Shown here: piece by piece, positions 1 to 64,000 of the stretch
Position numbering within the stretch: position 1 is the first letter of the stretch
Layout: the number at the start of each line of letters is the position of its first letter
Origin: Saccharospirillum sp.
Lineage (GTDB): Bacteria; Pseudomonadota; Gammaproteobacteria; Pseudomonadales; Natronospirillaceae
Assembly (NCBI GenBank): GCA_022565595.1
Contig: JAIUML010000019.1
Span: forward strand, 1 to 64,000
Reading direction: 5' to 3'
DNA length: 64,000 bases
Program-made: the position numbers and the translations under genes
Notes under the pieces: generated by a model
What the model saw: only the letters and a program-made list of their open reading frames with translations
What the model was told of the DNA's origin: nothing
Database searches by the model: none

Positions 1-78
1 CGCTACGGGGAGTGGTTTCAGTTTATTATCTTTGGAATTGTTCATTAAAATTTCAGCGTTGGCACTATTTCGCGCGAG

Positions 79-182
79 GGTTGCGGGTGGGGCCTCAGCG
101 GGGGAGTCCGCACCCTGGACGGGTGCGGTCTAGTCTACAGGGATGTATTTACGACGACCCCGCAGAGACACCACCGGTAGCC
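79..182 (+). repeat. Palindromic intergenic element, copy A
   Basis: Imperfect inverted repeat: left arm 79-103 and right arm 158-182 match at about 19 of 25 positions. Inside lies a perfect hairpin (CCGCACCC at 108-115, GGGTGCGG at 121-128), then the motif CAGGGATGTATTTACGAC at 138-155. The same order (outer arm, hairpin, motif, outer arm) recurs at 30384-30486, 30581-30680 and 47073-47170, and in expanded form at 44311-44525. No protein is encoded. It lies upstream of the gntR-type gene. Confidence 0.75.
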
Positions 183-253
183 GTCGCGGACCATAGTCTG
201 CTGATTAACACCAGGGTTCGCGACTAATATATTTTGGAGTCAGATCCATCACT

Positions 254-1249
254 GTGAAAAAGAAACGCCCCACATTGCAGGACATTGCCGACCAGGTCGG
301 TGCCACCAAGATGACGGTGAGCCGGTGCTTGCGTGAGCCGGATACGGTGTCTGAAGCCCTGCGCAAACACATCTTCGCTGTGGCAGAGGAGTTGGGTTAT
401 ATACCCAACCGTGGGCCTGAGTTGTTGTCCAAAGCCACCAGCAAAGCGGTAGGGGTGTTGGTGCCATCGCTGACCAACCAGGTCTTTGCCGATGTCATCA
501 AGGGCATCGAGAACGTCACCGAGCCTCGTGGCTATCATCTGATGTTGTCGCACTATGGGTACAGTGCCGAGATGGAAGAGCACAGTCTTTCGTCGCTGCT
601 TTCCTACAATGTCGATGGCGTTATTTTGTCCGAAAGCCAGCATACAGAACGCAGCCGGCGCATGCTGGAAACCGCCGGCATACCCACCATCGAAATCATG
701 GATACCCACAGCTACGCCATTCATCAGGCCGTCGGTTACGATAACGTCGAAGCGGCCTATGACATGGTGTCGAAGATGATTGCCAGGGGGCGCCGCAAGG
801 TGCTGTATCTGGCGGTGCGAATGGATGCTCGTACTTTGCAGCGGCAGGAAGGCTACAGCCGCGCCATGCTCGAGCATGAGCTGACTCCGACCACTCTGCA
901 AAGTGCCCAGCGCTCTTCCTACAGTGTCGGGGCCGCCTTGTTAAAAGAGATTCTGACCGACTACCCCAAAGCAGATGGGTTGTTTTGCACCAACGATGAC
1001 ATCGCCGTGGGAGCCTATTTTGAATGCTTGCGGCAAAGCATTGAGGTGCCAGAGCGAATGGCCATCGCCGGTTTCCACGGCCACGATATCGGCCAGGTAA
1101 TGGCACCCCAGTTGGCGAGTGTGGTCACCCCCCGGGAAGCCATCGGCGAAAAAGCCGCGACCGAGTTGTTACGCCGAATTCACGGTGGCGATATCGGTGA
1201 ACGCGTTATCGACCTGGGCTATCGCATAGAAACTGGCGGTACGCTTTAG
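254..1249 (+). CDS. gntR: LacI-family gluconate-type repressor (GntR-like)
   Basis: A 331-residue LacI/GalR-family DNA-binding regulator, the usual length for the family. It opens with the LacI helix-turn-helix (about residues 6-30, TLQDIADQVGATKMTVSRCL) and a hinge around residues 50-60, followed by a periplasmic-binding-protein-like sensor domain. From memory, the start MKKKRPTLQDIADQVGATKM, the GVLVPSLTNQVFADV stretch and FCTNDDIAVGA...IAGFHGHDIGQVM closely follow E. coli GntR, so gluconate or a related sugar acid is the likely inducer. The start is GTG, with GGAG at 236-239 (a rather long 14-nt spacing). No gluconate kinase or permease is in view; its targets would be outside the window. 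A palindromic element lies just upstream. Family certain; effector inferred. Confidence 0.85.
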   Translation: MKKKRPTLQDIADQVGATKMTVSRCLREPDTVSEALRKHIFAVAEELGYIPNRGPELLSKATSKAVGVLVPSLTNQVFADVIKGIENVTEPRGYHLMLSHYGYSAEMEEHSLSSLLSYNVDGVILSESQHTERSRRMLETAGIPTIEIMDTHSYAIHQAVGYDNVEAAYDMVSKMIARGRRKVLYLAVRMDARTLQRQEGYSRAMLEHELTPTTLQSAQRSSYSVGAALLKEILTDYPKADGLFCTNDDIAVGAYFECLRQSIEVPERMAIAGFHGHDIGQVMAPQLASVVTPREAIGEKAATELLRRIHGGDIGERVIDLGYRIETGGTL

Positions 1250-1264
1250 CGGCCTGAACCATGC

Positions 1265-1843
1265 TCAACCGAAAGGCCGCACACCGATCAACACAGCGTG
1301 CAGATAGAACGCAAAGGCCGCCCAGGCCACCAGGCCAACGACGACTGCAATGCCATCTCTGGCGATACCCTTGGCCGGGTAGCTCACACCCGCCAGCCGA
1401 TCCCGACGACGCGAAATGACGTAGAGCGGGACAGACCAGGCCAGAAAGCTGCCAAACAGAATGATATCTGCCCAGGAACCATTGCTGAGCAAGTGGGCGA
1501 ACGCCCAGGTCTTGGTCGCCAGCACCATGGGGTGACCCAGTTTGGCCTTGATTTTCGTGCCAGGCACATAAGCGGCCGCCAACAGAATAAAAGCAGGGAT
1601 GGTCAGCAGGGCAGCTAGGTGTTTGGTCCATACAGGTGGCACCCACAACCAGTTCATGGTCATGCGAGCCTGGCCATAGCCCCACACCAGCAGCACAAAG
1701 CCGACTATGGAAATGACAGCATAGAGGCCTTTCCAGCCATAGGGGCCCAATTTATCGATCATGCCTTGACGCCAATGCGGCGCAAACAGGCGGGTTGAGT
1801 GTATGCCCAGGAACAAAATCAGGCCCAGTATCATTACGGTCAT
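1265..1843 (-). CDS. NnrU-family integral membrane protein
   Basis: 192 residues and almost entirely hydrophobic, with about five or six predicted membrane spans (residues 3-20, 38-56, 72-92, 110-140, 162-185). The sequence GHPMVLATKTWAFAHLLSNG around residues 103-122 is typical of the NnrU family (Pfam NnrU). That family was named from a denitrification locus in Rhodobacter but is broadly distributed, and its biochemical role is not settled. A minus-strand Shine-Dalgarno-like AAGGA precedes the ATG. It converges with the gntR-like gene, leaving a 15-bp gap, and appears to be a single-gene unit. No denitrification gene is in the window, so I would not infer a role in nitric oxide metabolism. 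Confidence 0.8.
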   Translation of the reverse strand: MTVMILGLILFLGIHSTRLFAPHWRQGMIDKLGPYGWKGLYAVISIVGFVLLVWGYGQARMTMNWLWVPPVWTKHLAALLTIPAFILLAAAYVPGTKIKAKLGHPMVLATKTWAFAHLLSNGSWADIILFGSFLAWSVPLYVISRRRDRLAGVSYPAKGIARDGIAVVVGLVAWAAFAFYLHAVLIGVRPFG

Positions 1844-1918
1844 TTTTCGGTCCTTTATATGATTATAGGCAGGCAGACTACTGCCAAGTTTCCTTGCTGT
1901 ACAGTGCCTTTCTCAACC

Positions 1919-3622
1919 TTAACCCTGAAGCGGCAATTTCTTGCGGCTGAACAACGTCAAGCCCAGAATCAGAGCGGTGGTGCTGAAAATGGCCACCACA
2001 CTCATCGCCATGCCAAGGCCGGGCGAGCCTTGTTCGAATTGCTTGAAGACAAAGGTCGAGACAGTACTCATGCCTGCCGGTGCCACCAGCAAGGAGGCAA
2101 CCAGTTCGCGCGAGGCGATGGCGAACACCAGCAACATGGCGACCAGAAGGCTTGGCAGCAGAGCCGGCAGGATGATGTGCCAGAACATGCGCACAAAACC
2201 GGCCCCGCTGACGCGACCCGCCGCTTCCAGATTCTCGCTAAGCTGTCGGAAGCTGGCGTTGGCATAACGCACCGGGTAGGGCAGCAATAAGCAGACATAA
2301 GCCAACAGCAACATGGCTCCGGTGTTGTAAATCTGTATTGGCCAATAGCTCTGGTTCCAGGCGAGGATCAAGCCGACCGCCACAACAATACCGGGCATGG
2401 TGTTGGGCAGCAGCGAGAGAAAGTCCAGCGCCTGGCTGCCCCTGCTTTTTACTCGAACGACCAGGTAGCCGATCAGCGCGCCAAGAACGCCGGTAATCAG
2501 GGCCGCGCCGGTGGCCAGGCTCAGGCTGGTGGTCAGCGCTTGCATGGCGCCGCCTCTGTCCTGGAAGAGGGCAACAAAGTGCCGGCTGGAAAGATTGTCC
2601 CACGTCAGGCCACCACTGAGGGTTCCAAAAGAGGCCGTAGCCAGGGTCGCCAGTATCGGAACACCAACCGCGATAAAGCCGACAAAGCCAAAAAGTGCGA
2701 CGACCGGGTAACGCCAGGGTCCGAGTTCAAACACCTCGGCGCGGCCGGGTTTGCCGGTAACGGCCACGTAGGAGCGACGGTTGACCAGCCAGTGCTGAAA
2801 GTAAAACGCCATCATCGCCATGATCACCAGTAGCAGCGACAAAATGGCAGCGCCGGGAATATCCAGCGGCCAATCGGAAAACCGTTCGTGAATACCGGTG
2901 ACCAGGACCTTGTAACCCGCCTGGGCACCAAGGGTCGCAGGTGTACCGAACTCCTCAATGGTCAAAACAAAGACCAGCAAACTGCTGGCTGCCAAGCCGG
3001 GAATAGACAACGGCAAGGTGATGCGCAACAGCGCCTGCCAGGGTTTGGCACCACAGACTCGGCCGACGGCGGCATACCGCCCACCCACCGCTGCCAGAGT
3101 GCGCGAGGCCGCAAAATACACCACTGGGAAAACGTTCAGAATCATCACAAAGGCGATGCCCCAGAACGAAAACAAAAAGGCATCCAGGTTCACGCCGGTC
3201 AACTGCTGCAAGTAGCCTCTGGGCTGTAACGTCAGCATCCAGGAAAGCGCAGCGATGTAGGGCGGTATCAGAAAGGGCACCAGGAACAACACATCCCACA
3301 GAGCACCGCCGGGTACTCGGGTCAGGGCACGCAAAGCGCCTAAAGGTAGTGCCAGGGTGAGGCAGCCAATCACTACCACCAGGCCGAGCTTCAAGGTGTT
3401 ACCCATCAGCATAAAAAGCTCAGGGTTGTTCAGAGTAGGCATCAGCATGGCAAAAGGACGCGCCAGGCTGCCGCGTGTGAATTCGGGAAATATGGCTTGC
3501 AACAAAATGTAGAACAATGGCAAAGCCACCAGCAGGCAGAGCACCAGAGTAGTCGCCACCATAATGGCGGGCATCAAATTAAAATGTTTCAAGGCCGGAA
3601 AGCGATGGCGAACTAAAGTCAT
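1919..3622 (-). CDS. ABC importer permease, fused two-domain (FbpB-type)
   Basis: 567 residues containing two fused permease domains, each with about six membrane helices. Each half carries an EAA-type cytoplasmic loop for docking the ATPase: GRVCGAKPWQALLRITLPLS near residues 185-205 and GRVSGAGFVRMFWHIILPAL near 480-500. This duplicated architecture is characteristic of ferric-iron (FbpB/SfuB) and 2-aminoethylphosphonate-type importers. It is the third gene of a minus-strand operon, 82 bp after the binding-protein gene, with the ATPase first. The gene itself does not fix the substrate: Fe(III), phosphonate and related anions are all used by close relatives. Inner-membrane location is certain. 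Confidence 0.88.
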   Translation of the reverse strand: MTLVRHRFPALKHFNLMPAIMVATTLVLCLLVALPLFYILLQAIFPEFTRGSLARPFAMLMPTLNNPELFMLMGNTLKLGLVVVIGCLTLALPLGALRALTRVPGGALWDVLFLVPFLIPPYIAALSWMLTLQPRGYLQQLTGVNLDAFLFSFWGIAFVMILNVFPVVYFAASRTLAAVGGRYAAVGRVCGAKPWQALLRITLPLSIPGLAASSLLVFVLTIEEFGTPATLGAQAGYKVLVTGIHERFSDWPLDIPGAAILSLLLVIMAMMAFYFQHWLVNRRSYVAVTGKPGRAEVFELGPWRYPVVALFGFVGFIAVGVPILATLATASFGTLSGGLTWDNLSSRHFVALFQDRGGAMQALTTSLSLATGAALITGVLGALIGYLVVRVKSRGSQALDFLSLLPNTMPGIVVAVGLILAWNQSYWPIQIYNTGAMLLLAYVCLLLPYPVRYANASFRQLSENLEAAGRVSGAGFVRMFWHIILPALLPSLLVAMLLVFAIASRELVASLLVAPAGMSTVSTFVFKQFEQGSPGLGMAMSVVAIFSTTALILGLTLFSRKKLPLQG

Positions 3623-3704
3623 ATTGCGGCTTCTGATGTCATAAATTAGCGATCAAATAAAAAGAGGCTCCCTGCCTCAATTATCTTCCCTGTAGCGTAC
3701 TTGA

Positions 3705-4679
3705 TTACATATTGGTCGCAGAACGGAACTGGTTAAGAATGTGTTCGCGTTGAGCAGCCATGGCCGCTTCGTCAACATCGATCAGGTTCAGTTCGTCGAT
3801 GCGTGGACGCAAGGCTTCGATGTCGCCACGTGCCGGCATCAAATAGACTTCAGCGACTCGGGCCTGGCCCTGTTCAGACAGCACGAAATCATAGAATGCC
3901 TTGGCGTGGTCTGCGTTTTGGGTACTGTTCATGATCATCATCGGGCGTGGGGCAATCACCGTGCCGCTGGTCGGGAAGATGACTTCGATGGCTTCGCCAT
4001 TGGCCTGCTGGCCGAGGGCAATGTAATCCACCGCACCAAAAACGACAGCCTTGGCGCCTTGCAATACCGGGTTCAGCGCGCGGGCGTTCGGGCCTGGTAC
4101 GATCATGCCGTTCTCACTCAGGTCTGCGAACAACTGCCAGGTGGCGTCTTCTCCATTGGCCGTCAACAGGCCAGTGACCAGTTGGTAGGCGGTGCCTGAT
4201 TGTGCCGGGTCTGGCATGGTCACCTGGTTGTAGTAGACGGGGTCGGTGACGTCAGACCAGTCGTTTGGCATGGGTACATCGCTGTTGCGGTTCCAGGCCA
4301 TGGCCAAAGCCGAAACGCCCTGGGCTACAAAATGGCTGTCCTTCAAGAAGTCCGGTACTTCAGCCGCGTTCGGTGAGGTGTATTCCATCAACAAGCCCTG
4401 GTCTTTCAGGTCGATGGCGGAATCCCAGGAGGCCGAAATAAACAGATCGGCCAGGGGGTTGGCGCTTTCGGCTTCCAGCCGAGCCAATACCTGGCCCGTG
4501 GTGCCCTGAAAAACATTCACGGTGACGCCTGATTCTGCCTGAAAATCGGCAGCCAGGCGCTCAATCAGATTGCCCGGGCCTGCCGAATAAACGGTCAGGC
4601 TTTGCGCCTGGGCGGCGCCTGCTGCCAGGGTAGTACCCATGGCCAGGGTCAGTGCAAAACGTGCTAATTGCGTACTCAT
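3705..4679 (-). CDS. Periplasmic binding protein of FbpA/AfuA-type ABC importer
   Basis: 324 residues from the ATG at 4679, chosen because AGGAG lies 7 nt upstream and the protein then begins with a Sec signal peptide (about residues 1-26, ending AAQAQS). The mature protein begins LTVYSAGPGNLIERLAADF, the fold typical of class-II extracellular iron-type binding proteins. Ferric-binding proteins usually have a Tyr-Tyr pair near residue 195; here I see only a single tyrosine (VDYIALG), so ferric iron is not assured and phosphonate or another anion is possible. It lies between the ATPase and permease genes in one operon, with a 31-bp gap from the ATPase. Its partners would be those two proteins. 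Confidence 0.85.
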   Translation of the reverse strand: MSTQLARFALTLAMGTTLAAGAAQAQSLTVYSAGPGNLIERLAADFQAESGVTVNVFQGTTGQVLARLEAESANPLADLFISASWDSAIDLKDQGLLMEYTSPNAAEVPDFLKDSHFVAQGVSALAMAWNRNSDVPMPNDWSDVTDPVYYNQVTMPDPAQSGTAYQLVTGLLTANGEDATWQLFADLSENGMIVPGPNARALNPVLQGAKAVVFGAVDYIALGQQANGEAIEVIFPTSGTVIAPRPMMIMNSTQNADHAKAFYDFVLSEQGQARVAEVYLMPARGDIEALRPRIDELNLIDVDEAAMAAQREHILNQFRSATNM

Positions 4680-4710
4680 TGTAGACTCCTCTTGCGTTCG
4701 ATCTTGTGGG

Positions 4711-5841
4711 TTATTTAATAACAGCCCGGACAGGGCTTGAGGTTCTTGCCAGTCTGCGAATGGCGAGGGTCTCACCTTTTTCGCTCCAGGCGCGCAGGTA
4801 ATGCGGGTCGATCTCCACGGCCAGGTCTGAACCGGCCTTGTGCGATTCGCTGTGACGTATGACCAGGGTGTGAGACGGTGTCAGTGCCAGGTGCAGCGCA
4901 TAAAACTCCCCCTGGAATACCACCTGTTGGACGCGTGCCATGCCGTCCGTGTTTTGTCCATTGAGTTGAATCGCTCGACGCGGTATCAGCAGCTCTGAGT
5001 TGCCATGAAAACGGGTGGTAGCTTCAAAGGGGAGCAGGGTATCGTCATCGCGGCACAAAAAGCCGTGCTCGGTAAACTCACCCTGAATCAGCAGGCCGGA
5101 GTCGAGAAAGCGGGCAATGCCGGCATTGGCGGGAAAATCGTACAGCGCCTGGGGTGTGGCGATCTGGTGCAGTTCACCGTTTTGCAGGACAGCAATTTGA
5201 TCCGCCATGGCAAATGCCTCGTGCTGATCATGGGTTACAAAGACCGCAGAAAGCCCAAGCTCTTTAATCAGTTGGCGGATATCAACCGCCAAAGTCTCAC
5301 GCAGGCCCTTGTCGAGGTTCGACAGTGGCTCGTCCATCAGCAACAGTTTGGGTTCGGCGACGATGGCTCGGGCCATGGCAACACGTTGCTGCTGGCCACC
5401 GGAGAGGGTATCGGGCGAGCGGTCGGCAAATTCGAACAAGCCGACCGTCGTCAGCGCCCACTTCACCTTTTCGCTGCGTTCAGCCTTGCTTATACCGCGC
5501 ATCTGCAACGGAAAAGCCACGTTTTCGGCCACCGTCATATGGGGCCAAAGCGCGTAGTCCTGAAACACCATACCCAGTTCGCGCGCCTCGGGCGGGCGAT
5601 ACAGACCAACGGCATTCATTAGCTGACCACCGATCTGAACATCGCCACTGTCGATCGGCAGCAGGCCCGCAATGCAACGCAACAAGGTGGTTTTGCCACA
5701 ACCGGAGGGGCCCAGCAGTGCCAGAATATTACCCGGCTCCAGCGACAAACTGATGCCATTCAAGGCGCGGTTCTCGCCGAAAGACTTCACCACCTTGTCG
5801 ATGCTCAAGGGTAAAGTGTTGTGCTTTGTGCGGTTTGTCAT
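4711..5841 (-). CDS. ABC importer ATPase (FbpC/PotA-type)
   Basis: 376 residues. The nucleotide-binding domain has Walker A GPSGCGKT near residue 44, Q-loop VFQDYALWPH, signature LSGGQQQRVAMARA, Walker B LLLMDEPLSNLD and the H-loop histidine in FVTHDQHEA. The remaining 130 residues form a TOBE-like C-terminal regulatory domain, as in FbpC/PotA/UgpC. It is the first gene of the three-gene importer operon, which is the reverse of the common binding protein-permease-ATPase order. It is transcribed divergently from dbpA; the shared upstream region is under 200 bp. Function as the energising subunit is secure; substrate is not. Confidence 0.9.
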   Translation of the reverse strand: MTNRTKHNTLPLSIDKVVKSFGENRALNGISLSLEPGNILALLGPSGCGKTTLLRCIAGLLPIDSGDVQIGGQLMNAVGLYRPPEARELGMVFQDYALWPHMTVAENVAFPLQMRGISKAERSEKVKWALTTVGLFEFADRSPDTLSGGQQQRVAMARAIVAEPKLLLMDEPLSNLDKGLRETLAVDIRQLIKELGLSAVFVTHDQHEAFAMADQIAVLQNGELHQIATPQALYDFPANAGIARFLDSGLLIQGEFTEHGFLCRDDDTLLPFEATTRFHGNSELLIPRRAIQLNGQNTDGMARVQQVVFQGEFYALHLALTPSHTLVIRHSESHKAGSDLAVEIDPHYLRAWSEKGETLAIRRLARTSSPVRAVIK

Positions 5842-6020
5842 GGCGGACCTCTGTGCGGCTTTTTTGACTCTGGGCCGCGATGACTACCTTGGGTATTCAC
5901 CGCTGGTCGTGTGCTCCTACCTTATTTCAAAAAGATGACCGTTTTATGAACGCTGGAATCATCACGGCCAGAGCCCGGATGCTGTACAATGCGCAGCCAT
6001 TGATCACAGGAGCGCCTTTT

Positions 6021-7397
6021 TTGACCGCCAACGACTTCACCCAACTGTCCCTCAAGCCCGAATTGCTGAAGAATCTCGACAGCCTGGGCTTCCATCAGAT
6101 GACGCCCATTCAGGCGCTCAGCTTGCCGGCTGTGCTGGCCGGAAAGGACGTGATTGGGCAGGGCAAAACCGGCTCTGGCAAAACAGCGGCCTTTGGACTG
6201 GGGGTGCTCAACCGGCTGGACGTAACCTTCTGGCGCGTGCAGTCGCTGGTGTTATGCCCCACGCGTGAACTGGCGGATCAGGTCACCAAAAGCCTGCGCA
6301 CCCTGGCACGTACTCAGCACAACGTGAAAATACTGACCCTCTGTGGCGGTATGCCATTTGGCCCTCAGGTGGGCTCACTGGAGCATGGGGCGCACATCAT
6401 TGTCGGCACTCCCGGGCGGGTTGAAGAGCATTTGCGCAAGGGCACGCTTGATCTTGGCCATCTGAGCTTGTTGGTGTTGGACGAAGCCGATCGCATGCTG
6501 GACATGGGCTTTCAGCCGTCGCTGGATGCCATTCTTGAGCAGGTGCCCGCCAAGCGGCAGACACTGCTGTTCAGCGCGACCTACCCGGATCACATCGAGA
6601 AACTGGCCAATCGCGTCCTGCGTCAGCCGGTCATGGCCAGAGTGGCTGAAACAGAAACGGCCCCGCGCATTGAGCAATCCTTTTATTGGGTGGCTGATTC
6701 CGACGATCGACTCCAGGCCTTGCTGACTCTGTTACACGCTCATCTGCCTGAGAGTGCCATTGTGTTTTGCCGTACCCGAGAGAACACCTTTGAAGTCGCC
6801 GAGGCATTATCCAAGGCCGGGTTCAGTGCTGTGGCATTGAATGGTGATCTTGAGCAAAGACAAAGGGACCAGGTGTTGGTCTGTTTTGCCAATCGCAGTA
6901 CTTCCATTCTGGTGGCAACCGATGTAGCGGCACGCGGTATTGATATCGAAGCACTGGATCTGGTCGTCAACTATCAAATGGCGCTGGATACTGAAGTTCA
7001 CCTGCATCGCGTTGGACGCACTGGCCGTGCCGATCAGCAAGGCAAGGCGTTCACCCTGTTCAGTGACGGCGAACGGCACCGCCTGGCGGATCTGGAAGCC
7101 TATCTGGATACCCATTTGGAAGCGCAACCCCTGCCGGAGGTGATACCCGGCCCTATTCCTGGCCCGGCCATGGTGACGTTGCAACTCGATGCTGGACGTA
7201 AACAGAAAATCCGCCCGGGTGATATTCTAGGGGCCTTGACGGGCGACGGCGGCATCGACGGCAAGGCCGTTGGCAAAATTGCCCTGTTCGATCAAACCGC
7301 TTTTGTCGCGGTGCAGCGCTCCAAGGCCAAGCTCGCCCTGGCAAAACTGGGTCAGGGCAAGATCAAGGGGCGGTCGGTGCGAGTACGTCGTCTCTAA
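6021..7397 (+). CDS. dbpA: ATP-dependent 23S rRNA helicase DbpA
   Basis: DEAD-box RNA helicase specific for hairpin 92 of 23S rRNA, acting in 50S subunit assembly. Motifs in order: Q motif (FHQMTPIQ), Walker A GKTGSGKT, PTRELA, DEAD ([10 protein letters not shown]), SAT, and HRVGRTGRA. The C-terminal 70 residues (RKQKIRPGDILGALTGDGGI...) are the DbpA-type RNA-binding domain, which separates it from RhlE and SrmB. I place the start at TTG 6021, not at in-frame ATGs upstream, because AGGAG sits 8 nt before it (6008-6012) and the product is then 458 residues, essentially the length of E. coli DbpA. Upstream in-frame codons show no similarity to the family. Confidence 0.92.
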   Translation: MTANDFTQLSLKPELLKNLDSLGFHQMTPIQALSLPAVLAGKDVIGQGKTGSGKTAAFGLGVLNRLDVTFWRVQSLVLCPTRELADQVTKSLRTLARTQHNVKILTLCGGMPFGPQVGSLEHGAHIIVGTPGRVEEHLRKGTLDLGHLSLLVLDEADRMLDMGFQPSLDAILEQVPAKRQTLLFSATYPDHIEKLANRVLRQPVMARVAETETAPRIEQSFYWVADSDDRLQALLTLLHAHLPESAIVFCRTRENTFEVAEALSKAGFSAVALNGDLEQRQRDQVLVCFANRSTSILVATDVAARGIDIEALDLVVNYQMALDTEVHLHRVGRTGRADQQGKAFTLFSDGERHRLADLEAYLDTHLEAQPLPEVIPGPIPGPAMVTLQLDAGRKQKIRPGDILGALTGDGGIDGKAVGKIALFDQTAFVAVQRSKAKLALAKLGQGKIKGRSVRVRRL

Positions 7398-7428
7398 GGC
7401 GGTTTACCTGTTCATTTATATTTGCTTA

Positions 7429-7440
7429 TACTAAATGGTA
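7429..7440. promoter_or_regulatory. Putative operator TACTAAATGGTA
   Basis: Palindrome-like TACTAAATGGTA followed by TAAAAGAG, 91 bp upstream of the first LuxR/hydrolase gene. Near-identical sites, TACCAAACGGTA, occur upstream of both DUF1566 operons (13440-13451, 15551-15562) at 100-102 bp from their start codons. Shared sequence and spacing suggest a common regulator; which protein binds is not known. Confidence 0.45.
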
Positions 7441-7530
7441 TAAAAGAGCCCAGTGAGCTTTAGCGCGCTGGGGGTCCCATTGCCATAGGTTTGCCGATTC
7501 TTCTCGGAGGCCTGCAGTTGAGCAAACGGA

Positions 7531-9267
7531 ATGAGCAGAGCAACAGAGGAAGGGCAGGCATCACAGTCCGATGCAACGGGGCAATTGCCGCAACGCTTAC
7601 GTGAACTGGTGACTCAGGTCGCTGAGCGCGAAGCGGATTTTCCCGATCTTATCGTGGCCCTGTCACCCCTGATCAATCAGGGCAGCATGTTGCCGACGGA
7701 AACCGCACTCGAACTCTCGGTCGCACTGCATGACCTTGAAGCCGAAGCCATTGAGGAAGATGCGCTTTATCGGCTCGTTAATCAGCAGGTTGCGCCCGCC
7801 ATTGCCGTCAGTAAGAGCGCCGCTGTATTGGCGCTGAACACCGGTGCCCGTCAGTTGTTCAGGCTTCACCCCGGCGATGGCCTCGATGAGTTGGGAGTGA
7901 CCGAAGCAGATTTTCTCGCCTTGCAACAGCGCCTTGCGGAAGTGGCCGGACCAACCATGCTTAAGGTGATGCGGCCAGGCGCCGATACCCTGCCGATGGT
8001 GATGATCGGGAGCTACAATCATCGCTATCGGGCCTTTGTGCTGACGGCGTTGCAGCATCATTGGCCTGCGTCCGTCGACAAAGCACTGGAATCCCTGTTT
8101 CACCTCACCCGTTCCGAGCGCGAAGTTTTATCTTTGCTGGCGCAAGGCCAGACGACAGAGCAGATTGCCCAGAATCGAGCCAGTGCCATCGGCACAGTCC
8201 GTCAGCAGATCAAGACCCTGTTGCAAAAGCTGGGCACTTCGACTCAGGTTCAGGCGGCCACTCTGGCCGCTGCTGCAGCCAATGCTCTGACCGAAGCCCC
8301 CGCCAGCAGCGATACCCTGATGTTGCGGCAGAGTCATCTTGAGATGGTCTATGGCGAATTTCTTCGCGACGGTCGGCGTGTTGGTTGGCGACGTTTTGGT
8401 CTGCCCGGAGGAAAGCCCGTTATTTTCTTGCATGGACCCTTTTTCGGAGCCGGTGAGTTTGAGGCCGACCGGGAGTGGGCACAGCGCCTCGGGTTGGATG
8501 TATTCGCCATTGAGCGCCCTGGCTACGGACGCACGGAACCACCACCACGCAAAGAGACGGTGGTTGACACCATGGTCGAAGACGCACGCTTGTTGATGGA
8601 TCTTCAGTCGATCCCCACTGCGCTTTTTCTGACCCATGAAATTGGTTTGATCCCGGCGCTGGCCTTGTCCGTAAAACACCCTGATCGGGTACAGCAGATT
8701 TTAGGTGTCTCAGCCGCACCGCCATTCAGTGAGCTTTCTCAGTTGAATGCCATGCCTTCACAACAACGCATTTTTATCTGGGCGGCACAAAATGCCCAGT
8801 GGCTGGTGCGTTTGTTGATTCGTCTGGGCATGGTGCGGTTGCGCAAGCTGGGGCCCAACCGATGGATGGAGGCGGTGTTCAGCGAAGTGCCCGAGGATAT
8901 GGTGGTACTGAATCGACCAGAAATGCAGCCAGGTATTATTGGCACTTACAGCTTGAACATTCAGCAGGTCGGGGCGGGATTCGAGGTCGACCTGCAATTG
9001 ACTTTCAGCGACTGGTCAGCCTTGGTGACTCAGACAGCCGCTCCGGTGACCTTGTTGCACGGAAGCCAGAACCAGACAACTCGATTGGAATTTGCACAAC
9101 TTTTTACCCGGATAAACCCGAACATTCAGTTAGCGACCGTTGAAGGCAGCGGTCAGTCTCTGGCCATAGAGCGTCCGGATTTGGTCTACCAGACGTTGCA
9201 TGATATGGCACGGGGGCTGGACATCAGGCCACCTGGGAAAAAAGCGGAAATTAACAAGACGCCATGA
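7531..9267 (+). CDS. LuxR-type HTH fused to a catalytically dead alpha/beta-hydrolase domain (paralogue 1)
   Basis: 578 residues in three parts. Residues about 1-185 are helical with a PAS-like segment; residues about 191-246 are a GerE/LuxR helix-turn-helix (LTRSEREVLSLLAQGQTTEQ onward); residues about 275-560 are an alpha/beta-hydrolase fold with the oxyanion-type FLHG at 299-302 and IERPGYGRT at 327-335. The nucleophile elbow reads THEIG (368-372), putting Glu where Ser/Cys/Asp is expected; the acid loop reads HGSQNQ and the final His position is Gln (GSGQS, 539-543). I infer a ligand-sensing pseudo-enzyme controlling transcription, not an esterase. Its stop overlaps the next gene's start by ATGA. 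The ATG at 7531 lacks a strong ribosome site; GGAGG at 7506-7510 instead fits an out-of-frame TTG at 7518. Confidence 0.8.
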   Translation: MSRATEEGQASQSDATGQLPQRLRELVTQVAEREADFPDLIVALSPLINQGSMLPTETALELSVALHDLEAEAIEEDALYRLVNQQVAPAIAVSKSAAVLALNTGARQLFRLHPGDGLDELGVTEADFLALQQRLAEVAGPTMLKVMRPGADTLPMVMIGSYNHRYRAFVLTALQHHWPASVDKALESLFHLTRSEREVLSLLAQGQTTEQIAQNRASAIGTVRQQIKTLLQKLGTSTQVQAATLAAAAANALTEAPASSDTLMLRQSHLEMVYGEFLRDGRRVGWRRFGLPGGKPVIFLHGPFFGAGEFEADREWAQRLGLDVFAIERPGYGRTEPPPRKETVVDTMVEDARLLMDLQSIPTALFLTHEIGLIPALALSVKHPDRVQQILGVSAAPPFSELSQLNAMPSQQRIFIWAAQNAQWLVRLLIRLGMVRLRKLGPNRWMEAVFSEVPEDMVVLNRPEMQPGIIGTYSLNIQQVGAGFEVDLQLTFSDWSALVTQTAAPVTLLHGSQNQTTRLEFAQLFTRINPNIQLATVEGSGQSLAIERPDLVYQTLHDMARGLDIRPPGKKAEINKTP

Positions 9268-10925
9268 AATCGGATTCAAAAAAAGTGACCGTCGCCGATC
9301 TGCCTCAGGGGGCGCTGCGGGCACTGGTGCAAGACATTGCCTCTCGCAAGGCCGAATTTGAGCAACTGGTTGCCTTGTTGCAGCCCATGCTGGTCAATGA
9401 TGAGGCTTTCGACAGCCACATCGCATTGGAACTCTCCAATGCATTGCATGAGCTGGAATTTCAGGCGGACAGCAGTGACGCCCTGAACAGCCTGGTCGAC
9501 CGCTACGCACCACCGGCACTGGTGCTGGATGACACCGGCCGGGTGATGGCCTCCAATAGAGCGCTGCGCGAGCTTAGGCCGATAGAAGTGGGGTCTCGTT
9601 GCGACGCTCTGGGGTTGAATGACAGTGCTTTTGTTGAATTCAAACAACGCCTGGCCTATCAAGCCGAAGCCACCTTGATTAATCTCCAGCGCAATCAGGA
9701 TGAGTCGGAATATCGTCCCATGTTAATGGTAGGGCATAGAGACCCAACACAGTCGGCCTATGTGCTGGTCGCCTTGCAGCAGCATTGGCCTGCTTCCATT
9801 GAACGTGCCGTTGCCGAGCTGTTTCGCCTGAGCCCAAAAGAGACGGAGGTTCTGGCAGGGCTGGCGTGCGGCCTGACCAGTGAACAGATTGCCGACCAAC
9901 ATCAGCGCAAAGTCACGACCGTTCGTCAGCAAACCAAAGCCCTGTTAAAGAAAATGGGCGCGGCCAACCAGACTCAGGCCGCTACCCTGGCCGCTGCCGC
10001 TTCCAATGCCGTCAACCGCGTCATGCCCGATGACGCCAGCTTGCAACTGCCCGACCAACGAGAACCCCTGCTGCAAGGCGAGAGCCACCGCGAAGAACGT
10101 CGCATCGGTTGGCGCCGCTTTGGTGACCCGAACGGGAAAAAGGTGCTCACCGTGCATGGACCCTCCTTTGGTGCAGGAGAATTCGAGCAGGATCGGTTGT
10201 GGGCCAAACGTTGTGGGCTGGATGTATATGCCATAGAGCGGCCTGGTTATGGCCGTACAGACCCGCCGCACCGCAAGGACGACCCGTTGCAATGCCAGGT
10301 GGACGATGCCTTGGCGGTATTGCGGCAGTTTAATGTCCAGCCCGAGTCGATACTGGCGCACGAAGTTGGGCTGGTACCGGCATTGGCCATCAGCCGCCAT
10401 TTGAAGGACAGTCTGAAGCACATCGTCGGCGTCTCTTGTGCGCCGCCCTTTAATGCCATGGAACAGCTCATCGATATGCCGGCCCAGCAAGGCATCTTTA
10501 TTCTCGCGGCGCGCAAAGCCCCCTGGCTGGCTCGCCTGCTGTTACGGCTGCTCGTTGTTCGGCTGCGTAAGCTCGGTTCGGAGCGCTGGTACCAGGCGGT
10601 GTTTGACGAAGTGCCGACCGATCTGGCCGTTACCCAAAGGCCGGAATTCAAGCAGGGCGTCATCGCTACCTACCCTTTTTACACCCGCCAGGCTGGCGCC
10701 GGTTTTGAAGTGGATTTGCAGGTGATGATTCAAGACTGGGGGCACTACGTCAGTGAATGCGATATACCTCTGACACTGCTGCATGGAAAAGACAATCCGA
10801 CCACGCCTTTTGAGTATCTCGATATCTTTACGGAGTTGAATCCAAAGGTTCAGATTCGAGGGTTCGAAAAAAATGGGCTCACCCTGGCGTTGAGTGAGCC
10901 CGAAGCACTGTATCGCATGCTTTGA
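9264..10925 (+). CDS. LuxR-type HTH fused to a catalytically dead alpha/beta-hydrolase domain (paralogue 2)
   Basis: 553 residues, collinear with the preceding gene over its whole length and translationally coupled to it (4-bp ATGA overlap), so a tandem duplication. A PAS-like stretch (PPALVLDDTGRVMASNRALR, about residues 83-102) precedes a LuxR helix-turn-helix (about 188-244, LSPKETEVLAGLACGLTSEQ onward) and an alpha/beta-hydrolase fold (about 280-553). The elbow is AHEVG (365-369) with Glu at the nucleophile position; the acid-loop region is HGKDNPTT and the segment that should carry the catalytic His is EKNGLTLA. Both copies therefore lost the same nucleophile in the same way, which argues for a shared non-catalytic role. 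The two may form a heterodimer. It is convergent with the DUF1566 operon that follows. Confidence 0.8.
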   Translation: MKSDSKKVTVADLPQGALRALVQDIASRKAEFEQLVALLQPMLVNDEAFDSHIALELSNALHELEFQADSSDALNSLVDRYAPPALVLDDTGRVMASNRALRELRPIEVGSRCDALGLNDSAFVEFKQRLAYQAEATLINLQRNQDESEYRPMLMVGHRDPTQSAYVLVALQQHWPASIERAVAELFRLSPKETEVLAGLACGLTSEQIADQHQRKVTTVRQQTKALLKKMGAANQTQAATLAAAASNAVNRVMPDDASLQLPDQREPLLQGESHREERRIGWRRFGDPNGKKVLTVHGPSFGAGEFEQDRLWAKRCGLDVYAIERPGYGRTDPPHRKDDPLQCQVDDALAVLRQFNVQPESILAHEVGLVPALAISRHLKDSLKHIVGVSCAPPFNAMEQLIDMPAQQGIFILAARKAPWLARLLLRLLVVRLRKLGSERWYQAVFDEVPTDLAVTQRPEFKQGVIATYPFYTRQAGAGFEVDLQVMIQDWGHYVSECDIPLTLLHGKDNPTTPFEYLDIFTELNPKVQIRGFEKNGLTLALSEPEALYRML

Positions 10926-10966
10926 AAAGCGGACAAATGATGACCTTCCCTGGCCTATAGGGTTGC

Positions 10967-12142
10967 TTAGTTGATCAACCCGCCGCGATTGTAATCGGCG
11001 GGTTGCGCGGTGCGCACCGGACGAAGGCGGAAACCTAAGATACCCGCATTTGATGAATGAAAATCCAATCCTGAGGCAGTAGGATTACCTCCATTACATT
11101 TACTAAAACGGTCGGTGTGGCTTAAGGATACTTCATTAGTTGTATTCTCAAAGAACGCTCTGCAAACCCGTTCCCGTAGCTCTAGCCGACCTGCATTGCT
11201 TTGTGGGGTTTTGATGTCATTCAGGTAAAGGCTTCCTTGGTAGTTAGCCTCAACACGGCTGACCTGGCCAAGCAGGTGTCTGGGGCGCCAATTACTTTGC
11301 ACGCCATTACTGCCATAATAGTGGCCATCGAATTGGATGGGGTGGAAGTGAGCCACATACATTTCGTAGAAGAAGCCGGGACTGTTGCGGTGCTCGGCAA
11401 CAGTTGAGGTCCAGAAAGTATTGAAGAAAAACCGTTTGGTCGTGTCGAAGTTGTAATGCTGCCCCGAGGTTCCTTCAACAAGATAATTAGCTCCCAATCG
11501 GGCTTCATTATGTCCAATGGTATAATAACCCTGTGAACCGGTAACACCAACCAGAGGTTGCGGCAATTGCAATCCATCGGGATCAATGAATTGATCGGGG
11601 AAGGCGGTGTCATTGACGTAGCTGCCCGACGTAGCGCAAGTCTCGAATATGGAGAGCATCTCCTTGGAGTTAGGGATGCGCCAGTCATTGTATCCACCGA
11701 ATTCGGCCTTCACTTCATTGGACAGCGTAAAAGTTTCGCCCGCCGTAACGGTCTGCCCTGTTGCCTGCAGAATCATAGCAATTTCGGCATTAACCGCGTC
11801 CTGTGCCTGTGCCTCAGTGGCACCTAGTGCCATATACTTTTCCACAGTAGACACGGTTTGTGCTATCTCTTCAGGAAACTCCAGATAAGTGATGGCGTCA
11901 TCAAAGCTGATACGGGTTTTAGTAATGTCCGCAGGGTTTTCACAACGCGGTGCGCCATTGTTGTAATCCCAGGTTTGTCCATGAGTACAAGCCTGCCACA
12001 TCAATCCGGTCGGTTTGTGAATCACCACACCATCCTGATAGCGCAGAAAATCTTCTGTGGGTGTACTTAAGTTGCAGCTTTGTGCAACAGCGTGAGTACT
12101 CATGAGCGAAATAAGGCCCAGTAGTGCAATTTTAGCTTTCAT
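10967..12142 (-). CDS. Secreted DUF1566 (Lcl C-terminal-like) protein
   Basis: 391 residues with a Sec signal peptide (residues 1-20, cleavage after AVA). The mature protein carries DUF1566-type signatures: TGLMWQAC, DDAITYLE, NDWRIPNSKEMLSIF, TFWTSTVAEH and, near the end, GFRLRPVR. The domain occurs in bacterial surface and extracellular proteins, for example the C-terminal region of the Legionella collagen-like adhesin Lcl. Ten bases separate it from the lipoprotein gene upstream, so the two form one operon. A perfect 9-bp inverted repeat (CAACCCGCC at 10976-10984, its complement at 10997-11005) sits in the last codons. Six to eight cysteines suggest disulfides. Ligand unknown. Confidence 0.72.
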   Translation of the reverse strand: MKAKIALLGLISLMSTHAVAQSCNLSTPTEDFLRYQDGVVIHKPTGLMWQACTHGQTWDYNNGAPRCENPADITKTRISFDDAITYLEFPEEIAQTVSTVEKYMALGATEAQAQDAVNAEIAMILQATGQTVTAGETFTLSNEVKAEFGGYNDWRIPNSKEMLSIFETCATSGSYVNDTAFPDQFIDPDGLQLPQPLVGVTGSQGYYTIGHNEARLGANYLVEGTSGQHYNFDTTKRFFFNTFWTSTVAEHRNSPGFFYEMYVAHFHPIQFDGHYYGSNGVQSNWRPRHLLGQVSRVEANYQGSLYLNDIKTPQSNAGRLELRERVCRAFFENTTNEVSLSHTDRFSKCNGGNPTASGLDFHSSNAGILGFRLRPVRTAQPADYNRGGLIN

Positions 12143-12153
12143 TGTGACGCTCC

Positions 12154-13338
12154 TTATTGGGCTGCTGAATCGTTAACAAACATGATGTAGGCCGTCGGGC
12201 AAGTGGTGCCACTGTTGTGACAACTGGCATCAAGGACGCTAAATTCACCGGTTCGATAATTGATGACCCAGGGGTAGAAAGTGCCAGCGTTTGGAGTTTG
12301 GCTGGGGTTGACGTAAATACCATCTCCTAACTGTTTGGGCGCGTTAGAACCCGTCCAATACCACTGGTTCGTTTCTGTTGCCGCAACCAGTGCTGTAAAG
12401 AAACCCTCATCAATTCGCTCGCCAGCCGCTGCGCTATCGTAATTCACTATTTCTCTGGCTTCAGCCTTGGTGGGCAGACGCCAGCCGGAGCTCAAGCCAC
12501 ACCGGCCAAAACTGTTGGCCTGTGACTCGAGCATGTCGTGATCTACCGGGAAGGTCGCATAGGCTATGTCGTTACTCCAAACCAGGCCCGTGACATTGTC
12601 ACGAACGCAGTCATGGCTTGTACTATTGCTGGCAACCGAGTTTCCACTGCTGTCTAGCTTGGTAAAATCAAAACCCGCCTCACCGCTGCCCAGCTTGATC
12701 AGGTCGCTCTGGCTGTCCCGCCCACGCAAGCCGTCATAACCAACCGTTTTACCGTCGGGTATGGTTATTGGTTCAGGCCCTACCGCAATCGAAAGCATGC
12801 GAGGATAGATTTCCGTAGTGGCTGGCAAATCGCCACAAACCGCGGCGCCATCGGGGAAACCCGTACCTCCTGAGTTTATGTAGATACAAGTCTGGTCGCC
12901 AGAATCATTGATAGCCCCAGCCACCACGGCCAGTTGTGAGCTGATTTCCACCTGGCTGGAACCAGAGGCCGCTTCCAGGCGCAAGTTCAGTAAGCGGCCA
13001 TTTTCAAGGCCTGAGACTAAGCACGGTGATGCTTGGCAGGTGAAAACGGCGCTACCGCCGGCTGACGGGCTAGCGCTGCTGATATCGGCGCTGTTGGTAT
13101 AAACCAGATAGGTATCGGCACCGCTGATTGTTTCAAAATCAACAACTACCCCGCCTCTCACGGGCTGAGTGCGTACCGCCAGGTTGGAGGTATCGACCGC
13201 AACGTCTGTACCAGTGTTGTTGCCACCTGTGTTGCCATTGTCACCCGTGGTGTTGGAGCCACTGCCTGAGCCACCGTCGCAGGCACCCAGCAACAGAGCC
13301 GTGCCACAAAGAGCCGTAGTGATGAGTATTTTGTTCAT
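12154..13338 (-). CDS. DUF1566 lipoprotein, first gene of operon 1
   Basis: 394 residues. The N-terminus (MNKILITTALCGTALLLGAC) is a lipoprotein signal with lipobox LLGAC, followed by a Gly/Ser/Asn/Thr-rich linker. Next is a region with fibronectin-like character (AVRTQPVRGGVVVDFETI...), then a DUF1566-type domain with FDFTKLDSSGN, HDCVRDNVTGLVWSND, CGLSSGWRLPTKAEAREIV and WYWTGS. It is probably anchored to the outer membrane and displays the domain outward. It is the first gene of a two-gene operon and is paralogous to the lipoprotein at 14160-15449; the two share the FDFTKLDSSG and CVRDN-TGL-W segments and also a nearly identical upstream block. Function is not known for this subfamily. Confidence 0.72.
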   Translation of the reverse strand: MNKILITTALCGTALLLGACDGGSGSGSNTTGDNGNTGGNNTGTDVAVDTSNLAVRTQPVRGGVVVDFETISGADTYLVYTNSADISSASPSAGGSAVFTCQASPCLVSGLENGRLLNLRLEAASGSSQVEISSQLAVVAGAINDSGDQTCIYINSGGTGFPDGAAVCGDLPATTEIYPRMLSIAVGPEPITIPDGKTVGYDGLRGRDSQSDLIKLGSGEAGFDFTKLDSSGNSVASNSTSHDCVRDNVTGLVWSNDIAYATFPVDHDMLESQANSFGRCGLSSGWRLPTKAEAREIVNYDSAAAGERIDEGFFTALVAATETNQWYWTGSNAPKQLGDGIYVNPSQTPNAGTFYPWVINYRTGEFSVLDASCHNSGTTCPTAYIMFVNDSAAQ

Positions 13339-13398
13339 TGGCCTTCCATAGATGCTATTGAGTTAAACGAGGAGCCGGCACAAAAGCCCTGGCTCCAG

Positions 13399-13451
13399 CC
13401 ATAGGGCCAAGGCTAAAGTGGAGGGCGCGGGCTGACATCTACCAAACGGTA
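13399..13451 (-). promoter_or_regulatory. Upstream control block of DUF1566 operon 1
   Basis: A 53-bp block that is identical at all but one position to 15510-15562, and in both cases begins exactly 61 bp upstream of the lipoprotein start codon. It ends in the palindrome TACCAAACGGTA (13440-13451). Conservation here exceeds that of the coding regions, as expected for a promoter/operator. I cannot assign clear -35/-10 hexamers. Confidence 0.6.
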
Positions 13452-13578
13452 TAAAAGAGGCATAAATTTGGGTGTGCATCCATGAGAAGGGGCTTTTGGG
13501 TTGAGTGGCGTTTACTGTGCAGGTATCAGGAATAGGGGCCAAAGTGGCCCCACAGGTTCGCTCGGTATGGGTGTATGA

Positions 13579-14163
13579 TTAAGGCGTTTGTAAGCTGAAT
13601 AAGTCTTCAGGCGTGGTATTGCGCACCAGGCGCAGATTCGTCGGCGTCGATGGATTCTGTGCATTGACGAAGTGCACATAAGAAAAAGTGTATCTAGGAG
13701 GCTGGTTCGGTTGCAGCGCATCGCTGTAAAAGCGCACCGTCATGGCTCCCATGCTGTTATCACCATTAGGAACTGGGGCGGCTGCAGTGCTCGACCAAAG
13801 CGTGCTGTCGCTTGGCTGGTCCGCAAAAGCGGCCTCGTTCACGCGAGTGTCGCAGCTAAATTCCAGCAAGCTCGCCAGCTCTTTTACATTGGGCAAGCGC
13901 CAATCCGCTGAGCCAAAGGCTGTATTGGTTTCTGCTGTCTCTAGTGCGTTCTGCCAGGGCAACTCACTCGCATCACCCGCACAGCTACCGTCGTCGTAGT
14001 CCATGCCATGCAAACAGGGTTGCCAGATCAAACCGGTGCTTTTTTGCAGCACCCAGCCTTGGCTCGACTTAACAAAGTCTGCATCGTTACTGTTACAGGC
14101 GGCCAGAGCTGTTTGGTGGGTAAACAATCCACCAAGTATTAGACTTAGAATGGCTTTGTTCAT
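13579..14163 (-). CDS. Secreted short DUF1566 protein
   Basis: 194 residues with a signal peptide (about residues 1-21, ending TALA). The mature protein is a compact DUF1566-type domain: STGLIWQPC, DWRLPNVKELASLLE, LWSSTAA and, at the end, NLRLVRN. It corresponds to the secreted protein of operon 1 (10967-12142) but is half its length, lacking the internal insertion. Its start overlaps the stop of the lipoprotein gene upstream (ATGA), so the two are translationally coupled. The pattern of signal peptide plus cysteines suggests a periplasmic or extracellular disulfide-bonded protein. Partner is probably the lipoprotein encoded with it; this is inferred from gene pairing only. Confidence 0.7.
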   Translation of the reverse strand: MNKAILSLILGGLFTHQTALAACNSNDADFVKSSQGWVLQKSTGLIWQPCLHGMDYDDGSCAGDASELPWQNALETAETNTAFGSADWRLPNVKELASLLEFSCDTRVNEAAFADQPSDSTLWSSTAAAPVPNGDNSMGAMTVRFYSDALQPNQPPRYTFSYVHFVNAQNPSTPTNLRLVRNTTPEDLFSLQTP

Positions 14164-15449
14164 GGCTGTACTCCATCTTGGCCGTTACTGACTAGGCGAG
14201 CAAAGGCACCGTCTTGAATGTCGGTAAAATTGTTGACGCTATAAACAAAATTGGCACGCTCAGAGTTGGTGTTCACCAATGAGCCGCGGAAGAAATCGAC
14301 CAGGGTACCGCCAAAATCTTGATACTGATTTAAGTAACTGTCACTGGTCCAATAATTGGCGTGTCTGACGCGCTCACTTGAGGTGGAATTTGGCGAATAA
14401 TTCACCAGCCTTGTATTAGGAAAGTAATCCACATCAATACTGAGGTATTGCTCTATAACGGAGTCAGCACTGGCGGCTACGGTCACGCCGTAAGGCTTAT
14501 CAAAATCAACCAAGCCGAATAGCTCAGTGGCAGTGGGCAAGCGCCAGTTGCTCAGGCCACAAAGACCAGCATTATTAGTGGTTGCAACATGGGCGTTAAC
14601 ACTCCCTAAAGCAGAGCCCGTATTAGTGCCCCACACATAGCGCTCATTGCGATTGCTGGTGGTTTTCACTTCCCAGATTAAACCTGTCAGATTATCGCGC
14701 ACACAGCTGTGCGCCGAGCCATCGGTGATGGGCTGACCACTGCTGTCGAGTTTGGTGAAGTCAAAGCCACCCGAGCCCGCTCCTAGCTTCGTTGGAGCAC
14801 TGGCATCGCGGCCGACCAGGCCGTCTTGCCCAGCTATTGCCGTCTGGGAGGAGCAGTCCGTAATATCAAGCGCGCTTACGGCGCCAGTTATAGGGTTAAC
14901 CCATGGAGCAAAGCAACGCAGCGCACCGCTATCGTTGATCTGCCCACTGGCGGCGAGAATTTGGCTAAAATCAACGGTGTCACCTGAAGCGTTTTCAGAA
15001 AGGAGTGCAATGAACGTCAGTTCTCCAGGAGGTGTTGCAATGATGCACGGGCTTTCTGAGCAGCTATTGACCGGTGGCATAGTGCCATTAGCTGCTGGGT
15101 TAGTCTCATCAATGACTTGGCTGGAATAGTAAAGCTGTGTTGATTCGGTACTGGCGAGGGTGTCCCATTCCAGCAGCAGTGACGAGGCCAGTGGTGTTGC
15201 ACGAAGATTTGCATTATTGCTAAAAGTCGGCGGGGTGGGGGTAATGCTGTCATTTCCGTTATCGCCAGAGCCCCCGGTATCACCAGAGCCTACACTATCT
15301 CCATTTCCATTCCCTCCAGAACCCCCGTTATCGGATTGGTTGGAGCCATTGTTGTCGGAATCTCCTTCGCCATTGCTGGAGGATGAATTACAAGCACTGA
15401 GCAGCAGAGCTGCGGTGCACAGTGTTGATGTGAGCAAGAGTTTGTTCAT
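14160..15449 (-). CDS. DUF1566 lipoprotein, first gene of operon 2
   Basis: 429 residues. Lipoprotein signal with lipobox LLSAC (cysteine 20), then about 50 residues made almost only of Gly, Ser, Asn and Asp: a long flexible acidic tether. After a fibronectin-like stretch (NANLRATPLASSLLLEWDTL) comes a DUF1566-type domain with FDFTKLDSSGQ, HSCVRDNLTGLIWEV, CGLSNWRLPTATELFGLVDF and NYWTSDSYL. It pairs with the downstream secreted protein exactly as in the neighbouring operon, so the pair was duplicated as a unit. Base composition is visibly more AT-rich than the flanking housekeeping genes, which fits accessory DNA. A surface or outer-membrane display role is inferred. Confidence 0.72.
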   Translation of the reverse strand: MNKLLLTSTLCTAALLLSACNSSSSNGEGDSDNNGSNQSDNGGSGGNGNGDSVGSGDTGGSGDNGNDSITPTPPTFSNNANLRATPLASSLLLEWDTLASTESTQLYYSSQVIDETNPAANGTMPPVNSCSESPCIIATPPGELTFIALLSENASGDTVDFSQILAASGQINDSGALRCFAPWVNPITGAVSALDITDCSSQTAIAGQDGLVGRDASAPTKLGAGSGGFDFTKLDSSGQPITDGSAHSCVRDNLTGLIWEVKTTSNRNERYVWGTNTGSALGSVNAHVATTNNAGLCGLSNWRLPTATELFGLVDFDKPYGVTVAASADSVIEQYLSIDVDYFPNTRLVNYSPNSTSSERVRHANYWTSDSYLNQYQDFGGTLVDFFRGSLVNTNSERANFVYSVNNFTDIQDGAFARLVSNGQDGVQP

Positions 15450-15509
15450 TGGTCTTCCACTGATGCAATTGAATCAAACGCGGAGCAGGCACATAAGCAC
15501 TGGCTCCAA

Positions 15510-15562
15510 CCATAGGGCCAAGGCTAAAGTGGAGTGCGCGGGCTGACATCTACCAAACGGTA
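15510..15562 (-). promoter_or_regulatory. Upstream control block of DUF1566 operon 2
   Basis: Duplicate of 13399-13451 with one mismatch over 53 bp and the same 61-bp distance to the start codon. Its distal end is the palindrome TACCAAACGGTA at 15551-15562. Sequence outside the block, toward the gene, is recognisably related but more diverged. Confidence 0.6.
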
Positions 15563-15581
15563 CAATAGAGACAGGAAAACG

Positions 15582-15603
15582 GGCTCCTGATCAAACAGGA
15601 GCC
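15582..15603 (-). terminator. Hairpin downstream of the MscS-family gene
   Basis: Perfect 8-bp stem (GGCTCCTG at 15582-15589, CAGGAGCC at 15596-15603) with a 6-nt loop. Reading on the minus strand, it comes 29 nt after the channel gene and is followed by CGTTTTCC, a short U-run. It also separates that gene from the promoter of DUF1566 operon 2. Confidence 0.55.
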
Positions 15604-15631
15604 AAAAATGGGTGTAAAATTCTACGGTTTC

Positions 15632-18181
15632 TTAGACATCACTTTGAGGGTTTTGCCGGCTGATCAGCCGTTCAAGCCCATCGCTGTTGCGGAAGCGCAC
15701 GTCCACCTGTTGGAAGGCGATTTCGATGTTGGCGTCCTTGAAAGACCGGTCGATGAAGCGATTGATCTCGTCGATGGCCGGGTTTCGGTCGCTGAGTTCC
15801 TTGACGTGAATGCGCAGCTCGTGATCGAGCGTGCTGGCGCCAAAGCTTAAAAACAGTACCTGAGGTGCTGGGTCTTTCAGTACGCGCTCATTTGTCTCCG
15901 CCGCTTCCAGCAGGATTTCCCGGGTGCGCTCAAGATCCGATCCATAGGCCACACCAATCTTCACTACCACTCGAGTCACGGTGTCGGTCAGTGACCAGTT
16001 GATCAGTTGCCCGGTCACAAAGGTTTTATTGGGGACGATGATGTCTTTGCGATCAAAGTCGGTAATGGTGGTGGCGCGTATGTGAATCTGGCGAACCCGG
16101 CCAGAAAGATTGCCAAGCGTAACCACATCGCCAATGCGTATGGGCCGTTCAAACAGCAGAATAATACCGGAGACGAAGTTGGCGAAGATTTCCTGTAAAC
16201 CAAAGCCAAGGCCGACACTGAGTGCGGCCACCAGCCATTGCAGTTTATCCCAACTGACGCCCAGAGCCGACAGCGCAAGCACGAGGCCAATGCCGGTGAT
16301 CACATAGTTGAGCAGGGTGGTCATTGCATAAGCGCTGCCCTGTTGCAGTGCCAGGCGCGACAAAATCAGCATTTCGAGAACCCCCGGCAGGTTGGCGGCC
16401 AGGAAGAGGGTGAGCACCACAATGAACAGCGCTGACAGCAGGTCGAGCACCGTCATGATGCCCAGGGCTTCCGGGGTTCCGTATTGCCATAACACCAGGC
16501 TGTTGAAGTAGCCAAAGACACCCACCAGATCGGCCCAAACCCAATACAACAAGCTGCCGAATACGGCCAGCAATACAAAACGCGCCAGTCGTTGCGTTTG
16601 TTGACGCACCTGAGCCAGATCGGATTTTTTCTCGGGCGTTTCTCTGAGTGTTTCACCCATGGCTGTGGCGGCTTCCATCCGGGCTGTCCACTCTCGTTCT
16701 TCAGCCTCGCGGAGCAAGCGCAGGCGTATGCTTGACCACTCAATGCCATTGCGAACACTGACTTCAGTGATTACCCAGCCGCTAAGTACATAAAAGGTCG
16801 CCAGAAACTGTCCAGTCACCTGTAGGGCGGTATGGTAATAGCCCAGCAGGGTCAGTACCGCCAGGCTTAACGGCATCATCACCAGTACCAGGTTCAAGAG
16901 CCAGCGGGTGCCAGTGGCCACAAACGTCTCAGGCAGGTCACGTAACAACTGCCGGAAGTGGTGGGCAATCATCGCCGCAGCGACCACCAGAATGATGGGG
17001 CCGATGACATCCTCGGTCAGATCGACACCTTGCTGTTGAGCCAAAGCCAGAATGGCACTGGTGGGCAGGAGTACCCGGGCAAAACGATAAGTGAAGCGAC
17101 GCAGCGTTTCTCTGGTGGTTTCCGTCCAACCTAAGTGAAGGTCTGCTTCCTGCCCTTTCTCGAGAATTGCCAGCAGGAACTGCACCACGAACAGACTCAA
17201 AGCAACGGCGATAAAGGCCTTACCAATGACAGCGATCTCTGGACCCTGCTCCTGGCTCAGCAATACACCGATGACTAGCAGGCCAAGGCTCATTGGCAGA
17301 CTCAAGGCAGCGTGAATCAGCAGGGACTGGGGGGTTAGCCAGGGGCTGGGCGGGGCTGGCTCGGGTTGTTCGGTCGCTTCTTCGGGGCGCAACTGCCACT
17401 GGTCCAGGCGTTCCTGATAGGCCAGCACCGGCTGGTGGCGCAAGCTCAGTTGCTCATTCAGGCGTGGACGAAACCATTGCAGTACTGCGGCAAGGACAAG
17501 GATGGCCGCCAAAAGAAGCCATTGCCATAACCCCAATTGATTCAGGTTAAAGCCGAGCGACAATTGTTGCGGCAAACGTTGGATTTGCGCCAGAAATTTG
17601 CCGGGGAAGTCCATCACCCAGGTTGGGCCCATAGCCGGGTTGCTGGGAATCCAGAACAGATGTTCGGTGATCGTTGCACGCATGCGTTCAGCGGTTAGTG
17701 CCAGATCGCGTTGGGCCTGTTGCAGGGCGACAGCGGTGCCCACCAGTTGCTGCAAACCATCTTGCAGTTCTGTTAATTGCAGGTCGTGCGGGTAGCGGCC
17801 GGGGTTGTCGCGAAACTCACGTTGTTGCTGGGTGACTCTGAACTGCGCCAAACGCGTATTGGCAATCAAGTCGGGCAGGTCCGAGTCGATTTCAAATCGC
17901 GGCAAGTTGGCGTTTTGTTCCTGGAGTACGCGGAAGATTTGGCTGCTGCCCGACAAGGCGATGATGTGTTCGTTCAGGGCGCCTTCGTTCAGGCGCAAGC
18001 GCTCATGCTGGCGCTGAACATCCTGTAATTGGCTTCGGATGACTTGGGTTCTCTCGTTAATGGAGCGCAGTTCTGCCCAGATCTGAAGGTTGTCCAGATA
18101 TTCCGCCTGCGCCAGAGGCACCATTAGGGCAATCAGCCAAAACACGCAGTAGCGTGCCTGGCGACTATAACGAAGAATCAT
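15632..18181 (-). CDS. Large MscS-family mechanosensitive channel
   Basis: 849 residues. A signal peptide (residues 1-26) leads into a coiled-coil-rich periplasmic region (about 30-190), then multiple membrane helices (about 215-640). The pore helix and beta domain of the MscS family follow: LQWLVAALSVGLGFGLQEIF, FANFVSGIILLFERPIRIGD and VTLGNLSGRVRQIHIRATTI near residues 665-725, then VPNKTFVTGQLINWS. The large periplasmic domain places it with the MscK/MscM (KefA-like) branch, though it is about 270 residues shorter than E. coli MscK. It would open on membrane tension to relieve osmotic downshock. It is transcribed alone, with a hairpin terminator just downstream. Confidence 0.88.
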   Translation of the reverse strand: MILRYSRQARYCVFWLIALMVPLAQAEYLDNLQIWAELRSINERTQVIRSQLQDVQRQHERLRLNEGALNEHIIALSGSSQIFRVLQEQNANLPRFEIDSDLPDLIANTRLAQFRVTQQQREFRDNPGRYPHDLQLTELQDGLQQLVGTAVALQQAQRDLALTAERMRATITEHLFWIPSNPAMGPTWVMDFPGKFLAQIQRLPQQLSLGFNLNQLGLWQWLLLAAILVLAAVLQWFRPRLNEQLSLRHQPVLAYQERLDQWQLRPEEATEQPEPAPPSPWLTPQSLLIHAALSLPMSLGLLVIGVLLSQEQGPEIAVIGKAFIAVALSLFVVQFLLAILEKGQEADLHLGWTETTRETLRRFTYRFARVLLPTSAILALAQQQGVDLTEDVIGPIILVVAAAMIAHHFRQLLRDLPETFVATGTRWLLNLVLVMMPLSLAVLTLLGYYHTALQVTGQFLATFYVLSGWVITEVSVRNGIEWSSIRLRLLREAEEREWTARMEAATAMGETLRETPEKKSDLAQVRQQTQRLARFVLLAVFGSLLYWVWADLVGVFGYFNSLVLWQYGTPEALGIMTVLDLLSALFIVVLTLFLAANLPGVLEMLILSRLALQQGSAYAMTTLLNYVITGIGLVLALSALGVSWDKLQWLVAALSVGLGFGLQEIFANFVSGIILLFERPIRIGDVVTLGNLSGRVRQIHIRATTITDFDRKDIIVPNKTFVTGQLINWSLTDTVTRVVVKIGVAYGSDLERTREILLEAAETNERVLKDPAPQVLFLSFGASTLDHELRIHVKELSDRNPAIDEINRFIDRSFKDANIEIAFQQVDVRFRNSDGLERLISRQNPQSDV

Positions 18182-18280
18182 TCTGTTCCATCCAGCTTAA
18201 AGAATTTGATCAAGTTCACCGATAAAGAGAAAAAAATCAACTAGAGTCATGGTTGGCGTTTTCTGTAAAGGAGTGTCTGT

Positions 18281-18424
18281 GTGAGCATTTTCACTGGAGC
18301 AGCGGGCTGGGCATCGCCCTTTGGTATTGGGTTCTTCCTGATCAGCCTGGGTTTGTTCATCTTTTTACTCGGCCGAGCGGATCCGGCAAGGGGGGGCGAG
18401 AAGAAAAAGAAAGCGGACGAGTAA
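18281..18424 (+). CDS. Small single-span membrane protein, 47 residues
   Basis: Short gene from GTG 18281 to TAA 18422-18424. AAAGGAG (18267-18273) lies 7 nt before the start, an almost ideal ribosome site. The product has a short N-terminal segment, one hydrophobic span of about 22 residues (FGIGFFLISLGLFIFLLG), then a charged tail GRADPARGGEKKKKADE. The tail is positive near the membrane, so the N-terminus is probably outside and the C-terminus in the cytoplasm. I do not recognise a family. It lies between the divergent MscS-family gene and rhlE, on the rhlE strand, 136 bp before it. The strong ribosome site, clean topology and stop argue that it is real. Confidence 0.62.
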   Translation: MSIFTGAAGWASPFGIGFFLISLGLFIFLLGRADPARGGEKKKKADE

Positions 18425-18516
18425 GACCGGGACTTTACATCGTGGCTGAGCGTTTTTTGTCCAGCCAGATGGCCTTGCCCGGCAAAGTGCGTTAAGCTGC
18501 GCGGCCTTTTGTGAGT

Positions 18517-18541
18517 GGCTCCTGTTGAGCCGCCGGTTTTT
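18517..18541 (+). terminator. Terminator-like hairpin in the rhlE leader
   Basis: GGCTC (18517-18521) pairs with GAGCC (18527-18531), loop CTGTT, with a run of five T at 18537-18541. It could end transcription from the small membrane-protein gene or attenuate rhlE, whose ATG is 18 nt further on. The short stem and the 5-nt gap before the T-run make it weak. Confidence 0.35.
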
Positions 18542-18559
18542 AACGAGTAACGAACTTTT

Positions 18560-19891
18560 ATGAGCTTTGCCTCACTGGGCCTGTCGGCCCCCCTGTTGAA
18601 CGCAGTTTCTGATCAGGGTTATACCACCCCGTCACCCATTCAGGCCCAGGCGATACCCGCCGTCCTATCCGGCCGTGATGTCATGGCCGCCGCCCAGACC
18701 GGTACCGGCAAGACCGCAGGCTTTACCCTGCCGTTGCTGGAACAACTGGTTAAAGGCGAACCCGCACGCGCCAATCAGGCACGGGCGTTGATTTTGACCC
18801 CAACCCGCGAACTGGCTGCTCAAGTGGGCGAAAGTGTGCGCCTGTATGGGCAACATCTGCCGCTGCGGTCCACCATTGTGTTCGGTGGCGTCTCCATCAA
18901 CCCGCAAATGAAGGCCTTGCGTCGTGGTGTGGATGTATTGATCGCCACCCCGGGTCGGTTGTTGGATCTGTATAACCAACGCGCCGTTAATTTCCGTAGC
19001 CTGGAAGTGCTGATTCTGGATGAAGCCGATCGCATGCTCGACATGGGCTTTATTCACGACATCAAGAAAATTCTGGCCGTACTGCCGAAGCAGCGTCAGA
19101 ACCTGATGTTCTCGGCGACCTTCTCGCCCGAAATCCGTGCCCTGGCCAAAGGCCTGGTCAACAACCCCGTAGAAATTTCTGTCAGCCCGCCGAACAGCAC
19201 CACCCAACTGGTAACACAGCAGGTTTATACGGTCGACAAGAAGCGCAAACCCGAGCTGTTGACGCACCTGATTCTGGATGGCAACTGGCAGCAGGCGCTG
19301 GTGTTTACCCGCACCAAGCACGGTGCCAACAAGCTCAGCCAGCACCTGGAAAAGCACGGTATCAAGTCCGCAGCCATTCACGGCAACAAGAGCCAGGGTG
19401 CACGCACCAAGGCGCTGGCTGATTTCAAGAAAGGTGGTATCTCGGTGCTGGTGGCAACAGACATCGCCGCCCGTGGTCTGGACATCGACCAGCTACCTCA
19501 GGTGGTGAATTTCGACCTGCCCAACGTACCGGAAGATTATGTACACCGTATTGGCCGTACCGGCCGTGCTGGCGCAAGCGGCAAGGCGGTTTCCCTGGTT
19601 AGTGCCGACGAAGCCAACCTGCTGGCAGCCATTGAGCGCCTGACCCGTAAAAAGATCGATCGCCATGAGGTGGACGGTTTTGAAGCGGATCAGCGTGTAC
19701 CTGAGGGTCAGCCGGAAACTCGCCGCCCGGGCCGTACAAAGAACAACAACCCCAGCCAGAACAATGGCCAACGCCCATCGCGCAAGCCCGATGGTCAGCG
19801 CCGTTCGGGTAGCAGCCAGAATACCGGGCCGAGCAGTACTACAGGTCGTAGCCGGCCGGCTCGTCCGCGTGCGGCCTCTGCTCGCAGTTAA
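18560..19891 (+). CDS. rhlE: DEAD-box RNA helicase RhlE
   Basis: 443 residues, typical for RhlE. It starts [20 protein letters not shown], with Q motif [12 protein letters not shown], Walker [24 protein letters not shown] in [16 protein letters not shown], and [10 protein letters not shown]. The C-terminal 75 residues are low-complexity and basic (Arg, Pro, Ser, Gln, Asn), the usual disordered RNA-binding tail. RhlE acts on 70S ribosome maturation and RNA decay in the cytoplasm. A second DEAD-box gene, dbpA, is 12 kb upstream, and the two are different subfamilies. The gene converges with the flagellin-like gene; only 3 bp separate the stops. A hairpin with a T-run lies in its leader. Confidence 0.92.
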
Positions 19892-19894
19892 GGG

Positions 19895-20695
19895 TTAGCC
19901 CGTCAACAAGCGCAACACCGTCTCACGGTTGGCGTTGGCCTGACCTTGCATCAGGATGTTGGCCTGGTCGCGAACGTTGGTTTGCGCCAGGTCACTGGCA
20001 AAGCGGGCGTAATCGAGATCCTGAGTACGGCTCAAGGCTGAGCTGCTGTCGAGCCGTTGCTGCATCAGGTTGTTGCCCTGAGATTCCAGCCGATTGGCCA
20101 GAGCGCCATCAGCTGCTTGAGCACTCGCCACAGCGCCCAGGGCGTCGTCGAGGCTGTTCAGTACGTCGCCCAGATCGCCACTATTGGCGAGACTCAAGGA
20201 ACCCAGCCCCAGATCTTCCAGCTGCTGGTTGAGCGCATTACCTTCCACAACGGTCGTTTGGCCCGCATCCGGCCCGGTCTGAAATACCTGCTGCTCTGAA
20301 CTGAACAAGGGTCTATTGTTGAACTGTGCCTGGTCGGCCTGCTCGAACAGGCTGTCGCGCAGCGCAGTAAACTCTCGGTTCAACAGGTCTCGCTCCTGGG
20401 GACCATTGATGCCATTATTGGCTTGAACCGCCAGTTCGCGCATGCGCTGAAGTTGTTCGGTCATGGTGCCCATGGCTCCGCTACGGGTTTGCAGCAAGCT
20501 GAGTCCATCGCCGATATTGCGAGTGGCGACATCGATGCCTCGCACCTGAGACGAAAAACCCTGGGCGATGGCCATGCCAGCGGCATCGTCTGCGGCAGAG
20601 GTGATGCGCAGCCCGGAGCTGCCCTGGCGAGCCAGGTTATTGAACCGATTGTCGGTGGGCGGTGTATAGACAGGGCTGTTAATTGAGATGGCCAT
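19895..20695 (-). CDS. Short solitary flagellin-like protein
   Basis: 266 residues with both conserved flagellin ends and almost no central domain. The N-terminal part has GLRITSAADDAAGMAIAQGF, SQVRGIDVATRNIGDGLSLL and MTEQLQRMRELAVQANNG; the C-terminal part has ANRLESQGNNLMQQRLDSSS and VRDQANILMQGQANANRETV. Typical flagellins begin with an AL-N (D0) helix containing N-x-x-ALNAQRNL; here it is replaced by PVYTPPTDNRFNNLARQGS, an unusual start. There is no other flagellar gene in the window, and no clear sigma-28 promoter. It may be a minor filament subunit or a flagellin-derived protein with another role. An ATG right before a conserved MAISINSP start is convincing. Secretion would be through the flagellar export apparatus. 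Confidence 0.8.
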   Translation of the reverse strand: MAISINSPVYTPPTDNRFNNLARQGSSGLRITSAADDAAGMAIAQGFSSQVRGIDVATRNIGDGLSLLQTRSGAMGTMTEQLQRMRELAVQANNGINGPQERDLLNREFTALRDSLFEQADQAQFNNRPLFSSEQQVFQTGPDAGQTTVVEGNALNQQLEDLGLGSLSLANSGDLGDVLNSLDDALGAVASAQAADGALANRLESQGNNLMQQRLDSSSALSRTQDLDYARFASDLAQTNVRDQANILMQGQANANRETVLRLLTG

Positions 20696-20793
20696 GAGGT
20701 GCGTACTCCAACGGAATGGTCAAATAATAGCCAAAATGATGGATTTACGCCAATTGATTCTGAGCCCGAGCGGCTCTCGACAGGAGGAATAGT

Positions 20794-21198
20794 ATGACAG
20801 TGGCATTGTGGTGTCTGGTCGCCGCCGGATTGTTGATGGTATTGTCCAAAGGCCCAGCTCTGGTCTATATGGCTCGCCAACCCAAGGGCTATGACAACCG
20901 TCACCCCAGGTCGCAGCAGGCGCGCCTGGAAGGGATTGGAGCCAGGGCAGTGGCGGCGCACTACAACACCATTGAGTCCTTTCCCTTGTTTGCCGTGGGC
21001 ATTATCGTGGCGCACCTTTATGCGCCAGAGCACGCCATAACGGAGGCGCTCGCCATCGGTTTTATTGTTTCCCGTATCGCCTATATCTGGCTCTATGTAC
21101 GCAACATCGCGATGATTCGTTCCGTTGTCTGGGGCTTGAGCTATCTGGCGAGTCTCGCCTTGTTGCTGGCACCTCTGTACAGCAACGTCCTGTGGTGA
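20794..21198 (+). CDS. MAPEG-family membrane protein
   Basis: 134 residues with four predicted membrane helices. Family hallmarks are SKGPALVYMARQPKGYDNRH followed by PRSQQARLEGIGARAVAAHYN and the NTIESFPLFAVG segment. MAPEG proteins include microsomal glutathione transferases and leukotriene synthases; bacterial members of this subgroup are mostly uncharacterised inner-membrane proteins. AGGAGG (20782-20787) sits 6 nt before the ATG, a strong ribosome site. It is divergent from the flagellin-like gene and convergent with the response regulator gene. A GST-fold gene occurs at 58613 but is unlinked. Confidence 0.82.
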   Translation: MTVALWCLVAAGLLMVLSKGPALVYMARQPKGYDNRHPRSQQARLEGIGARAVAAHYNTIESFPLFAVGIIVAHLYAPEHAITEALAIGFIVSRIAYIWLYVRNIAMIRSVVWGLSYLASLALLLAPLYSNVLW

Positions 21199-21227
21199 TG
21201 CTCAAGTCCGACAGGCTGCCTAGTCCC

Positions 21228-22649
21228 TCAGGCTGAAATGTCTTCCTCCAGCCATCGATAGAGGGTGCGCCGGCCGATGCCCAGGGTAGCGGCTGCGCGC
21301 CTTTTGTTGCCCCCGACTTCGTTCATGATCAACCTGACATAGCGTTTTTGCAGCTCGTCGAGCGTCGGCAGAATGGGCCCTGCCAGCAGTTGGCGCGAGC
21401 GTTCATCCAGTTCCGGCAGGGTGCTGGATGACAAGCCAGGTTCGGCCTCCGGGGGGTGAGTCAGCCGTTCCGGCAGATGTTCGGGTTTGATCCAGTCGCC
21501 ATCGCAAAACGCGACCGCGCGTTCGACGATGTTCTGCAGTTCCCGAACATTCCCAGGGTAGTGATAGTGCTTGAGCAGTGTCATGGCTGCCTGGGTAAAA
21601 CCCTTGATGGATTTGTTCTGGGCGATGCCGTACTGGTCCAGGAAACGCTGCGCCAATAGTTCTCGGTCGTCCCCCCGGTCTCGTAAAGTGGGCACCGACA
21701 AGCTGAAGGTTTCCAGCCGATAGTAGAGGTCCTCACGGAACTCGCCTTGCTGCACCTTGTGACCAAGGTTCTGGTGAGTCGCGGCGATGATGCGAACGTC
21801 GACCTTTTCTTCAGTGTCCTGACCAACAGGCCTGATCGAGCCGTCCTGCAAGGCGCGCAACAGCTTGGCTTGCAGCGGCAAAGGCATCTCGGCGATTTCA
21901 TCCAGAAGCAGGGTGCCGCCATCCGCTTCCTGGAGCAGGCCCTTTCGGCTTTTGCGAGCGCCGGTGAAGGCGCCGGGGGCATGACCAAAGAATTCACTTT
22001 CCAGCAATTCTGTGGGAATGCCGGCACAATTGACGGCGAGAAAGGGCTGATCGGCCCGGTCGCTTTCGGCGCAGAGCGCTCTTGCCACCAGTTCCTTGCC
22101 GGTGCCACTTTCCCCGGTGATCAGCACAGGCCCCTGGGCACGGCCGATCACCGCGATCTGCTCAAATAGCGTTCTCACCGCTGGGCTTTGACCCAGGATG
22201 CCGTGAAAGCCACTGTTCTGGCTGAGTTGGCGGTAGCGATGCAACTCCTGGCGTAACCGTCGATGCTCGGCGACACGCTGAACGCTGAACTGAAAGTGTT
22301 CCAGGTCCAGAGGTTTGGTCAGAAACTCATCCGCCCCGGCTTTGAGTGCTTCGACAGCCTGAGGCACACTGCCAAAGGCGGTAATGACGATGATGCTCGG
22401 GCGCTGTGCGCCAGGTTCGGTGTTGGCGCGTTCGACGACGGCCTTGACCAGGTCCATGCCATTGCCATCGGGCAGGCGTAAATCGGTGATGATGATTTCT
22501 GCTCTGTGGTTTTCGAGCCAATGAAGGGCCTTGCTCAAGCGGTCGCATTCCTGCACCTGCCAACCGTTGGCTTCCAGCTCATCGGTGATCAGATGAGCCA
22601 GGGCGCCGTCGTCTTCAAGCAACAACAGAGGGCGTTTCAGCGCAGTCAT
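21228..22649 (-). CDS. NtrC-family sigma-54-dependent response regulator
   Basis: 473 residues in the standard three domains. Receiver (about 1-125) with acidic pocket LLLEDD and phospho-acceptor Asp in IIITDLRLPDG and Lys in FLTKPLD; AAA+ domain (about 150-380) with Walker A GESGTGKE, the sigma-54 contact loop GAFTGA, Walker B GGTLLLDEIAEM and arginine fingers in YYRLETFSL; Fis-type helix-turn-helix at the end (NKRRAAATLGIGRRTLYRWL). It activates sigma-54 promoters after phosphorylation by its partner. Its start overlaps the kinase stop by 4 bp. A GG-N10-GC promoter and an inverted repeat lie just beyond the kinase gene and are the obvious targets. Confidence 0.92.
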   Translation of the reverse strand: MTALKRPLLLLEDDGALAHLITDELEANGWQVQECDRLSKALHWLENHRAEIIITDLRLPDGNGMDLVKAVVERANTEPGAQRPSIIVITAFGSVPQAVEALKAGADEFLTKPLDLEHFQFSVQRVAEHRRLRQELHRYRQLSQNSGFHGILGQSPAVRTLFEQIAVIGRAQGPVLITGESGTGKELVARALCAESDRADQPFLAVNCAGIPTELLESEFFGHAPGAFTGARKSRKGLLQEADGGTLLLDEIAEMPLPLQAKLLRALQDGSIRPVGQDTEEKVDVRIIAATHQNLGHKVQQGEFREDLYYRLETFSLSVPTLRDRGDDRELLAQRFLDQYGIAQNKSIKGFTQAAMTLLKHYHYPGNVRELQNIVERAVAFCDGDWIKPEHLPERLTHPPEAEPGLSSSTLPELDERSRQLLAGPILPTLDELQKRYVRLIMNEVGGNKRRAAATLGIGRRTLYRWLEEDISA

Positions 22650-24115
22650 GATTGTGTCTCCTTGGCTGGGGCAGAGATGGCAAAGGTCAGGGTAAAGCAG
22701 GCGCCACCCAAGGCGCTGTCACGGATGTCTATCTGACCCTGATGATCCCGAACCACTCGCTTGACGATGGCCAGGCCGAGGCCACTGCCTTCTCCCGGGT
22801 TCTTGGTGGAAAAGAAGGGCGTAAACAAGTCCTCCTTGTGTTCAGGGGTGATGCCGGGCCCGTCGTCTTCGACGCTCAGGGTCAAGGTCCTCTGTTCAGG
22901 TTGGGTTCTAAATTCCAGCAAGGCGTAGCGGTTCGGGCTGGCCTGAAGCGCATTGCGCAGCAGGTTGATCAGGGCCTGCTCCATGCTGAGGGCGTCGCAC
23001 TCCAGCTCGCAGTCTGCTGTGCTCTTCACCTCTATTCGAGCGTCCGGGTATTCCTCTCGAACCAGTTCCGTGACGCCTTTGATCAGGTGCTTTACCGACA
23101 GAGATCGCCAGGGTTGACTGGATCGTCGACCATAGGACAGTAATTGCTGGATGATGGCCGTCATTCTCTGACTTTGTTGGCGAATTTCGTTCAACTCTTT
23201 CAGCCCCTGTTCGTCCTGGATATGCCGTTTTAACCGTTGCGCGCGACCATCAACCACGCTCAGCGGTGCACCCAATTCATGCGCCACACCAGCAGACAGT
23301 TGCCCGATCGCCGCCAGAGTTTCGGCTTGCTGCAACCGCTTGGCCATGGCTTCGCGTTCCTGCTGCTGCTGGTTGGCTCGGTCTTCCGCAGCCTTGATGG
23401 CGTCGAGCATGCCATTGAGTGCTTTCGCCAGGCTATGAATTTCTCGGGGGCCTTGTCTGGGCGCGCGGTGGCTCAGGTCGCCTTCTTGCACACGCTGCAT
23501 GCTTTCAACCAGTTGATCGATTGGCCTGCCAATGGAGCGTTGGTGGGCAAGGCTGATGGCGCCAAAGAACAGCAAGGACAGGCCACCAAAACCGGACCAG
23601 GACCAGAGCTGAATGCGGTTCAGTTCCGCGCGAATATCGCTGCGCCGTCGGGTTACCTGCAGCACACCCAACGGATCTTCTTCAGCGGAATGGATCGGCA
23701 GGAAATGGGAGTAGACGTTGCGATGCCCTATTTGCTCGTACTGGGCGAATTCGCCTTCTTCGGTTTTGAGGATGGCGTCGCTGGTCTGAGTGCGGGAAGG
23801 GCTTACGCTGCCGAGACTGACCAGGAGATTGCCCTCCCAATCAAAGAGGTAAGCACTGTAGACCTCGTTCAATTCAAAGACCGACGTCAGGCTGTTTTCC
23901 AATTGACGAAGGTCGTCGCGCTCCAGCGCATCCGATACCGGCACGCTGATGGCTTGCGCGAGCAGACGTAAATTCCCGTGCAGCCGAGCCTCGCTGAAGT
24001 AGTTGATCACGCTCAGGGCACCGGCCAGTATCAAGGCCATGACCGCCAGAATCGGAAGGGTCACCTGGAGGTTCAGAGCAGTTCTCAAGCTCAGTACTTT
24101 CGACAGCAGTCGCAT
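22646..24115 (-). CDS. Membrane sensor histidine kinase partnering the NtrC-type regulator
   Basis: 489 residues if started at ATG 24115, preferred over ATG 24145 because GGAG lies 5 nt upstream and the inverted repeat at 24137-24155 then stays outside the gene. Two membrane helices (about 15-35 and 180-200) flank a periplasmic sensor of about 140 residues. A HAMP domain follows (RSIGRPIDQLVESMQRVQEG), then a coiled coil and HisKA box AAIGQLSAGVAHELGAPLSV containing the phospho-accepting His. The HATPase part has N box NLLRNALQASPN, DDGPG and GEGSGLGLAIVKRVV. Kinase, regulator, repeat and sigma-54 promoter form a compact set. The stimulus is not identifiable from sequence. Confidence 0.9.
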   Translation of the reverse strand: MRLLSKVLSLRTALNLQVTLPILAVMALILAGALSVINYFSEARLHGNLRLLAQAISVPVSDALERDDLRQLENSLTSVFELNEVYSAYLFDWEGNLLVSLGSVSPSRTQTSDAILKTEEGEFAQYEQIGHRNVYSHFLPIHSAEEDPLGVLQVTRRRSDIRAELNRIQLWSWSGFGGLSLLFFGAISLAHQRSIGRPIDQLVESMQRVQEGDLSHRAPRQGPREIHSLAKALNGMLDAIKAAEDRANQQQQEREAMAKRLQQAETLAAIGQLSAGVAHELGAPLSVVDGRAQRLKRHIQDEQGLKELNEIRQQSQRMTAIIQQLLSYGRRSSQPWRSLSVKHLIKGVTELVREEYPDARIEVKSTADCELECDALSMEQALINLLRNALQASPNRYALLEFRTQPEQRTLTLSVEDDGPGITPEHKEDLFTPFFSTKNPGEGSGLGLAIVKRVVRDHQGQIDIRDSALGGACFTLTFAISAPAKETQS

Positions 24116-24136
24116 AAGCGCTCCATTCTTTGATAC

Positions 24137-24155
24137 ATGTGCCATATTGGCACAT
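24137..24155. promoter_or_regulatory. Inverted repeat, candidate NtrC-type enhancer site
   Basis: ATGTGCCA-TAT-TGGCACAT: perfect 8-bp arms with a 3-bp spacer. It lies 22 bp upstream of the kinase start and about 96 bp upstream of a GG-N10-GC promoter on the other strand, the normal distance and form of an upstream activating site for a Fis-domain activator. Confidence 0.55.
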
Positions 24156-24250
24156 AGAAAACGAAATGGTCAATGCGACTGGCTGATGAATGAGTCATTG
24201 AATCTTTGAAAATACCGATAAAACAATGACTTATGAGTTCTATTCGAACC

Positions 24251-24266
24251 TGGCATGAGCTCTGCA
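24251..24266 (+). promoter_or_regulatory. Sigma-54 (-24/-12) promoter
   Basis: TGGCATGAGCTCTGCA matches the sigma-54 consensus TGGCAC-N5-TTGCA at the key GG (24252-24253) and GC (24264-24265), with exactly 10 bases between them. Transcription would begin near 24277 and run into the lipoprotein gene at 24369, leaving a leader of about 90 nt. Confidence 0.6.
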
Positions 24267-24368
24267 AAGCACAAGGTGTTCGCGGTATTACGGGCTTGAG
24301 CAGTCCAAAAGGTGCGTGATGCCATTCAAAGTGACACCAATGGCTGGAAATCAGCCAGGAGGCGACCA

Positions 24369-24500
24369 ATGAAGATCTTTCTGCAACTTTTGCTTGTCAG
24401 TGCCTTTACCCTGGGCATCGCCGCGTGCGGTGACTATGAGCCACCGGAAGGAGATGACTTCCCGGCACAGCAGGATGGTGGCGGTGATCCCGGCTTCTGA
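24369..24500 (+). CDS. Very small lipoprotein (43 residues), likely sigma-54 controlled
   Basis: From ATG 24369 with AGGAGG at 24357-24362 (6-nt spacing). The product begins MKIFLQLLLVSAFTLGIAAC with lipobox GIAAC, leaving a mature 24-residue acidic peptide (GDYEPPEGDDFPAQQDGGGD...) attached to lipid. An in-frame ATG 57 nt upstream would destroy the signal peptide and has no ribosome site, so I reject it. A small hairpin GGCTG-GAAAT-CAGCC (24342-24356) abuts the ribosome site. No family is recognised; the size recalls small entericidin-like or envelope-stress lipoproteins, but similarity is only in style. It is the first gene downstream of the sigma-54 promoter. Confidence 0.65.
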   Translation: MKIFLQLLLVSAFTLGIAACGDYEPPEGDDFPAQQDGGGDPGF

Positions 24501-24531
24501 TGGCAGCGGGAGCCGTATTGTCCGGTTTCCA

Positions 24532-24551
24532 CCCCGGCTCGACAGCCGGGG
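24532..24551 (+). terminator. GC-rich hairpin after the small lipoprotein gene
   Basis: CCCCGGCT (24532-24539) and AGCCGGGG (24544-24551) form a perfect 8-bp stem with loop CGAC. No U-run follows, so it is either a weak terminator or an mRNA 3'-end stabiliser. Confidence 0.4.
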
Positions 24552-24580
24552 GATACAAGGCATGCATGGAGATAGAGCAA

Positions 24581-24589
24581 TGATATAAT
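24581..24589 (+). promoter_or_regulatory. Extended -10 promoter of the ArfA-like gene
   Basis: TGATATAAT: consensus TATAAT (24584-24589) with an extended TG motif one base upstream. No good -35 is visible, which extended -10 promoters tolerate. The predicted start, near 24596, falls inside the palindrome at 24594-24623, so the mRNA would begin with that hairpin. Confidence 0.6.
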
Positions 24590-24593
24590 GCCT

Positions 24594-24623
24594 GGCTTCA
24601 GTCAAGGATCCTTGACTGAAGCC
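24594..24623. repeat. Perfect 30-bp palindrome at the predicted 5' mRNA end
   Basis: The 30 bases read identically on both strands, centred on GGATCC, with arms starting GGCTTCAGTCAAG. It begins 5 bp after the -10 box. In RNA it would make a 13-bp stem at the extreme 5' end, a form that protects mRNAs from decay or serves as an RNase III substrate. As DNA it could instead be an operator overlapping the start site. Confidence 0.7.
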
Positions 24624-24650
24624 TACAAAGCTCATCAGGAGATTGTATCA

Positions 24651-24806
24651 ATGTCAAAGAACCAGAAAACCAGCACCCAGCACAGTCAAGTGAGACGCGA
24701 TCTTCGCTCGCCCAAGTACCGCATGAGGGTGCTCGAGGACAAAACCCGCTACAACCGCAAGCGGCTCAAGAACGCCTCTTCAGAGCCGTATCGAAAGGCA
24801 GCCTGA
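24651..24806 (+). CDS. Small basic ArfA-like protein (51 residues)
   Basis: ATG 24651 with AGGAG at 24637-24641. The 51-residue product begins MSKNQKTSTQ and is strongly basic. Its core SPKYRMRVLEDKTRYNRKRLKN can be lined up with E. coli ArfA ([21 protein letters not shown]...), sharing P-x-[FY]-R-x-R-V, a Lys three residues on, and Y-x-R-K, but it lacks ArfA's KGKGSY. ArfA rescues stalled ribosomes with RF2 when tmRNA fails, and its mRNA is cut by RNase III at a hairpin in the 3' coding region. Here too a long hairpin (24781-24831) spans the last codons with the stop in its loop. The alternative is another uncharacterised small basic family. Gene reality is quite sure; identity is tentative. 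Confidence 0.55.
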   Translation: MSKNQKTSTQHSQVRRDLRSPKYRMRVLEDKTRYNRKRLKNASSEPYRKAA

Positions 24807-24831
24807 GTAGCTGGTTTCCGATACGACTCTG
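24781..24831 (+). promoter_or_regulatory. Stop-codon-containing hairpin of the ArfA-like gene
   Basis: Arms 24781-24802 and 24810-24831 pair at 18 of 22 positions plus one G-U, with a 7-nt loop CTGAGTA that holds the stop codon TGA (24804-24806). The left arm encodes the last eight residues. Cleavage by a double-strand RNase would leave a message without a stop codon, as known for arfA. There is no U-run after it, so it is not a normal terminator. Confidence 0.6.
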
Positions 24832-24946
24832 TATGATGCCCTGTTCCCGCCTCACCTTTGCCAAGCCCAGTTTGTAAGCCTCCCTGTAGTTAACCCTGCC
24901 GTCCATGATAATCTGAGCGCTGTTTCAATTTAGTTGGGAGCCTACT

Positions 24947-26896
24947 GTGAGGCGCAGAACCGCACTGGTTAATCGACTTCGTTATTTGCTCGAACGGCAG
25001 TTCATCCGCGGCACCCGTTATCAGCTATTGGTGATGGCGTTTCTGGTGCTGGGCATTTCTGTGCTGGGTGGCGTGCTGGCCTTCGGCACAGGCGATGAAG
25101 ACGGCCTGCTCGATACGATCTGGTGGGCCTTTCTGCGCCTGACAGACCCGGGGTACCTGGGTGATGACGAAGGGGCCTGGCGTCGAGTGGTGTCGACCCT
25201 GTTGACCGTGTCCGGCTATGTGGTGTTCATGGGGGCCCTGATTGCCATTCTGACGCAATGGCTGGGCAGCCAAATGCGCCTGCTGGAGCGGGGGCTTACC
25301 CCAGTCAGCTTGTCTGGCCACATTGTGGTGTTGGGCTGGACGGACCGAACCCTGCCATTGCTGCGCGAACTGGTAGCGGCAGAAGGTCGGGTCAAGCGTT
25401 TCCTGCAACGGGTCGGTGGCGCTGGGCGATTGCGCCTGGTGGTCCTGACCGAAGAGTTGACCCCCGAGTTGGCTGAAGCCTTGCGCAATGATGCGGTGCT
25501 GGGCCCTAACCTGGATTCCGTTATCCTTCGATCTGGCTCCTCGCTGAACAACGAACACCTCAACCGGGCTGCCTGTGATCGGGCTGCGGCGATCATCCTG
25601 CCTGCGCGCAGAACCTCGCGCTCGTCTTCCGAATCGTCTGATGTGGAAACCATCAAGACCCTGCTGGCGCTGAATGGACAGACCAATGAGGATACCCGCA
25701 AACGGCCCTATGTCGTCGCTGAAATCCAAAGCCCCACCAAGGTCGGCGTTGCGCGTCGGGCCTACCAGGGGCCACTGGAAGTGGTCGCTGGTGATGTGTC
25801 CATCAGTCGCTTGATGGTTCAGAACCTGCGCCACCCCGGCTTGTCTGCTGTCTATAACGAATTGCTCAGTCATGGCGTGGGGCAGAATTTTTATATCTTG
25901 CGTGATCTGCCCATTGGCGGACAGACCGTTGCCGAAGTCCGCGCCCGTTTGACGCAAAGTATTCTGTGCGGTGTGGTCCGTGGTACGGATGAAGCGTTCG
26001 AGGTCACCATGAACCCGCAAGGGGATCTATCTATTGATGAGAGTGATGCCCTGGTCGTGCTGGCACCCGATGTCGACATGGCCCGAACATTGGCACCTTC
26101 AGCGACGCTCTCGGTGCCCCAACCGCTATATCGGTCTGACGTTGCCACCCTTGGGATGCAGTCTCATTTGCGCGTTCTGCTGGTGGGCTGGAGCAGTAAG
26201 GTGGCCTTGCTGGTCAAGGAGTTCTCGACCTACAAGGACAGCCAGTTCGAGATTGATGTCTTGTCCAGCCGCTCAGCCGAGGAGCGACAGCAGTGGTTGC
26301 AAGCGGAGGTTCCCGACAGCGCTTTGAACATTCGACATCTGGTGGGAGAAGTCACTTCGGCGCGACAATGGCGGAAACTGGATCTGACGCAATACGACAG
26401 TGTTCTGTTTCTCAGCAGCGACCGCTGGCAATCCGAAGAAGAAGCCGATGCTCGTACCCTGGTGGGTTTTCTGCAATGGCAGGGCGTGTCCAGTGAGTTG
26501 GGCGAACGCCCTCTCTGTTTGCTGGAACTGGCGGATGCGGAAAACGAGACACTGTTGACTGGCCTTGAAGGCGAGACGCTGATCAGCCCAATGCTGACCA
26601 GTCACTTCATGGTTCAAGTAGCCTTGCGTCGTGAAATGCGCCCCATCTTCGATGCCTTGTTCAGTGCTGGTGGACCGGAGATTACACTGCCGACCCTGGC
26701 GGAACTGGGGCTCGAGTCAGGTCAATACAGATGGTCGTCACTGGTCGACAGATTAGCCAAACTCGGGGCAACAGGGCTTGGCGTAAAAATCGACTCGATC
26801 AAGGGTGAGCAGTTGCTGCTCAACCCTGAGTTGTCTGCCAGTTTTGAACTGAGCTCGACCGATCGAGTCGTAGTGTTGCTGCAAACGAATCTTTGA
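24947..26896 (+). CDS. CASTOR/POLLUX-like ion channel with two RCK-type domains
   Basis: 649 residues. After a basic start come a membrane helix (about 26-46), a pore loop with filter-like LRLTDPGYLGDDEG (about 63-78) and a second helix (about 87-110), then two Rossmann-like regulatory halves beginning SGHIVVLGWTDRTLPLLREL (about 120) and LRVLLVGWSSKVALLVKEF (about 405). This layout is that of plant CASTOR/POLLUX/DMI1 nuclear-envelope channels and their bacterial relatives, probably cation (potassium or calcium) channels gated by ligands at the RCK-like domains. Each subunit has two helices, so a tetramer is expected. The start is GTG with GGGAG 6 nt upstream. It stands alone, convergent with gcvP. 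Confidence 0.82.
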   Translation: MRRRTALVNRLRYLLERQFIRGTRYQLLVMAFLVLGISVLGGVLAFGTGDEDGLLDTIWWAFLRLTDPGYLGDDEGAWRRVVSTLLTVSGYVVFMGALIAILTQWLGSQMRLLERGLTPVSLSGHIVVLGWTDRTLPLLRELVAAEGRVKRFLQRVGGAGRLRLVVLTEELTPELAEALRNDAVLGPNLDSVILRSGSSLNNEHLNRAACDRAAAIILPARRTSRSSSESSDVETIKTLLALNGQTNEDTRKRPYVVAEIQSPTKVGVARRAYQGPLEVVAGDVSISRLMVQNLRHPGLSAVYNELLSHGVGQNFYILRDLPIGGQTVAEVRARLTQSILCGVVRGTDEAFEVTMNPQGDLSIDESDALVVLAPDVDMARTLAPSATLSVPQPLYRSDVATLGMQSHLRVLLVGWSSKVALLVKEFSTYKDSQFEIDVLSSRSAEERQQWLQAEVPDSALNIRHLVGEVTSARQWRKLDLTQYDSVLFLSSDRWQSEEEADARTLVGFLQWQGVSSELGERPLCLLELADAENETLLTGLEGETLISPMLTSHFMVQVALRREMRPIFDALFSAGGPEITLPTLAELGLESGQYRWSSLVDRLAKLGATGLGVKIDSIKGEQLLLNPELSASFELSSTDRVVVLLQTNL

Positions 26897-27036
26897 AATA
26901 TTTGGTTTCAAGATCCCCGGTCAAGGCAAGGAAGCTACTTGGTGAAATCAGTAGCAGGCTGGCCCCGACCATCGGGATCATTCGGCTTTAGCGTTGTCGC
27001 ACTTCTGTCAATGGGTTCCGTTTTAACCCTGAGTGA

Positions 27037-29913
27037 TCAACGGTAGTTTTCAATACTCGGGCAACTGCACACCAGGTTGCGATCGCCATAGACATTGTCG
27101 ACCCGATTCACCGCAGGCCAGTATTTGGCCGTACGCATGGCCTGGCTTGGGAATACAGCCGTTTCGCGGCTGTAGGGCCTGTCCCAGTCTTCAACAAGGT
27201 CTGCCTGGGTGTGCGGCGCACGTACCAGCGGGTTGTTGTCCACTGGCCATTCACCCTGTTTTACTTTATCCATCTCCTGACGGATACCGATCATCGCCTC
27301 TGCAAACCGATCCAGCTCCACTTTGGATTCCGATTCCGTAGGTTCGATCATCAAGGTGCCCGGCACCGGGAACGACATGGTAGGCGCGTGGAAACCGTAA
27401 TCCATCAGACGCTTGGCAATGTCTTCTTCGGTTATGCCGGTTTCGGCCTTCAGCGGCCGAATGTCGATGATGCACTCATGCGCCACTCGCTTGTTGCGAC
27501 CCCGATAGAGAATGGGGTAGTGGGGCGCCAGGCGTTCGGCCAGATAGTTGGCGCCGAGAATGGCGATCTCGCTGGCAGCCCGTAGCCCGCTTTTACCCAG
27601 CATGCGGTTGTACATCCAGGTAATGGGCAGAATGCTGGCCGAGCCAAAGGGCGCGGCCGAAACAGCACCAGTGCCATCGCCTTGGGTGGTGTGGCCGGGC
27701 AGGTAAGGTGCCAGGTGCGCTTTCACGCCAATAGGTCCCATGCCCGGGCCACCGCCGCCGTGAGGGATGGCGAAGGTCTTGTGCAGGTTGAGGTGAGACA
27801 CATCCGAGCCGATCAAACCTGGCTGAGTCAGGCCGACCTGAGCATTGAGGTTGGCGCCATCCAGATAGACCTGACCACCGTGCTGATGAACAATGTCGCA
27901 CAGCGTCTTCACGCCTTCTTCGTACACCCCATGGGTTGAGGGGTAGGTGATCATGCATGCGCTCAAACGGTCGCCTGCGGCCTCGGCCTTGGTGCGCAGG
28001 TCGTCGAGGTCCGCGTTGCCATTGTCGTCGCAGTCGACGATCACCACCTTCATGTTCATCATCGCTGCCGAGGCCGGGTTGGTGCCGTGGGCGGAAGCAG
28101 GAATCAGACAGACATTGCGCTCAGCTTCCCCGCGCGCCTCATGGTAACGGCGAATGGCCAGCAAGCCGGCGTACTCGCCCTGGGCACCGGAGTTCGGCTG
28201 CAAGGAAATGGCATCGTAGCCGGTGATCTCGGCCAGGTCGCGTTCCAGGTCCGCCAGCAGGCGCTGGTAGCCTTTCGTTTGCTCGGCCGGTGCAAAGGGG
28301 TGCAGGTTGGCAAACTCGGGCCAGCTGACCGGCATCATTTCGGCCGCAGCATTCAATTTCATGGTACAGGAGCCAAGCGGGATCATGCCGTGCACCAGCG
28401 AATAATCCTTGTTCTCGAGGCGTTTGATGTAACGCATCAACTCGGTTTCGCTGTGGTACTGGTTGAACACCGGGTGGGTCAGCACCGCATCGCTGCGACG
28501 CAGGCTGTCCGGCAAGGCCGTATCGTCAGTGGCAAGCAGGCTGGCATCCAGGCCGGCGATGTCCAGGCCGTGATCCTTGCCGATAATCAGCTCAAACAAC
28601 TGTGCCAGGTCGGCCTCGGTGGTGGTCTCGTCCAGGCTAAGGGCGACTTCGTTGTCACTGAAGCGGCGCAAGTTGCAGCCTGCGGCCAGAGCGCGCTCGT
28701 AGAGCCCTTCCGGTGCAGCAATGGTCAGCGTATCGAAGAAATGCTCGGCGGTTTTTATACCGTGTTGTTCAAGGCCTTTAGCCAGTAGGGCCGTCAACCG
28801 ATGCGTGCGCTCGGCAATGGCACGCAAGCCCTCAGGGCCATGGTAGACCGCGTAAAAGGCGGCCAGGTTGGCCAACAGCGCCTGGGCCGTACAGATGTTG
28901 GACGTCGCCTTCTCGCGCCGAATGTGCTGCTCGCGCGTCTGCATCGCCATACGCAGGGCGGTCTCGCCGCGCGCATCGATGGAAACCCCGATAATGCGCC
29001 CCGGCACCTGACGCTTGAGCGCATCAGAAGCCGCGAAAAAGGCCGCGTGCGGGCCACCAAAACCCATGGGTACGCCAAAGCGTTGAGCTGACCCAAAAAC
29101 AATGTCGGCACCCAGTTCGCCGGGCGATTTCAGCAGCACAAGAGCCAACAGATCGCTGGCCACCGCCACCATGGCGCCTTGCTGTTTGGCCGCCTGAATC
29201 AGGGGTGCGAGGTCAGTGACTTCACCACGGGTATTGGGGTACTGAAACAGGGCGCCAAAAGGTTGATGCTTGTCGATGTCGCTCGCGGGCGCAACAATCA
29301 GTTCGAAACCAAAGCCTTCGGCGCGAGTGCTCAACACGTCCAACGTTTGCGGATGCGTTTGCTCATCCACAAAGAATTGCAGGCTCTTTGACTTGCGGTT
29401 ACCGCGTTGACACAAAGCCATGGCTTCAGCGGCGGCCGTTGCTTCGTCCAGCAGGGACGCATTGGCCAGCGCCATGCCGGTCAAATCCATCACCATCTGC
29501 TGGAAATTGAGCAGGGACTCCAGTCTGCCCTGAGATATCTCGGGCTGATAGGGCGTATAGGCGGTATACCAGCCGGGGTTTTCCAGCACATTGCGCGCAA
29601 TAACCGGAGGAATATGAGTGTTGTAGTAACCCTGACCGATGTAGGACTTGTTGACCACGTTCATGGCCGCATAGTCAGCCAGCTCCGCCAGAGCCGCCTG
29701 CTCGGAGACACCATCGGCCACAGCCAGGTCCCGCCCCAGGCGAATGTTGGCCGGTACGGATTGGTCGATCAATTCTTCCAGTCGGCTGACCCCGAGGGCC
29801 TCCAGCATGGCCGCTTGCTGGCCGGCGTCCGGACCCAGGTGGCGGTCGGTAAAGGTATGACCCTGCAACTGGGCCAGTGGTTTACGGGAAAACGGCAAAG
29901 CAGCGGTCATCAT
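27037..29913 (-). CDS. gcvP: Glycine dehydrogenase (decarboxylating), P-protein
   Basis: 958 residues, the full-length homodimeric form. It decarboxylates glycine and passes the aminomethyl group to the lipoyl arm of H-protein. The pyridoxal-phosphate lysine lies in [20 protein letters not shown] near residue 710; [20 protein letters not shown] and [19 protein letters not shown] near the start are family landmarks. Two adjacent ATG codons begin the gene; the second, at 29910, is better spaced from GGAG. It follows gcvH by 19 bp in one operon, while gcvT is divergent 1.6 kb away, which is an unusual split of the gcvTHP set. Confidence 0.96.
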
Positions 29914-29932
29914 TCGCTCCAGGAAAAGGTGA

Positions 29933-30319
29933 TTACTCGGCCAGTGAGGCCAGATACTGATCAGCAGACAAGAGGCTTTCGAGCTCAGCCGGGTCGCTGA
30001 CCTTCAAGCGCACCAACCAGCCCTCGCCATAGCAATCTTCATTGATGGTCTCGGGGGCATTCGCCAGCGCTTCATTCACTGCCAGCACCTCCCCGGAGAT
30101 GGGGCTGTAAATGTCCGATGCCGCCTTGACCGACTCCACTACGGAAAACTCGCCACCCTGAGACAGCTCGGCACCCGGTTCCGGCAATTCGACAAAGACG
30201 ATATCGCCCAGTTGGGCTTGAGCATGGTCGCTGATGCCAACAGTGACGGTGCCGTCCCCATTGTCCTTGAGCCATTCGTGGCTGGCGGCGTATTTCAGTT
30301 CTGCGGGGGTCTGGGTCAT
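29933..30319 (-). CDS. gcvH: Glycine cleavage H-protein
   Basis: 128 residues from ATG 30319, with GGAG 8 nt upstream; longer reading-frame extension upstream runs into a repeat element and is not coding. The lipoylated lysine is K65 in [18 protein letters not shown] near residue 14, [12 protein letters not shown] and the C-terminal EGWLVRLK are all typical. It shuttles the aminomethyl group between P-protein, T-protein and the dihydrolipoamide dehydrogenase. First gene of the gcvH-gcvP operon. A hairpin GCAGG-TATTTT-CCTGC sits about 15-30 bp upstream of the start. I see no glycine riboswitch signature in the leader. Confidence 0.96.
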
Positions 30320-30383
30320 GTTTATATACTCCGGCAGGTATTTTCCTGCGGCCTGGTCAGGTTTGTGCGGCAAAACCCGCAGC

Positions 30384-30486
30384 CAGGGGTGGTTGGGGCC
30401 TTGAAGGGACGCTGTGAATACGTCCGTGTAAGCTCGGCAGCAGACTTCCTGTCTGCTGACGCCCTTCAAAACCCCAACCACCCCTG
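30384..30486 (-). repeat. Palindromic intergenic element, copy E
   Basis: Outer arms 30384-30408 and 30462-30486 are complementary at 23 of 25 positions. The inner hairpin is CAGCAGAC (30438-30445), loop TTCCT, GTCTGCTG (30451-30458). The motif, read on the minus strand across 30411-30428, is CACGGACGTATTCACAGC. It sits in the gcvH upstream region, 65 bp before gcvH. Confidence 0.85.
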
Positions 30487-30580
30487 TCTGCTGGTGATAT
30501 CAATCAAAATGGGAATCACCATTAGCGTATTGGCGATTTAACCCCTTCGTTGTCAGATTGACTGCAGGCTGAGCGACGAG

Positions 30581-30680
30581 TACCGGGGTAGCCTCTGGAA
30601 GGGTGTCCACACCCATGGATGGGTGTGGTCGAGCCCCCAGGGATGGGTTTATGGCGTCCCTTCCAGGGGCTACCCCGGTA
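30581..30680 (+). repeat. Palindromic intergenic element, copy B
   Basis: Outer arms 30581-30602 and 30659-30680 are complementary at 21 of 22 positions. The inner hairpin is CCACACCC (30607-30614), loop ATGGAT, GGGTGTGG (30621-30628). The motif CAGGGATGGGTTTATGGCG follows at 30638-30656. Together with copy E, the 515-bp gap between gcvH and the regulator gene is largely filled by two copies in opposite orientation. Confidence 0.88.
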
Positions 30681-30753
30681 ATCGGCGCGAGTTTTGCCAC
30701 GAGATTAAATTAAGCCGAAGATTAGCAACAAGATCCACAATGAGCAACACGGA

Positions 30754-30767
30754 TTTCCAATAGGAAA
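30754..30767. promoter_or_regulatory. Operator TTTCC-AATA-GGAAA upstream of the XRE-cupin regulator
   Basis: A perfect TTTCC/GGAAA inverted repeat with a 4-bp spacer, ending 2 bp before the regulator's -35 box. The same TTTCC-N4-GGAAA site, with spacer TATT, recurs at 31488-31501 in the gcvT leader. Two copies, both bordering the regulator gene, make it the best candidate for the regulator's binding site. Confidence 0.6.
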
Positions 30768-30769
30768 CT

Positions 30770-30798
30770 TTGGTGCACAGCCGAAAGTCGCGTATTAT
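30770..30798 (+). promoter_or_regulatory. Sigma-70 promoter of the XRE-cupin regulator
   Basis: TTGGTG (30770-30775), 17-bp spacer, TATTAT (30793-30798). Transcription would start near 30805, about 30 nt before the ATG. The adjacent operator touches the -35 box, which suits autoregulation. Confidence 0.6.
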
Positions 30799-30834
30799 TC
30801 GGTTTACACGCCTTGAATACCGAGTTATCGCCTG

Positions 30835-31473
30835 ATGCCAGACGAACCCCACTTTTTGAAGGATGCCCCGGCGCCCGGCCTGCAGGTGAGTCGGCGCAGT
30901 GAAACGGAAGCCAGCCTCGAACCGCTTCAACTTGGTCAGCGTGTTCGGCAGATTCGGTTGAGCCAGAGCTTGACGCTTGAAGAAGCCAGTAAACTGACCG
31001 GACTGGCGCGCTCGACGCTTTCCAAGATCGAAAATGAACAGATCTCGCCGACTTTTACCGTGGTCAACAAACTGGTGCAGGGGCTCGGCATCGATATTCC
31101 GCAGCTGTTCAGTCAACCCAAGAGTGGGCCCAGCGCCGGTGGGCGGCGTGATATTACCCGGCGCGGTGAAGGCAAGCCGCATCCCACCCGCACCTACGAA
31201 CACGAACTGCTCGCCACCCAGCTTACGCAGAAGAAAATGGTGCCGTTCAAGACCCGGGTTCATACCCGCACCTTTGATGAATTCAACGACTGGGTACGCC
31301 ACGATGGTGAAGAGTTTCTCTACGTGTTATCTGGTTCGTTGCTGTTTTATACCGAATTCTACGAACCCATCGAGCTTTACCAGGGCGACAGCGCCTACTA
31401 CGACTGCACCATGGGGCACGCCCTGGTCTCCACCAGCGAAGATGATGCTGAAGTGTTGTGGGTGACTGCCTGA
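30835..31473 (+). CDS. XRE-family regulator with C-terminal cupin domain
   Basis: 212 residues. An N-terminal helix-turn-helix of the XRE type (about 35-90: GQRVRQIRLSQSLTLEEASK..TGLARSTLSKIENEQISPT) is joined to a cupin sensor (about 130-212) with EFLYVLSGSLLFYTEFYEPI and GDSAYYDCTMGHALVST. Such proteins bind a small molecule or metal in the cupin barrel and often repress or activate neighbouring catabolic genes. Placed between divergent gcvH-gcvP and downstream gcvT, and flanked by two identical-core palindromes, it most likely controls glycine cleavage genes and itself. Many gammaproteobacteria use GcvA (LysR) instead. The ligand could be glycine; that is inference. The ATG has no strong ribosome site. 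Confidence 0.85.
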   Translation: MPDEPHFLKDAPAPGLQVSRRSETEASLEPLQLGQRVRQIRLSQSLTLEEASKLTGLARSTLSKIENEQISPTFTVVNKLVQGLGIDIPQLFSQPKSGPSAGGRRDITRRGEGKPHPTRTYEHELLATQLTQKKMVPFKTRVHTRTFDEFNDWVRHDGEEFLYVLSGSLLFYTEFYEPIELYQGDSAYYDCTMGHALVSTSEDDAEVLWVTA

Positions 31474-31475
31474 AG

Positions 31476-31513
31476 AATAAACAAGAGTTTCCTATTGGAA
31501 ACTCTTGTTTATT
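31476..31513. promoter_or_regulatory. Perfect 38-bp palindrome before gcvT containing the TTTCC-N4-GGAAA site
   Basis: Arms of 17 bp (31476-31492 and 31497-31513) are exactly complementary around TATT. The centre, 31488-31501, is TTTCCTATTGGAAA, the same core as the site in front of the regulator gene. It starts 3 bp after the regulator's stop codon and ends 52 bp before gcvT. It could act both as operator for gcvT and as an AT-rich hairpin ending the regulator transcript. Confidence 0.65.
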
Positions 31514-31564
31514 GCGGCATGATCACTCGATTGAAAAAATAATTGGTAAGCCGAGGCCCATGTC

Positions 31565-32689
31565 ATGACTGAAGAAACCCTGAAGACGACCCCCCTGACA
31601 GACCTGCACATTGAACTGGGTGCCCGTATGGTGCCCTTTGCGGGTTACTCAATGCCGGTGCAGTTTCCTCTGGGCGTCAAGCAGGAGCATCAGCACACCC
31701 GCAGCCAGGCCGGCTTGTTTGATGTCTCTCATATGGGCCAGTTGTTATTGAAAGGCAAGGCTGCTGCCGAGGCTCTGGAAGCCCTGGTGCCCGTTGATAT
31801 CATCGACTTGCCTGTGGGCAAGCAGCGCTATGCGCTGTTCACCAACGAGCAGGGTGGCATTATTGATGACCTGATGGTCGCCAATCACGGCGAGGGCGTG
31901 CTCTACCTGGTGGTGAACGCTGCCCGGAAAGAATGCGACCTGTCTCACCTGGCCGCGCATCTGCCGGACACAGTGAAAATCGAGACGCTGGATGACAGAG
32001 CCCTTATTGCCCTGCAAGGGCCCAAGGCCGTTGAGGTATTGGCGCGTTTGCAACCAGAGGTGAGTTCCATGGTGTTTATGGACAACAGAGCCATGAACAT
32101 CGCCGGCGCTGAGTGCTTTGTCTCACGCAGTGGCTATACCGGTGAAGATGGCTTCGAGATTTCGGTGCCTTCGGCCGAAGCGGCTGGCCTGGTCAAGGCT
32201 TTGTTGGCAGAACCTGAAGTCGAGTCCATTGGCCTTGGCGCGCGGGACTCACTGCGTCTTGAAGCCGGTTTGTGCCTTTACGGTCACGATATTGATACCA
32301 CTACGACGCCATTGGAGGCCAGCCTGATCTGGGCGATTTCTAAATCACGGCGGGCTGATGGTGCGCGACCCGGTGGTTTTCTGGGTGATAGCGTTATTCT
32401 CGATCAGATTGCCAAAAAGGGCTGGTCGCGCAAGCGGGTCGGCTTGAAAGGCGAAGGCCGTGCTCCTGTTCGTGAAGGGGCACGTTTGTTCAGCGAAACG
32501 GGCGAACACATTGGCACTGTTACCAGCGGCACCTATGGCCCCAGTGTGGGTGCTCCGGTGGCCATGGGCTATGTCAAAACGCCTTTCAGTGTGCTTGATA
32601 CGGTTGTCTACGCGGAAGTCCGAGGCAAGAAACTGCCGATGACCGTGAGCCGGATGCCATTTATGGAACCCGGCTATTACCGAGGCTGA
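31565..32689 (+). CDS. gcvT: Glycine cleavage T-protein (aminomethyltransferase)
   Basis: 374 residues. It releases ammonia from the aminomethyl group on H-protein and makes 5,10-methylene-tetrahydrofolate. Landmarks are TPLTDLHIELGARMVPFAGY near the start, MPVQFPLGVKQEHQHTRSQA, GLFDVSHMGQ, and the folate-binding region SRSGYTGEDGFEISVP and GLGARDSLRLEAGLCLYGHD. The catalytic Asp lies in the segment near residue 100. The gene is on the opposite strand from gcvH-gcvP and downstream of the XRE-cupin regulator, separated from it by a 38-bp palindromic operator. It converges with the binding-protein gene, with a 4-bp gap. Confidence 0.96.
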   Translation: MTEETLKTTPLTDLHIELGARMVPFAGYSMPVQFPLGVKQEHQHTRSQAGLFDVSHMGQLLLKGKAAAEALEALVPVDIIDLPVGKQRYALFTNEQGGIIDDLMVANHGEGVLYLVVNAARKECDLSHLAAHLPDTVKIETLDDRALIALQGPKAVEVLARLQPEVSSMVFMDNRAMNIAGAECFVSRSGYTGEDGFEISVPSAEAAGLVKALLAEPEVESIGLGARDSLRLEAGLCLYGHDIDTTTTPLEASLIWAISKSRRADGARPGGFLGDSVILDQIAKKGWSRKRVGLKGEGRAPVREGARLFSETGEHIGTVTSGTYGPSVGAPVAMGYVKTPFSVLDTVVYAEVRGKKLPMTVSRMPFMEPGYYRG

Positions 32690-32693
32690 AAAG

Positions 32694-33440
32694 TCAGCGT
32701 AGCTGTATTTCGCCGCTGGCCACCAGTTCGTCGTAAGCGTCATGCAGTCTTGAAAGAACGTCTGCGTGGCTCAGCGGGTTCATGGCCAGGTAGAGCCCTA
32801 CGGTGCGGATTCTGAAGGCCTCTTCCACCTGAGAAAAGCCGGTTTCTTCGGCGATCTTGAAGCCATTAACGTCGGACGTTACCCAGACATCAATCTGATT
32901 TTGTACCAGTCGTTGGGCATTCAGTGACTCGTTGGGAAGCGCTGAGACATTGAAGCCCTGGTTTTGCAGGTAGGTGGTAGCGGCATCACCCTGATAACCA
33001 CCAATGCGCAGATTGCGAACGTCTTCGAGTGAGTTGACCGTTAATGGATTGCCCGAGCGTTTGAGCAGAATCCAGCTGTACTGGCCTACAGGCCCAATCC
33101 ACTCGAACAGGTTCTCACGAAATTCTGTGCGCCCTGTAGAGAAGACGCCATGGTTTGGGCGTTCCAGAGCACGCTCATAGGAGACAGACCAGGCGCGTAA
33201 GCGCATGCGATAGTCAACGCCCGCCCGATCGAACATCAGTTTGACCACCTCGGTAGACTCGCCACCAATGTCGTCCCTGAAATGGGCGAAATCTCGTCCG
33301 TCCAGGCTGTAGTTGAAGTCGCCGTAGTTTTCCGTGTAGAGATTGATGCGTGGTAAATGGTTATCCGCCAGAGCTGCGGGGAAGGCAACAATCAGGCTCA
33401 GGCCGATCAGTAGTGATTTTAGTCCAGTTGGCATAGTCAT
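32694..33440 (-). CDS. Periplasmic solute-binding-like protein (SBP_bac_3 type)
   Basis: 248 residues with a Sec signal peptide (about 1-25, ending ALA). The mature part resembles the family-3 extracellular solute-binding proteins: INLYTENYGDFNYSLDGRDF, GESTEVVKLMFDRAGVDYRM, LEDVRNLRIGGYQGDAATTY and a C-terminal YLAMNPLSHADVLSRLHDAY. No permease or ATPase is adjacent, so it is an orphan; such stand-alone proteins frequently act as receptors or bind amino acids or other small solutes. GAGAG precedes the ATG. A palindrome (33514-33529) and an AT-rich segment lie upstream, probably its promoter. Ligand unknown. Confidence 0.78.
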   Translation of the reverse strand: MTMPTGLKSLLIGLSLIVAFPAALADNHLPRINLYTENYGDFNYSLDGRDFAHFRDDIGGESTEVVKLMFDRAGVDYRMRLRAWSVSYERALERPNHGVFSTGRTEFRENLFEWIGPVGQYSWILLKRSGNPLTVNSLEDVRNLRIGGYQGDAATTYLQNQGFNVSALPNESLNAQRLVQNQIDVWVTSDVNGFKIAEETGFSQVEEAFRIRTVGLYLAMNPLSHADVLSRLHDAYDELVASGEIQLR

Positions 33441-33513
33441 GAGGCTCTCTTGGTTTCTGGGTAGTTTTCACTCTCCCTATGCGCACCGGGCAGGGTATTT
33501 CCTCCTTGTTCTA

Positions 33514-33529
33514 TCCTATTAAAATAGGA
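33514..33529. promoter_or_regulatory. Palindrome TCCTATT-AA-AATAGGA upstream of the solute-binding gene
   Basis: Perfect 7-bp arms with an AA spacer, about 75 bp upstream of the minus-strand solute-binding gene, in an AT-rich patch likely to contain its -10 region. It may be an operator. Its half-site resembles, but is not, the TTTCC-N4-GGAAA site near gcvT. Confidence 0.4.
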
Positions 33530-33547
33530 GAAACCAGCTGCAATGTC

Positions 33548-33578
33548 ACTCAAGAACGCTTAAAAAGCGCTCCCGAGT
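33548..33578 (-). terminator. Hairpin downstream of psuG
   Basis: Arms 33548-33561 and 33565-33578 pair over 14 positions on the minus-strand RNA, 11 Watson-Crick and three G-U, around a 3-nt loop UUU. It begins 26 nt after the psuG stop. No U-run follows, so it may be an mRNA end stabiliser instead of a classical terminator. Confidence 0.45.
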
Positions 33579-33603
33579 GGCAAAAGTCCTCTTTGATTGT
33601 TGT

Positions 33604-34530
33604 TTACTCAAATTGATTTAAAGCGATGGCTGTCGCCAGCCGAGCATTGTTAAAAACCAGTTGAATGTTGCTGGCCAGACTGTCGCCACCGGTCAATTCT
33701 GCGACCCGCGACAGCAGGAAAGGGGTGGACTCTTTTCCGCTGATGCGTTGTTTTTCGGCTTCACTCAGTGCCTGCTCTATAGCCTGGTCAATGATGGCCT
33801 TCTCCATGGCGTAAGCTTCGGGTATAGGGTTGGCAATGACAACGCCACCATGCAAACCCATGCCCCATTTGGCTTCAAGAAAGCTGGCAATGGCTTTCGG
33901 GCTCTCCATGCGGTAGTCCACACTTTGATCGCTTTCTCGGGTGTAGAAGGCTGGGAGGCTGTCGGTCTGGTACCCCAGCACCGGGACTCCCTGGGTTTCC
34001 AGGTATTCTCTGGTCAGGCCCAGATCCAGAATCGACTTGGCACCGGCGCAGACGACAGCAACGGAGGTATGAGCCAGTTCCTGCAAATCGGCAGAGATAT
34101 CAAAGCTCTGTTGAGCGCCGCGATGTACGCCACCAATACCACCCGTGGCGAAAATGCGAATGCCCGCCATGGCGGCGATGATCATGGTCGCGGCGACCGT
34201 GGTGGCGCCATGAAGACCCTGGGCGACCACAAAGGGGAGATCTCGTCGCGAGCATTTGGCCACGCTCTGGCCCGCCCTGGCGAGCGTATCGATCTGCTCG
34301 GAGCTGAGCCCGGCTTTGAGACGGCCATCAATGACGGCGATGGTGGCAGGAGTGGCACCGCCATCGCGGATGATCTGCTCGACCTGGCGGGCGGTTTCTG
34401 CATTCTGCGGCCAGGGCATGCCATGAGAGATTATGGTGCTTTCCAGCGCGACTACGGGTTTTCCGGCGTTCAGAGCCGACTCGACTTCGGGGCTCAGATC
34501 GAGCCAGGGGTTCAGTGTTGTGCGATCCAT
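33604..34530 (-). CDS. psuG: Pseudouridine-5'-phosphate glycosidase
   Basis: 308 residues. It splits pseudouridine 5'-phosphate into uracil and ribose 5-phosphate, the second step of pseudouridine breakdown. Characteristic stretches are GKPVVALESTIISHGMPWPQ near residue 23, GGATPATIAVIDGRLKAGLS, KCSRRDLPFVVAQGLHGATT and FATGGIGGVHRGAQQSFDIS. The metal and substrate residues lie in those segments. The start overlaps the end of psuK by 19 bp, so the two are co-transcribed, as usual for this pathway. A hairpin follows the gene. No dedicated nucleoside transporter is next to it. Confidence 0.93.
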   Translation of the reverse strand: MDRTTLNPWLDLSPEVESALNAGKPVVALESTIISHGMPWPQNAETARQVEQIIRDGGATPATIAVIDGRLKAGLSSEQIDTLARAGQSVAKCSRRDLPFVVAQGLHGATTVAATMIIAAMAGIRIFATGGIGGVHRGAQQSFDISADLQELAHTSVAVVCAGAKSILDLGLTREYLETQGVPVLGYQTDSLPAFYTRESDQSVDYRMESPKAIASFLEAKWGMGLHGGVVIANPIPEAYAMEKAIIDQAIEQALSEAEKQRISGKESTPFLLSRVAELTGGDSLASNIQLVFNNARLATAIALNQFE

Positions 34531-35588
34531 TCCAGTACCTGCTGTTCGGTCAGTTGAGGGGCGTTGGCGTGTTCTGAATTCAATGTAATGGCCGCGCAGG
34601 CCAGGGCAAAAGCGGTTTGCTGGTGAGCATCATAACCGCGGCATTGTGCATGTATCAGGCCGGCCAGAAGGGCATCTCCTGCGCCGGTGTCACTGACGAT
34701 ATCGACTGAGTAGCTGGGCAACTCTACGGTTTCGTTGGCATCGACTCGCGCCAGGCCTTTGTTTCCCAGGCTGAGCATCACCTGCTGGACACCCCTTGCC
34801 AACAGGTCTTTTGCGGCCGCCTCCGTGCTGCTATCCGGTTCGCCAAGAAGCGCCCGTGCTTCACTCAGGTTGACTTTTAACCCGGTCAGTTTGGGCAGCA
34901 GGGGTCTTAGCCTGGGTGCCTTGGACGTCGAGACGGCGTCCGCGTAAAGGCTGCCACGCAGAGGCAGAGAGGCCAGCCAGGCGAGAGTGGCTTCTGGCAC
35001 ATTGGCCTCAACCACCAGGATATCGGCCGATACTAATAGCGGTTGAACGGCACTGAGCCGTTCTGGCGTCAACGCATCAGCGATGGCCATGGCAGCGATG
35101 GCCGCCACCAGTTCACCTGCTGCGTTATTCAGCGCCAGGTAGGTGCCAGTAGTGCAGTCGGGATCGCGCAGTACGCCGCCGGTCTGAATGCCCGCTTGCT
35201 GCATTTGTCGCAACAGCCAGTCGCCATGGGTGTCCTGGCCGAGCATTGTGACCAGGCTGACGTCGTGACCGAGCCGAACCAGATTCTCAGCGATATTACG
35301 GCCAACGCCGCCGGCACTCTGGTGCACGCTGCCCGGATTGGAGTCACCTGGAATAAAAGCAGCAGTGGAGCGGCCGCTGATATCGACATTGGCGCCACCC
35401 AGCACCACAACGTGGCGCGGCTCAGGCAGCAAATAGCCCTTGCCGAGAATTTGGCCGCTTTTCATCAATCGGGAAATATAGGCAGCAACCGACTCTCGAC
35501 TGATACCGAGTTCGTTTGCCAACTGTTGCTGAGTGGCCATGGGGTGCCTGCGCACAGCGGCAAGCAGTTGATGCTCGATGTCTTTCAT
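34512..35588 (-). CDS. psuK: Pseudouridine kinase with N-terminal winged-helix domain
   Basis: 358 residues. Residues about 1-55 form a DNA-binding winged helix (EHQLLAAVRRHPMATQQQLA..ELGISRESVAAYISRLMKSG); residues about 60-358 are a PfkB/ribokinase-family sugar kinase with VVLGGANVDISGRS, HQSAGGVGRNIAENLVRLGH and the C-terminal signature DTGAGDALLAGLIHA. It phosphorylates pseudouridine for PsuG. The same HTH-kinase fusion exists in E. coli YeiI. An enzyme with its own DNA-binding domain could regulate its operon; an inverted repeat lies directly before its start codon, where no Shine-Dalgarno sequence is visible. Confidence 0.88.
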   Translation of the reverse strand: MKDIEHQLLAAVRRHPMATQQQLANELGISRESVAAYISRLMKSGQILGKGYLLPEPRHVVVLGGANVDISGRSTAAFIPGDSNPGSVHQSAGGVGRNIAENLVRLGHDVSLVTMLGQDTHGDWLLRQMQQAGIQTGGVLRDPDCTTGTYLALNNAAGELVAAIAAMAIADALTPERLSAVQPLLVSADILVVEANVPEATLAWLASLPLRGSLYADAVSTSKAPRLRPLLPKLTGLKVNLSEARALLGEPDSSTEAAAKDLLARGVQQVMLSLGNKGLARVDANETVELPSYSVDIVSDTGAGDALLAGLIHAQCRGYDAHQQTAFALACAAITLNSEHANAPQLTEQQVLEWIAQH

Positions 35589-35616
35589 AACAATAGTTAT
35601 CTAAGTAACATTTGTT
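35589..35616 (-). promoter_or_regulatory. Inverted repeat abutting the psuK start codon
   Basis: AACAATAGTTA (35589-35599), 6-bp spacer, TAACATTTGTT (35606-35616): arms match at 9 of 11 positions. It occupies the place where the psuK ribosome site should be, and there is none. It could be an operator for the kinase's own winged helix, with psuK mRNA leaderless or nearly so. Confidence 0.5.
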
Positions 35617-35717
35617 ATTATTATGGGCCTGTTAGTGGTCTCTGGCAATAGGGGAGTTTTCAGTAATACTCAGCTGGATGCTATGCTGGTACGCATCGAG
35701 CCGACCAGAGTGACCAG

Positions 35718-36611
35718 ATGCTGGACCGAATGAACCTGAGACACCTGCAGTATTTCTGGGTTATAGCCCGAGAGGGAAGCATCGTCAAAGCCAGCGAAGT
35801 GCTGGATCTGGCACCCCAAACGCTCAGTGGTCAGCTTGCTGCTTTTGAGTCGGCCCTGGGTGTTGCGCTCTTTCGACGGGAGAAGCGCTCTCTGGTGCTG
35901 ACCGAGACAGGGCAATGGGTCTTTGCATACGCCGAACAGATATTTGCGCTCACTCAGGAACTGAGCGACGGCCTGATTCAGCCTGAAGGCAATCGGCCGA
36001 TCCGGCTCTCGGTGGGCGTGGTGGCCTCGATCCATAAGTTGATCGCCTTTAGGTTGATTGAACCGGCCTTGTCGCTGCCAACGCCGGTGCATCTGCGCTG
36101 CCATACCGGCATGGTTGATGATCTGCTGCGCGGGCTCAAACGCCAGACCTACGACGTTGTGCTCACCGATCAGTTACCGTCTTCACTGGTAGATTCCCAC
36201 CTGCACAGCCATGCCTTGCTCAGTTCTTCCATCAGTCTGTTCGGGTCGCCCGACAAGGTGGCTCAATTGCAGCCCGATTTTCCCGCCAGCCTGGAAGGTG
36301 AAGCTTTTCTGGCCAATTCTCTCGATGCCCCTTACCTCGTGCGCTTGTTGCAATGGTTCAATCAGCAAGGGGTCAAGTTGAGGGTTTTGGCGGAAATTGA
36401 CGACAGTGCCTTGATCAAGGTCTTCGGCAGTGCGGGTAAGGGCCTTTTTGCAGCGCCAACGGTGATTCGTGATGAGGTCTGCCGGCAATACCGGGTAGCT
36501 CACCTGGCCGCCCTTGATGAAGTTCCGGACGAACTTTACGCTGTCACTCGAACGCACGATCCCAGTCATCAGGCGGTGCGTGCTATTATTTCATCGAAAA
36601 AATCGAGCTAA
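35718..36611 (+). CDS. NhaR-type LysR-family regulator
   Basis: 297 residues. LysR-type helix-turn-helix at the N-terminus (NLRHLQYFWVIAREGSIVKA..LDLAPQTLSGQLAAFESALG) followed by a two-lobed effector domain. The pattern HLYYFW/Q-YFW, SIVKAS..L.L.PQT.SGQ, IHLRC-H..MVDDLL and DDSAL.KVFG..G.G.F.APT closely tracks E. coli NhaR, the Na+-responsive activator of the antiporter gene nhaA. Met 5 (35730) is an alternative start. No antiporter is present; instead a strong-SD small gene and an SbtA-like, Na+-dependent permease follow on the same strand, suggesting a sodium-linked regulon. NhaR assignment is by remembered similarity. Confidence 0.78.
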   Translation: MLDRMNLRHLQYFWVIAREGSIVKASEVLDLAPQTLSGQLAAFESALGVALFRREKRSLVLTETGQWVFAYAEQIFALTQELSDGLIQPEGNRPIRLSVGVVASIHKLIAFRLIEPALSLPTPVHLRCHTGMVDDLLRGLKRQTYDVVLTDQLPSSLVDSHLHSHALLSSSISLFGSPDKVAQLQPDFPASLEGEAFLANSLDAPYLVRLLQWFNQQGVKLRVLAEIDDSALIKVFGSAGKGLFAAPTVIRDEVCRQYRVAHLAALDEVPDELYAVTRTHDPSHQAVRAIISSKKSS

Positions 36612-36693
36612 GTGCTTCATTAAATCTGTTTTATACGAGTCTTTTTTTCTGAATACTGTGAATCGTCCCTTAAGCCTTTGAGGAGGTCGATCC

Positions 36694-37035
36694 ATGAAAA
36701 CCATACACAAGCATCGTCTGGACATTAGCAGCAAGGTCAATACACTGTCCCTGCGAGATGGCTACAAAGTGGTGCGCTGTGAGTACCTGGTGCCAGAGAA
36801 GGCCGTTTTCCTTTGGGTAGAAGTGTCTCTTGATATCACTTTACCCATGCGTGAACGCCAGTTTCGTGTGGTTCGTTCCGGTGAACCTGTGCCAGATGAC
36901 TTCGGTTACCTCGACACTGCCCTGGATCCCTTCGACCCCAGAGCGTTTCATGTGTTTGAAGTGCCTGAAGCTCAATCTGTAGAGGCCAAAGGTGCCGAAC
37001 AGGGCCGATACGGCGGAATCAGCGCCGTTGCGTGA
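36694..37035 (+). CDS. DUF7352-like small protein
   Basis: 113 residues, soluble. AGGAGG (36681-36686) lies 7 nt upstream of the ATG, so translation should be efficient. The start MKTIHKHRLDISSKVNTLSL, followed by VVRCEYLVPEKAVFLWVEVS and RQFRVVRSGEPVPDDFGYLD, resembles a family of short beta-rich proteins of unknown function (annotated DUF7352) found in phages and bacteria. No phage gene is near. The last third, rich in Ala/Glu/Gly, is poorly conserved in character. It lies between the NhaR-like regulator and the SbtA-like permease, 82 bp after the former. Function unknown. Confidence 0.6.
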   Translation: MKTIHKHRLDISSKVNTLSLRDGYKVVRCEYLVPEKAVFLWVEVSLDITLPMRERQFRVVRSGEPVPDDFGYLDTALDPFDPRAFHVFEVPEAQSVEAKGAEQGRYGGISAVA

Positions 37036-37120
37036 TTGGCGGCGTGGCATGCGACGGCTGTCTCGGACTTTGGCCAACATTTGAACGTAACATCAAATCG
37101 ACCAAGAGAGGACGCGGTTT

Positions 37121-38068
37121 TTGCCTGACATAGTGGTGTTGTTTTTTGTGCTTGGCCTGGTCTCAGGTCTGATGAAATCGGACTTGAACCTGCCAAAGGC
37201 CGCATACGAAACACTAAGCCTGTTGCTGATGCTCAGCATCGGTCTTAAAGGTGGCCTTGCGCTGCATGGCAACATCAGTGTCAGCTTGCTGACTGAAGCG
37301 CTAGTGATTCTGCTGCTGGGCTTCAGCTTGCCTCTGTTGTTGCTGCCGCTGTTGCGTGTCGTGATTGGCTTGAGCCCGGCTAACGCCATCAGCTTTGCTG
37401 CCCACTATGGTTCGGTCAGCGCCGGTACTTTTGCCGTGGCGCTGGCCTATGCTCAGTCCAATCAACTGGAGCTGGGTGGACAGGTCACGCTCTACCTGGT
37501 TCTGCTTGAATTACCGGCCTTGCTGGTGGCTATTGGCCTCTATCAAATGACGCAACAACGTCACTCGCCCAGTTCAGGTTTTCAGGTAAAGGCCCTGTTG
37601 CATGAAACCTTCACCAACCGCAGTGTCGTATTGCTGGTCGGTGGCGTCATCATTGGCGGGTTGTACGGCTACGAGCAGGGCGGCGTGGTCGTGGAGTTGC
37701 TGACCAACAGTTTTCCGCTGATCCTCGCGTTATTTCTGTTGGAAATGGGCCTGGTCGCTGCGGAGACCTTGCGCAAGTTTCGCTGGCGCTATTGGCGGGT
37801 GGTGGCCTTTGCTTTACTGGCGCCGCCGGTGTTATCGCTCAGTGGCATGCTGGCGGCCATTATTCTCGGCTTGCCCACAGGCTCCGCCGTCATCCTGGCA
37901 GCCCTCGCGGCCAGTGCCTCCTACATCGCAGCACCCGTTGCCATTCGCAAGGCCATTCCCGAAGCCGACATCGGCCTGGTGATGCTGGCATCACTGGGCA
38001 TTACTTTCCCGTTCAATGTGCTTTTGGGTATTCCGCTTTACCACCAGCTGTACAGCCTGCTGATGTGA
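37121..38068 (+). CDS. SbtA-family sodium-dependent bicarbonate-type permease
   Basis: 315 residues with about ten membrane helices in two inverted halves. Signatures of the DUF897/SbtA family are NLPKAAYETLSLLLMLSIGL..KGGLAL near residues 25-50, ISFAAHYGSVSAGTFAVALA around 85-105, and LFLLEMGLVAAETLR plus AASASYIAAPVAIRKAIPEA in the second half. SbtA in cyanobacteria imports bicarbonate with Na+; heterotrophic homologues are common but their substrates are less clear. The TTG start at 37121 has GAGAGGA upstream; it is the only initiation codon placing a full first helix. Its neighbour is an NhaR-like (Na+-linked) regulator. tRNA-Leu follows, on the other strand. Confidence 0.82.
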   Translation: MPDIVVLFFVLGLVSGLMKSDLNLPKAAYETLSLLLMLSIGLKGGLALHGNISVSLLTEALVILLLGFSLPLLLLPLLRVVIGLSPANAISFAAHYGSVSAGTFAVALAYAQSNQLELGGQVTLYLVLLELPALLVAIGLYQMTQQRHSPSSGFQVKALLHETFTNRSVVLLVGGVIIGGLYGYEQGGVVVELLTNSFPLILALFLLEMGLVAAETLRKFRWRYWRVVAFALLAPPVLSLSGMLAAIILGLPTGSAVILAALAASASYIAAPVAIRKAIPEADIGLVMLASLGITFPFNVLLGIPLYHQLYSLLM

Positions 38069-38120
38069 TCCGGCCAGGTATGGATTGGGTGTATCAGAGA
38101 GTGTTCAAGGAAGTTTGAGA

Positions 38121-38205
<85 letters not shown>

Positions 38206-38245
38206 TTATTGCATCGCCTCGGCCTTTCACCAAGGGAGGCGGCAT

Positions 38246-38251
38246 ACTATA
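38246..38251 (-). promoter_or_regulatory. Likely -10 box of tRNA-Leu
   Basis: TATAGT on the minus strand, 40 bp upstream of the mature tRNA 5' end, followed by a GC-rich discriminator (ATGCCGCC), as common for stable RNA promoters. The -35 region is weak (TTGCGT about 15 bp upstream). Confidence 0.4.
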
Positions 38252-38299
38252 GAAATCGGGCCGCGTACGCAAGCAGCCCGTAGGAGATTTTACCGCACT

Positions 38300-40279
38300 T
38301 TATTGCAGGCTCATCTGGCGTTGTTCGAACCACTCGATGGCTTCACTCAGAGGGCGCGGTCGAGCATAAACGAAGCCCTGAATGCTGTGGCAACCGAGCG
38401 CAATAACAGCGTTCAGTTCTTCCTCTGTCTCCACCCCTTCAGCCACCACTTGAATATTCAAGGATTGGCATAGTTCGATCACGGCCTTGACTACCGCCTG
38501 CTGTTTTTTTGCCTTGTGTAAGTCCTTGATAAAGGTGCGGTCGAGCTTGATGATCTTGAACGGCAATTCTGGCAGATGCGACAGATTGGCATAGCCACTG
38601 CCGAAATCGTCCAGTGCCAGAGTAACACCCAGGTTGCTGATGCTTTCCAGCAGGGTGCGGAACTCCATATTCTGTTCTGGCAAGTGATGCTCTGTCATTT
38701 CCAGCTCAAGATAATGAAGCACGTCCGGTTTGCGTTTATACCAGGCTTCGAGGTAGCGCAAAGTGTCGTCGTTGATGCTTTGTACGCTGAGGTTGACCCC
38801 AAGCAGTATAGGGTGAGCGCCCTCATTTAACTGGCGAGAAATCAGCAACAGAGATTGCTCCAGCACCCAGCGGTCGAGCTCTCGCACCGAGCCATTGTGC
38901 TCTGCCAGTTCCATGAAATGACCAGGGTAGATCAGATCGCCACTGTCGCTTTGCAGGCGCACCAGGCACTCCAGTGCCTCGATCTGGCCATTGCGGCTGT
39001 CTATCCTGGGTTGAATGTGGATTTCCAGGTCCTGCTGATTGAGCGCACGCTTGAGGGTCTGTGCCTTGTCCAGACGCCGCTGGGCCTGATCCTGGTAGTC
39101 ACTTCGATACCAGTGGATCTGATTGCGACCATGCTTCTTGGCATTGAACAATGCTACACCGGCATGCTGTTGCAGCTCACGCAGGTTGTGTCCATGTTGC
39201 GGTGCCCGGGCACAGCCAACGGAGGCGGTAAAGCTGTAGCTGCTGTCGCCCAGTGAAAAGGGTTGGCTGAGCTGAGTGTGCAGATCTTCCAGCCTTTGGG
39301 GGCGATCGTCTTCAGTGTCACCTTCCTGATCATGCCAGAACAGAACGAACTCATCGGCACCGACCCGAGACAGAAAATCGTTGTCGAGACTGAAATGCTT
39401 CAGGCGTTTGGCCAGAGCCTGCAACAACTGGTCACCCGCATCCGAACCCATGGAATCGTTGAGGACCTTGAAGTGGTCGATGTCCACATGCAGGCACCAG
39501 ATGTCTTCTGCCGACGCTGTGTCGTCACTGATGTGTTGACGCAAGCCCTGCTGGTTGGCAAAGCCGGTGACCGGATCGATGTGCTGGTCCGCTCGTATCT
39601 GAGCATCGGCTTCCTTGTATTGGCTGATGTCCAGCGCATAACCGAGCACACCTACCACCTGTTTGCCTTCACCCAGCAAAGGGTGGCGTTCGATGCGGTA
39701 CCAGCGAGTGCGTTTGCCGGTAACATCCATCTTGAGTTCCAGCCTGTTGGCCTGACCGGTTTCCAGCGCTTGCTGATCTGCTGCAACAAAGGCTTCGGCC
39801 AGCTTTGCATTGAGCAAGGCGTCGTCCGTTGTGCCTACAGGTTCATTGCCGTCGCACCATTGCTGGCGCAGGTAGTCGTTGGCCACGAGATAGCGACCGA
39901 AGCGATCTTTCAACCAGAGTGGAAAAGGCAGGTTGTGAACCAGGCTTTGCAGCAGCACATGCTCGTCGCGCAACTGTTTGCTGCTGTCGATCATGTCTTT
40001 TGCCTGAACCAGTGCATTGTGCAGATGCTTCTGATCGTTCTGCGCCAGCGCCAGCGTTACCGAGGCGTAGACACGAACGGTGCCCAGCAAAAGGGTCAGG
40101 CTGATAAAGAGGGCCAGCATGCCCATCAGCCCGGAAATCAGATCGACATCCAGCGTAAACAGCCAGATGGCAATGGCCATCAGCAGGCCCGAACAGAAGC
40201 CAAGTGCGACCAATAGTCCGAGCCTTTTGGCCAACGGGGTTTTGCCGGGTCGGGCCGTAGTAACGGTAGGGTTGCTCAT
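38300..40279 (-). CDS. Membrane GGDEF-EAL protein with PAS domain
   Basis: 659 residues from ATG 40279, chosen because a longer in-frame start would overlap the ettA end and add a low-complexity Ser/Thr tail. Two membrane helices (about 20-65), a PAS domain (about 105-220, LVHNLPFPLWLKDRFGRYLV), a GGDEF domain (about 235-395) and an EAL domain (about 405-650). The diguanylate cyclase site is GADEF instead of GGDEF. The phosphodiesterase site reads ECLVRL in place of EALVR, but the metal and catalytic positions Asn (NLSVQS), Glu (EMTEHHL), Asp-Asp (DDFGSGY), Lys (KLDRTFI) and Glu (AEGVET) are kept. I infer that it mainly degrades c-di-GMP, perhaps with a regulatory GGDEF domain. Confidence 0.88.
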   Translation of the reverse strand: MSNPTVTTARPGKTPLAKRLGLLVALGFCSGLLMAIAIWLFTLDVDLISGLMGMLALFISLTLLLGTVRVYASVTLALAQNDQKHLHNALVQAKDMIDSSKQLRDEHVLLQSLVHNLPFPLWLKDRFGRYLVANDYLRQQWCDGNEPVGTTDDALLNAKLAEAFVAADQQALETGQANRLELKMDVTGKRTRWYRIERHPLLGEGKQVVGVLGYALDISQYKEADAQIRADQHIDPVTGFANQQGLRQHISDDTASAEDIWCLHVDIDHFKVLNDSMGSDAGDQLLQALAKRLKHFSLDNDFLSRVGADEFVLFWHDQEGDTEDDRPQRLEDLHTQLSQPFSLGDSSYSFTASVGCARAPQHGHNLRELQQHAGVALFNAKKHGRNQIHWYRSDYQDQAQRRLDKAQTLKRALNQQDLEIHIQPRIDSRNGQIEALECLVRLQSDSGDLIYPGHFMELAEHNGSVRELDRWVLEQSLLLISRQLNEGAHPILLGVNLSVQSINDDTLRYLEAWYKRKPDVLHYLELEMTEHHLPEQNMEFRTLLESISNLGVTLALDDFGSGYANLSHLPELPFKIIKLDRTFIKDLHKAKKQQAVVKAVIELCQSLNIQVVAEGVETEEELNAVIALGCHSIQGFVYARPRPLSEAIEWFEQRQMSLQ

Positions 40280-40295
40280 CGCTTCAGGATGCTCA

Positions 40296-41954
40296 CTACT
40301 TGATGCGTTTGTACTTGATGCGCTTGGGCCCCTGGTTGCCCGTACGCTTGTGGTAGTCGGCGTCATATTCGGTGAAGTTGCCTTCAAAGAAAACGGTATT
40401 GGAATCCCCTTCGAACGCCAGGATGTGCGTCGCTACTCGATCCAGGAACCAGCGATCGTGCGAAATGACAATGGCCGAACCGGGAAAGGCCAGCAAGGCC
40501 TCTTCAAGTGCGCGCAGCGTTTCGACATCGAGATCGTTGGTCGGTTCGTCCAACAGCAGGACGTTGCCACCTTCTTTCAGCAGTTTGGCCAGAAACAGGC
40601 GGTTACGCTCACCACCGGATAACTGTTTAACGAACTTCTGCTGGGCGCTGCCCTTGAAGTTGAAGCGGCCAATATAGGCGCGTGAGGGTATCTCATAGCC
40701 GCCGACAGATATCATGTCCTGACCGTCGGAGACTTCCTGCCACACGGTTTTCTCGCCATCGAGTTCACGCATCTGGCCGACAAAGGCCAGCTTTACGGTC
40801 TCGCCTACCCTTATGGAGCCGCTATCGGGCTGTTCCATGCCGGCAATCATGCGGAACAGGGTCGATTTACCGGCACCGTTACCACCAATCACCCCGACGA
40901 TGGCGCCAGGTGGCAAGGTGAAATTGAGATCATCATAGAGCAGTTGTCCGTCGTAGCCCTTGGCCACATGCTCGGCCTGGATCACCACATCACCCAGACG
41001 TGGTCCGGGTGGAATGTAGAGCTCGTTGGTCTCATTTCGGGTCTGGAATTCGCGGGAGTTCATCTCTTCGAATTGGCGCAACCTGGCCTTGGATTTGGCC
41101 TGACGGCCCTTGGCGTTCTGACGCACCCATTCCAACTCGGCCTTGATGGCCTTTTCATGAGAAGCCTGTTGCTTGGACTCCATCTGCAACCGCTTTTCCT
41201 TGTTCTCGAGCCATTGGCTGTAGTTGCCTTCAAAGGGGATGCCGTGGCCTCGGTCCAGTTCCAGAATCCAGCCGGCGACGTTGTCGAGAAAGTAGCGGTC
41301 GTGGGTAATGGCTACCACAGTGCCAGTGAACTCGTGCAGGAACCGCTCCAGCCAGGCGACGGATTCGGCGTCCAGGTGGTTGGTGGGTTCGTCGAGCAGC
41401 AGCATGTCGGGGTTGGACAGCAGCAGACGACACAGGGCTACGCGGCGACGTTCGCCCCCGGAGAGATGCTTGACCGAAGCATCCCAGGGTGGCAAGCGCA
41501 GGGCATCGGCCGCGATTTCCAGGCGGTTTTCCAGGTTGTGACCGTCGGCGGCGCTGAGCAGGTTTTCCAGTTCCTGCTGCTCGGCGGCCAACTTGTCGAA
41601 ATCGGCATCGGGTTCGGCATAGGCCGCGTAGACTTCCTCGAGCCTGACTTGAGCATCCTTCAGATGCTGCAGTGACTCCTCGACAATCTCGCGCACCGTT
41701 TTGCTCTCATCGAGCTCCGGCTCCTGAGGCAGATAGCCGATATTCAGGCCGGGCTGGGGCCGGGCTTCGCCAATAAAGTCCTTGTCGACCCCGGCCATAA
41801 TGCGCAGCAGCGTGGACTTGCCCGAGCCATTCAGGCCCAGAACGCCAATTTTGGCACCAGGGAAGAAGGACAAAGAGATGTCTTTCAGAATCTGTTCTTT
41901 CGGCGGGACGACCTTGCCGACACGGTTCATCGTAAAAACGTATTGAGCCACCAA
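40296..41954 (-). CDS. ettA: Energy-dependent translational throttle EttA
   Basis: 552 residues, ABC-F family: two ATPase cassettes and no membrane part. The first has GLNGSGKST, LSGGERRRVALC and LLLDEPTNHLD; the second GGNGAGKST, LSGGERNRLFLAK and LLLDEPTNDLD. Between them lies a linker with the arm-type basic segment RQNAKGRQAKSKARLRQFEE. The beginning (AQYVFTMNRVGKVVPPKEQI) and the end (GPKRIKYKRIK) match EttA specifically, not Uup or YheS. EttA binds the ribosomal E site and slows the first steps of elongation when ADP is high. The end of the gene lies 16 bp before the GGDEF/EAL gene, so the two may be co-transcribed. Confidence 0.95.
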   Translation of the reverse strand: MVAQYVFTMNRVGKVVPPKEQILKDISLSFFPGAKIGVLGLNGSGKSTLLRIMAGVDKDFIGEARPQPGLNIGYLPQEPELDESKTVREIVEESLQHLKDAQVRLEEVYAAYAEPDADFDKLAAEQQELENLLSAADGHNLENRLEIAADALRLPPWDASVKHLSGGERRRVALCRLLLSNPDMLLLDEPTNHLDAESVAWLERFLHEFTGTVVAITHDRYFLDNVAGWILELDRGHGIPFEGNYSQWLENKEKRLQMESKQQASHEKAIKAELEWVRQNAKGRQAKSKARLRQFEEMNSREFQTRNETNELYIPPGPRLGDVVIQAEHVAKGYDGQLLYDDLNFTLPPGAIVGVIGGNGAGKSTLFRMIAGMEQPDSGSIRVGETVKLAFVGQMRELDGEKTVWQEVSDGQDMISVGGYEIPSRAYIGRFNFKGSAQQKFVKQLSGGERNRLFLAKLLKEGGNVLLLDEPTNDLDVETLRALEEALLAFPGSAIVISHDRWFLDRVATHILAFEGDSNTVFFEGNFTEYDADYHKRTGNQGPKRIKYKRIK

Positions 41955-42363
41955 AGCACCTATTGATTACCAGTGTGAACGTGAGTGGAGCGAGGAATCG
42001 ACGCACGCGAAAACCGTTCAATATGGGCGCCGCTCCTGGGTGCCGACTAGGGTAGTGAAAAGGGGGGCGCTTGGAAAGCTTTGCTCGGCTTCTATCGGGC
42101 GAAAGTTGGATGAGGTGGCACGGCCTGATACACGGCAATGGTTAAGTATAAGTAAAGTGAATGATTTATTCGATTAAGTAAATAGGCGCTGAAAGCAAAA
42201 AAATGCGCAAAAACAGCCTCAAATGACGCTCTCGGACTGGGCAACCGCCATGCTTTATGTACAATACGTCGCTCTCGAAACCCGCTGAAACACTGAGCTA
42301 AAGCTGTCCAGCTGGGCAGCTTCAGTCAGTGATTCGCGCCGCCTTTAGCAATGGGAGACCACC
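41955..42363 (+). other. Intergenic region with glyA leader hairpin
   Basis: 409 bp between divergent ettA and glyA. No coding region is visible. A candidate -10, TACAAT, lies at 42260-42265. The leader has a nearly perfect 22-nt palindrome (42301-42322, arms AAGCTGTCCAG and CTGGGCAGCTT, one G-U in RNA), enclosed by CACTGA (42291-42296) and TCAGTG (42326-42331). The glyA ribosome site GGGAG is at 42353-42357. The segment 42050-42240 holds nothing I can name; it is AT-rich around 42140-42200. Confidence 0.45.
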
Positions 42364-43626
42364 ATGTTTGATACCAAGCAACGCCTTGCCGATTACGATG
42401 CCGATTTATGGTCGGCCATGGAAGAAGAGCGCCAGCGCCAGGAAGAGCACATCGAGCTGATCGCGTCTGAAAACTACACCTCGACCTTTGTCATGGAGGC
42501 GCAGGGCTCCCAGCTGACCAACAAGTATGCCGAAGGCTACCCCGGCAAGCGTTATTACGGTGGGTGCGAGTTCGTCGATGTGGTCGAAAACCTGGCCATC
42601 GAGCGCGCCAAGGCGTTGTTTGGTGCTGGCTACGCCAACGTTCAGCCGCACTCCGGCTCTCAGGCCAACGCAGCCGTTTTCATGGCGTTGTGTGAGCCAG
42701 GCGATACCATACTGGGTATGAGTCTGGCGCACGGTGGTCACCTGACGCACGGTGCCTCGGTGTCTTTCTCCGGCCGCATTTACAACGCCGTTCAGTATGG
42801 TTTGAACCCGGAGACCGGCGAGATCGATTACGACCAGGTTGAACAGCTGGCGCGCGAACACAAACCGAGAATGATCATCGCGGGTTTCTCGGCCTACTCT
42901 CAGGTGGTTGATTGGGCACGCTTCCGCGCCATTGCTGACGAAGTGGGCGCTTACTTCCTGGTCGATATGGCCCACGTCGCTGGCCTGGTTGCCGGTGGCG
43001 CTTACCCCAGCCCCATGCCTTACGCTGACGTCGTCACCACCACCACTCACAAGACATTGCGCGGCCCGCGCGGCGGCTTGATTCTGGCGCGTGAAGACGA
43101 AGAGCTGAACAAGAAGCTCAACTTTGCTGTCTTCCCGGAAAGCCAGGGCGGCCCGATGATGCAAATCATTGCCGCCAAGGCAGTGTGCTTCAAGGAAGCC
43201 ATGTCGGATGAGTTCAAGGCTTACCAGCAGCAGGTCGTGAAAAACGCCAAGGCCATGGTTGAAGTCTTCCTGGAGCGGGGCATCAACATCGTCTCCGGCG
43301 GTACCGAAGATCACCTTTTCCTGGTTGACCTGATCGGCAAGGAATACACCGGTAAAGACGCCGACGCTGCCCTCGGCCGCGCCTACATCACCGTGAACAA
43401 GAACGCCGTGCCAAACGACCCACGTTCGCCTTTCGTCACCTCAGGCTTGCGCATTGGTACCCCGGCGATCACCAGCCGTGGCTTCAAGGAAGCCGAAGCC
43501 AGTCAGCTGGCCGGCTGGATCTGCGATGTGCTCGATAGCCTGGAAGGCGACAAGGCAGAGCAGGTTATCGAAGAAGTCAAAGGCAAGGTGCTCGACATCT
43601 GTGCCAGCTTCCCGGTTTATAAGTAA
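42364..43626 (+). CDS. glyA: Serine hydroxymethyltransferase
   Basis: 420 residues, full length. It interconverts serine and glycine with tetrahydrofolate and supplies most one-carbon units. The pyridoxal-phosphate lysine lies in [18 protein letters not shown] near residue 229; [15 protein letters not shown] near residue 30, [17 protein letters not shown] and [15 protein letters not shown] are classical. The ATG has GGGAG 6 nt upstream. A strong intrinsic terminator follows 30 nt after the stop. In related bacteria glyA often lies next to nrdR; here nrdR is 5.5 kb downstream. With gcvT, gcvHP and sdaA it completes the serine-glycine module of the window. Confidence 0.97.
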
Positions 43627-43653
43627 GGTTGGTCGAATTAAGGTAAAACCACA

Positions 43654-43675
43654 GGGGGCTTCGGCCTCCTTTTTT
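43654..43675 (+). terminator. Intrinsic terminator of glyA
   Basis: GGGGGC, tetraloop TTCG, GCCTCC (43654-43669), followed by six T (43670-43675): a textbook stem with UUCG loop. A second, outer complementarity CCACAG/CTGTGG (43649-43654, 43680-43685) encloses it. Confidence 0.9.
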
Positions 43676-43751
43676 ATTCCTGTGGATCAGAGTGGTAGAC
43701 TCACAGGCCAAGTCATATTGGCGAATTATCATCGCCACAACAGGAGGCATC

Positions 43752-44270
43752 ATGCGCAGTCTTTTGATCTTGCTGGCCAGTTTGATGCTGGTTGGTTGCG
43801 ACTCTTTTCGAACCATTAATGTGGAAGTGACATCCGAGGCCACGATCAGCGGTGGCGGCCCTTTACTGAGTTCTTTAAACGGGCTTGGCTTCGGTGAATT
43901 TGCCTCCTTTGATATCAGCAACTCGGTGGAGTTTGAGAACAACGATGCTACTCGAAACAATATCGGAGACTCCTATGTCACCGAATTCACTTTAAAGGTT
44001 GTTGATCCGGATGGTCAAACGCTTGATTTTATCGACACCATGCAAGTCTTTATTGGTGACGGTGATATTGAGACTGAGGTTGCCTATCTGGATGGCGACG
44101 AAAATACTGATGTGACAGAGCTCTCCCTCACTATTGTTGAAGGAGCTGAGATTGGGCAATACTTACGTTCCGATAAGACCAAGGTCACTGTGAAAGCTTC
44201 AGGGCAGCCGCCCGAAAACGATACCACAATTGAAGCTACGATGGGTTTTCGGATTCGATTAGTTTTCTGA
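43752..44270 (+). CDS. Hypothetical lipoprotein
   Basis: 172 residues from ATG 43752, with AGGAGG (43742-43747) 4 nt upstream; the frame is open further upstream, but that region is the glyA terminator and promoter space. The lipobox is LVGC (MRSLLILLASLMLVGC). The mature protein looks like an all-beta domain with acidic loops (DGQTLDFIDTMQVFIGDGDI, EVAYLDGDENTDVTELSL) and ends RIRLVF, possibly an outer-membrane or periplasmic beta-sandwich. I recognise no family. It forms its own transcription unit between the glyA terminator and a palindromic element. AT-richer than glyA. Confidence 0.7.
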   Translation: MRSLLILLASLMLVGCDSFRTINVEVTSEATISGGGPLLSSLNGLGFGEFASFDISNSVEFENNDATRNNIGDSYVTEFTLKVVDPDGQTLDFIDTMQVFIGDGDIETEVAYLDGDENTDVTELSLTIVEGAEIGQYLRSDKTKVTVKASGQPPENDTTIEATMGFRIRLVF

Positions 44271-44310
44271 TGATTTAATATTACAAGTTTCGATTTTTGT
44301 ACAGAGCGAG

Positions 44311-44525
44311 CGGCGGATGCCGGTTATGCCTCAGCGGGGGAGTCCGCAGCAGGGACTAAAACGCCGGGAGCGTTTTAGCATGAGCGCAGCGAGCCCGAAG
44401 GGTGAATCCCATGGATGGGATTAATCTCCTGCGGTCTAGGCCCGATGAGTCGGACCGCAGGGAGGATTGAGTGGGCGGCATCCCGCCCGACCCCGCAGAG
44501 GCATAACCGGTAGCCGCCGCGGACC
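44311..44525 (+). repeat. Palindromic intergenic element, copy C (expanded)
   Basis: Outer arms 44320-44339 and 44491-44510 are complementary at 19 of 20 positions and share sequence with copy A (CTCAGCGGGGGAGTCCGC; CCCCGCAGAG). The interior is longer than in other copies and holds three further hairpins: CTAAAACGC/GCGTTTTAG (44356-44378), AATCCC-ATGGAT-GGGATT (44405-44422), and TGCGGTC/GACCGCA (44430-44459). The ATGGAT loop is the same as in copy B. It separates the lipoprotein gene from the EamA gene and fills most of a 350-bp gap. Confidence 0.8.
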
Positions 44526-44620
44526 ATCACTACGAAAACGGAACTAGAAAAAAGCGCCCTCAGGGCTGGTTCCACCCTCCTTTCTGTGCACAATGCTCGC
44601 TGCCTGAAGGAGGGTTTCTG

Positions 44621-45532
44621 ATGAATAATATGGTGTTGCGATCACATCTGGCGCTATTGTTGGCCATGGTGTTGTGGGGCAGTTCTTTTATTGCGCTCAA
44701 AGTAGCGGTCACCGAAATGGCACCCATGGTGGTGGTGTTTCTGCGCATGGCCATCGGCTCGGTGGCCTTTCTGGTTGTCTGGCCATGGATTCGCCATGGC
44801 TTCAACTACCAGCCCGGCGATTGGAAGTATCTGCTGGGTATGGCCCTGTTTGAACCCTGCCTCTATTTCATGTTCGAAGCTCGCGCGCTGCAATACACCA
44901 GCGCAGGTCAAGCCGGCATGGTCACGGCCATGTTGCCGCTGATGGTTGCAGTGGCCGCCTTCTTTATATTGAAAGAGCGTTCGCATTGGCGTCAGTGGCT
45001 GGGTTTTGCCATTGCGATCTGCGGGGTGATCTGGATGACGCTGGCCACTCCAGATAGCGAGCAGGCACCGAATCCGGCACTGGGCAATTTCCTCGAATTC
45101 CTGGCCATGTGCAGCGCCGTTGGTTACACCCTTTTGGTAAAACATCTGGTGCGCCGCTATTCGGCCTTCTTCCTGACCGCCCTGCAATCCTTTGTCGGCG
45201 CCATCTTTTTCTTCCCGCTGGCGCTGGCTTCCGAATGGCCCGCAGAAATCGCCCTCTCCACCTTTGGCATTCTGGTGTATTTAGGATTGGTTGTGACGCT
45301 TGGAGCCTATGGTTTGTATAACTATTCGTTAACCTACCTCAAGGCAACGGTCGCAGCCGGTTACACCAATCTACTGCCAGCCTTCACACTGTTGTTCTCC
45401 ATGGCGTTGCTGGGTGAACGGTTGATCACCGTGCAATGGATTGCCATCGGGCTGGTGTTTGTCGGTGTGGTTTTGAGCCAGGAGCGCAAGCAAAAGGTAC
45501 CACCAGAAGCGCCACCAGCGGTGACCGGTTAA
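44621..45532 (+). CDS. EamA/DMT-family inner-membrane exporter
   Basis: 303 residues with ten membrane helices arranged as two EamA repeats (about 5-140 and 155-290). The start LLAMVLWGSSFIALKVAVTE and the second-repeat ending YLKATVAAGYTNLLPAFTLL..FSMALLGERL are family signatures. Members export amino acids or other metabolites (for example RhtA, YdcZ relatives); the substrate cannot be told from sequence. AAGGAGGG lies 7 nt upstream of the ATG. It is followed 116 bp later by sdaA, so a link with serine or other amino acid export is possible but unproven. A palindromic element precedes it. Confidence 0.85.
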   Translation: MNNMVLRSHLALLLAMVLWGSSFIALKVAVTEMAPMVVVFLRMAIGSVAFLVVWPWIRHGFNYQPGDWKYLLGMALFEPCLYFMFEARALQYTSAGQAGMVTAMLPLMVAVAAFFILKERSHWRQWLGFAIAICGVIWMTLATPDSEQAPNPALGNFLEFLAMCSAVGYTLLVKHLVRRYSAFFLTALQSFVGAIFFFPLALASEWPAEIALSTFGILVYLGLVVTLGAYGLYNYSLTYLKATVAAGYTNLLPAFTLLFSMALLGERLITVQWIAIGLVFVGVVLSQERKQKVPPEAPPAVTG

Positions 45533-45648
45533 CACCATGTAAAACTGGCGGGACACTGGAAAGCCATCTGTTGTTCTGCCTCCCGGTTGCTCGTTGCCAG
45601 CTTCTGAGTCAATTTGACGATCAACTAATGCAACCGTGAGGCGACAGC

Positions 45649-47031
45649 ATGCAACCCTACTCCGTACAGGACCTGTTCAAGGTCGGGCTGGGCCCTTCTT
45701 CCTCTCACACCCTTGGGCCAATGCGTGCCGCCGAGCGCTTTGTCAGCCATTTGCGAGAGCAGGGTCTGCTGGGCAAGGTCGCTCAGTTGCGGGCGGATCT
45801 GTTTGGTTCGCTTGCCTTGACCGGTGTCGGTCACGGCACCGATAAAGCGGTGGTGTTGGGCTTTTGTGGCCTGGATCCGGCCACCGTCGACCCTGAAGAG
45901 GCCGATGCTGTCTTTCTGGCGGTAAAAACCGAGGAGCGTCTGGCCCTGCCAGGAGGGCCGGAATTGCGCTTCACCATGGCAGAGTGCGTTCGTTTTTTCA
46001 GAGACGTTTTCTTGCCCGAGCACCCCAATGGCATGCGTTTTACTGCCGAGGACGAACATGGCATTGGGCTTTTGACCGAAACCTGGTACTCCGTTGGCGG
46101 GGGGGCCATTGCCAATGAACTGGCCAGGAATTCTGCGCAGCGAGACCTGCTTGAAGAGTTTCCCGATTCGCGGCCCTACCCGTACTTTAATGCAAACGAC
46201 CTTCTTGAGCAGGTTCAAACCTCTGGATTGACCATGGCCGAAGCCGTATTGGCTAATGAGATAGGGCTTGGTCATCAGCAGGAAGCCGTGAAGCATTGGT
46301 GCGACCACATCATTGAAGCCATGTTTCAGTGTATGGACAGAGGCATGACACTGGAGGGGCCTTTGCCGGGCGGTATCCAGGTGCAGCGCCGGGCGGCTCG
46401 TATGGCGCGCTCTCTGAAGCAACAAACCGAAGCCGATGCTCTGTCAGTGATGGATTGGGTCAGTGTTTACGCCCTGGCAGTTAACGAAGAAAACGCTGCA
46501 GGTGGGCGCGTCGTGACGGCACCGACGAACGGTTCTGCAGGGGTGATACCGGCTGTGCTGGCCTATATTCGCCTTCATTTGGAGCTGGATCGTGAGGCCG
46601 AGCATGCCTTTCTGCTGACGGCAGCCTGCATAGGCTGGTTGTACAAGCGTAATGCTTCCATCTCCGCAGCCGAGATGGGCTGTCAGGGGGAGATTGGTGT
46701 GGCCAGTTCCATGGCGGCGGCCGGGCTGGCGGCTGTGCTGGGTGCGAGCCCGGCTCAGGCCGAGCATGCGGCTGAAATCGCCATGGAGCATCATCTGGGG
46801 ATGACCTGTGACCCCATTGCCGGTCTGGTGCAGGTGCCATGCATTGAGCGCAATGCTTTTGGTGCAGTGAAGGCGATTCAGGCGGCGCGTATGGCGTGTC
46901 GCGAGCCCGGGGACCATCGGGTGTCGCTGGATCAGGTGATCGAGACGATGCGGCAGACGGGGGTGGATATGGCGTCCAAGTACAAGGAGACGGCTTTGGG
47001 TGGGTTGGCTGTTAACGTGGTGGTTTGCTGA
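45649..47031 (+). CDS. sdaA: L-serine ammonia-lyase (iron-sulfur)
   Basis: 460 residues, one-chain form with the beta domain first ([26 protein letters not shown]) and the catalytic alpha domain after. It turns L-serine into pyruvate and ammonia. The 4Fe-4S cysteines are in [20 protein letters not shown] and [34 protein letters not shown]-type substrate loop reads [23 protein letters not shown] precedes the ATG. A three-codon frame (ATG CAA CCG TGA, 45628-45639) just upstream repeats the gene's first codons, Met-Gln-Pro. Shares metabolism with glyA and the gcv genes here. Confidence 0.96.
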
Positions 47032-47072
47032 CTGAGATTTGGTTGCCGTTGGTGGCTCTCGCCCGCACCGGC

Positions 47073-47170
47073 TGCCGGGTAGGCCTCTCCGGGGCCGCCG
47101 TGAATCCATCCATGGAGGCTCGGCTGCGGCCTTCCTGGCCGCAGACGTCCCCGGAGAGGCCTACCCGGCA
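47073..47170 (-). repeat. Palindromic intergenic element, copy D
   Basis: Outer arms 47073-47094 and 47149-47170 are perfectly complementary over 22 bp. The inner hairpin is CTGCGGCC (47124-47131), loop TTCCT, GGCCGCAG (47137-47144), the same loop as copy E. The motif lies on the minus strand across 47098-47115 (CCATGGATGGATTCACGG). It sits between the convergent sdaA and heme-lipoprotein genes, so it may also end transcription from both sides. Confidence 0.9.
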
Positions 47171-47207
47171 TCCAGTGCTAGTCTTCAGTGATTAAATAGG
47201 CCAAAAC

Positions 47208-48095
47208 TCAAGACTCTTCTACCACCTCAAAGCCATCAGGGGCGATGATGCAGAAGTCTGTCGGGAAGGGGTCGCCGCCACTGTTGTTTGCGGTGGAGAG
47301 GGCGGCACCTTCGTTGTCGATCTTGATGACTTCGAGAATTTCGATGAAGTCGCTCAGGTAGCCGTATTCTTCCGAGAACTGGTCAATGGTTGTGCTGCCC
47401 AGGTGCTCGGGGTGGACGACCCAGGCGGGTAGCATCATGGGGTCTTCACTGTCTATGTCGCTGTTGACGTAGTTGAGGAAGTTCTGGCGACGATTGTTGA
47501 AGTTGTTGCCGGGAAGGCTGAGTGCTGCGCCAGCGTTTCCGGTGCTGTGGCAGCTTGAGCAGGTCTGCAAGGTGGTGTCGATGTAGTCCGCGTAGTAGCT
47601 GAAGGTAGACGGGCAGCCTGGCAGGGTAAAGGCCATGTCATCGAAGGTGAGGGTGGTTTTGCCCAGAGGGCCGATCAGTTCTCCGGTGAATACTATGCGG
47701 TAGTCTCCGGCAACGGTCGCTGTGAGGCGGTTGTCTTCTGATGGGTCGTCCGGGCTTTCAAGGTAGGTCAGGTAGTCGATGCTGGCGCCGAGCAGGTCAA
47801 GAGAGTTGTACTCTCGCGTGCCTCGAACGAGCCCCCAGCTGTAGGAGATCAACCGTTTGTTGGTTTCGCTGGCATCCAGGCTGATGCGCGCCTCGTAAAT
47901 GGGAGGATCTTCTTCGCCACTGACATCGTAAAACTCTACCATGAACTCTGGTGCGACGACGGGGTCGAAGGTTTCCTTGGTGGTCCAGGGGTCCCAGTAG
48001 GTGTCGCCATAGCGGCTGTTGGTTTCGGGGCCGCAAGCGACGATAAGCGTGCTGGCAGCTAATACCAGGGGCAAGCGAACAACGGTTGGCAACAT
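47208..48095 (-). CDS. Lipoprotein with a single c-type heme motif
   Basis: 295 residues. Lipobox LIVAC (cysteine 21) gives an outer-membrane or periplasmic lipoprotein. Residues about 45-170 look like a beta-sandwich (SYSWGLVRGTREYN, GDYRIVFTGELIGPLGKTTL). Near residue 180 a CSSCH heme-c motif sits in TTLQTCSSCHSTGNAGAALS, and NNFNNRRQNFLNYVN with MMLPAWVVHPEHLG follows, resembling domains in which a second half-domain supplies the axial ligand. It is divergent from a monoheme cytochrome c gene (128-bp gap), suggesting the two act together in periplasmic electron transfer. No enzyme partner is visible. Confidence 0.72.
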   Translation of the reverse strand: MLPTVVRLPLVLAASTLIVACGPETNSRYGDTYWDPWTTKETFDPVVAPEFMVEFYDVSGEEDPPIYEARISLDASETNKRLISYSWGLVRGTREYNSLDLLGASIDYLTYLESPDDPSEDNRLTATVAGDYRIVFTGELIGPLGKTTLTFDDMAFTLPGCPSTFSYYADYIDTTLQTCSSCHSTGNAGAALSLPGNNFNNRRQNFLNYVNSDIDSEDPMMLPAWVVHPEHLGSTTIDQFSEEYGYLSDFIEILEVIKIDNEGAALSTANNSGGDPFPTDFCIIAPDGFEVVEES

Positions 48096-48223
48096 CGATA
48101 ATACCTGTTCAGGGTGGATTCAGGGAAACGCTACCATTCTAGACATTAATCGGTTAGAAACGGTGACCCGGTTCCAGGTTTTGTAAACTGGCCATTGAAA
48201 ATAAGCTAAAAAAGAGGAAATCC

Positions 48224-48538
48224 ATGAAAAAATTCATGATCGGACTGTCATTGTCTGTTTTATCAGCTGTTGCAATGGCGGGAGACCCGGCCGCGGGAGA
48301 GCAAAAAGCGCGCACCTGTGCCGGTTGCCATGGTACCCAGGGTATCTCCATGGCGCCTATTTATCCCAATCTGGCTGGTCAAAAAGAGCTGTATTTCATC
48401 AGTGCCATGCAAGCCTATAAAAGCCAGGAGCGCAGGGGTGGCAATGCGGCCGTAATGTGGGGTATTGCTTCGGGTTTGTCCGATCAGGATATCAAGGATT
48501 TGGCGGCTTATTATGCCAGTCTGGGCACGGGCTCCTGA
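48224..48538 (+). CDS. Monoheme class-I cytochrome c (c4/c553 type)
   Basis: 104 residues with a signal peptide (about 1-19, ending AMA). The mature protein of about 85 residues has the heme-c motif CAGCH (residues 32-36), a region [20 protein letters not shown] typical of cytochrome c553/c4 domains, and a methionine (in [14 protein letters not shown]) that is the likely sixth ligand. AGAGGA precedes the ATG. It is a periplasmic electron carrier, perhaps donating to an oxidase outside the window. Its divergent neighbour encodes a heme-binding lipoprotein; a shared promoter region of 128 bp lies between. Confidence 0.85.
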
Positions 48539-49086
48539 GACCCATCATAAAGGGTGTGGGTGGTGGTTGGCAGTAGTGCTCAAGCACCGCCCATTGTCGC
48601 CACAATGGACGTCTTGGTTTTTACTTCAATAGCTGCAAGTCGGGCACTGTAAGGCTCGGCGACATGAGTCCACAGAAGTTGTGGATAAGTCTGTGTATAC
48701 CCTCTTTATATTGACATCAATTCGGCATGAAGCAAGCGTATTTGTCTTCTGGTTAAAAAATAGCCTATTCTAAAAAAATCAATATAAACAATAAGTTAGC
48801 TGTTTTATTTCAAGCAAAATATTCTCTGGCTGTCCTTTGACCAAGGGTAGGTATAGTCGCACCATCGGTGTGCATAAAGTGATTCTCCAGAACCCGCATG
48901 GTTGTCATGGTTGACGTTTGTCAAGCCATATTTCGGGTGGCCTCGCTCGCCAAAAGAGGTCATTCCAGGTACACTCTCATCGATTTTTTCTGACGACGAC
49001 TCAATTCGTGGGGCGCTCTACCGGCTGCCTGAAAGGTCGCTGTTCGGAAGACTGCCTCCCCTGTCTGGCATGGAAACCGCGCACTT
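48539..49086. other. Long intergenic region upstream of nrdR
   Basis: 548 bp without a convincing gene. It contains a small hairpin (48591-48608), a perfect DnaA-box-like TGTGGATAA at 48680-48688 next to CCACA (48670-48674), and a strongly AT-rich tract at about 48745-48830. A consensus -35 TTGACA is at 48711-48716 but without a well-spaced -10. An in-frame reading of 49018-49086 shadows nrdR and is not a gene. Confidence 0.4.
48591..48608 (+). terminator. Hairpin downstream of the cytochrome c gene
   Basis: CCATTGT (48591-48597), loop CGCC, ACAATGG (48602-48608); a T-rich stretch TTGGTTTTTACTT follows after five bases. The gap before the T-run makes it a weak terminator. Confidence 0.35.
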
Positions 49087-49545
49087 ATGCATTGCCCCTT
49101 TTGTAAAGCACAGGATACCAAGGTCATTGATTCCCGCCTGGTCGCCGAAGGCGAGCAGGTGCGCCGTCGGCGGGAGTGCCTCAATTGCGGCGAGCGTTTT
49201 ACCACCTATGAAGGCGCTGAACTGGTGCTGCCTCGGATTGTTAAGCAAAACGGCAACCGGGAGCCCTTTGACGAACGCAAATTAAGGGCGGGGTTGCAGC
49301 GGGCACTTGAAAAACGACCGGTGAGTGTTGAGGACATCGAGGCAGCCATTGTGCGCATCAAGCAGGTGTTACGCGCAACGGGCGAACGCGAACTGGATTC
49401 ACGACGAGTGGGTGAAGTGGTCATGGATGAGTTGCGGGAACTGGACGAAGTGGCCTACGTCCGCTTTGCCTCGGTCTATCGCAGTTTTCAGGATTTAAGT
49501 GAATTTCGCAGCGAAATCGATCGCCTTGAAAAGAAAGGCGGTTAA
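49087..49545 (+). CDS. nrdR: Ribonucleotide reductase repressor NrdR
   Basis: 152 residues. An N-terminal zinc ribbon (CPFC at residues 3-6, [12 protein letters not shown] near 31-42) precedes an ATP-cone (about 48-140, [20 protein letters not shown]). It represses nrd operons when dATP is bound. The ATG has only a weak ribosome site. Its stop overlaps the ribD start (TAATG), so the gene leads a riboflavin-nusB operon, the arrangement common in proteobacteria. Longer alternative frames upstream have no family sequence. Confidence 0.95.
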
Positions 49546-50657
49546 TGAAGCCCTCTACCACGAAACACAGCGATGAATTCTGGATGGCGCAGGCGCTGAC
49601 CCTGGCGCGACGGGGTTTGAACACGACCACGCCAAATCCGGCGGTTGGCTGTGTCATTGTCAAGGATGGCAACAAGGTGGGCGAAGGTTATCACCTCAAG
49701 GCCGGCACCCCGCACGCAGAAGTGCATGCGCTGGCGGCGGCGGGCCCGCTCGCTCAAGGAGCAACGGCTTACGTGACTCTGGAGCCCTGCAGCCATCATG
49801 GTCGCACACCGCCCTGCGCCGATGCGCTGATCGCAGCCGGCGTTGCTCGAGTGGTCTGTGCCATAGAAGATCCCAACCCCAGGGTGGCGGGTCAGGGCAT
49901 GGCCAGGCTTGCCAGTGCAGGTATCGAGACGCGTTCGGGTGTGTTATCAGAAGAGGCCGAAGCAGTGAATCTCGGGTTTTTGCATCGCATGCGCACTGGC
50001 AAGCCCTGGTTGCGCTTGAAAATGGCCAGCAGCCTTGACGGTGGTACCGCTCTGACGAATGGCGAGAGCCAGTGGATAACGGGTCCAGAGGCTCGTCAGG
50101 ACGTACAACATGGTCGCGCAGCTGCCTGTGCAATACTCACGGGTATAGGCACGGTTCTGGCCGATGACCCCGCCTTGAACGTACGACTGGATGGCGTCGA
50201 ACGCCAACCCGATCGTGTGGTGCTGGATTCACAATTGCGCATGCCGATCACAGCCCGAATGTTGACCTTGCCGGGCAATACCTGGGTGTTGCATGGACCG
50301 GATGTGCCCACAGACCGGTTAAAAGCGCTGTCCAGCGCTGGTGCCAGGCCAGTCGCCATACCATTGAGTGATGATCAAAGTCTGGACATTTCAGCGGTGC
50401 TGGACTGGTTGGGCGCACAATCCTGGAACCTGATATGGGTCGAGTGCGGTGCTCGGCTGGCGGGTTCACTGGTGGGCGGTGGCTGGGTCAATGAGCTTTG
50501 GTTGTATCAAGCGCCCAGGCTGCTCGGTTCATCCGTACGGCCCTTGCTGGATTGGTCGATCTCGTCGCTGGCGGACGCCTTGTCACCAGAGGTGTTGGAT
50601 GTCCGGCAGGTGGGCTCGGACATCCGTTGGCGCTTGCAACTGAAAACCGCTTGTTAA
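49545..50657 (+). CDS. ribD: Bifunctional riboflavin deaminase/reductase
   Basis: 370 residues. The deaminase half (about 1-145) has the zinc site HAEVHAL and EPCSHHGRTPPCADALI; the reductase half (about 150-370) begins PWLRLKMASSLDGGTAL and has GIGTVLADDPALNVR. It converts 2,5-diamino-6-ribosylamino-pyrimidinone phosphate to the ribityl-amino-uracil precursor. It starts on the last base of the nrdR stop codon. The next gene is ribBA, 160 bp away, and the riboflavin synthase gene ribE that usually lies between them is missing. Confidence 0.95.
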   Translation: MKPSTTKHSDEFWMAQALTLARRGLNTTTPNPAVGCVIVKDGNKVGEGYHLKAGTPHAEVHALAAAGPLAQGATAYVTLEPCSHHGRTPPCADALIAAGVARVVCAIEDPNPRVAGQGMARLASAGIETRSGVLSEEAEAVNLGFLHRMRTGKPWLRLKMASSLDGGTALTNGESQWITGPEARQDVQHGRAAACAILTGIGTVLADDPALNVRLDGVERQPDRVVLDSQLRMPITARMLTLPGNTWVLHGPDVPTDRLKALSSAGARPVAIPLSDDQSLDISAVLDWLGAQSWNLIWVECGARLAGSLVGGGWVNELWLYQAPRLLGSSVRPLLDWSISSLADALSPEVLDVRQVGSDIRWRLQLKTAC

Positions 50658-50817
50658 AGCGCTTGATCACTTGAATTTATAGTGCACCGCCCGCATTTCG
50701 GGCCCATTGTCAGGCAGGGACTCCGGCTGAGTATCCAGCTCAAGGAATCATACAGTATTCTCGGGTTGCTACGCAGAAGGCGTAGCGACTGAACCAACAT
50801 GACCAACGAGGCCGCCT

Positions 50818-51942
50818 GTGGCATTAAACAATATTGCAGAGATCATTGAAGACATACGCCAGGGGAAGCCCGTCATTCTGATGGACGATGAAGATCGCGA
50901 AAACGAAGGTGATTTGATCGTAGCGGCAGAGAAGGTGACGCCTGAGATTGTCAACTTCATGGCATCCAAAGCCCGTGGCCTGATTTGTCTGACCCTGACC
51001 GGTGAACGCTGTGACTTTCTTGGTCTGGAACCCATGGTCAAAAAGGACAACGGTTCCGCCTACGGAACCCCCTTCACCAATTCTATTGAAGCGGCCGAGG
51101 GCGTGACGACGGGCATATCGGCCGCCGATCGCGCGCGTACCATCAAGGTCGCCGTTGATCCAGACAGCAAACCTTCTGACATCGTGCAGCCAGGCCATAT
51201 CTTCCCTTTGCGTGCTCAACCGGGTGGCGTACTGAGTCGTGCAGGCCATACCGAAGCCGGTTGTGATCTGGCACGAATGGCTGGGCTGATTCCGGCCGCC
51301 GCCATCGTCGAAATCATGAAAGAAGATGGCAGCATGGCTCGCCGGCCCGATCTCGAAGTGTTTGCCGAAGAGCACGGGCTGAAAATCGGCACCATTGCCG
51401 ATCTGATCCACTACCGCATTCTGAATGAACGGACCATTGAACGCGTCGACCATCGTAACCTCAGCACCCGAGAAGGGGATTTCGACGTTCATGTCTTCCG
51501 TGACAGCCTGGTTGGTGGCATGCACATGGCGTTGACCCTGGGTGGGCCTTTCCAGCCAGAGGAGCCGACCATGGTCAGGGTACACGTTGCCCAGACTTTG
51601 AGAGATTTGCTGGGCGTCAAACCGCCCAAGGGCCATGGCTGGACACTGGACGCGGCGATGAAGTGCGTAGCCGAGGAAGGACGTGGCTGTGTGGTCTTGC
51701 TGGATGTCCAGCAGACGCCGGATGTGATGACGGAAATGTCACTCTATCACGACGACAGCAGCCGCAAACGCAATCCCAACGTCGACAAGTACGGCACCTA
51801 TACCACCATTGGTACCGGCTCCCAGATTTTGCGTGAACTGGGTATAGGCAAGATGCGCCTGCTCAGTTCACCAATGAAATTTGGTGGGATATCCGGTTTC
51901 GACCTTGAAGTGACCGAGTACATACCGGCCGACGCCGACTGA
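50818..51942 (+). CDS. ribBA: 3,4-dihydroxy-2-butanone-4-phosphate synthase with degenerate GTP cyclohydrolase II domain
   Basis: 374 residues. The first 205 form the RibB enzyme: [55 protein letters not shown] carry the metal and substrate residues. The second half has the GTP cyclohydrolase II fold outline but lacks its three zinc cysteines (C-x10-C-x-C) and the usual RCDCG motif, so I infer only RibB activity, as in many gammaproteobacteria with a separate ribA. The start is GTG with GAGG upstream. A perfect hairpin GCTACGC-AGAAG-GCGTAGC (50768-50786) lies in the leader. No FMN riboswitch is seen. Confidence 0.92.
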
Positions 51943-52007
51943 GCGTCTGTTGACCCGAATTACCTGTTAGAATAGGGCGACGAACCGCCCCCAAAAAGGA
52001 CAGTTGC

Positions 52008-52496
52008 ATGACTCAACCCATTTCCCAATTGAAAACCCTGGAAGGCGACTTCTCCGCCAATGAAGGCCAGTACGCCATCGTCGTTACCCGCTGGAACAGC
52101 TTTGTTGTCGAAAGCCTGCTGGAAGGCGCCGTCGATGCGCTGCGTCGCCATGGCATCAAGGACGATCAGATCACCATCGTGCGTATGCCAGGTGCCTATG
52201 AATTGCCACTGGTCTGCCAGAAACTGGCAGCGACTGACCGATACGATGCCATTGTTGCCCTGGGTGCTGTGATTCGTGGCAGTACGCCCCACTTTGACTA
52301 TGTTGCTGGCGAAGCAGCTGGCGGTTTGGGGTCGGTTTCTCTGTCGGCTGATATCCCAGTGGTCTTTGGTGTTCTGACGGTCGACTCCATCGAACAGGCA
52401 ATCGAACGAGCAGGGACCAAGGCAGGTAACAAGGGTGCAGAGTCGGCTCTGGTAGCGCTGGAAATGGTTAATCTGTTCAAGCAAATTGGGGCCTGA
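52008..52496 (+). CDS. ribH: Lumazine synthase
   Basis: 162 residues. It condenses the RibB product with the RibD-pathway pyrimidine to form 6,7-dimethyl-8-ribityllumazine; 60-mers or pentamers are usual. Signatures are [20 protein letters not shown] near residue 24, [18 protein letters not shown], and the loop [25 protein letters not shown] precedes the ATG. It follows ribBA by 65 bp and is two bases before nusB, so the three are co-transcribed. The next enzyme of the pathway, RibE, is not encoded in this cluster. Confidence 0.96.
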
Positions 52497-52498
52497 TC

Positions 52499-52954
52499 AT
52501 GAGTCAACGCCCAAACATGGCCGCCCGCCGCAAGGCACGCCGCCTCGCTCTTCAGGCGCTTTACCAGTGGCACATTACGTCCAACTCGGTCAGCCAGATC
52601 GAAGCCGAGTTCCTGACCGATAACGACATGAGCAAGGTTGACCAGGAGTATTTCTCCGAAGTTGTACGTGGCGTACCCGCAACCCGCTCCGAACTCGACG
52701 ACCACATCGAGACCTTTACCGATCGCCCGGTAAAGGACATGACCCCGGTCGAACTGGCAATCCTGCGCATGGGTGCCTACGAACTGATTCACCGCATTGA
52801 TGTTCCGTTCAAGGTCATCATCAACGAAGGGGTGGAACTGTCCAAGATCTTTGGCGCCAGTGAAGGGCACCGTTATGTGAATGGGGTGTTGGATAAGCTG
52901 GCGCAGCGGTTGCGGGTGACTGAGGTTGCGGCTGGGCGGAAAGCCAGGGAGTAG
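52499..52954 (+). CDS. nusB: Transcription antitermination factor NusB
   Basis: 151 residues, all helical. It binds boxA with NusE (S10) in rRNA antitermination. The start MAARRKARRLALQALYQW near residue 6 is the family signature, with ILRMGAYELIHRIDVPFKVI and NEGVELSKIFGASEGHRYVN near the end. The ATG has only a weak ribosome site and overlaps the intergenic space after ribH by 2 bp, so coupling with ribH is likely. It is the last gene of the nrdR-rib-nusB operon. A palindromic repeat separates it from convergent parE. Confidence 0.96.
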   Translation: MSQRPNMAARRKARRLALQALYQWHITSNSVSQIEAEFLTDNDMSKVDQEYFSEVVRGVPATRSELDDHIETFTDRPVKDMTPVELAILRMGAYELIHRIDVPFKVIINEGVELSKIFGASEGHRYVNGVLDKLAQRLRVTEVAAGRKARE

Positions 52955-52982
52955 GGTAGGAAGGTTTTTTATAGTGCCCTGT

Positions 52983-55908
<2,926 letters not shown>

Positions 55909-56012
55909 AGAATAGCCAAATTGTAAGCGTTTATGCTGATTTCGAGAGGTTGATCTCAGCTTTAGGGGTTTTATTGGTCAGATCGAGAAAAGAATGGGAA
56001 ACAACCAGGGCG

Positions 56013-56459
56013 TCAAAGGCTTGGGACCCAGGCATGGCGTGTAATGCCGTGGCGTAGTAAATGCGCTAGCCATTCGCTCAAGTAGACGTTGGCTTGGGCT
56101 TTTTCGTCAATCTGGTACATTCGGTCATTGGGGTAGCGGTACACCCCCGATAGCTGCTTGCCCTGTGTCCAGGTGACCACCTCTGCCATGCGAGCATCAT
56201 GGTATAGCCTTAACGTCAGGGCTACTTCGCGCATTGGGGGCGGCATTTCCGGGTTCACTTTGCTGATGTTCAGGGTGGTGGTGAACTTGAAGCGCTCCAT
56301 AACCTCAATGAACACCTCTACCTCAGAACCGCTTGGGCTGGTCCAGTAAAATTCGTATCTCGGTGCTTCACAGTCACCCAGCAGCTTTTCGAGGCGCAGA
56401 TAATTGGCCTCGTTCAGCGCATTCTGTTCTGCCAGATCCGGTATATAGCGCTTTGCCAT
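56013..56459 (-). CDS. yqiB: DUF1249 protein YqiB
   Basis: 148 residues, soluble. The start MAKRYIPDLAEQNALNEANY, the core LTLRLYHDARMAEVVTW and the end DEKAQANVYLSEWLAHLL match E. coli YqiB, whose function is unknown. It lies 6 bp after nudF and 104 bp before cpdA, and shares their operon, so a role in nucleotide or envelope homeostasis is conceivable but unproven. No unusual composition. ATG at 56459 is the natural start. Confidence 0.88.
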   Translation of the reverse strand: MAKRYIPDLAEQNALNEANYLRLEKLLGDCEAPRYEFYWTSPSGSEVEVFIEVMERFKFTTTLNISKVNPEMPPPMREVALTLRLYHDARMAEVVTWTQGKQLSGVYRYPNDRMYQIDEKAQANVYLSEWLAHLLRHGITRHAWVPSL

Positions 56460-56465
56460 CGTTAC

Positions 56466-57074
56466 TTATTCACTCCAGAGCTTTCGCAGCTTGGCTTCAT
56501 TGAGTTGCAGCCAGAGTAGAGAGATCAGGCTGGCGGCGTTGTTAATGGTGCCATCGGCGCACCAGGCGTAGGCCTGGGCGAGAGGCACTCTGTGTACACG
56601 AATGTCCTCGCCTTCGCTGTCGAGCCCGTGTATGCCGCCCGCCCCCACGCTGTCGACTTCACCGACATAGAGGAACACGCGTTCGTTGGTGCCACCGGGG
56701 GATGGCAGATACTCGGTAATGGGGTGCAGTCGGTTGATCTCAATGTCCGCTTCTTCGATGGCCTCACGATGGGCCACCTCCTCAGGCGCTTCGTCCTTGT
56801 CGATCAGGCCTGCGACGACCTCCAGCAACCAGGGATTGCTCTCTTTCAGGGCACCGACGCGAAACTGCTCAATCAGCACCACATGATTGGTCACCAGATC
56901 AACCGGCAAGACGCAGACCGCATCATGCCGATCCATTAGCTCGCGTTGGATGCTGATCTGGCCTCCCTTGAAGGTCTGGTGAGACACCGTCAGTCGGTCC
57001 ATTCGATAGAAGCCCTCGTACAAAGGTTCTGTCTGGTCAATCTGGAACTGAAAGGCTCTGGTGTCTCTGGTCAT
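56466..57074 (-). CDS. nudF: ADP-ribose pyrophosphatase (Nudix)
   Basis: 202 residues. It hydrolyses ADP-ribose and similar ADP-sugars to AMP and sugar phosphate. The Nudix box is GLIDKDEAPEEVAHREAIEE near residues 90-112, with the REAIEEA metal site. RDVV-type start and LLEVVAGLIDKDE plus YLPSPGGTNERVFLYVGEVD are typical of AdpP/NudF. First gene of the nudF-yqiB-cpdA group and divergent from tolC, in the order seen in E. coli. Promoter candidate at 57102-57130. Confidence 0.93.
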   Translation of the reverse strand: MTRDTRAFQFQIDQTEPLYEGFYRMDRLTVSHQTFKGGQISIQRELMDRHDAVCVLPVDLVTNHVVLIEQFRVGALKESNPWLLEVVAGLIDKDEAPEEVAHREAIEEADIEINRLHPITEYLPSPGGTNERVFLYVGEVDSVGAGGIHGLDSEGEDIRVHRVPLAQAYAWCADGTINNAASLISLLWLQLNEAKLRKLWSE

Positions 57075-57101
57075 CTGTTTCGTTCCTGCGGGTTCTGTTT
57101 C

Positions 57102-57130
57102 AGTATAACGGGCAATCTGCTTTCGGTCAG
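57102..57130 (-). promoter_or_regulatory. Sigma-70 promoter of nudF-yqiB-cpdA
   Basis: On the minus strand, CTGACC (57125-57130) and TATACT (57102-57107) are 17 bp apart. Transcription would begin near 57095, about 20 nt before the nudF start codon. Confidence 0.5.
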
Positions 57131-57287
57131 ATTGTGGGCTGTAAAAGTGTCGAATCGATGACCCGATGACTTTTGGCGCTGGCCAGGTATTGAGCGGACG
57201 GCGTAAAGTGTGGATGTTATTGTGCCCTTTGCCTGTCAGGTGGGCATAATGCGTCCTGTTCTCATCAGCGGAAAAGAGTTCAATTAC

Positions 57288-58616
57288 ATGAAGGGTATCA
57301 AATTTATAACAACGATGGCGGCTACTTTGTTCAGTGCATCGGCCATGGCTCAGGTTTCCCTGTCGGAAGTCTATGAACAGGCGCTGGTGAATGACCCCAC
57401 TTTGACGATTCAGCAGCTCAATAGTGATACAGCGTCTGCCCAGGTGCGAAGCGGTCGCAGTGAACTACTGCCGAGAGTTAATGCCAGCGCAAGCTATGAG
57501 GTGTCCGGAAGCTGCGCAGGTGCCTCTCTTCAATTTGCGCCGAATTTTGACGATTGCCAGTCAGTGGGCGCACGCATAACTGCGAGCCAGAATATTTTTG
57601 CTTTGGCTGCCATCGATGCCTATGAGGCGTTGAAATTGAATGCCAACAGGGCGGAAATAGAGACCGAAGCGGCTCGGCAGACCCTGATGGTGCGCGTGGC
57701 AGAAGCCTACGTTGATGTGTTGCGTGCGCAGGAAGCACGGGATTCCAGCGCCTCCCAGTTACGTGCGGTTGATCGACAGTTTCAACAGACAGAGCAGAGA
57801 TACGAAGTCGGACTGGTGACGATCACCGACGTGTTGGACGCCCAGGCGACGCTGGATCAAACTCGGGTTGCCTTGATCCGAGCCGAGAGTCAGTACGACA
57901 TTGCGCTACAGAATCTTTATGTTCTCACCGGGTCTGTACCCGAATCTGTTCTAGCCCTTAGCGCGGATTTCCCCATCGTCCTCCCCGAAGACAGCACAGT
58001 CGCGGAGTGGGTGGCTTTTGCGCTGGACAATCACCCCGATGTGCTAGCGGCGCAAAAAGGTCTTGAGTCTGGCGAGCGGGAATTGCAGGCGCGGCGTAAC
58101 AACCGTCTACCGGTGGTCAGTGCCAATGCCAGTATCAACTATGGAGACGACCCGACCGACGGTCTGGACTTCGAAGACCGCGTCAGTAGTTCAATTTCCT
58201 TGTCCGTGTCGGTACCGCTTTATACCGGCGGAGCGACGCAGTCTCAGATTGTCACCACAGGCTTGCGCAATAACATTGCCGAGCAACAACTGGAACTGCT
58301 CAAGCGCAATATCAGAGTGCAGGTCACTAACCTGTATCGGGAAGTGCGGACATCGGTGCAAAACGTCTCGGCGCAACAGCAGGTCGTGCGTTCTCGCGAA
58401 AGCGCCCTGCAGGCCACCGAGGTGGGCTATGAAGTGGGTACGCGCAATATAGTGGAAGTTTTGAATGCCCAGCAGGCCCTCTTTGCGGCGCGTCAGGCTT
58501 ATGCCAATGCCCGCTTCGATTACCTGTTGAACAATTTACGCCTCAAACAGGCTGCCGGTCAGTTGCGGCAAGCGGATCTCGATAACATCGATCGTTTTCT
58601 GGTTGCCAGTCAATGA
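57288..58616 (+). CDS. tolC: Outer-membrane efflux protein TolC
   Basis: 442 residues from ATG 57288, which begins a clear Sec signal peptide (MKGIKFITTMAATLFSASAM); an in-frame start 78 nt upstream would spoil it. The two TolC repeats are visible, with SLSEVYEQALVNDPTL near the start and EVGTRNIVEVLNAQQALFAA near the end, which are the trimeric channel-tunnel signatures. A small disulfide loop (SCAGASLQFAPNFDDC) is an extra. It forms the outer-membrane exit of drug-efflux and type I secretion systems. Divergent from nudF as in E. coli; its stop overlaps the GST start by 4 bp. Confidence 0.94.
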   Translation: MKGIKFITTMAATLFSASAMAQVSLSEVYEQALVNDPTLTIQQLNSDTASAQVRSGRSELLPRVNASASYEVSGSCAGASLQFAPNFDDCQSVGARITASQNIFALAAIDAYEALKLNANRAEIETEAARQTLMVRVAEAYVDVLRAQEARDSSASQLRAVDRQFQQTEQRYEVGLVTITDVLDAQATLDQTRVALIRAESQYDIALQNLYVLTGSVPESVLALSADFPIVLPEDSTVAEWVAFALDNHPDVLAAQKGLESGERELQARRNNRLPVVSANASINYGDDPTDGLDFEDRVSSSISLSVSVPLYTGGATQSQIVTTGLRNNIAEQQLELLKRNIRVQVTNLYREVRTSVQNVSAQQQVVRSRESALQATEVGYEVGTRNIVEVLNAQQALFAARQAYANARFDYLLNNLRLKQAAGQLRQADLDNIDRFLVASQ

Positions 58617-59281
58617 TACGGGTTCACCATCTGGCTCAGTCCCGGTCTCACCGCATCCTCTGGCTGCTGGAAGAGTTGGGGCTGGATTATGCCGTCGAGG
58701 TTTATGACCGGAACCCGCGAACCCTGCTGGCCCCGCCTGCCCTGAAAAAGCTGCACCCTCTGGGTAAATCACCCCTGGTTACGCTGGAAGATGGCACTCT
58801 GCTGGCGGAGTCTGGCGCCATACTGGAAAGCCTGGTGCATTTGCATCCGGAGCCGGCACTGGCGGTCGAGCCCGGAGAGGACGGCTGGCGCGACTATCTC
58901 TATTGGTTGCATTACGCCGAAGGCTCGCTGATGCCATTATTGGTGATGACGTTGGTGTTTCGGCGCATACCCAAGGGGCCCATGCCGTTTTTTATCCGGC
59001 CGGTGGCCAAGGCCATCAGTAAAAAAGTGATTCAGACCTACATACAGCCGCAACTGGATGATCATCTGATGCTGCTTGAAAGGTGGTTCAGCCAGAACAA
59101 CTGGTGTGCCGGAAATCGCTTCAGTGCAGCCGACATCCAACTGGGCTACCCGATCGAGGCCTTGACCAGCCGTTCTTCCGGGCTGGAGAAGGCGCCCTCC
59201 TTGCTGGCCTATATGGAGCGGTTGCGGCAGCGGCCCGCTTACCAGGAGGCGGAACGCAAAGGCGGCCCGATTTCATTGTAG
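58613..59281 (+). CDS. Glutathione S-transferase-like protein
   Basis: 222 residues. An N-terminal thioredoxin-like domain (about 1-80: QSRSHRILWLLEELGLDYAV, HPLGKSPLVTLEDG, LAESGAILESL) is followed by an all-helical domain (about 90-220). The ESG glutathione-binding element is kept. It may conjugate glutathione to electrophiles or act as a peroxidase. It is translationally coupled to tolC (ATGA overlap), which would suit joint detoxification, although GST-tolC pairs are not standard. Substrate unknown. Confidence 0.85.
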   Translation: MIRVHHLAQSRSHRILWLLEELGLDYAVEVYDRNPRTLLAPPALKKLHPLGKSPLVTLEDGTLLAESGAILESLVHLHPEPALAVEPGEDGWRDYLYWLHYAEGSLMPLLVMTLVFRRIPKGPMPFFIRPVAKAISKKVIQTYIQPQLDDHLMLLERWFSQNNWCAGNRFSAADIQLGYPIEALTSRSSGLEKAPSLLAYMERLRQRPAYQEAERKGGPISL

Positions 59282-59300
59282 GATGAGACGTCGCGGCGCT

Positions 59301-60263
59301 TCAGTCGTCGCCGTTTTCCGCTTCAAAAACCGGTTTTACTTCTCGATCGGGCTGGACCATTTCATCGATCAGGCCCTCGCGTATGGCTTTGTAGGAAATG
59401 CGCATCGACTCCAGATCAAAGCAGTGGAATACCCGATGCAGGATAATGTAGCCGGCGGCGAACACCGCGATGCGTCTCGGGCTTAGCTCGAGCAATTGCG
59501 ACAATTGACGCTGGCTTTCGGCCTGGGTGAGCACCGGGTAGAGGCGATCAAGTTGGGTCCGTTCTATACGGCCATCTGTGCTGATGCCCAGGTTCGACAA
59601 CGCCCAACTGACGGCCTTGATGGAGCCGGAGGAACCCATAACGTCCTGCCATTGATGGCCCGAAAACCGATCACGGATGGTCGCAAGTTCGGCATCGACA
59701 TATTGCTGGCAGCCATTGAGGTGATCCTCGGTCAGGCGATCATGGCTCATGAATTGGGTGGTCAGTGTCACACAGCCAATGTCCAGGCTGGCGACGGCAC
59801 TGGGCTGCCGCCCCTGACCGACAATGATCTCGGTACTGCCACCACCGATATCGAGGACAAAGCGGCTCTGATTGGGGTTCTGGCCATTGGAGGCGCCTCG
59901 GTAGATGTAACGGGCTTCGTCGTCGCCGCTAAGAATGCGAATGGGGTGGCCCAGGGTCGCCTCGGCACTCTTCAGAAAGGCTCTGTCGCCTACAAGTCGA
60001 CGAAAGGCACTGGTGCCTACGGCGATCACAGTGGCGTTGGGCACTCGCTTCAAGGCGTTGTTGAAGTGGGCAAGGCAGCGCAAGGCGCGCACCCGAGTTT
60101 CTCTGTTCAGCCTCCCGGTACGCGCGTCGACGCCTGCCGCCAGACGCACCAGCTCTCGCCGGCAGTCGACGGACTGCAACTCCTGGCCAACGTCCTTCAT
60201 GATGACCAGATGAAAACTGTTGGCGCCTAGATCAATGGCGGCATAAACGGGTGGTGCACTCAT
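59301..60263 (-). CDS. Ppx/GppA-family phosphatase (short form)
   Basis: 320 residues. The actin-like ASKHA fold is clear: YAAIDLGANSFHLVIMKD near the start and FVLDIGGGSTEIIVGQ around residue 140. It hydrolyses polyphosphate or pppGpp. It is about 190 residues shorter than E. coli Ppx or GppA and has no HD-type C-terminal domain, so it is a two-domain family member and I do not choose between the two activities. Convergent with GST, divergent from the LldD-like gene. The start is ATG at 60263. Confidence 0.85.
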   Translation of the reverse strand: MSAPPVYAAIDLGANSFHLVIMKDVGQELQSVDCRRELVRLAAGVDARTGRLNRETRVRALRCLAHFNNALKRVPNATVIAVGTSAFRRLVGDRAFLKSAEATLGHPIRILSGDDEARYIYRGASNGQNPNQSRFVLDIGGGSTEIIVGQGRQPSAVASLDIGCVTLTTQFMSHDRLTEDHLNGCQQYVDAELATIRDRFSGHQWQDVMGSSGSIKAVSWALSNLGISTDGRIERTQLDRLYPVLTQAESQRQLSQLLELSPRRIAVFAAGYIILHRVFHCFDLESMRISYKAIREGLIDEMVQPDREVKPVFEAENGDD

Positions 60264-60422
60264 GGGTTAAGACAACTTGTTATTATCAATGGGAATATAG
60301 CCTTTCTGACGTTAAATGAACACCAGGTAAGGGCGAGGGCGGGTGCAATCCTGTTGTTCACTTGCGTCCGGCAACGAGCATGGCAACAATGGCGCATCAA
60401 ACGACCGGGGATCAGATTTTCC

Positions 60423-61577
60423 ATGAGCATACCTTTGACCATCGAAGACTACAGGCGTCTTGCGCAGCGCAAGGTACCGCGCATGTTCTATCAGTATGCG
60501 GATTCAGGTTCCTGGACAGAAAGTACTTACAGAGCCAATGAAGACGACTTCAAGAAATTGCTGTTCAGGCAGCGCGTCGCCGTGAACATCAGTGAACGCT
60601 CACTGTCCACGACCATGATTGGACAAGAGGTCGCCATGCCGGTGGCTCTGGCGCCAACCGGCTTGACAGGGATGCAACATGCCGATGGTGAAATCCTGGC
60701 TGCCAGAGCTGCTGAAGAAGCCGGTGTGCCTTTCACCTTGTCGACCATGAGTATCTGTTCCATTGAAGATCTCGCGGCGAACACCAGCCGGCCATTCTGG
60801 TTTCAACTTTACGTCATGCGTGATCGGAGCTTTATTGAAGGTCTGATTGATCGCGCCAAAGCGGCCGGTTGCAGTGCTCTGGTCGTTACCCTCGATTTGC
60901 AGATTCTGGGGCAACGCCACAATGATGTGCGCAATGGTCTGAGCACGCCACCCAAATTCAACTTCAACAGTCTCGTGCAAATCGCAACTCGGCCGAGCTG
61001 GGCGATGCGCATGCTAGGAACTCGCCGCAGAGGTTTTGGCAACGTCATAGGGCATGCCAAAGGGGTCTCGGATTTGAGTTCGCTGTCAGCATGGTCGGCC
61101 GAGCAACTGGACCCGACACTGACATGGGACGACATTGCCTGGATCAAGGAGCGCTGGGGTGGCCCACTGATACTGAAAGGCATCATGGACGCCGAGGATG
61201 CGCGCCAGGCCGCCAGAACCGGAGCAGATGCCATCATCGTCTCCAACCATGGAGGTCGCCAACTCGATGGCGCTCCTTCTTCCATTTCTGTGCTGTCGTC
61301 GATCATCGAAGCCGTTGGCCGAGACATCGAAGTCCATCTCGATGGCGGTATCCGCTCCGGCCAGGATGTGCTCAAGGCCATTGCTTTGGGTGCCAGAGGC
61401 ACCTATATTGGCCGCCCCTTTCTTTACGGCCTGGGTGCTCGGGGTCAGGCCGGAGTGCGCCACGTGCTGCGCATCATCGAAAACGAATTGGATGTCAGTA
61501 TGGCCTTGTGCGGTGAGCGTCAACTGAGTGAGGTTGGTCGTCATAATTTGACCAACCCGGATGTTTTTCAGAATTGA
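60423..61577 (+). CDS. FMN-dependent alpha-hydroxy acid dehydrogenase (LldD family)
   Basis: 384 residues from ATG 60423; an upstream in-frame extension has no family match. TIM-barrel flavoprotein with TIEDYRRLAQRKVPRMFYQY near the start, PVALAPTGLTGMQHADGEIL, the FMN segment LSTMSICSIEDLA, QLYVMRDRSF, and active-site His and Arg in IVSNHGGRQLDG. Relatives oxidise L-lactate, glycolate or mandelate; L-lactate dehydrogenase is the commonest annotation. The electron acceptor is probably the membrane quinone pool. The esterase gene follows 12 bp later, probably in one operon. Confidence 0.88.
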   Translation: MSIPLTIEDYRRLAQRKVPRMFYQYADSGSWTESTYRANEDDFKKLLFRQRVAVNISERSLSTTMIGQEVAMPVALAPTGLTGMQHADGEILAARAAEEAGVPFTLSTMSICSIEDLAANTSRPFWFQLYVMRDRSFIEGLIDRAKAAGCSALVVTLDLQILGQRHNDVRNGLSTPPKFNFNSLVQIATRPSWAMRMLGTRRRGFGNVIGHAKGVSDLSSLSAWSAEQLDPTLTWDDIAWIKERWGGPLILKGIMDAEDARQAARTGADAIIVSNHGGRQLDGAPSSISVLSSIIEAVGRDIEVHLDGGIRSGQDVLKAIALGARGTYIGRPFLYGLGARGQAGVRHVLRIIENELDVSMALCGERQLSEVGRHNLTNPDVFQN

Positions 61578-61589
61578 GGAGTCTTTGTT

Positions 61590-62255
61590 ATGGCCTTGTT
61601 GCCTGCAGTGGAACTGGAAACCGGACCCAACCCGGAAGCGACCGTTATCTGGTTGCATGGCCTGGGTGCCGACGGTCACGACTTTGAACCCATAGTGCCC
61701 GAATTGCAGTTGCCTACGTCATTACCGGTGCGGTTTATTTTCCCTCACGCCCCGCAGATTCCCGTCACCATCAATGGCGGTTATGTCATGCCTGCCTGGT
61801 ACGATATCCTGGAAATGAGCATTGATCGCAGTGTCGATACTCGGCAATTGCTGGCCTCAGCCGATGCCGTCGATGCCTTCATTGCCCGCGAACGTGAACG
61901 CGGCATTGCCAGTGAGCGCATCATCATCGCTGGCTTTTCACAGGGTGGGGCGGTGGCCTACGAATGCGCGCTGCGTCACCCGGAACCACTGGGTGGCCTG
62001 ATGGCGTTGTCGACCTACTTTGCTACAGAAAGCAGCGTCGAGACCCATGCAGCCAATCAGCAACTGCCAATTCTGATTTGCCATGGCAAGTTTGACGCTG
62101 TGGTGCCGGAGGTATTGGGGCAGCGTGCGCTGAGTGAGCTCAAACGCCGTGGTTATGAACCAAGCTACCATTCATATGGCATGGAACACAGTGTGCACCC
62201 GGAAGAAATCCGGGATATTTCCGCCTGGCTGCAGGCCCGCTTGCGTCGGGCCTGA
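61590..62255 (+). CDS. Phospholipase/carboxylesterase-family hydrolase
   Basis: 221 residues. Alpha/beta hydrolase with WLHGLGADGHDFEPIVPEL, the nucleophile elbow GFSQGGAVAYE (Ser near residue 115), an Asp in CHGKFDAVVP and the terminal His in YGMEHSVHPEE: the full triad is present. It belongs to the acyl-protein-thioesterase-like carboxylesterase family (EstB of Pseudomonas), which hydrolyses short acyl esters. GAGGAG lies 8 nt before the ATG. Follows the LldD-like gene in a probable two-gene operon. Contrast with the LuxR-fused hydrolases at 7.5-10.9 kb, whose triads are lost. Confidence 0.9.
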   Translation: MALLPAVELETGPNPEATVIWLHGLGADGHDFEPIVPELQLPTSLPVRFIFPHAPQIPVTINGGYVMPAWYDILEMSIDRSVDTRQLLASADAVDAFIARERERGIASERIIIAGFSQGGAVAYECALRHPEPLGGLMALSTYFATESSVETHAANQQLPILICHGKFDAVVPEVLGQRALSELKRRGYEPSYHSYGMEHSVHPEEIRDISAWLQARLRRA

Positions 62256-62264
62256 GGTACACCT

Positions 62265-63935
62265 TTATTTCAAACGGAAAAAGGACACCGACTTGAGCAA
62301 CTCCTGACTGAGTTGCTTGAGTGATTCGGTCGATCCAAGCGAAACTCGTGCTCTCTGAGTGCTCTCTTCGGTGATGTGATTGACCTCATTCACCGTTTCC
62401 GTGATGTTGCCGAAGGTCGCATTCTGCTCTTCCGCTGCGGCAGAGGTCTGCAGCGTCCAGTCCTTGATTTGTTCCACCGCGTCGACAAAGCGACCAATGG
62501 CGGCGCCTGCTTCACTGACGGTTTCCACGCTGGCGACCGAGCGCTCATGACTGTTGCCAATGACGCCTACTGCAGAGCGTGTCCCCTGGCGCAATTCTTC
62601 AAGGGTTTGCTGAATTTCTTCAGTGGATTGCTGAGTGCGATGCGCCAACTTGCGCACCTCGTCGGCTACCACAGCAAAGCCCCGACCCTGTTCGCCGGCT
62701 CGCGCAGCTTCTATAGCGGCGTTAAGTGCCAGCAGATTGGTTTGCTCGGCGATGGCTTGAATGGACGTGATGATGGTGGTGATGTTTTCAGCCTGACCAT
62801 CCAGTTTTTCGATAACGGAAACCGATTGCTCGATTTCTGTGGCCAGAGTCTCGATCGCCTCAATGGATTTTCCGACCGTGCCTTGCCCCTGGTTTGCCGC
62901 TTCGTTGGCCTGTTCTGCCACCATCATTGATTGGGAGGCGGCTTCAGATACCTGTGAGGCGGCGGTTTGCATTTCCTGTATGGCGTGTGCCAATTGCGCC
63001 ATCTTGTCCTGTTGCGACTCGGCATCGCGCAAGCGCGCCTCGGTATCGACCATAATCTCGCCGGCCGACTGACTGAGGTGTTCGGACAGATCGAGAACGG
63101 AGCCGACGATGTCAGACAGCTTGGCATTCATTTGCGCAACCGCCAGTTTCACCTCGTCGACCTCATCACCATCTTCGCGGGTATCGATGACGCCGGTCAA
63201 GTCGCCGCTTGCCAGGTTCTGGGTTACCGTCACTATGGATCTGAGGTCGCGCTTGAGTTTGCGCAGCACCACTATTGCCACCAGGATGGCGATCAGGATG
63301 AGGATGCTCAGGCCGACAATCAGTAGTTGAACCGTTTCCTGCTGAGATTGGATCAGGTTTTCCGCACGAGCACTAACAAGAACGCCGTATTGTTCGTTCA
63401 GTCGACTAATCTGGGCCTCTACAGGCTCCAACGCTGCTTCCAGGGCGGCTTCGAAAGCATTTCTCTCACCGAAACTGGCTCGGTTCAGCCAGCCGGTTCC
63501 GGCTTCATCAAAACGATCACGTAATTCCGAGAAGTCTGCGGACAGGTCGCTGATCAGATCGTTCAGTGATTCACCGGTCCGACCCAACATAACGGCATCC
63601 CAACTCGCGACCAGGCCACTGTCCAGGCGCTGAATGGTGTCCAGCAAACGCGCTTCGCCAGCCATGGCCTGGTCGAGAACGGTTTCCAGATCTGGCCGGT
63701 CGACACCGCCAGCGAAAAACTGGCGACCCACGCCTGGTGCTTGTTCATAAAGTCGAGTCAGAGCGGTCCATTCCGCTCCCAGGTCGTTATTGAATTGGCG
63801 TAGCTGGACATCCTGTTGGCTATTGATGATGACCCTGTTGAAACTCGTGATAAACACCAGCGCCAAAGCCAGGAGTGCGAGAATTAGCGCCGAGACGAGG
63901 ACACTGATTTTCAGAGTGACGGACATTCTTTTCAT
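62265..63935 (-). CDS. Methyl-accepting chemotaxis protein
   Basis: 556 residues. Membrane helix (about 10-30), a periplasmic four-helix-type sensor (about 31-205), second helix (about 206-228), a HAMP domain (about 230-285) and a cytoplasmic signalling coiled coil. The hairpin tip [20 protein letters not shown] and [20 protein letters not shown] are unmistakable. A CheA/CheW-linked receptor for an unknown ligand; there is no pentapeptide for CheR at the C-terminus. It converges with the esterase gene, 9 bp apart. Its upstream region reaches the window edge; TATACT at 63971-63976 (minus strand) could be its -10 box. Confidence 0.92.
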
Positions 63936-64000
63936 TGCGACTGCCTACTGAGGGAACAGCTTTAGGTGAAAGTATAGTGGGGCTATCGACCAAAGTATGA

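Follow-up and report, generated by a model that had tools for sequence, protein, structure and literature searches.

Several described systems combine individual features of the locus considered here. VqmA and EL222 join a PAS or LOV domain to a LuxR-type helix-turn-helix (HTH), and LuxR itself, a GerE-type HTH protein, acts at the lux box, a dyad operator that appears to be centred at about -42.5 upstream of the activated gene. In the RsbQ-RsbP-PAS bipartite sensing module (PMC3183031), an alpha/beta-hydrolase is paired with a PAS domain as a sensor module feeding diverse outputs, namely phosphatase, histidine kinase or diguanylate cyclase; the hydrolase is a separate protein whose intact triad is needed, and the main text mentions neither LuxR nor helix-turn-helix nor, spelled with a dash, DNA-binding. 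Finally, the C-terminal domain of Legionella Lcl is of the DUF1566 (PF07603) type (PMC11162425), and Lcl also has a collagen-like region. Our analysis of a 64-kb window (the whole stretch of DNA analysed, positions 1 to 64,000 of a contig of Saccharospirillum sp., assembly GCA_022565595.1) suggests that two regulators, each fusing a GerE HTH to a seemingly dead alpha/beta-hydrolase domain, probably switch on neighbouring genes for surface proteins through a shared DNA site.

The first regulator, luxA-like (7531..9267, + strand; 578 aa), has a helical N-terminus, a PAS-like region (90-173), a GerE HTH (about 192-251) and a pseudo-alpha/beta-hydrolase domain (272-560), with Glu at the nucleophile position and Gln at the His position. 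The second, luxB-like (9264..10925, + strand; 553 aa), has the same Pfam architecture and overlaps luxA by 4 bp, and the tandem order is conserved in two further genomes of the family, G010 and Natronospirillum G016. Both proteins exceed the cut-off for the GerE HTH (PF00196; 35.9 and 37.7 against 23.5 bits), and 26 of 26 aligned homologues match this family at E <= 5. The model of the N-terminal 256 residues, that is, sensor plus HTH, matches structures of the VqmA/EL222 type best (7dwm, 8a5r, 6ide, 3p7n and 6ugl; Foldseek E 2e-7 to 8e-5). However, the global TM-scores are low (about 0.3), so that only the domain types agree, and Pfam support for PAS is weak (9 of 26 members, best E 0.0023, not including luxA itself). 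VqmA and EL222, moreover, appear to lack a C-terminal alpha/beta-hydrolase domain. In contrast to the autoinducer-dependent LuxR proteins, no autoinducer-binding family is among the 8 listed for luxA at E <= 5, and the model shows a PAS-like fold in this place.

The designation ‘pseudo-hydrolase’, proposed in the first-pass annotation, is supported by the triad positions. In the alignment, (i) the nucleophile Ser is present in 0 of 26 members, with Glu in 14, Asp in 11 and Ile in Hellea, (ii) the aligned acid position is Asn or Ser in all 26, although luxB and both G010 proteins have an Asp one residue before it, and (iii) the His is found only in the 7 alphaproteobacterial members; activity of the Asp-His members remains open. 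In distinction to the RsbQ-PAS module, sensor and hydrolase domains are here in one chain with a GerE HTH, and the triad is degenerate. The recognition helix T[VI]RQQ[IVT]K is present in 26 of 26 aligned regulators. (A search of contigs with a single protein had found no confirmed relative, and an alignment was used instead.)

The putative targets in the window are two operons on the - strand. Operon A encodes a DUF1566/Lcl_C lipoprotein, A1 (12154..13338; 394 aa, lipobox LGAC), and a DUF1566/Lcl_C protein, A2 (10967..12142; 391 aa); operon B encodes lipoprotein B1 (14160..15449; 429 aa, lipobox LSAC) and protein B2 (13579..14163; 194 aa). The starts of A2 and B2 look like signal peptides by eye. 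All four proteins carry PF07603 over its gathering score (49.0, 39.8, 68.7 and 57.7 bits against 34.9), and no collagen-like region was listed for them by Pfam. A terminator-like hairpin (15582..15603, - strand) downstream of the mscK-like gene separates the latter from operon B. As to a diversity-generating retroelement reading of the DUF1566 duplication, the genome has 4 reverse transcriptase matches, none of which lies on the contig of the window, although repeats were not examined.

The first-pass annotation had noticed that a 12-bp palindrome precedes all three transcription units and had inferred that the regulators control both themselves and a set of surface lipoproteins. The observation is confirmed: TACTAAATGGTA is present at 7429 (7429..7440, + strand) and TACCAAACGGTA at 13440 and 15551 (13440..13451 and 15551..15562, both operators of the - strand genes, reading TACCGTTTGGTA followed by GATG on the gene strand), with gaps of 90, 101 and 101 bp to the start codons at 7531, 13338 and 15449. 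The flank TAYAAWAGAG is likewise present at all three. The sequence is a palindrome only in its arms (TACC/GGTA), and the fuller site is asymmetric. Notably, the count alone is weak: with up to 2 mismatches the window has 9 matches against 5.8 expected, and in the whole 4.77-Mb assembly the exact pattern TACYAAAYGGTA has 3 matches while its backward control has 4. What exceeds chance is the location, since all three genome-wide matches lie within this 8 kb, each upstream of one of the genes in question, and the conservation. A 24-bp matrix trained on 15 distinct sites from other genera only ranks the same three sites first in the window (27.7, 18.1 and 16.3 bits), the next independent hit scoring 6.4 bits. 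The weakest site is, however, nearly matched by the best of 30 Markov sequences of 64 kb, one of which reached 16.2 bits while the rest reached at most 10.6. Other DUF1566 loci of the same genome (on contigs C44, C16, C1 and C6) do not appear to belong to the regulon: their best matrix hits in the stretches read were 8.1, 13.6, 10.6 and 2.6 bits, under the 16.3 threshold, and the 13.6-bit hit (locus L034, 10248) lies outside its DUF1566 genes at 6894-8668.

The sites at 13440 and 15551 are not independent, because they lie in duplicated leaders (101 of 113 bp identical). One could thus argue that the shared sequence is merely a relic of duplication without function. Yet the leader stayed 89% identical while A1/B1 are only 29% and A2/B2 27% identical in protein, and the same site precedes unrelated exported genes in other genera, which makes this explanation very unlikely.

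In the family, the extended pattern occurs in 4 of 22 genomes, the same 4 that carry strong regulator homologues (best E 9e-104 or lower; in genome G009 as two pieces on two contigs; Fisher p = 1.4e-4, although the pattern was drawn from 3 of the 4). A fifth genome, G018, has only a weak 21%-identical match and no site. Regulator, DUF1566 genes and site are found together in G010 and G016; in G009 the site precedes a cut lipoprotein start on one contig and a DUF1566 pair lies on another. No clear site was found near luxA in G016 or G009. In the order, the motif is present in 4 of 6 genomes with the regulator at E <= 1e-90 against 8 of 384 others (Fisher p = 7.6e-6). Of these 8, five (G380, G198, G174, G209 and G191) score 7.5 to 23 bits; four of those sites lie inside an ORF of over 400 bp and the fifth (G380) about 60 bp from one. 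We take these five as chance, although in G209 (7.5 bits) a lipoprotein-like ORF starts 43 bp away, while G068, G248 and G323 look real. More widely, homologues of the regulator lie near the operator CATCTACCAnnTGGTATAAA in 16 of 27 loci, from Gamma- and Alphaproteobacteria, with a candidate in a spirochaete; in a leave-one-genus-out test, hits above 16.3 bits were obtained in these 16 of 27 regulator loci and in 0 of 9 control stretches. Five alphaproteobacterial loci of about 20 kb (L066, L067, L068, L071 and L073) have no hit. Since the sites share ancestry, such counts overstate independence.

It is conceivable that the site is instead the target of another, global regulator, with the LuxR-hydrolase genes being merely members of its regulon. 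Two genomes of one genus, G248 and G323, indeed have a 28.6-bit site upstream of a TonB-receptor-like exported protein without a TVRQQ regulator within the 14 kb read. A global regulator would have many sites, however, and the searched genomes have few: CTACCANNYGGTAT has 1-4 matches in the 21 of 30 genomes that have any, 40 in total against 16 for the backward control (four of the 30 genomes appear to be duplicates), so that some matches are chance. A stringent pattern is absent from 398 genomes of a phylum sample (0 of 398). Site and regulator lie together in distant genera, and in G068 the site lies beside a regulator that has the same recognition helix but no hydrolase match. We therefore consider this alternative unlikely.

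The 22 non-regulator targets that were assigned look exported, namely 16 lipoproteins, 4 outer-membrane barrels and 2 others, as judged by a lipobox pattern, a hydrophobic stretch and Pfam rather than by a signal-peptide program. DUF1566 is one target class and not obligatory (10 of 26 homologue-bearing genomes); elsewhere the target is another exported protein. The opposite orientation of the flank in the two classes of genes, which the first-pass annotation held to weaken the case somewhat, turns out to be a conserved polarity: the GATG side faces the exported gene in 22 of 22 targets (20 of 20 in a first count) and the TATAAA side faces the regulator in 11 of 12 cases. In Hellea the polarity is reversed. 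Several target starts were set by hand, and two of the 22 targets (Solimonas and Devosia Root635) were picked after the polarity had been seen. M. zhejiangensis, Hellea and the Sphingomonadaceae MAG were assigned to the regulator only and do not enter the 22 targets, and L067 (site at 11620, 5.5 bits) was left out because of its low score.

At the targets, a -10-like TAnnnT starts 24 nt after the operator in 10 of 18 non-redundant sites, with at most 1 at any other offset, placing the operator at -42.5, that is, in lux-box geometry. For these counts, four near-copies (window 15551, L050, L052 and L059) were dropped. Eight of the 18 lack TAnnnT at this offset, and the offset was found by scanning; the mean -10 score was nonetheless not reached in 5000 shuffles of 16 sites, a test which takes the best offset of each shuffle. 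In the window, the predicted -10 elements of operon A (13410..13415, - strand) and operon B (15521..15526, - strand), both TAGCCT, start 24 nt after the operator core. Since the operator overlaps the -35 region, where a repressor could also block polymerase, the regulator might repress rather than activate the surface genes. The -10 is weak, however, no sigma70 promoter is called at the two DUF1566 operators, and the -42.5 spacing would equal the class II activator position of LuxR; repression thus appears improbable. At luxA, in contrast, the operator (flanks CTTA/TAAAAG) is reversed and overlaps the predicted -10 of a sigma70-like promoter, TTTACC-18-TATACT (7403..7432, + strand; consensus match only).

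Hence, based on the sequence evidence and in the absence of binding or expression data, the locus is best explained, with a probability of roughly 0.85, as a small self-contained regulon. LuxA and LuxB are proposed to be one-component, PAS-like, LuxR/GerE-type regulators, in which an apparently catalytically degenerate alpha/beta-hydrolase domain most likely serves as ligand sensor, and which are inferred to bind CATCTACCAnnTGGTATAAA as dimers, possibly including a LuxA/LuxB heterodimer. At the surface-protein operons the bound regulator would recruit RNA polymerase to the weak -10, as LuxR does at the lux box, and at its own operon it probably represses itself. We saw no such system in the open-access literature searched, in part of which only a fraction of the papers was inspected and those on LuxR solos were not read, and the 12-mers did not occur in the inspected fraction of the papers retrieved with the short and unspecific term ATCTACCA; this agrees with the earlier suggestion that the system is undescribed. 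It is then tempting to speculate, although only tentatively, that the degenerate hydrolase domain is a true small-molecule receptor, a bacterial counterpart of hydrolase-derived hormone receptors such as D14/KAI2 but without catalysis. This would represent an undescribed class of signal receptor, carried between distant bacteria together with its operator, by which they switch adhesin-like or other surface proteins in response to a diffusible compound.

Similar arrangements of regulator, site and surface gene recur in other bacteria, which points to a little-studied way for bacteria to change their surface in response to an as yet unknown signal. Our analysis gives a little-studied regulator family a predicted operator, promoter geometry and target class in one step, so that function can be tested directly. 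It also points to a way of controlling surface lipoproteins, including DUF1566 proteins, whose general role is unclear, and to a dead-enzyme sensor whose ligand can be sought.

The three 12-mers recorded in the first-pass annotation, together with their TAYAAWAGAG flanks, are indeed present. The pattern TACYAAAYGGTA occurs three times in the 4.77-Mb assembly (66 contigs), and all three occurrences are located here. Since the backward control has four matches, it is the location and not the count that is remarkable.

Both luxA (7531-9267) and luxB (9264-10925) carry a GerE HTH in the middle and an alpha/beta-hydrolase domain at the C-terminus. The AlphaFold model of luxA (mean pLDDT 83, pTM 0.78) shows a helical N-terminus, a PAS-like domain, the HTH, and a hydrolase domain with helical insertions. 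The 50 Foldseek hits listed for the whole protein are alpha/beta-hydrolase-fold proteins, while for the N-terminal 256 residues the top hits are the PAS/LOV-LuxR proteins VqmA and EL222, although the latter model has a pTM of only 0.52 and the global TM-scores are about 0.3. Notably, the nucleophile position is not Ser in 26 of 26 aligned homologues (Glu in 14, Asp in 11 and Ile in Hellea). The aligned acid position is Asn or Ser in all of them, although luxB and both proteins of G010, another genome of the family, have an Asp one residue before it, and His survives only in the 7 alphaproteobacterial members. The recognition helix T[VI]RQQ[IVT]K is present in 26 of 26. Convergent to the regulators lie two DUF1566/Lcl_C gene pairs, each with a lipoprotein gene first. 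These are old paralogues (29% and 27% protein identity), yet their leaders (13339-13451 and 15450-15562) are 89% identical over the 113 bp from operator to start codon, which suggests gene conversion or strong constraint on the leader. Seven further DUF1566 domain matches lie elsewhere in the genome (contigs C44, C16, C1 and C6), but the best operator-matrix hits in the stretches read there were 2.6 to 13.6 bits, and thus none exceeded the threshold of 16.3 bits.

Among 96 genomes searched, including the genome under study (G000), 8 have a match at E <= 1e-10. Strong matches (best E 9e-104 or lower) are found in G000, in the family genomes G009 (as two pieces on two contigs), G010 and G016 (Natronospirillum), the other four being at 21-28% identity; none of the 5 other same-genus genomes has one. 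G010 repeats the whole locus, that is, luxA, luxB, convergent DUF1566 genes, a site 48 bp before luxA and one 94 bp before the DUF1566 lipoprotein. In G016, the DUF1566 pair with its site lies near the end of one contig and the regulators at the end of another, while in G009 the site precedes a lipoprotein start cut by a contig end and a DUF1566 pair lies on a further contig. Large lipoproteins follow the DUF1566 pair in G010 (L030, 11911-14751; FG-GAP match in Pfam) and in G009 (L167, 1-2283; similar by eye), and may belong to the same surface operon. The extended pattern is found in exactly these 4 of 22 family genomes; however, it had been drawn from three of them, so that only G009 is fully independent. 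No clear site precedes luxA in G016 or G009.

Beyond the family, a profile scan yielded 27 named loci. DUF1566 is present in 10 of 26 of these genomes and is thus not the obligatory partner. The operator CATCTACCAnnTGGTATAAA is found near the regulator in Marinobacter, Marinospirillum, Alcanivorax, Solimonas, Bacterioplanes, Thalassolituus (variant), Devosia, Hellea and a Sphingomonadaceae MAG. In the spirochaete Alkalispirochaeta alkalica, a 36-bit site lies at a contig end before a lipoprotein gene whose Pfam scan shows no Lcl_C; that the regulator, which starts at the end of another contig, is its neighbour is inferred. In a leave-one-genus-out scan, 16 of 27 loci have a hit above 16.3 bits. 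The 11 misses comprise 4 short contigs, 2 loci whose genome has the site on another contig, and 5 alphaproteobacterial loci of about 20 kb, whereas none of 9 control stretches has a hit (the highest being 13.6 bits). In Neoroseomonas terrae (L068, 11170), the palindrome TATCCCATATGGGATA lies about 20 bp after the regulator gene, perhaps reflecting a shifted operator specificity in this subfamily.

In 390 genomes of the order, TCTACCANNTGGTATA occurs in 4 of 6 genomes with the regulator at E <= 1e-90 and in 8 of 384 others (Fisher p 7.6e-6); the two misses are G000 and G010, whose sites are variants. Intriguingly, one of the eight, G068, has the site (L174, 6386) between an 840-aa lipoprotein-like ORF and a divergent gene (6436-7560) for a 374-aa protein with the helix GTVRQQIK, a weak PAS match and neither a GerE nor a hydrolase match in Pfam, and the operator family may be wider than the hydrolase fusion. 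In two species of one genus (G248 and G323), a 28.6-bit site (L173, 6639, and L172, 6796, for G323 and G248, respectively) precedes a TonB-receptor-like exported protein, named as such by eye, without a TVRQQ regulator within the 14 kb read. A weak site (7.5 bits) in genome G209 (L108, 1501), which lies 43 bp before a lipoprotein-like ORF although no strong regulator was found in that genome, was taken as chance. A stricter form of the pattern is absent from 398 genomes of a phylum sample, G000 among them, which shows its rarity only.

Twenty-two target sites were assigned by hand from the neighbourhood, including the start codons. All of their starts show a lipobox or a hydrophobic signal-like stretch, and they represent 16 lipoproteins, 4 outer-membrane barrels and 2 other secreted proteins; the barrel assignments rest on Pfam for three of the four, and on similarity of its start for the fourth. 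For comparison, the baseline lipobox frequency obtained with the same pattern is 25 of 352 ORFs.

The first-pass annotation had considered the opposite orientation of the palindrome's flank in the two gene classes to weaken the case somewhat. This concern is answered by the polarity of the sites: the GATG-type flank (GATG in 18; TATG, GATT, CATG and CATG in 4) faces the exported gene in 20 of 20 targets and, with Solimonas and Devosia Root635 added after the rule had been seen, in 22 of 22, while at 11 of 12 regulator sites the TAAA/TATA/TATG flank faces the regulator, Hellea being the exception. On the target side, a -10-like TAnnnT starts 24 nt after the core in 10 of 18 non-redundant sites, and at no other offset in more than one. 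The mean -10 score at that offset (1.23 for 16 sites) was not reached in 5000 shuffles, each scored at its best offset. With a -10 hexamer at -12 to -7, this places the dyad centre at -42.5, which would correspond to the class II activator position of LuxR. No sigma70-like promoter is called at the two DUF1566 operators. At luxA, however, a sigma70-like promoter TTTACC-18-TATACT overlaps the operator, which suggests autorepression.

The nearest relatives are the PAS/LOV-LuxR regulators and the RsbQ-PAS sensing module (PMC3183031). In the latter, the hydrolase is a separate protein with a needed intact triad, and the named outputs are not DNA-binding domains. DUF1566 is known from Legionella Lcl (PMC11162425). 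We saw no description of the fusion or of the operator in searches of the open-access literature. Based on the evidence collected here, the best supported mechanism, which is inferred, is that an unknown signal is read by the pseudo-hydrolase and/or PAS-like domain, and that the regulator dimer, possibly a LuxA/LuxB heterodimer, binds the operator, activates the surface genes and limits its own synthesis.
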